A stretch of DNA of 22,738 nt from Fragilariopsis cylindrus CCMP1102 (lineage: Eukaryota > Bacillariophyta > Bacillariophyceae > Bacillariales > Bacillariaceae): contig FMBT01000207.1 of NCBI GenBank assembly GCA_900095095.1, positions 1 through 22,738 of the forward strand, in the 5' to 3' direction. Position 1 is the first letter of the stretch. Each line of letters begins with the position of its first letter. The notes under the pieces are model-generated. The model saw nothing but the letters and a program-made list of their open reading frames with translations, searched no databases and was not told the DNA's origin. Shown here piece after piece: positions 1 to 22,738 of the stretch. Position numbers and translations under genes: made by a program.

Positions 1-90
1 ATGATGACAAACAAGAAGGTTGTTGCTGTGCATTATCATCGCTGTCATCATCATTATTATCATTATCATCATCATTATCAGTGCTTTGCA
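1..90. repeat. CAT/ATT-rich microsatellite
   Basis: This stretch is dominated by TCATCATTATTATCATTAT-like units. It lies downstream of the stop of the minus-strand gene at 134-610 and makes a meaningless His/Tyr-rich frame on the plus strand. Confidence 0.6.
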
Positions 91-133
91 TTTTTTGAAA
101 CAATCATCAGGTATACCATCCAATTTAAGATTA

Positions 134-610
134 CTACTGTGAACACCACGACACCCGTCTTCCTCTATAATTGCTATATTCTCCACTACCGGCAAAACCG
201 TCATCATCCTCATCACTATCGGTTTCCAAATCCTCACCATCACTATCGGTTTCCTGGACGCAATCTAACTGATTTTGATTATATGTATGATCAGATGCAG
301 TACTAATACTATAATTATTATAGGCTATTCTACTGTTGGCATTGTTGCTGTCGTCGCCGTCTTCCCCTTCTTCATCTAGCCAATCTTGTAAGTCACATAA
401 ATCCATAGACATTTCTGAATATCGTCTTGCTGACGATAATCGTCGTAGTTGTGGAGATCGTGATCGTTGTTCTGGTGGTGGTGGTGGTGGTGCTGTTGCT
501 GCTGCTGCTGATCCTGTTAGTTTGCTAGTTGTGTCATCCCATTCGAAGAGTTCACCGTATTCCTTATGAGGATGATGATCACTACTAAACGACATAGTTC
601 CTACTTGCAT
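134..610 (-). CDS. Small acidic low-complexity protein, unknown function
   Basis: An uninterrupted 158-residue frame with an ATG at 608-610. I do not recognise it. The N-terminal third is mixed, then comes an Ala run followed by six prolines (about residues 35-46), an Arg/Ser-rich stretch (SRSPQLRRLSSARRYSE) resembling basophilic kinase sites, and a more regular DLCDLQDWLDEEGEDGDD segment. The C-terminal half holds two acidic repeats built on ETDSD, encoded by an imperfect tandem DNA repeat near 212-256. The tail RGRRVSWCSQ has an RRVS-type phosphorylation-like site. No membrane segment or signal peptide is visible. The opposite strand is open only because of the same simple repeats. It may be a real small regulatory protein or a chance frame in repeat-rich DNA; the varied N-terminus and clean ATG favour the former slightly. 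Confidence 0.45.
   Translation of the reverse strand: MQVGTMSFSSDHHPHKEYGELFEWDDTTSKLTGSAAAATAPPPPPPEQRSRSPQLRRLSSARRYSEMSMDLCDLQDWLDEEGEDGDDSNNANSRIAYNNYSISTASDHTYNQNQLDCVQETDSDGEDLETDSDEDDDGFAGSGEYSNYRGRRVSWCSQ
212..256. repeat. Short imperfect tandem repeat coding ETDSD units
   Basis: The motif CATCACTATCGGTTTCC occurs twice, about 27 bases apart, the first copy with one base change. On the minus strand it encodes the duplicated ETDSD acidic motif of the small protein at 134-610. Confidence 0.6.
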
Positions 611-2001
611 TATGTTTATCTTCTTTTCGCGGTTCTTTTATTTGTGACAATTGATTGTTAGTTGCTTTGTTTTTCGTTGAAAAACTAGGATAATACCGGT
701 AAAATAAATTATATATGGGAGGAAAAGTCAGAATATAAAATAGATTAATATTATCCTGACTTTTTGCTGTCGTCGAGGTGATCGAGTGCCTTGTTTTGAT
801 GTGTTAATACTTCTACGATTAAGCAAGACCGACACCTTTTTGCAACAGACAAAACCTAAACGTCAATGGTTTGTTCTTTAATACTTTGTTCGAGTGCGTG
901 CTGTGGTGTTCTACTGTATTTCAAAGGATTCAGGCAGGCGGTCGACCGTTGACTTGCTTGCTGGTCTTTCTAAGACAGTGAGGAACGACGCGGCAGCTTT
1001 TAAATAACAAGCTATATATATATTTCAAAGGTTTCATGCATGCAAGATTCAGCCAATACGTTCGTTGTACTAGTATCATTTTCACTGATACATCTTCAGA
1101 TATATAAAACTGTACATAAAATAACGCAAAATGGCCTGATAGTACTACGTCGTTGGTCAAAGAAGGAATGAGAAAATTAAATACGACGACGGCACAACGC
1201 ATTAATAATAATGCATACGCCTAAGTATTTTACCGTGGTTTCAATCGCGGACAACGGCGCACTTAAGAATATTGAAATAATATACTGTATACGAAATAGT
1301 AGTTGCACATGAATGAATGAATCGAATCATCAAAGCTAACGGACGAGAACGCAAAAAAATTTTGCGTGTTGAACAAAAGAAGATTTACTGTATGCGCATA
1401 CCGGTAACTAGCTAAAAGAAACAGAAGGCGCGCTCTACATTGCAGTAGTCGAGTCAGTCGTCCCTTTAACAGTAGTTTCCTGAGTTTTATTAGAGTGCTT
1501 ATTATAATCTCCTCCTCTCTTCATATGATATTAAGTTTGATAGTATATTTAAATACGGATGAATGTAATTTTTCCATATTTCTAGCTAGACAAGGGTGGA
1601 TCTATCTATGTATCTATCTTTGATGCGGGGTTTTAAGCGTATCTTTTGATGCTGTCATACATCTATTTTCTAGTCTTATCTTTTTAAGTTATGCCTGAGG
1701 GTAAAATATTATACTTTGTTAATCACGCATACTCTGATACTTCCATTCTTCTGTAACTCCTCCTAATTTATTTACGGCGTTGTGAACTAATTTGTACATA
1801 AAGATAAAATATGACGACAGCATTCGATGTGGAACGAGTACCAGACTATTCTATTAGAGATAAGTAGTGTTCAAAAATCTCAGTATTCAATATAGGATCA
1901 ATTTTAATTGCATGTTTTAATTCTAAAATAGAAGAGATCGTTGTATGATTCGGATCGTTTGCGCTTCACGCTTTCACATAAAATGCAAGTGTCACAAAGT
2001 G
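611..2001. other. Spacer without a recognisable gene
   Basis: About 1.4 kb of AT-rich DNA between the 5' end of the small acidic gene and the 3' end of the LRR gene, both on minus. It has stops in all frames apart from short chance frames. A small hairpin sits at 1349-1367: ACGCAAAA and TTTTGCGT arms with a 3-base loop. TATC/TATG repeats lie near 1602-1622. I see no RNA gene or transposon end here. Confidence 0.6.
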
Positions 2002-3612
2002 TTATGACGCCCACGCAGTACCAGACTTGTTATCGAATGCACCGTTTTCTATCATGCTGTTATCATTACCATTATCATTATCATTATTTTGTTTAGGCTT
2101 GTCTCGTGCAATGTCGATCAGGGGGTGAATCTGTAGAACCTCATTAACGACTTCTTCCAATGCTGAACCACCTTTATTTCCGCCAACAACTAATGTACGT
2201 AACGTGTTTTTCCTCTTCGCCTCTTTTGTTGTTGTACTTTGCTCGTTCTCGTCGCCCAGTTGTGGGACGTTCTTAAGAGCCGCAACGACTGACACCACCC
2301 CACTTTCATTGGCCTCGTTCCCGCCAATATCCAAGTATTCTATCGAATAGTGACCACCCTGTAGGTGCTTTGAAATTTCCAAAAATCCATCATCAGTACC
2401 AAGTTGATTGCCAAATAGATTCAATATTTTCAACGACGAATCCACGCTGTTGCTACGTCGAATTAGTTCAACTGCTGCAGAAATCCCACACGAAGTATGT
2501 GATACATCTAGATCTTCCAACGTCGACATCCATTGTACATTGCATTCAATAGCATCGATCATTTTTCTGTTGAGAGGATTACCCGCCAAATTCAAAACTC
2601 GAATGTTAGAAAAATAATGATGATCAGTAGTTTTTATGTCATTGAAGGACATGTGAAGTCGATTGGCTAGATAACTTATACCCGTAGAAGAGATATCATT
2701 GAATGAAAGGTCCAATCGATGGAGGTCATCATCGTCTATTCTTTCCTTCGAAGAACGACAACATTCGTCAACAATCACCTTCATACCTTCGTCTCCGATT
2801 TTACATCTTGAGACATATAATTCCGATACCAAACAACTTTGTGTCAATAAACTCATCATATCTTTAACGTCATGTGAATTGCTAAGATCGCTGGAATTTA
2901 ATTTTAAAATAAGATTGCGGGTTGTTTTCCCAGATGAAGGTCCAGTACTGATAGGTTGCATTGCCTGAAGGAGTGTAGTACAGCTTTTGGCATCTAATAA
3001 ACATTCGGATAAATCAAGATGTGTCAAACTAGGAAAGAGGGGTAGCGATATTGATGGTATAGAATTGAAGAAGTCAAAGAAGGGACCGATTCTTTCATTT
3101 CGCGATAAATTGAGATCTTGTAGTGATTGCAACCTTGAGAAAATCTGAAGGATTGCTGCTGTTAGTCCTTTTGGTCCAATGTTTTTATAGCTCAGATCAA
3201 TGCCTTTCAGCATATAGACTACACTATCCCTGCTACTTTCTTCTATCACTTCTAATTTCGATTCAAATCCCTTGCAAATAGCACAAATACCATCATCACC
3301 CATATTAGAGTCACCAATACATAAAGTTTCGAGGACATTAGCACCAGCAGAGGAGGACGATGATGTTACTAGCGCCCTTCCTAGCGCTTCCAGAGCGACG
3401 GGATCGTCTATAATATGTCCCGATGCTTGTAATGATCGAAGGTGGGTGTTTTGTCCTGATTCCAAAATTGATGCCAAGCGAAGAAGTTCAATCGATCCGA
3501 ATGTTTTGAGAGGCAATATTACACACTCTTTTAAGTTTGGTTCATTATTTTCGACTTGATTCAGAAGCGATTCGCAGGATCTTGCCGATCCATTTTTGCC
3601 CCATGCAGACAT
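2002..3612 (-). CDS. Leucine-rich-repeat protein, RNase-inhibitor (RNI) type
   Basis: An intron-free frame of 536 residues starting MSAWGKNGSARS. Most of it is about ten LRRs of the RNI/NOD-like class with the LxxLxLxxNxI pattern. Clear units include LKGIDLSYKNIGPKGL, LQDLNLSRNERIG, LTHLDLSECLLDAKS, LYVSRCKIGDEGMKVI, LHRLDLSFNDISSTGI, IRVLNLAGNPLNRKM, LEDLDVSHTSCGISAA, LKILNLFGNQLGTDDG and IEYLDIGGNEANESGV. Repeats of 25-30 residues in this class form a curved solenoid used for protein binding. There is no signal peptide, membrane helix, NB-ARC or kinase domain, so a cytosolic or nuclear scaffold is likely. The C-terminal tail is Asn/Asp-rich low complexity. The partner cannot be told from sequence. 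The ATG is the first in the frame, and the ~480 bases upstream separate it from the helicase gene on the same strand. Confidence 0.85.
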   Translation of the reverse strand: MSAWGKNGSARSCESLLNQVENNEPNLKECVILPLKTFGSIELLRLASILESGQNTHLRSLQASGHIIDDPVALEALGRALVTSSSSSAGANVLETLCIGDSNMGDDGICAICKGFESKLEVIEESSRDSVVYMLKGIDLSYKNIGPKGLTAAILQIFSRLQSLQDLNLSRNERIGPFFDFFNSIPSISLPLFPSLTHLDLSECLLDAKSCTTLLQAMQPISTGPSSGKTTRNLILKLNSSDLSNSHDVKDMMSLLTQSCLVSELYVSRCKIGDEGMKVIVDECCRSSKERIDDDDLHRLDLSFNDISSTGISYLANRLHMSFNDIKTTDHHYFSNIRVLNLAGNPLNRKMIDAIECNVQWMSTLEDLDVSHTSCGISAAVELIRRSNSVDSSLKILNLFGNQLGTDDGFLEISKHLQGGHYSIEYLDIGGNEANESGVVSVVAALKNVPQLGDENEQSTTTKEAKRKNTLRTLVVGGNKGGSALEEVVNEVLQIHPLIDIARDKPKQNNDNDNGNDNSMIENGAFDNKSGTAWAS

Positions 3613-4091
3613 TATTTATTTGTTGTGCTTATTGATCTTTGCGTGTAGAACGGGATATATTTGTTGATTATTTAAGTGGTAGTCTCTGGTATGGAGTCCG
3701 TGCGGATGAAAGTAACGTTAGCAGCAGTTGTCGAGGATGATGAAGATGCGATATTATGATGATGATACTTTAAAAGTAGTTCAGTTGGACTTTATGTGAA
3801 GTGTGATTTGATTTTTGTAATCGAATGGCTGATGCTAGCTAAATCACAAAACACTAAGTCAGCTCCTGGTTTTGCAAATAGAAAAATAATACTGTAGGAT
3901 AAATTACAAACATACTGTAGATAGGCATCCAAAGCAGCGTCCCAAAATCATATGTACTTTAAGAACACAAAAATGTAGGTATAATCTCATGTTCTAAAGT
4001 GCTCTAGTTTAATGCGATATAGTAGCAGAACAAAATTTCTACAAAAATCGAATTTTATTTCTTAGAAACTTGAAAAGAAGCTTATAATAGA
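3613..4091. other. Intergenic region, 5' side of the LRR gene and 3' side of the helicase gene
   Basis: AT-rich DNA with no frame of note. It must hold the promoter of the minus-strand LRR gene (inference); no clear TATA box is seen. A GATGATGATGA run lies near 3730-3766. Confidence 0.5.
4054..4059 (-). terminator. Polyadenylation signal AATAAA of the nuclease-helicase gene
   Basis: The plus-strand TTTATT reads AATAAA on the minus strand, 33 bases after the stop codon of the nuclease-helicase gene. That is a normal position for a eukaryotic poly(A) signal. Confidence 0.45.
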
Positions 4092-7000
4092 TTAAAAGTT
4101 ACTAGAGTATTCTTCCTGCATTTGTTCAAGAGAACCGTTGTGTTGCTTCTGTAAGATATGGATCATTTGATCGATAGAATGTGCGTACCAATTTCTTGTA
4201 TCCACTTTCCCTGCATGACAGAACTGTTTATTCAACCAAAAAGCGGCCTCCATTTGTAAGGCCTCCTCGATAGACTCAAACAGCAGCCCGTCGCTATCGC
4301 TCTCTACTAGTTTTGGACACAAAACATTGGGTGGAACACATGCCTTTGCATCTGCAATAGTGGAAGGACGCTCACTATTTTTCTTGATCCACTTAGGCAG
4401 TTTGTTTTTTCCTCGTCCAACAACGGACATGTCACCAATAGAGTCGTTCACGAAACGGGCCTTGTATAAAGTGTCATCAGCATTCTTTTTATACCATGAA
4501 ACATCCCAATTTTCTGCATTCAATGATACTCTAAACGAACTTTTATTGTTGCTCCTTATGTTCAGAACTTGTTCTTCAAACATTTGGAAGACCAAAGCGA
4601 GAATATTGGTAGAGGGAAATGCAGGCATCGTCGCCCCGTTATTTAAAGTAGTCGAGAATAACAAATTCGACGGATTGATGAGTTGACGATCAAAATGACG
4701 GATCGCGTGGTGTTCTAGTGTCTTGCCTTTGGGAGAGTTAATTTCGGTTTTGCGATTTTTGGAACGACCAGGAGGGCTTTTTCCAGCTGGCGTAGATTTT
4801 TTGGAACGACCAGGAGTACTTTTTCTAGCTGGCGTAGAGTCCTTCTTTGGCGTAGAATATTTATTTGTTCCATCCGAAACTGAAGTACGACGCGGCCCAT
4901 TATATTCCGATTTCGTACTAGTTTTACGTTCCATACGCCACACAGATAGATTCTCCATAGTCAGCGATTCTTCCATGATCGACTCCCAAGGCGTTAAGTC
5001 CCCATCAACACCATCGAACAACGCGCATAGTTGAATAATCCTCTCGGGGAAACACGCCAGTTTTTCTCCCATAGACAGGGAATTCTGATGAAACACAGTG
5101 GCAAGGCGAAGGCGATCCAACACCCAAGCATCGGCGGATGCATTTCCACTCACACATGTTTGATCACCTCCACGAGTTTTAATCATCTTAACCTTATCCA
5201 CTAACCAAGAATATGATCTATGAACTTTCTTCTCGGTACCAACTTCCTCGCTTTGCGTTGACCACAACAGAGGGGTGTCGGGCTCTAAACCAAAGGACAA
5301 CTGCGATAGGAGAATAAATAGCGGATTGGGGGGAAGTAAGGTTAGGCCATCCACTCTTAGACCACCTTGTTGCAACTCCAAAGAGTTAGCTGCCACTGCG
5401 TAAAGGTCGTTAGTGGTGTGAATGGCCGTAGATGGTACCGATTCATCAACGTACACAAGGTTAGATGTGCCCAAACGTCTCCAACGTTTTGAAACATCTA
5501 TTTCGTCTTGGGCCATTGAAAAGTTCATAGTATCCTCAGGATCGTCGCTACCATTTTTAGGGATTCGCAGCATATACTTTCCCTTCCGCTGACTGGATGC
5601 TAGCATAGCCAATATTCTTGCACCTTCAGGAACATCTAAAAACAGAGGTTGATGCAATCCACGGCTTTCTGGTAGCTGAGACACTGTTGGTCTTTTTAAT
5701 ACAATGGATTGAGCAGAGTTTTTGACGTTCTCTGAAACGCTCAAAGGCTTTCTACCCAACAAGTCTTCCAGATCTGGTTTCGAAACCCTGCGACATTCAC
5801 CTATTGTGGTCACAAAAAAAGGCTGAACCGAATTCGATTTCTTTTTCTTTTTGCTGCTACTTCTTTGAGTGAAAAAATGCCATATCATTTTCGACTTTAA
5901 GTTGCATTGATATAGTTCGTGAATCATGGAAGAGCAGATTCTTCCAAACTCATTGCCGACTTCTTCTTGTATTAAATCAATTCGTTTAAATTGTTTTTGT
6001 CTAGCGAAATCACCCTGAGGGTTGGCATTGACTGCCCACACACCACATGCCCTTTCTTGAAGTCCACGGCGCTTTTTGTTAGTGTAATCGTATACGAAAA
6101 TCTCCTTTTTTGAGGAACAATATGTTACTGTTTCAAGAAATGTCCCCATTCCATTTGACATCTTGGTTTCCTCGAGGTATAGAAAAACTCCTTCATCAGA
6201 GTAGCATAGTATTGCTTCTATACCCTTCTCACTTGCATAAGATATTAAACGATCTTCAAAGTCAAAATCGTTGACAAAATGAGGCAGATAGAAAATCCCA
6301 TCCACTTCAAACACTCCTGTTTGATTTACCTCGTTACTTTCTATAATATTGTATGGATGTCTCTCTGACTGGAGTATGCGATCGAGATGGGTATCCTTGA
6401 GGGTTGCAGACGATTTTCCTTTGATTGAAAGCGTAACAGAATCATCATGCGAAAGTTTCAATTTTGAAGGAGCGCACTCGATTATTGAATCAGAGAAAAC
6501 CCAAACCATCAATAGCCTCAGAAAAAGCAACTTTTCACGCGGCATATCCCTTGGTGGGAGTTGCACTTGAAGTTTATCCTCATTCACTCCAAGGAAGTCG
6601 GCAACTCTCTTTCGGATGCTATTTCGAGAAGATACCGCTTGTTTCCATCGTGTCGCTGCAATTTTATTCTTGTAGCACCACGTATTTTTATTAGATGCAA
6701 TGACATAATCCCAAAGAGCATTCATCAAAGCGAGAGGCTCTGAATATAGACCAGCATCAAACTTGCATTTTGCCGCATAAGTTTGTGAAGCATTTACATT
6801 GAACTCGTCGGGAGTAAGCCACATGGGACTTGTAATTTGGAAAGGCGTTTTCGTTAATGACATCATCGCAGCCATTTCAATTGCCTCAGCAGCAACACCA
6901 AACTGAATTCCTAACCCTATGAAAGCTCCAAGTGACAAGTCAACACCCAGTGAAGATACAAAACTTCCAAGAGAAGTAATGTCTGCCTTATCATCTGCTT

Positions 7001-10000
7001 CGGTAATAAAACCCCAATGATGCAAACTTTGGAAGGACCTAGATATTGTGTCAAGTGGAGGTGGTTCAAGGCAATCCATAAATGCAGGTATCACTTCTTC
7101 ATGTAAAATCTGCTTTAGGAGCAGTATCACGCTATCTAACGGAATACGAAGCATTTCACCAGGCTCAAACTCTTCCATGTAGTTTTCATATGCTCGTCGA
7201 GTATAGAGGCGGTAGACGTTTCCTGGGCGCACTCTCCCAGTTCGACCCGCCCTTTGAGTTGCGCTCGCTCGAGAGATCCAAGCTGGGGTCAACATTTGAC
7301 GGTGAGTGGCTTGATTGTAAATAATTTGTTTGCAAAGTCCAAGACAAATCACATGGTCTACCGCGGGGAGAGTGACCGAACTCTCGGCTGCATTCGTGGC
7401 AATAATCACCTTCACTTCATCCTCTTCGGGATCGTTAAAGGCATTCATCTGTTCCTCAAATGGAATATCACCATGTATGGGAAAGCAAGTGTACCGAATA
7501 CCAGTCATATGAAAGCTTTCGATGCACTCAGTAATAGATACAATTTCACCCATCCCTGGTACAAAAATCAGTACAGACGAACCGGGCTCTCCAACTATCG
7601 TTGCCAGACGAGCTGTCAAAGCAAATCTATTTGAAATTTCGGCACTTTTAGGTGCTGTTACGCATTTCTTTGACTCGATCTCTTTCCGAATTGCTGATAC
7701 GGCCTTAGTTTCTTGACTGGGTAATCCAAACTGTGACAGGTCTTCGATAAAGTATTCCGTGATAGGAAATGTACGTACACCCACATGGATTGGCTCATTG
7801 ATAACACTGAAATAATCCCGATACATCTTTGTAGCGAGTGTCGCTGACATTAATACCAACCGAATTGTCTTGTTGGTTTGGAGCAATCTCCTACTCAATA
7901 AACACAAGAGGTCAGTGTCCACTGACCGCTCATGAACTTCGTCTATCACTAAATGAGTCATTTCATTGAATTTTTCTGGATGGTTTGCTAGTAGACGTAC
8001 AAGATAGCCAGTAGTTACGAAGGACACTTGCGTCTCTTTGCTCTCGTATTCCTTCCATCCACCGCCCATTCTAAGGGAAAACTTGTCCTTGAGGTCTGGT
8101 TCGCAAGAACGCACCCTTTCAACCAAGGCTTTAGCAGCAATCCGTCGTGGCTGTGATATGAAGAATTTGACCTTTCGCAAGCTTCCGTCCGGAGGTGGCG
8201 ATTTTAGAAGCATAACGGGTACACGGGAAGACTTCCCGCATCTGAACAGCGTACGAAAAAAAGTGTGCAATCGCAATTTTTGAGTTTTCCCATAATTATA
8301 CTTACTGCTTGAATGGATACAAACAATCAAACAATCAAACAAACAAACGTAATAGAAGATAATCGCAATCACAAACACGCATGCACGTACCCTGTTTCTC
8401 CATGAATAATTGTTACACGATTGTTCCGAATGTCGTCAAGAATTTCCGTTTCATGGTCATCAATAGGTAATCTTCTAACTGCTTCCACTTTCTCAGGTGT
8501 CCTTTCTTCTGCTGGACTCTTCCGTGTATCCACTTTTTCTGTTACATTTTCTCGTAACGAAGCGATGGCGGAGAAGAAATCAATGCGGTTCAAAAGTGCA
8601 TCCGGTGGCGTTGCCTTAATCAATAAGGAATTTGATGATGTTCTATAAAAGCGGCTGATACATCTTTCGATAAAGGAGGCAAGTTCCATATCTTGATACG
8701 TCGGCCTATATAGCAAAGTCGGTAAGTTTTTCATCGGCATACTGGAAATTTTGTAAGCATGCAATTCATCCGATGTAAACAAAGAATTAGAATCTGCATC
8801 TGTCTGATCTAAATTTGTCTCTAGATACCGTATCAATCCATCTCGTACAGACATATCTTGAGGCAAAAGTCTTGCTTCGGTAGAGTTCTTCATCGGGATA
8901 TTATTTTTATTCGTGATTGGTTGGCTGGTTTCTAGGGGAAATTCTTCCAGGTTATAAAAGTTATACAAGCTTCGAACAAACTTTACTGCAGCTTTCCCCT
9001 CTTCGTTCTTGGCGATTACTTCAAAGTCTTCATGACACTGCAATAAAAAACTATAGATTGGACATTGTCCAGTTCGATCTCGTCGGGTAAATCTAATGAA
9101 AGTGAGTCGACATAATCATTACCCATCAATAAAGCTAAGTCCACCAGTCTCGAATCATTATCAAATCCAAGCAAGTTAGCAAGATCAGATCTTCTAGCAA
9201 TAAATGCATGTATTCCCGATGTTTGAATGGATATTTGATTCAAAGGAATATAATTGATATCTTTGTAAAAGAAAAAATCTGAATCAAGACCGCATATGAA
9301 TGTATGCTCTTTTCCCCTTGCCTCTAACGCCAATTCTAAATCAGCTTCTTCGGTACATTCGACCATGTCAACAATAGGATTTTGTACATCCTCCTGTAGA
9401 GCATGACGCACGCACGTTAGAACAATTTCGAAAATGGAAAATCATCTTTCAATTCGCAGATATGTTTGCTCTTTCTATTGTTTTTTTTGAACTTTTTTAT
9501 TGATCCATGTTTGCAAAACATTTCTAGGTTAGACTCTTGTTCCTTTCGAAATGCTCTTCGTTTAAGGTCTGTTCCAGCTTTGTGACGCCGCATTGTTCCA
9601 TCCCAAAATACTTTGATTTGTTTAATACTATCGTCAGAATTTTTCAATTCACTAACAAATTCTTTCGTCACTTCACGTAACAAACGAAGGGGTAGCACAC
9701 AAGGTAACGCCTTCACAATTAATTGTTGATCACTCATTACAGTACGACTGAGAGGACAACAGTCACTGCTGCTGCTGCTGTTGTTGTTGTGTGTGCCATT
9801 AGTTGACGTATCAAGTGAACGCAAATATCGAGCGTAGGCAATAGAATGCAAGTAAAATGCTAAACCATTTCCGTCGATCAAAAAGGTTGAATGCTGTGGT
9901 ATCTTTTCGAGCGAAGGAGAATCATCTTTGCCCAAGAATGCATCGGAGCATTCACTTTCTTCCAGATACTTGTAGAGCATCCGCAATTGGAAGTTCCTGA

Positions 10001-10089
10001 TCATTCGTGTCATCTTCACTACTTGATGATGATGATGATGCTAACCAACCGACATCACGCAGCAAATGTCGAATTCCACGTACACCCAT
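4092..10089 (-). CDS. FEN/Asteroid-like PIN nuclease fused to a DExH (DEVH) RNA helicase
   Basis: Proposed exons are 10089-9970, 9893-9112, 9037-8391 and 8241-4092, giving about 1,899 residues if one frame break near 9441-9417 is ignored. The start MGVRGIRHLL is the Met-Gly N-terminus typical of XPG/FEN and Asteroid proteins. Nuclease acidic positions follow: LIDGNG (~47), FWDG (~138), ECTEEAD (~219), GLDSDF (~244-246), LMGNDY (~300). The same exon then runs into a superfamily 2 helicase: GETGCGKSS (motif I, split by an intron, ~514), SQPRRIAA (Ia), DEVH (II, ~617), SAT (III, ~649), FVPGMGEI (IV), TNAAESSVTLP (V) and QRAGRTGR (VI, ~846), followed by the winged-helix/ratchet and OB-like regions of the DHX29/36/57 (RHA) group. 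A basic STP-rich linker lies at ~1640-1680. By family the helicase should unwind RNA or RNP; the nuclease half may cut flaps or RNA, or only bind. The joint action is inference. Confidence 0.8.
4753..4836. repeat. 42-bp tandem repeat coding the STP/PGRSKK linker
   Basis: Two imperfect copies, anchored by GGAACGACCA at 4761 and 4803 (period 42), lie inside the helicase C-terminal region. Each encodes a 14-residue Ser-Thr-Pro-Lys-Arg-rich unit. Flanking bases encode further degenerate STP units. Confidence 0.7.
8242..8390 (-). other. Intron 3 of the nuclease-helicase gene
   Basis: A 149-base GT-AG intron, donor GTACGT and acceptor TGTTCAG, phase 2. It splits the Walker A motif exactly, joining IIHGETG to CGKSSRVP to give GETGCGKSS. 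Inside it are AAAC/AATC repeats (8321-8348). Confidence 0.9.
9038..9111 (-). other. Probable intron 2 of the nuclease-helicase gene (donor uncertain)
   Basis: The acceptor TTATTGCAG (9038-9046) is clear, with phase 0 before CHEDFEVIAK. Two donors keep the frame: GTCGAC at 9111, giving 74 bases and ending the exon at LMGNDY, or GTCCAA at 9063, giving 26 bases and keeping VDSLSLDLPDEIELDN. The 74-base version matches the size of intron 1. Neither donor is a strong consensus. Confidence 0.55.
9417..9441 (-). other. Unexplained frame break in the nuclease domain
   Basis: Upstream coding reads ...KDDFPFSKLF then stops at 9417-9419. The continuing family-like sequence (FEIVLTCVRHALQ, then ECTEEAD) lies in the frame that re-reads one base. 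That frame is closed by a TGA at 9442-9444, so the switch must fall between about 9441 and 9417. No GT-AG pair with matching phase exists, because no upstream phase-0 GT is available for the CTACAG acceptor at 9395-9400. One missing base, for example in the TTTT run, would explain it. Confidence 0.55.
9894..9969 (-). other. Intron 1 of the nuclease-helicase gene
   Basis: A 76-base GT-AG intron, donor GTATCT and acceptor ACCACAG, phase 0. Removing it joins ...IADALQ to HSTFLIDGNG, which puts the conserved nuclease aspartate in frame with the MGVRG start. Reading through instead hits a stop after LQVSGRK. Confidence 0.8.
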
Positions 10090-11815
10090 CAAAAAAAACG
10101 TAGCGAAATTCCTTCCCCAAACGAAAAAAGTATCGAGCAACTACGAGACACCAAACTTTATGATGTGGTTTTATTACCTTTAATTCGTTCTATTAGAATA
10201 ATAATGGTGAGTTTCGTCAACAACACCACTTTGCTCAGCAGTGATTGTGCTTACAAGTAGGTTTTTGTGTGACGCAGATGAAGAGAGGAACGGCAATGTT
10301 TGCATCATCGTACGGTGTAGTTTTTAAAAAATGAAGATTTCAAATAGAGCGTGACTTCTCCCTGAAAAAGCTGTCCGTCCGTCAACCTACCAATGGGAAA
10401 AAGAAACAACAACCAATCATCAATATCATACTGTATCATCATCATTAAGATTGTTTGTTTCGAAATTCTGTAGAAAAAGGGAAAGCTGAATTAAAAAGCA
10501 TCAGTTTTAAATGAAGGAGAGCACATATGTCATGTATACATTAAGAGTGTCATTATTGAAGGCAACAGAGAGATGCAGGTATTATTATTCAAGAAATAAT
10601 ACATCATCTTTGCTTGATGATGACAACATCCTAAAATGGGGAGTAAGAAATGAGTCAATGAGGATGCCATGCAGTACAAGTAGATTTGCATGTCTTGATG
10701 TCTGACACTATTTAGGTAGTTAGATACATATTTTTACATGCTGTGTTTGATGGTAATGTCAAGGATGTAACAGTTGTTGGTATTGATATTTGGTTATATA
10801 TTACACAGGAGAACCAACCTAGACAGGATCCAACCCAGTTTACTGCTGATGCTTCTACACTGGTACAGGAAGCTTAAACCAGATATTGTAATAATAAACA
10901 GTTATGTATATCATTGTCATTGCTAGTGAAGTAGCACAAATTCCAGCAAAGCAATAAGCGCTGTTGCACATATCTGCTAGATGGACTATCTTCTTCACTA
11001 TCTTCTGCTAACTAAGGTAGTCTTTTTGATTGTCACTCTCCTGTCACTTCAAATAGACAACTCAGACGATAGCTCTTTCTACACAGACAAATGGGGGGAA
11101 CCAGATACATTCAACATGGGTATAGTACTTAGTAATAGAACAAGCCAACAAAAATCTACTGGATCAAGATCGCTAACTTCATGGACCATAATACAAGGCA
11201 TATTTGTACTTTATGCCGAATGGATCGATTGCGAAGATTCTCTGAAATTTACGATGTTGAGTGACTGTTGGGAAAATTGTAGACTTCCTTCCTTATCAAC
11301 TCACGAGAAACGAGCACAGTGACACGTATTGATGATAATGAAAAAGATCCAACGGAAACTACAGCAGCTTACCGAAGAAAGCTAACCTGTACAACAATTG
11401 CGGCTCTTTTTAATACGAGACGACTCGAAAATTTCTACCGATGACGATAATGAAAGAAGGTATAATATATACGATCATTTAGTTATCGTTCTATTTGCTA
11501 AATATGTGTATACAATGTAATATTAATCAAGATCTATTCGTATGGTAAGACTGCTTTGCTCGTCGAACTTTTCGTGAAATTCACTCTATTTTATTTATTT
11601 TAACGACTACAATTTCGATCTTATTGTGGTCTTGCAGCGTATAAGTGTGTACACGGAGTGCCAGAATAAATATTTCGTTGCCGTTTGTCCAATTCCATGG
11701 GATGCATTTTATCTTTCTTCAATATTCATTCGGATATGAATTTTTTCGATTCTCGATCCTTTTTACTATCTTGAGTTGGTCATTCGTTGATAGGGATAAC
11801 TCCCTTGCTTTGCTT
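10090..11815. other. Spacer with a CpG-free relic, no confident gene
   Basis: This separates the 5' end of the nuclease-helicase gene from the 3' end of the basic protein gene, both on minus. It holds the CpG-free relic at 10463-10958, listed separately. The rest is AT-rich. A 113-residue plus frame at 10981-11322 has no recognisable domain and I do not call it. Confidence 0.55.
10463..10958 (+). pseudogene. CpG-free relic of a repeat or mobile element
   Basis: There is no CG dinucleotide in these 496 bases, although flanking DNA has them at ordinary spacing. Within it, a plus-strand frame of about 57 codons (about 10711-10878) reads coding-like sequence (for example VFDGNVKDVTVVGIDIWLYI) and ends at a TAA. 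Another frame at 10511-10705 starts MKESTYVMYTLRVSL. Neither matches a family I know. The base signature matches the decayed element at the right end of the window, so I infer an old methylated insertion. No terminal repeats or target duplication were found. Confidence 0.4.
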
Positions 11816-12553
11816 CTATAACAAACGGCGGGCTTTAATATCACTACCCAACAAGTGACTATCTCCGAAACCACTTCGACGTGTCGTAGTCGAACGTTGG
11901 TTTGGGTTTTTGTTTATAGAAAACGAAGAAGAAGAACCTGGAGGAGGAAGAGGAGGACGGTACTGGTAATGGTGTAATGGGGTAGTGGGCAAATACGACA
12001 CAGGTGTAAACTCGAGAGCCTTTGCCATGATGGGAGATTTGCAGGGAGATTCCTTAGACATACGGACCTCGGTCTTGTACGATAGATACATAGTTCCGGT
12101 ACTATTGACTTGTCGTTCGAGTCGGCGGCGTTGGTGCTCGATATTTTGCTTGGCAGCCGTCGATAGCAGAGCAGGAGACGACTGCGCTGAAGCCGACGCC
12201 ACCGACGACAAGAATAATGCTGATCCGACACTTGAATTCGAATTTGATTGCAGTCCCATCGTTGATAAGGATTTTAATGCCGATGACGATGACGACAGCA
12301 ATAACAAGTCAGAAAGTGACGGTGAAGGATCGGGACGACGTGACTTGTTGTGTTCCTTGTTGTCCTCTACTGATGATGACGAGGGTGAGTTGGAAGAAGA
12401 GGTTCGACGTTTCTTGTTCTTTTTCGTCTTTTCAGTTTCTTCGTTATTTTGACTATCGGCGTATGCGATCTTCTTGATTTTACTTGCAGCAATAGTTGCT
12501 GCTCGTCGCTTCGTACGACGGATTGCCGGTGCGGCGTTGGAAGAATTTGTCAT
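11816..12553 (-). CDS. Basic, Ser/Pro-rich protein, probably nuclear; unknown function
   Basis: The first ATG of the frame (12551-12553) gives 245 residues. The frame stays open upstream only through a non-ATG, Phe/Val-rich stretch, so I choose the ATG. The N-terminus is strongly basic (RRTKRRAATIAASKIKK, then KTKKNKKRR), which resembles bipartite nuclear-localisation signals. A long Ser/Asp low-complexity centre follows. The most protein-like part is the C-terminal third: QNIEHQRRRLERQVNSTG, MYLSYKTEVRMSKES and CKSPIMAKALEFTPVSYLP, then a Pro-rich, Tyr-containing tail ending FGDSHLLGSDIKARRLL. I do not recognise a domain. Several S-P sites suggest phosphorylation (inference). The ORF is intron-free. 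Confidence 0.6.
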   Translation of the reverse strand: MTNSSNAAPAIRRTKRRAATIAASKIKKIAYADSQNNEETEKTKKNKKRRTSSSNSPSSSSVEDNKEHNKSRRPDPSPSLSDLLLLSSSSSALKSLSTMGLQSNSNSSVGSALFLSSVASASAQSSPALLSTAAKQNIEHQRRRLERQVNSTGTMYLSYKTEVRMSKESPCKSPIMAKALEFTPVSYLPTTPLHHYQYRPPLPPPGSSSSFSINKNPNQRSTTTRRSGFGDSHLLGSDIKARRLL

Positions 12554-13086
12554 GGCGACTGCGACGACGAAGAAGAAAAAGAAGAGGAAGAGGGAGAGCG
12601 AAGTAGATACTGATACGACACGACACGACAATGGAACACTTCACAACTCTAATTCAGAGGAAAATGTTCATGTGAGTGTTGTGTTGTGTTTAGTTTCTGA
12701 GAGAGAATGAAATCTTAATTAGCATAGGCGTTAAAGTGATAGTTCAAAAGAAGAGGAAGAAGTAACGACATCGGACGAGATGACGAGATTGATTGCCTTT
12801 ATATTTTTGAATTCTTTGCATCGCGATCGAAAAAATAAATCTGTGACTGAGATTTCGCGCGTAGGCAGTACTGCTGCTATTTGGCCTATGGACTCCTGTA
12901 CTAAGTACAGTAAGGGCATAGAATGGGAGTGCGTATAATTTAATTTGGGTTGATTCATTCGAGAGGAAGTGACATGCTGTAAAATTCAGATGAGGTTAAA
13001 AAGTACAAGAACACAACAATCATGTACATTGTGGTGGGTAAAGTTGTATTGCATTTGATCTTCTTTATCTACGAGACTAACATCCT

Positions 13087-13682
13087 TTGGATGTGTGTTG
13101 AAATACTGTATAGGGAATCGAGTGAATTACAAGCTGTGTTATAGTACAGGTAGGTGTTTCCTTCCTGGTGTCAGCAACAAATTTGAAACCTTAATGAGGA
13201 GCCACTGCAAACTATAGATCTTTATGAAAGATCTGTAGATAAAGAAGATTTTAATTCTACATTAACGCACAGAAAAGGACTTACACTGTTTGGTATTTGA
13301 TGTGTGGTGGTCCTGTGGAGAGTATACAGTAACACCTCTTCCTCCTTCCTCCACTCCAGAAGAACTCGATGTATTGCCTATATATAAGTCCTAAATTATT
13401 GACTGTCCTTTTACTTCTATGTATTGACATACATAATATGCACACTCATCCTGTGGTTCACTAACCACTAGCACTTCGTCCAACTTAAACCCACACGTCA
13501 ACTCCTACAATACAACTCTCATCAGAGTTTCAACTCTCACTGAACTACAGTTTCTCCCTCGGTTTCAGTTCTAGCTAGTAGTTGTTATACTTCTTTCAGA
13601 TACTTTCAAAGGAATGAAATCAAAATGTGCTGCTGCATGCAAGAAAAGGAATGCAGTTTCTTCCTCTATCAATATAACAACA
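13087..13682. mobile_element. Candidate solo LTR (Copia-like ends)
   Basis: A 596-base segment is flanked by the same 5 bases, ATCCT, at 13082-13086 and 13683-13687, as expected for a Copia-type target duplication. It ends AACAACA and begins TTGGATGTGTGTTG, close to but not exactly the TGTTG...CAACA form. A TATA-like CTATATATAAG lies at 13378-13388, as in an LTR promoter. CpG is scarce inside (about six). No internal element or second LTR is adjacent. The 5' end lacks a perfect TG at the duplication border, so the call is tentative. Confidence 0.35.
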
Positions 13683-14107
13683 ATCCTACGTAGCAAGCTG
13701 TATATATTATAGAGTATAAAAGTTGAAGATCAGTTTAAATTTAAAAAAATGCCTAAGCTCACAGAAACTAAACACCCCTGAGCTTTTTTTTGCTCGCTCG
13801 CTACGTGTCATTCACTAGTGACTCGTGTCTCACTCAATATTGTTTGCGATGCAACATACGAAGAATCGACTCACTCGAATATAAATAAGCGATCCGTGTT
13901 TTATCGCTTAATAATTATTTAACACGTCTGTTATGGCTAGGTTCACATAAAAACCTCGATGTTTGCTTTGTTGGAAGCAGTCCGAGCAAACTATTACACA
14001 TAAAAACGGTCAGGAAAAAAGCAATCACGGTTAAGCTAACAGACTCTCTCATTTTTAGTACAAATTTTCAAACCAATTGAAAAATCTACGTCCTTGTGCT
14101 TGTGAAT

Positions 14108-14190
14108 TTTTCAAAACGGTTTCTCCCTGCCTTGAACAATTCGAAGGCTCGATCGCTAGCAAAAAAGGAGAAACGGTTTCAAATTTCCTG
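14108..14190. repeat. Imperfect inverted repeat
   Basis: TTTTTCAAAACGGTTTCTCC (about 14108) faces GGAGAAACGGTTTCAAATTT (about 14167) as a near reverse complement, with the central CGG/CCG mismatched and about 40 bases between. It lies about 300 bases upstream of the membrane protein gene. It could be a small MITE remnant or chance. Confidence 0.35.
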
Positions 14191-14196
14191 AATGAA

Positions 14197-14231
14197 TCAA
14201 ACAAACAAACAAATAAACAAACAAACAAACA
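14197..14231. repeat. (AAAC)n microsatellite
   Basis: Repeated CAAA/AAAC units with one AAAT interruption, upstream of the membrane protein gene. Confidence 0.8.
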
Positions 14232-14476
14232 ACAATCGTCAACTAATTCAACTTGCAGGAGCGTGTAGCGACACAATACAAATACAATAGAAAGAAGTTA
14301 GTTCGTTAGTGGTCATAGAAAGTTATCTGTGTTACAATCTGAACTATAAGAAAACAGGATCATTGTAGGAAATCATTACAACCGTGACAATAATATTTCA
14401 AATCAATACCGTTCTATCTACTACTACTACTACTACTACTACTTGACGTCGTTCATATCGAATCTTGAGAATCAAA

Positions 14477-17229
14477 ATGGAAAAGGATAATTACGATGCA
14501 TCAATCTACTCTCCGGTACGTGAAGAGTCTTGTATTTGAATTATCATATGGCTCCTATACTTTATCTACCCAAACTCATTTTGGTACAACTCATTTACAT
14601 TTTTGCAATGCTTTTCTTTTACTATCTTCCACTTTTTTGATTCATAATGATGTTGTCGTCTCATCGTCAATTATGTGATATGATGTTAGCCACAAGTTGC
14701 GGTCATCATAGGGGAAGTTTTACGGGCTCCAAGACAGCCGGCATAGTGGAAACTTTACCGACTTGTTTTCTTCCGTCCGAGAAGAGCAACGTGGATATAT
14801 TGACGGACTGTTGGTAGTTTCAATTATTTTTTCGGTATTCTTTCTCATTTGGGCATTCATTCTGGTTGTATTGAAATGTAAGGGGAAGGAAGTCGGTTGT
14901 GCTTCGGGTCGAGCATTTGTCAATACATGTCCTGAAGATGATGAAAGTAGCGAGACTGATATAGAGAAAACTCAGAATGATGATTTTGCATCAACCTCCG
15001 TCTCTTCCAGTGACGAATCTTGTAGTGTTTCTAGCAGCAAGCCATTATTCTCGGAACATGGAGACACTGTGATGGGGTGTTTTAGCAGTGACTTCAGTAG
15101 TGACGACAGTAAAAGTGATGAGGTGTCCCCTGATGTCACCAAAGCTAATCGACGTGAACGTAGAACGCGATTGGTCTTCATTTTATTCGCCTCGATAGCA
15201 TTGATTTGCGCACCTTTAACTCTCTTCCTCACTTTTAGTCCACTAAAGGAGGTAGTCACTCAAAGCTCAGATAATCTAATTCTGGTATGTGACAACAATA
15301 ATTACACAATAATCCAAAAACTCACAATAACAGCACAATTTCTTATTTCGGTGATCTCACACGACTGTTCAAAATTTTATTATCTTATTCTATAATACTC
15401 TGCAGACGATACGAAATACCTTGGATGAAGTGGAAACGGCCCTGAGTACGATTGATTTGGCATCAGTGAGTGTTATTGAATTAGTCAATACAGTACCAAC
15501 AGATCTTGCCATAATATGTCCATTGGTTAACGATACCACTACCTTCGAATCGCTACTCGGTGTTGATATTGGAGATATCATCGGAACTCTATTACAGCAG
15601 CAAGATAGCTTGAGAGAAGAAGTCGAAAGTAGATTATCGATTGGACAGTCTTTTGTTAATGGAACAGAAAAAGGATTGTCAACCCTTGAAATGTCTATCG
15701 ATAAATTCGAAGAATATATTTGGATTATTCCTGGACTACTGCTGTGTATTAGTATTCTAGCTACGATATCTATACTTGGAGTTGTATTGGCCTGGAGAGA
15801 GGAATCGGGGGTAAAATTTCAGCGTGCGATGTCATATATTGTGCTCCCACTTCTTGTTCTTACTGCAATTATATGCTGGATTGTGGTGGTCGGGTTATCT
15901 CTGAGTACAATGGTTGGCACCGGTATGTATTACCTTATTCCTTGACACATTTACCATATCTTTGCTGTTTCTGTCAGATTTGACGCGTGCCATTATCTTT
16001 GCTCTCCTCACACTATACTCTTTGAATGTATTATATATATTTTGTAATTATTAGACGTCTGCTTGTCGAGTTCCTCCAATGGATCACCAGATCAGACAGT
16101 ACAAGAAATCCTATCGATTGTCGGGAATGGGATGGATGAAACAACGTTTCAAATTGTATCCGCCAGTACTAACCAGTGCAAGGGTCCTGATCCGACTGAA
16201 GATATTCAGATTCTAAAAGAAGTAATACAGGACTACATTGACAACATTTGGAGACAGATATCAAAAATTGATTCTGTAGGACGCGCGGAAGTAATAGAAA
16301 AGTGCGGTGGAGATAAAGTATTCACAGATATGTTAACTGGGGCAAGGGAGATTGCTAAAATTCTCACCACGATTCGGCGATCACTTTCGAGTACCGTAGA
16401 AGCTATGCGATGCGAGTCACTTAGCTCTATCTACACTCAAGCATCTCATGATATCATGTGCACAGAGACTTTATCGGCTTCAGTATTTGGATTTATTACA
16501 TTCCTGATTATGTGGATCTGTGTGATGATGATGATCTCCTTACGCGCATCTTGGTTGAGAAACATTGAAGAGGAAAAAGTGTATCACGATGAGACTGAAG
16601 TAGCCGAGAATATGGTATTGGATGAGCATGAAGAATATTTAGCCTATATTTCACGGTATAAACATGAATGGCAAGAGTACGAAGGTTTTGAAGAAGAGGG
16701 AGCTACGAAGTCAGCGACCACAAATAGACTTAATAACGAATTCGAAGATACAGAATCGTCGGGCCATACTGATTCTCATCATGATGTGGACTCTAGCCAC
16801 TACTACGGATCTGAGGAATTTTCTTGTGAACCGTATGAATCATACGACAAATCAGACGAAGATGAAGGGATATCGTATGATTCAGATGATGAAATATCCT
16901 TCGCCAACATTTCACGCGAACATAATGATGGACTTCACTATGTTTGTGAGAATGAGGAGAGGGTATTGGTACCATCGCAACAACAGCCTCCTCCACTGCC
17001 ACCACCGATGAATCCTGAATTCTCTGACGAGAATGAAAGGAAAGTTCCTTCTAAAGCGAAGGTAAACCGTCGTCACAGATCATCTGCCTCTTCGGTAACA
17101 TCAAGAAAATCATTGCAGTCCCAAGTCAAAGTCAACAGTCATTTTGACTTTGAGCCTGATTTCGATCATAACTTTTCTAACGACTTGCAACAAACTGATG
17201 AAGTAGAAGTACAGCTCTGTAATTCATAA
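14477..17229 (+). CDS. Five-helix membrane protein with acidic cytoplasmic tail, Tweety/prominin-like topology
   Basis: Exons 14477-14515, 14712-15284, 15406-15922 and 16055-17229 join in phase (0, 0, 1) to a 767-residue protein starting MEKDNYDASIYSP. Five hydrophobic helices are visible: TM1 ~45-67, TM2 ~167-188, TM3 ~310-333, TM4 ~350-371, TM5 ~516-539. Between TM1 and TM2 is a Ser/Asp-rich loop ending in basic KANRRERRTR, so it is probably cytoplasmic. The TM2-TM3 and TM4-TM5 loops, about 120 and 145 residues, are then outside; the second has five cysteines (motifs DVCL, NQCKG, EKCGG, MRCES, IMCTE). The tail after TM5 is about 230 residues, acidic and Ser-rich, with a proline run. This order resembles the five-helix plan of Tweety and prominin proteins, but I see no diagnostic motif, so the function is unassigned. 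A surface or endomembrane protein is the likeliest reading. Confidence 0.75.
14516..14711 (+). other. Intron 1 of the membrane protein gene
   Basis: A 196-base intron with donor GTACGT and acceptor ATCATAG, phase 0. It joins IYSP to GKFYGLQDSR. The downstream frame is closed by the TAG of the acceptor itself, so an upstream start exon is required. Confidence 0.75.
15285..15405 (+). other. Intron 2 of the membrane protein gene
   Basis: A 121-base intron with donor GTATGT and acceptor CTCTGCAG, phase 0. It joins SSDNLIL to TIRNTLDEVE. Confidence 0.85.
15923..16054 (+). other. Intron 3 of the membrane protein gene
   Basis: A 132-base intron with donor GTATGT and acceptor ATTATTAG, phase 1. It joins STMVGT to DVCLSSSSNG just after TM4. 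Confidence 0.85.
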
Positions 17230-17330
17230 ATAGTAGACGTATATAATAATAACGCATTCATAAGATCCTGAGTAATCTCATAATATAATATGATATAATA
17301 TAATGTGGTATAATACATATTCATAAAAGA

Positions 17331-17336
17331 AATAAA
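17331..17336 (+). terminator. Polyadenylation signal AATAAA of the membrane protein gene
   Basis: The hexamer lies about 100 bases after the stop at 17229, in AT-rich DNA. Confidence 0.4.
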
Positions 17337-17753
17337 GTATGTGAAATAAACTATTTTTTGTGTATGTATTTGTATCTCTAAATAAAATTGATACATACGT
17401 ATTGGTACAATTTGGTTGTTGCGCGCCCCTGTAGGAATTCATGCCTCGGCAGACACACACTCCGATCCTTCACATACGAGGGGTTGATTCAAAGGTCTGA
17501 TAGATATGGGACCGGATACTCGATACGTAGGGATCAATACACGAAAGGTGTGTGGCATGTGACATCAAGGGAACAGACGCAGAGTCCGGAATGAGAGCTT
17601 GATGAACCTTTTTCATCGAGTAGAGTTTCATCCTTGTGATAAGCCCTTAAGTGTTCTGTTTGTATGGTCTATAATAATACACACGCCACACAATGTCATA
17701 AGACGGACGTCCTTACACGTGAAAATAATAAATGAATTATCGTGTATTAAGTA

Positions 17754-17759
17754 TTTATT
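17754..17759 (-). terminator. Polyadenylation signal AATAAA of the sulfotransferase gene
   Basis: The plus-strand TTTATT reads AATAAA on minus, about 28 bases after the sulfotransferase stop. Confidence 0.45.
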
Positions 17760-17786
17760 CCAAATACTCTTCTTCCAAAATGTATC

Positions 17787-19349
17787 CTATTCCAAACACG
17801 GATCTATCTTCCATTCTTCAACCATACTTACGAACATGTCGATATTGGATACAACCACACGACCGCGATTCGATGGTCGCAACAAATAGTCAATAATCCA
17901 TTTGGAAGCATTACGGGAGGTTTCTAATAGTATTTCTCTTAGTGGCTCGTACCGTTCGAGACAAATATCTAATATCTGACCTTTCCTATCTTCAGGATAA
18001 TCGTAAACCGTTTTGGGTCTCTCACCATTCCGATGTGGGGCCCTTGGAAGATCACCAACGTCCAGTCCCAAAAAAGTCTCGAGGTCGGTTACCACATCAT
18101 CTGCCATAGTCTGATTCTTCCGATTGTCGAACTGTCCGATTTCAATCAAAAATAGTTTCGCTTTGTCAACATCACCATCACCATCACTATCAACACTATC
18201 ATCACCTTTCGAAGAAAAGTCATGAATCGGCATAGTGTGGTGGTCTAATAGGGCCAACTCTTCTGGAGTGTCCATCGGAGTTAATCCCAATCGAGACAGG
18301 TACATGTGATAATTTGATTCACCCGTACAAAAATTAATATCGACATCACTCACACCCACACAGCGTTGATGGTCTGCTCTTGTTGTCACCTTCTTCGTCA
18401 CTACTTTTTTGGCGTTCAATTTGGACACTCTAGAAGCATCTTTCGTCGTCGATAATAAGAACGATCGAAAGTCGTCTTCATTGTCGAAAGTCTTTTTCAC
18501 TTGCTCTGTGGCTACTGTGGAGACTATAGCTGAAGTCTCCCTTCTCTCATCATTATTATTGTCATTATCATTATCATTATCCTCGGGACAAAGCTCCCCA
18601 CAGACACCGATAAAGTTCTCAACAGTTGGAATCAAGGAGGGGTGTTTTCTGAGCTTGTAATTGTACAAACTTTCGAATTGCAGTACTGGGTGTCTCAAGG
18701 TAATGATAATGCCGACGTCTGGAAATAATGTCTCAAGGTTCCGTAACGATGTTTCGTGACCGAGTTCGAATGGGGCCTTGTATCCAACCACCATTATTTC
18801 TTTTTGTCCACTATTGCTATCATCATCATCATCATCATCTACATTTGTATCACTATAATTCGCTTCGTCGACGATCATTGATGATGACTTCTTTGTCACA
18901 TTATCAAATTCGGCCACGAATTCAGAATATTTATCACTTTGCAGGAAGTGTGTTTCGTGGTGAGGAATAAAAAGTCTTTCCGATGGATATAATATTTTAT
19001 TCTGTAAATAAGTAGTTCCGCATTTTGGAAATCCCCCTACCACGAAATCAATCAAGTGTGGATCAATACTTTCTTGTACATCGATCGGTACTTCGCCAAC
19101 CTCTCTAGGTAGTATGGATGATAGGTCGCGAGTAGTAGATTTTGATTTTGATTTTGGCCACGTTCTTGATCGTATTTTTGTTGTGTTACTGTTACTGTTA
19201 CTGTTACCGAAGTTCGACGATGATGATGGGACATCATCGTTTCTGTTCCCCCCACCCGTAATCAGATTCAGAGTGGTCGAAACCACTGCTGCGAATGTTA
19301 AAAACGCGATACTAATTATTGCTACTTCTTGCTTTGATATCGTCATCAT
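17787..19349 (-). CDS. Type II membrane sulfotransferase, PAPS-dependent
   Basis: A single-exon protein of 520 residues. I start at the first ATG (19347-19349, MMTISKQEV); the frame extends upstream only from a GTG. Residues ~10-32 form one hydrophobic anchor (AIISIAFLTFAAVVSTTLNLI), then an Asn/Ser-rich stem, so a Golgi type II topology is likely. The 5'-phosphosulfate loop is FVVGGFPKCGTTYLQ (PKCGT at 108-112), and the 3'-phosphate motif is ITLRHPVLQFESLYNYK (RHP at 219-221, Ser 227). Enzymes of this fold move sulfate from PAPS to hydroxyls of sugars or to other acceptors; the acceptor here cannot be told. Asp- and Asn-rich insertions (~170-180, ~260-275, and an SDGDGDVDK stretch) are low-complexity spacers in loops. 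The C-terminal region YPEDRKGQILDICLERYEPL resembles the end of the family domain. It is convergent with the membrane protein gene. Confidence 0.85.
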   Translation of the reverse strand: MMTISKQEVAIISIAFLTFAAVVSTTLNLITGGGNRNDDVPSSSSNFGNSNSNSNTTKIRSRTWPKSKSKSTTRDLSSILPREVGEVPIDVQESIDPHLIDFVVGGFPKCGTTYLQNKILYPSERLFIPHHETHFLQSDKYSEFVAEFDNVTKKSSSMIVDEANYSDTNVDDDDDDDSNSGQKEIMVVGYKAPFELGHETSLRNLETLFPDVGIIITLRHPVLQFESLYNYKLRKHPSLIPTVENFIGVCGELCPEDNDNDNDNNNDERRETSAIVSTVATEQVKKTFDNEDDFRSFLLSTTKDASRVSKLNAKKVVTKKVTTRADHQRCVGVSDVDINFCTGESNYHMYLSRLGLTPMDTPEELALLDHHTMPIHDFSSKGDDSVDSDGDGDVDKAKLFLIEIGQFDNRKNQTMADDVVTDLETFLGLDVGDLPRAPHRNGERPKTVYDYPEDRKGQILDICLERYEPLREILLETSRNASKWIIDYLLRPSNRGRVVVSNIDMFVSMVEEWKIDPCLE

Positions 19350-19818
19350 ATTACAGTATGGAAGATGTACAAGTACAACAATGTAAAACTGAAGCTGTGA
19401 ATAATGAAATGGAAAAAAGAATGTCAAGCAAATATCAATACGAGGTGTAAATAACTCACACACGGAGTGAATTTTTTCTCTTTTTCCTCCTCGTTGTGGC
19501 CAAAAAAGTGTTAATGAGATGCCTGCTTTCGCGCAAAACGATCTCTACGTTGTAAGCATGGATATTTACAAAGAAAAATGAGTCGTCAACGGCAAACCAA
19601 TCGGAAGATGACGTTATTACGACTAAATGCCATAAACAACAAAAAACAGCTTTTTAGTCCAGCATAACCATAAAATTAATAATACAGTACTACGCGCGTC
19701 ACAAACTGGGAATTCCCAGTTTAATTTTTTTCAAAATAATAGCGCAAATCTACTCACAAAAATAAAGCCAAAACAAAGAAAATACAAATGAATTACCATG
19801 AAATGATGAAATAATGTA
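19350..19818. other. Upstream region of the sulfotransferase gene
   Basis: No gene seen. It contains a perfect palindrome at 19703-19722 and lies between the sulfotransferase start and the ~200-bp repeat array. Confidence 0.55.
19703..19722. promoter_or_regulatory. Perfect 20-bp palindrome
   Basis: AAACTGGGAATTCCCAGTTT is its own reverse complement over all 20 bases. It lies 354 bases upstream of the sulfotransferase ATG and about 100 bases before the repeat array. It could be a binding site for a dimeric factor, or part of an insertion scar; the role is inference. Confidence 0.4.
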
Positions 19819-20314
19819 GATTGACAGCAAATCATCAATTTTCAATCTTAGAAGACAATAGAGATATGTACATGCATGTATCTTCAATGAAGAACGCAGC
19901 CGTGCTGTTCATAGAGTCAACGTCCTACTACAAGGGGGTGTCGTCGCGCGAACCAATAGGTAATGGTCATCATACTTTTGCAGAAATTAATTCAATAAAG
20001 TTTCAATCCAGAAATTTTCAGATTGATAGCAAATTATCAATTTTCAACCTTAGAAGACAATAGAGATATGTACATGCATGTATCTTCAATGAAGAACGCA
20101 GCCGTGCTGTTCATAGAGTCAACGTCCTACTACAAGGGGGTGTCGTCGCGCGAACCAACACAAATGCTGAAGGTGGAATTTTTTCAATAAAGTTTCAGTC
20201 CAGAAATTTTCAGATTGATAGCAAAACATCAATTTCAATCTTAGAAGACAATAGAGATATGTACATGCATGTATATTCAATGACAAGTGCAGGACTGTTG
20301 ATTATAGAGCCATT
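19819..20314. repeat. Three direct copies of a ~200-bp repeat
   Basis: Copies start at GATTGACAGC (19819), GATTGATAGC (20021) and GATTGATAGC (20213), so the spacings are 202 and 192. The core of about 108 bases from TTAGAAGACAATAGAG to GCGCGAACCA is identical in copies 1 and 2 (19849-19957 and 20051-20158). Copy 3 keeps the first part, including TACATGCATGTA, but diverges after about 20275. The linker TTCAATAAAGTTTCA..CCAGAAATTTTCA recurs before copies 2 and 3. Copies 1 and 2 are rich in CpG; copy 3 has none. Confidence 0.9.
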
Positions 20315-20326
20315 TATATCATTTAT

Positions 20327-22699
20327 TCACCCAAAATATCTCAACTCCCACTCTCCTGTTGGGTTTTGAGTAGTGTTAGCTCCTGGAGCAATAGCAAGTG
20401 CATATGCCAGCTCAAACAAGAAAGTGAGATGTTTATATTTTCTATTCTCTAAGCAATCTTTATTTGAACTTCTCCATGTCAACTTCATCAGCATATCTTC
20501 TTCTTCTTTGTTCCATTCAAACAAAGCTAGTACCTCATCCCTCTTTGATCTTAACATTCCTAAACCACAGAGCTGTTGCAAATCATCATATGTTCCCTTC
20601 CTACCATCAACCTTATCAGCTACACTTACATCAGGATAATCTAGTGCCTGTTGTCTTTGTTGAGAAATAGGTCCATCCAGCTTTGAATACTTCTTATGAC
20701 CCTCCTCACCCCTCACTACAATGATAGAATCTGAGGCACCTGCTCTATGAGGTTCTGACCTATTCCTATCCTTGTTTACATAACTACCATCAGCTTTTTT
20801 AGTTCACCAAGTAGTTCTAAGAATGTACCATCCTTGTGTTCTGATAAACATTCATCAGCTGTTCTATACTCCAGACCACAGCATATATGGCCAGAAAGAC
20901 CACAGAGAAGAGCAATTTGTGGAAGTTTGGTTTTGAAAGATTCCCAATGCCAATGAATACCAACTTGCAAATCTGGTCTGGTATCTGGGACTCTACTAGA
21001 TAAAAAAATTTGGAAGTCTTGACAATAACATCTTCCCAAACATTCTGCACTTCAAATTGAAAGGAACCATATCAACAACCAATGAATCAACCAGATCTTT
21101 TTGGTTGATAGATAGAATTGCCTTTTCTGCCTGTAGACACCATTCTTTGGTAGCAGAAACTTGGGTAGACAGAATGATCCACCAATGAAAAGAAGTGTAG
21201 GTTCCTGTATGTAACCAATTGTGGGAACTTCAATTGGATTGAGATCTGAAGGAATTTCTCCAATGATATCTTGTGCTGCCACCTCCTTCACCAACTGTAT
21301 CAAGTACTTTCCTTTTGTTTTTGAACAGAACATATCTGCCAAGACCTTCTCTGGAGTTCCTTTAGTTGGGCATATCCATTTCTCCAGCAACTTTTTTCTG
21401 GACCCTCACTCTAACAAAGCATTCTAGTTGGGCTGAATTGAGTTTAGCAATGGTAGTAAGTGGAATATCTGCAACAGCTGCTGGAATGGAAGTGGTAGGT
21501 AGGTTTGCTTTTTCTAACAATAAACTTGTACATGCAACATTCCTTTCAAGGATTGCTCTGGCTTGTGAAACTTTTTGGGATCTTATTCTTCTGTGATTGT
21601 TCAACTCCTTTACCATCCCAGCAGTTTTGGCTTGAAGACATCTGTCAGAAATAATAGGTTGGGCTCTACCTAACACAACAGACTTGCTAGTGAGTGGATA
21701 TAGATTTCCTTTACAATCAACATCAATTCCAAACCCAACTTGATTATATACTTCTTCAGATATACCATCACTACTCAGATACATTTCATGTGTACATCTT
21801 AGTACACTATCCAAAAACAACTTCTTCAATGTAGGTTTGGATGAAAATGGAACATTGCTTGCCTTCATTACTCCTAATATATTAGGACATGCATCAACTT
21901 CATTAATGAAACCTGTATCAATGTAAGACTTCTTGATTGATTTTTCTGAATAAGCTTTACCTTTTACCTCTGGAGAAGTAGCACCACAGTCAATGATGGC
22001 ATGAAGTTTCTTTGGAGTAAGGATGAGTCTACCAGTATCTTTCAGGTCCTTCATTCCATTCTCCAATCTCTTCCTGAGAGGGGAATCAGTTCCCTTGGTT
22101 GTGCTTTGTCTTGATTGATATCTGATGATCTTGAAGAATTCACCAACATTCATTGGTTGATAACACATTGTTGTCTTGGCGCCAATCTTGTTGAATAGTA
22201 GACCCAGTTTGTAGTTTCTTTGCATGACAACATAGTCCACTAGTCTTGCTATCTGCTGCATGTCAGAGTCCACATGAATTCTAGCAAAGACATCCTCATG
22301 TAGTGAACCATCATAGTCAACAGGTATATGACCATATTCAGCCAGCAAACTTCATCCTGCTGGTAAGTTCTTTGGCAGATCATAGTGTCCAGGAATGAAA
22401 TGAGACACAAGTAGGGTTGCAATTTGTGACATACAATTGCGGACAGAAGATCCTGCCATCTGTCTCCTAACACCTTGTGGTCTTGCTCCACCAGCCTTGA
22501 CCAATGATATACCATCTTGCCTACCAAGCACAATATTATACTTCTTGATAGTAGCCCGGCATGGAGTGGAGGGCATGGTATGTCCTCTAGCTTGGTGTAA
22601 CTCCATAATACTCTTGGTGAGGTCATTTGTTGTTTCAATTTTGCCTGAGTTGTTCAAGACTCCATTGTTTAGACTTGTTAGATCAGATGTTGTTACCAT
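20327..22699 (-). pseudogene. Decayed coding element in CpG-free DNA, family not recognised
   Basis: One long protein can be followed from 22699 down to the stop at 20327, but in pieces. Part 1 (22699-22352, start MVTTSDLTSLNNG) ends at a TGA; the same frame goes on at 22348-21362 (AEYGHIPVDYDGS...). The frame then changes at the AAAAAA run near 21390 (VQKK to LLEKWICPTKG), again near 21160 (CLPK to VSATKEWCLQAEKA), and again at or near the T run at 21001-21008. Further pieces read SSRVPDTRPDLQVGIHW (21039-20776 frame) and KKYSKLDGPISQQRQQALDY to GEWELRYFG (20716-20327). Together this is about 750-800 residues. I see no reverse transcriptase, integrase, DDE or helicase motif. The nonsense and frame breaks, the missing CpG and the adjacent repeats suggest a transposon or a repeat-family gene. 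The left end of its coding strand may lie outside the window. Confidence 0.6.
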
Positions 22700-22738
22700 T
22701 GGGGGTCTCCCTTCTACAAGACCCTCATCACAATGTCA

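What the first reader, a model, noticed from the sequence alone, without database searches (positions are those of the whole stretch)
4092..10089. FEN/Asteroid-type nuclease fused to a DExH RNA helicase in one gene
The exon 9037-8391 carries the end of the nuclease region and runs without a stop into the helicase N-terminus up to GETG, and the next splice site completes GETGCGKSS. The two domains are therefore on one transcript, not two neighbouring genes. Asteroid-like PIN proteins and DHX29/36/57-like helicases are normally separate proteins as far as I know. The fusion keeps most nuclease acids (IDG, WDG, DSD, GND) and all helicase motifs. It could couple unwinding with cutting or with RNP binding in RNA decay, translation control or R-loop removal.
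Basis: partly seen in the sequence, partly recalled or inferred. Interest (0 to 1): 0.75.

Follow-up and report, generated by a model that had tools for sequence, protein, structure and literature searches.

The report
Ancient nuclease–RNA helicase fusion protein
A diatom gene encodes one protein that joins a flap-nuclease-type cutter of nucleic acids to an RNA-unwinding motor, and the same joined protein, with its cutting site almost unchanged, turns up in other algae and in water moulds, so it looks like an old, working enzyme for which I found no description.

Summary
The fusion is real. A FEN/XPG-superfamily nuclease (Asteroid-like, PF12813) runs into a DExH helicase through one open exon to GETG; a 149-base GT–AG intron (8390–8242) completes GETGCGKSS. 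Three are absent from the other assembly copy (99.57% identical). One, near 9420, is in both copies and stays unexplained.

It is no local accident. Of 108 proteins from three searches, 93 carry the nuclease domain, 89–92 of them with each helicase motif; named sources include diatoms, a pelagophyte, chrysophytes and oomycetes. Of the 93, 84 keep all seven FEN-type acids, 7 are truncated without mismatch, 2 deviate. Helicase cores of 37 fusions, plus 4 proteins in which no nuclease was detected, form one clade (100/99), apart from 12 of the diatom's other helicases. Nuclease and helicase distances correlate (r = 0.84).

Best explanation: an ATP-driven helicase feeding single strands to an N-terminal metal-dependent nuclease, on RNA or RNA–DNA hybrids. 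Activity and substrate are untested. Nine literature searches listed no description.

The parts
8391..10089 (-). Exon 1: Met-Gly start, FEN/XPG (Asteroid-like) nuclease, linker, helicase N-terminus up to GETG
   Evidence: judged one exon from the second copy L009 and from relatives, apart from the shared break near 9420
9859..9884 (-). Nuclease motif IDGNGL (FEN1 D34 position)
9577..9608 (-). Nuclease motif FWDGTMRRHK (FEN1 D86 and K93 positions)
9328..9351 (-). Nuclease motif EEADLELA (FEN1 E158 and E160 positions, the second one D)
9265..9285 (-). Nuclease motif DSDFFFY (FEN1 D179 and D181 positions)
9106..9123 (-). Nuclease motif GNDY (FEN1 D233 position)
9936..10005 (-). Two reading-frame breaks (about 9998 and 9947) in this contig, absent in copy L009
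9407..9428 (-). Reading-frame break present in both assembly copies; shared sequencing error or a real defect, unresolved
9037..9046 (-).
8470..9105 (-). Linker between nuclease and helicase, without Pfam match
   Evidence: frame 8369-9115, 0 families; boundaries approximate
8242..8390 (-). Intron, 149 bases, GT...AG, between GETG and CGKSS
4092..8241 (-). Exon 2: helicase from motif I onwards, C-terminal region, stop
6680..8470 (-). DExH helicase core (motif I GETGCGKS across the intron; DEVHER 7943-7926; SAT 7850-7834; QRAGRTGR 7256-7230)
   Evidence: fold of relative P0022; boundaries approximate
4095..6680 (-). C-terminal region without Pfam family; only a weak structural likeness to Spindle-E
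   Evidence: boundary approximate

Best explanation
It is a single-chain nuclease-helicase that most likely arose before the oomycete-ochrophyte split within stramenopiles. Shown: a FEN/XPG-superfamily domain at the very N-terminus and a DExH (DEAH/RHA-type) helicase are encoded in one chain; both active sites are kept together across distant lineages; the two halves have diverged in parallel. Inferred: the helicase moves 3'-5' on RNA (recalled for family members) and opens structured RNA or an RNA-DNA hybrid; the freed 5' single strand is threaded into the metal-dependent FEN-type site and cut. The invariant Met1-Gly2 end, part of the FEN active site (recalled), would explain why the nuclease sits at the N-terminus. 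This would be a one-chain counterpart of mammalian SAN1 (FAM120B), a FEN-type 5' exonuclease that binds the RNA/DNA helicase senataxin. I judge the fusion itself about 0.97 certain; the mechanism is the uncertain part, and the score below is for the mechanism.
For: Continuity: one frame from EEAD/DSD/GND to GETG in copy L009; the intron joins GETG to CGKSS.
Breadth: 58 hits, 36 of them covering over 90% of residues 1-560 of the model, all 58 with Pfam helicase domains. Of 41 hits from an oomycete-type query, 34 have PF00867, PF00270 and PF00271 in one protein and 37 have PF00867 with at least one helicase domain.
Catalysis: of 93 proteins with the nuclease domain, 84 have all seven acids, 7 are truncated without mismatch, 2 deviate; the most conserved columns are those positions with Met1, Gly2 and the K and R of the FEN site. 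The profile matches FEN1 chains from residue 1, best E 2.2e-15.
Common history: helicase clade 100/99; Mantel r 0.837, 0 of 2000 permutations as high, 37 fusions.
Precedent: SAN1 (PMC6030175, abstract and section 6 part 1).
Against: No activity, transcript or substrate was measured. A GxG soon after the last aspartate, as in the FEN1 helix-hairpin-helix (recalled), was found in only 1 of 93 by a simple pattern, so the substrate grip probably differs from FEN1. Pfam's HA2 and OB families, usual in DEAH helicases (recalled), were not matched in the window. One frame break near 9420 is in both copies of this gene and may be real. Six of 58 proteins show no nuclease domain at the cut-off: by eye P0037 and P0054 start after the last nuclease motif; P0046, P0053, P0057 and P0058 lack it or are cut gene models. 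On the helicase tree the label 'fusion' needs 4 changes because those four lie inside. SAN1 was found specific for single-stranded DNA, not RNA.
Confidence: 0.55

Rival explanations
1. The fusion is a DNA-repair enzyme: the helicase acts on DNA or R-loops and the nuclease trims 5' DNA ends or flaps, like SAN1 with senataxin. (Overlaps with the best explanation where the substrate is an R-loop; the scores are not exclusive.)
For: SAN1 is a FEN-type 5' exonuclease on ssDNA, binds the R-loop helicase senataxin and is needed for cross-link resistance (PMC6030175, abstract and section 6 part 1). ASTE1 and FAM120B are reported to have nuclease activity and act in DNA repair (PMC12345631, passages). 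FEN1 is the closest solved relative of the nuclease.
Against: The helicase's best solved relatives are DHX29, Spindle-E, DHX9 and DHX36, mostly RNA enzymes (recalled). The diatom has separate FEN/XPG-family genes. The GxG of the FEN double-strand grip was not seen in 92 of 93.
Confidence: 0.27
2. The nuclease domain is a non-cutting RNA-protein platform, as Mkt1-type XPG-family proteins may be, and the helicase does the work.
For: Mkt1, an XPG-family protein, works in gene expression with Pbp1 (PMC12345631, passages) and in RNAi-linked post-transcriptional silencing (PMC7026591, abstract).
Against: The seven acids, the two basic residues and Met1-Gly2 are the most conserved columns, against a median top-residue frequency of 0.42; a platform would not need them.
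Confidence: 0.12
3. In this particular diatom the gene is decaying or frame-broken, although the family is functional.
For: Four frame breaks in the window copy, one of them in both copies.
Against: Three breaks are copy-specific, and the other copy has two of its own in the helicase (about 7998 and 8026) where the window is open. Between the copies the coding part shows five single-base gaps and two substitutions, which fits read errors. The helicase frame is open over 1447 codons.
Confidence: 0.1
4. Artefact: two neighbouring genes joined by gene prediction.
For: Predicted proteins alone can join neighbours, and most relatives here are predictions.
Against: The junction lies inside one open exon in the DNA. 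The same order recurs from diatoms to oomycetes and in two MMETSP-labelled peptides.
Confidence: 0.02

Closest known systems
SAN1/FAM120B with senataxin (mammals)
   Same: FEN-type nuclease with seven acids at the N-terminus, binding an RNA/DNA helicase (PMC6030175, abstract and section 6 part 1)
   Different: Two separate proteins; senataxin is an SF1 helicase (recalled), not DExH; SAN1 was found specific for single-stranded DNA
Asteroid/ASTE1 (PF12813), Mkt1 and FAM120 class
   Same: XPG_I_2 match above cut-off in the window protein
   Different: No helicase domain in those proteins (recalled; not searched here)
FEN1/EXO1/XPG nucleases
   Same: FEN1 aligns from Met1 to the last catalytic aspartate; all seven acids and the K93 and R100 positions kept (numbering recalled)
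   Different: No GxG after the last aspartate in 92 of 93; fused to a helicase
DHX29, Spindle-E/TDRD9, DHX36, DHX9 helicases
   Same: Best solved relatives of the helicase core
PhoH2 (bacterial PIN domain plus RNA helicase)
   Same: One chain couples a PIN-type RNase to an RNA helicase (passage and cited titles in PMC7824862; the PhoH2 papers themselves were not read)
   Different: Other nuclease and helicase families; described from bacteria and phages

Membership tests
FEN/XPG nuclease superfamily | Seven catalytic carboxylates in order | tested here: met
   Window model: all seven; of 93 proteins with the domain 84 have all seven, 7 are truncated without mismatch, 2 deviate
FEN/XPG nuclease superfamily | Sequence profile match to solved members | tested here: met
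   FEN1, best E 2.2e-15, profile 1-252 to FEN1 1-244; EXO1, GEN1, RAD2 and XPG chains also matched
FEN/XPG nuclease superfamily | Helix-hairpin-helix (GxG) after the last aspartate | tested here: inconclusive
   Pattern found in 1 of 93; only a simple pattern was used
Asteroid-like (PF12813 XPG_I_2) | Match above curated cut-off | tested here: met
   Window 26.1 bits vs 24.2. Among deep members weaker: 4 of 7 match PF12813 and 6 of 7 PF00867 at E<=0.1; 4 of 10 and 2 of 10 at E<=0.01
Asteroid-like (PF12813 XPG_I_2) | Asteroid-type C-terminal half | not tested
   No Asteroid protein was aligned beyond the Pfam model
DExH (DEAH/RHA) helicase, SF2 | Motifs I, II (DExH), III, VI | tested here: met
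   Window all four; 89, 91, 92 and 89 of 93 proteins
DExH (DEAH/RHA) helicase, SF2 | DEAH-type fold including the part after RecA2 | tested here: met
DExH (DEAH/RHA) helicase, SF2 | Pfam HA2 and OB families after the core | tested here: inconclusive
   Not matched in the window at E<=1; the fold match of P0022 runs on past RecA2
Spindle-E/TDRD9 | Extended Tudor domain | tested here: inconclusive
Single-chain nuclease-helicase | Both domains encoded in one chain | tested here: met
   by sequence, no protein was measured
Single-chain nuclease-helicase | Coupled unwinding and cutting | not testable with these tools
   Needs biochemistry

The most novel reading that the evidence does not exclude
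A stramenopile-wide enzyme class that joins a FEN-type nuclease and a DExH helicase in one chain and clears RNA-DNA hybrids or structured RNA by unwinding and cutting in one pass: a cis version of the SAN1-senataxin pair, evolved once, and kept from oomycetes to diatoms with a nearly invariant active site.
Probability: 0.35. Interest if true: 0.8.

Novelty: new variant of a known kind. Interest (0 to 1): 0.62.

Why it matters
Nuclease–helicase chains are known, but nine searches of open-licence papers listed no description of a FEN/XPG-superfamily nuclease joined to a DExH helicase. Where a source names a function for the retrieved proteins it names one half ('HrpA-like RNA helicase', '5'-3' exonuclease', 'spindle-E', 'HA2'), although precomputed Pfam domains show both halves in many. 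A fusion points to joint function: it suggests that free-standing Asteroid/FAM120/Mkt1-type nucleases elsewhere may work with DHX helicases, which can be tested. It is also a candidate shared trait of stramenopiles and a model for coupled RNA unwinding and cleavage.

Tried and rejected
Splice-site readings of the frame changes in exon 1 (including 9037): dropped, because copy L009 and, by eye, the relatives read through those places. An intron at about 9420: dropped, because TCVRHALQ there is kept in relatives.

Fold searches with the C-terminal region: no Foldseek match with E<=0.001; VIA rows weak. The shown rows for relative P0022 align to its helicase part (one search shows no ranges), so the nuclease fold was barely tested; no FEN-named row is among the 50 shown in either.

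NCBIfam: HrpA, HrpB and archaeal FEN models match only below their curated cut-offs. Viral contigs: 179 stretches matched a pattern, none confirmed as a relative. The alignment search with A1 gave 12 proteins; 2 were already known fusions, 1 (P0059) a new one, and in the other 9 no nuclease domain was found at the cut-off.

Literature: of the nine listings two were empty, three complete (1 of 1; 66: 1 of 1; 75: 9 of 9) and four cut (15 of 212; 39: 15 of 26; 64: 8 of 112; 65: 10 of 42). No listed title or abstract start describes this fusion. Only open-licence PMC papers are held, so this is weak evidence of absence.

Limits of counts: the first and third protein searches took words from, and scored, the N-terminal part, and all took only proteins near the query's length, so free-standing nucleases were excluded and nuclease-less helicase orthologues are under-sampled; only the best 7989 and 7984 candidates were scored. 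In the tree, 2 of 14 own-genome helicase pieces were dropped as too short, and P0066, P0059 and L020 have long branches; 36 of the 93 nuclease-bearing proteins and the window model were used.
Full report
OBSERVATION. On the minus strand an ATG at 10089 opens MGVRGIRHLL and a stop at 4092 ends the frame. The window contig breaks the nuclease frame at about 9998, 9947, 9420 and 9042. The assembly holds a second copy, G000:C44 (L009), 99.57% identical over 9913 aligned columns with 20 mismatches and 21 gap openings. In L009 the breaks at 9998, 9947 and 9042 are absent, whereas two other breaks (about 7998 and 8026) interrupt its helicase where the window is open. Between the copies the coding part of the gene shows five single-base gaps and two substitutions. 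That fits read errors in two haplotype copies better than two real alleles. Other gene families of this genome also appear as contig pairs. The break near 9420 is in both copies and is unexplained.

JUNCTION. In L009 one open frame of 357 codons contains EEAD, DSDF, GNDY, the linker and LPIDDHE...IIHGETG. The intron 8390–8242 (149 bases, GT...AG) joins GETG to CGKSSRVPV. So the end of the nuclease and the start of the helicase share an exon.

DOMAINS. Pfam: XPG_I_2 (PF12813) 26.1 bits against a cut-off of 24.2; DEAD and Helicase_C in the long frame; no family in the linker frame and none in the C-terminal region. A search of this genome for PF12813 found only the two copies of this gene (six frames, exon by exon, only the best candidates scored). 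Separate XPG-family matches exist: eight for PF00867, most in pairs of contigs, none of them in this gene, and seven for PF00752. By sequence the window helicase is nearest to DHX9-, DHX29- and Spindle-E-type chains, then DHX36 and others; the family profile is best with DHX29 and Spindle-E.

BREADTH. The first protein search (words and scoring from residues 1–560, proteins near the model's length) gave 58 hits, all with Pfam helicase domains; 36 cover over 90% of those residues. Organisms named are Nitzschia inconspicua, Nitzschia sp., Seminavis robusta, Cylindrotheca closterium, Epithemia clementina, a Bacillariaceae sp. (P0037, no nuclease part), Chaetoceros tenuissimus, Aureococcus anophagefferens and 'GSChrysophyteH1'. 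There are also MMETSP-labelled peptides of Stauroneis constricta (P0032) and Paraphysomonas imperforata (P0043, Chrysophyceae), and a model labelled Psemu1, which I recall as Pseudo-nitzschia multiseries. A query with P0056 gave 41 hits. Those that name an organism are all oomycetes by recall (Phytophthora, Nothophytophthora, Globisporangium, Pythium, Peronospora, Hyaloperonospora, Peronosclerospora, Bremia, Plasmopara, Lagenidium); 34 of 41 carry PF00867, PF00270 and PF00271, and 37 carry PF00867 with at least one of the two. The second search (alignment A1) gave 12 proteins and one new fusion, P0059.

CATALYTIC SITE. I built a profile from seven deep members and aligned all 108 different proteins of the three searches. 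93 have the nuclease domain at E<1e-3: 52 of 58, 1 of 10 new ones, 40 of 40 new ones (total). Of the 93, 84 have all seven acids, 7 are truncated without mismatch, and 2 (P0059, P0108) deviate. Among 252 columns filled in at least 60 proteins, ten are at least 98% identical where filled: Met1, Gly2 and the positions of D34, E158, A159, E160 (here D), D179, D181, D233 and R100. Those of K93 and D86 follow at 97.8%. The median top-residue frequency is 0.42. The correspondences rest on the FEN1 alignment; the FEN1 numbering and the roles of K93, R100 and Gly2 are recalled. This is what selection for cutting looks like, though it is not a measurement. Helicase motifs by pattern in the same 93: I 89, II 91, III 92, VI 89.

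HISTORY. In a maximum-likelihood tree of 56 helicase cores, 37 fusions (the window among them) and 4 proteins without a detected nuclease form one clade (100/99), apart from 12 own-genome helicases and a plant DExH6. Seven oomycete-type rows (some unnamed) are a supported subclade (100/100). The label 'fusion' needs 4 changes on this tree because P0046, P0053, P0057 and P0058 lie inside, so loss or cut gene models are likelier than a primitive state. In the nuclease tree (quick method, 37 rows, 4 of them in no group) the oomycete-like group (support 99) and the diatom-like group (88) are each one side of a branch; the chrysophyte-like group needs two changes. I set those groups from the helicase tree and the few named members, so the trees are compared, not tested against outside taxonomy. 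Nuclease and helicase distances correlate at r 0.837 (0 of 2000 permutations as high); mean identity is 0.29 in the nuclease and 0.45 in the helicase. One origin before the oomycete–ochrophyte split fits best. Sampling is limited to what the searches returned, and relatives outside stramenopiles were not sampled systematically.

MECHANISM. Inferred: DExH helicases of this type move 3'–5' on RNA, and FEN-type nucleases cut near free 5' ends (both recalled). A helicase opening a duplex would expose a 5' strand for the attached nuclease. The missing GxG (found in 1 of 93) suggests that the duplex grip of FEN1 is replaced, perhaps by the helicase. SAN1 is a FEN-type 5' exonuclease on single-stranded DNA that binds senataxin, an R-loop helicase (PMC6030175, abstract and section 6 part 1). 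Mkt1, ASTE1 and FAM120 proteins have been proposed as one class, with reported roles from stress granules to DNA repair (PMC12345631, passages). [quoted passage not shown]).

VERDICT. The fusion is real and conserved and very probably catalytic; the substrate is unknown. It is a new domain combination of a known kind of enzyme (single-chain nuclease–helicase). Whether this strain's own copy is intact depends on the break near 9420.

Noticed in passing
window 2850-12751 versus L009 (G000:C44): This stretch duplicates another contig at 99.57% identity with about as many gap openings as mismatches; single-base gaps break reading frames in both copies, so frames in this assembly need care.
   Followed up: partly
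window 9407-9428 and the matching place in L009: A frame break shared by both assembly copies in an otherwise conserved stretch; cause unknown.
   Followed up: partly
window 2002-3615, minus strand: Frame of 537 aa (stop to stop) with leucine-rich repeats, downstream of the fusion gene (LRR_6 E 4.4e-17).
   Followed up: no
window 17787-19544, minus strand: Long frame with a sulfotransferase match below the curated cut-off (E 0.0046).
   Followed up: no
window 19815-20370: Three overlapping plus-strand frames repeat a peptide beginning LEDNRDMYMHV, suggesting imperfect tandem repeats.
   Followed up: no
window 20327-22735, minus strand: A chain of broken frames that may be a decayed mobile element; five of the frames were scanned and gave no Pfam match at E<=0.01.
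   Followed up: partly
P0046, P0053: Helicases inside the fusion clade with about 240 residues before motif I and no nuclease domain: possible loss of the nuclease, or cut gene models.
   Followed up: no
P0059: A very divergent fusion (nuclease hit 71.6 bits, one acid changed) of unnamed source; it might extend the architecture beyond the named groups.
   Followed up: no
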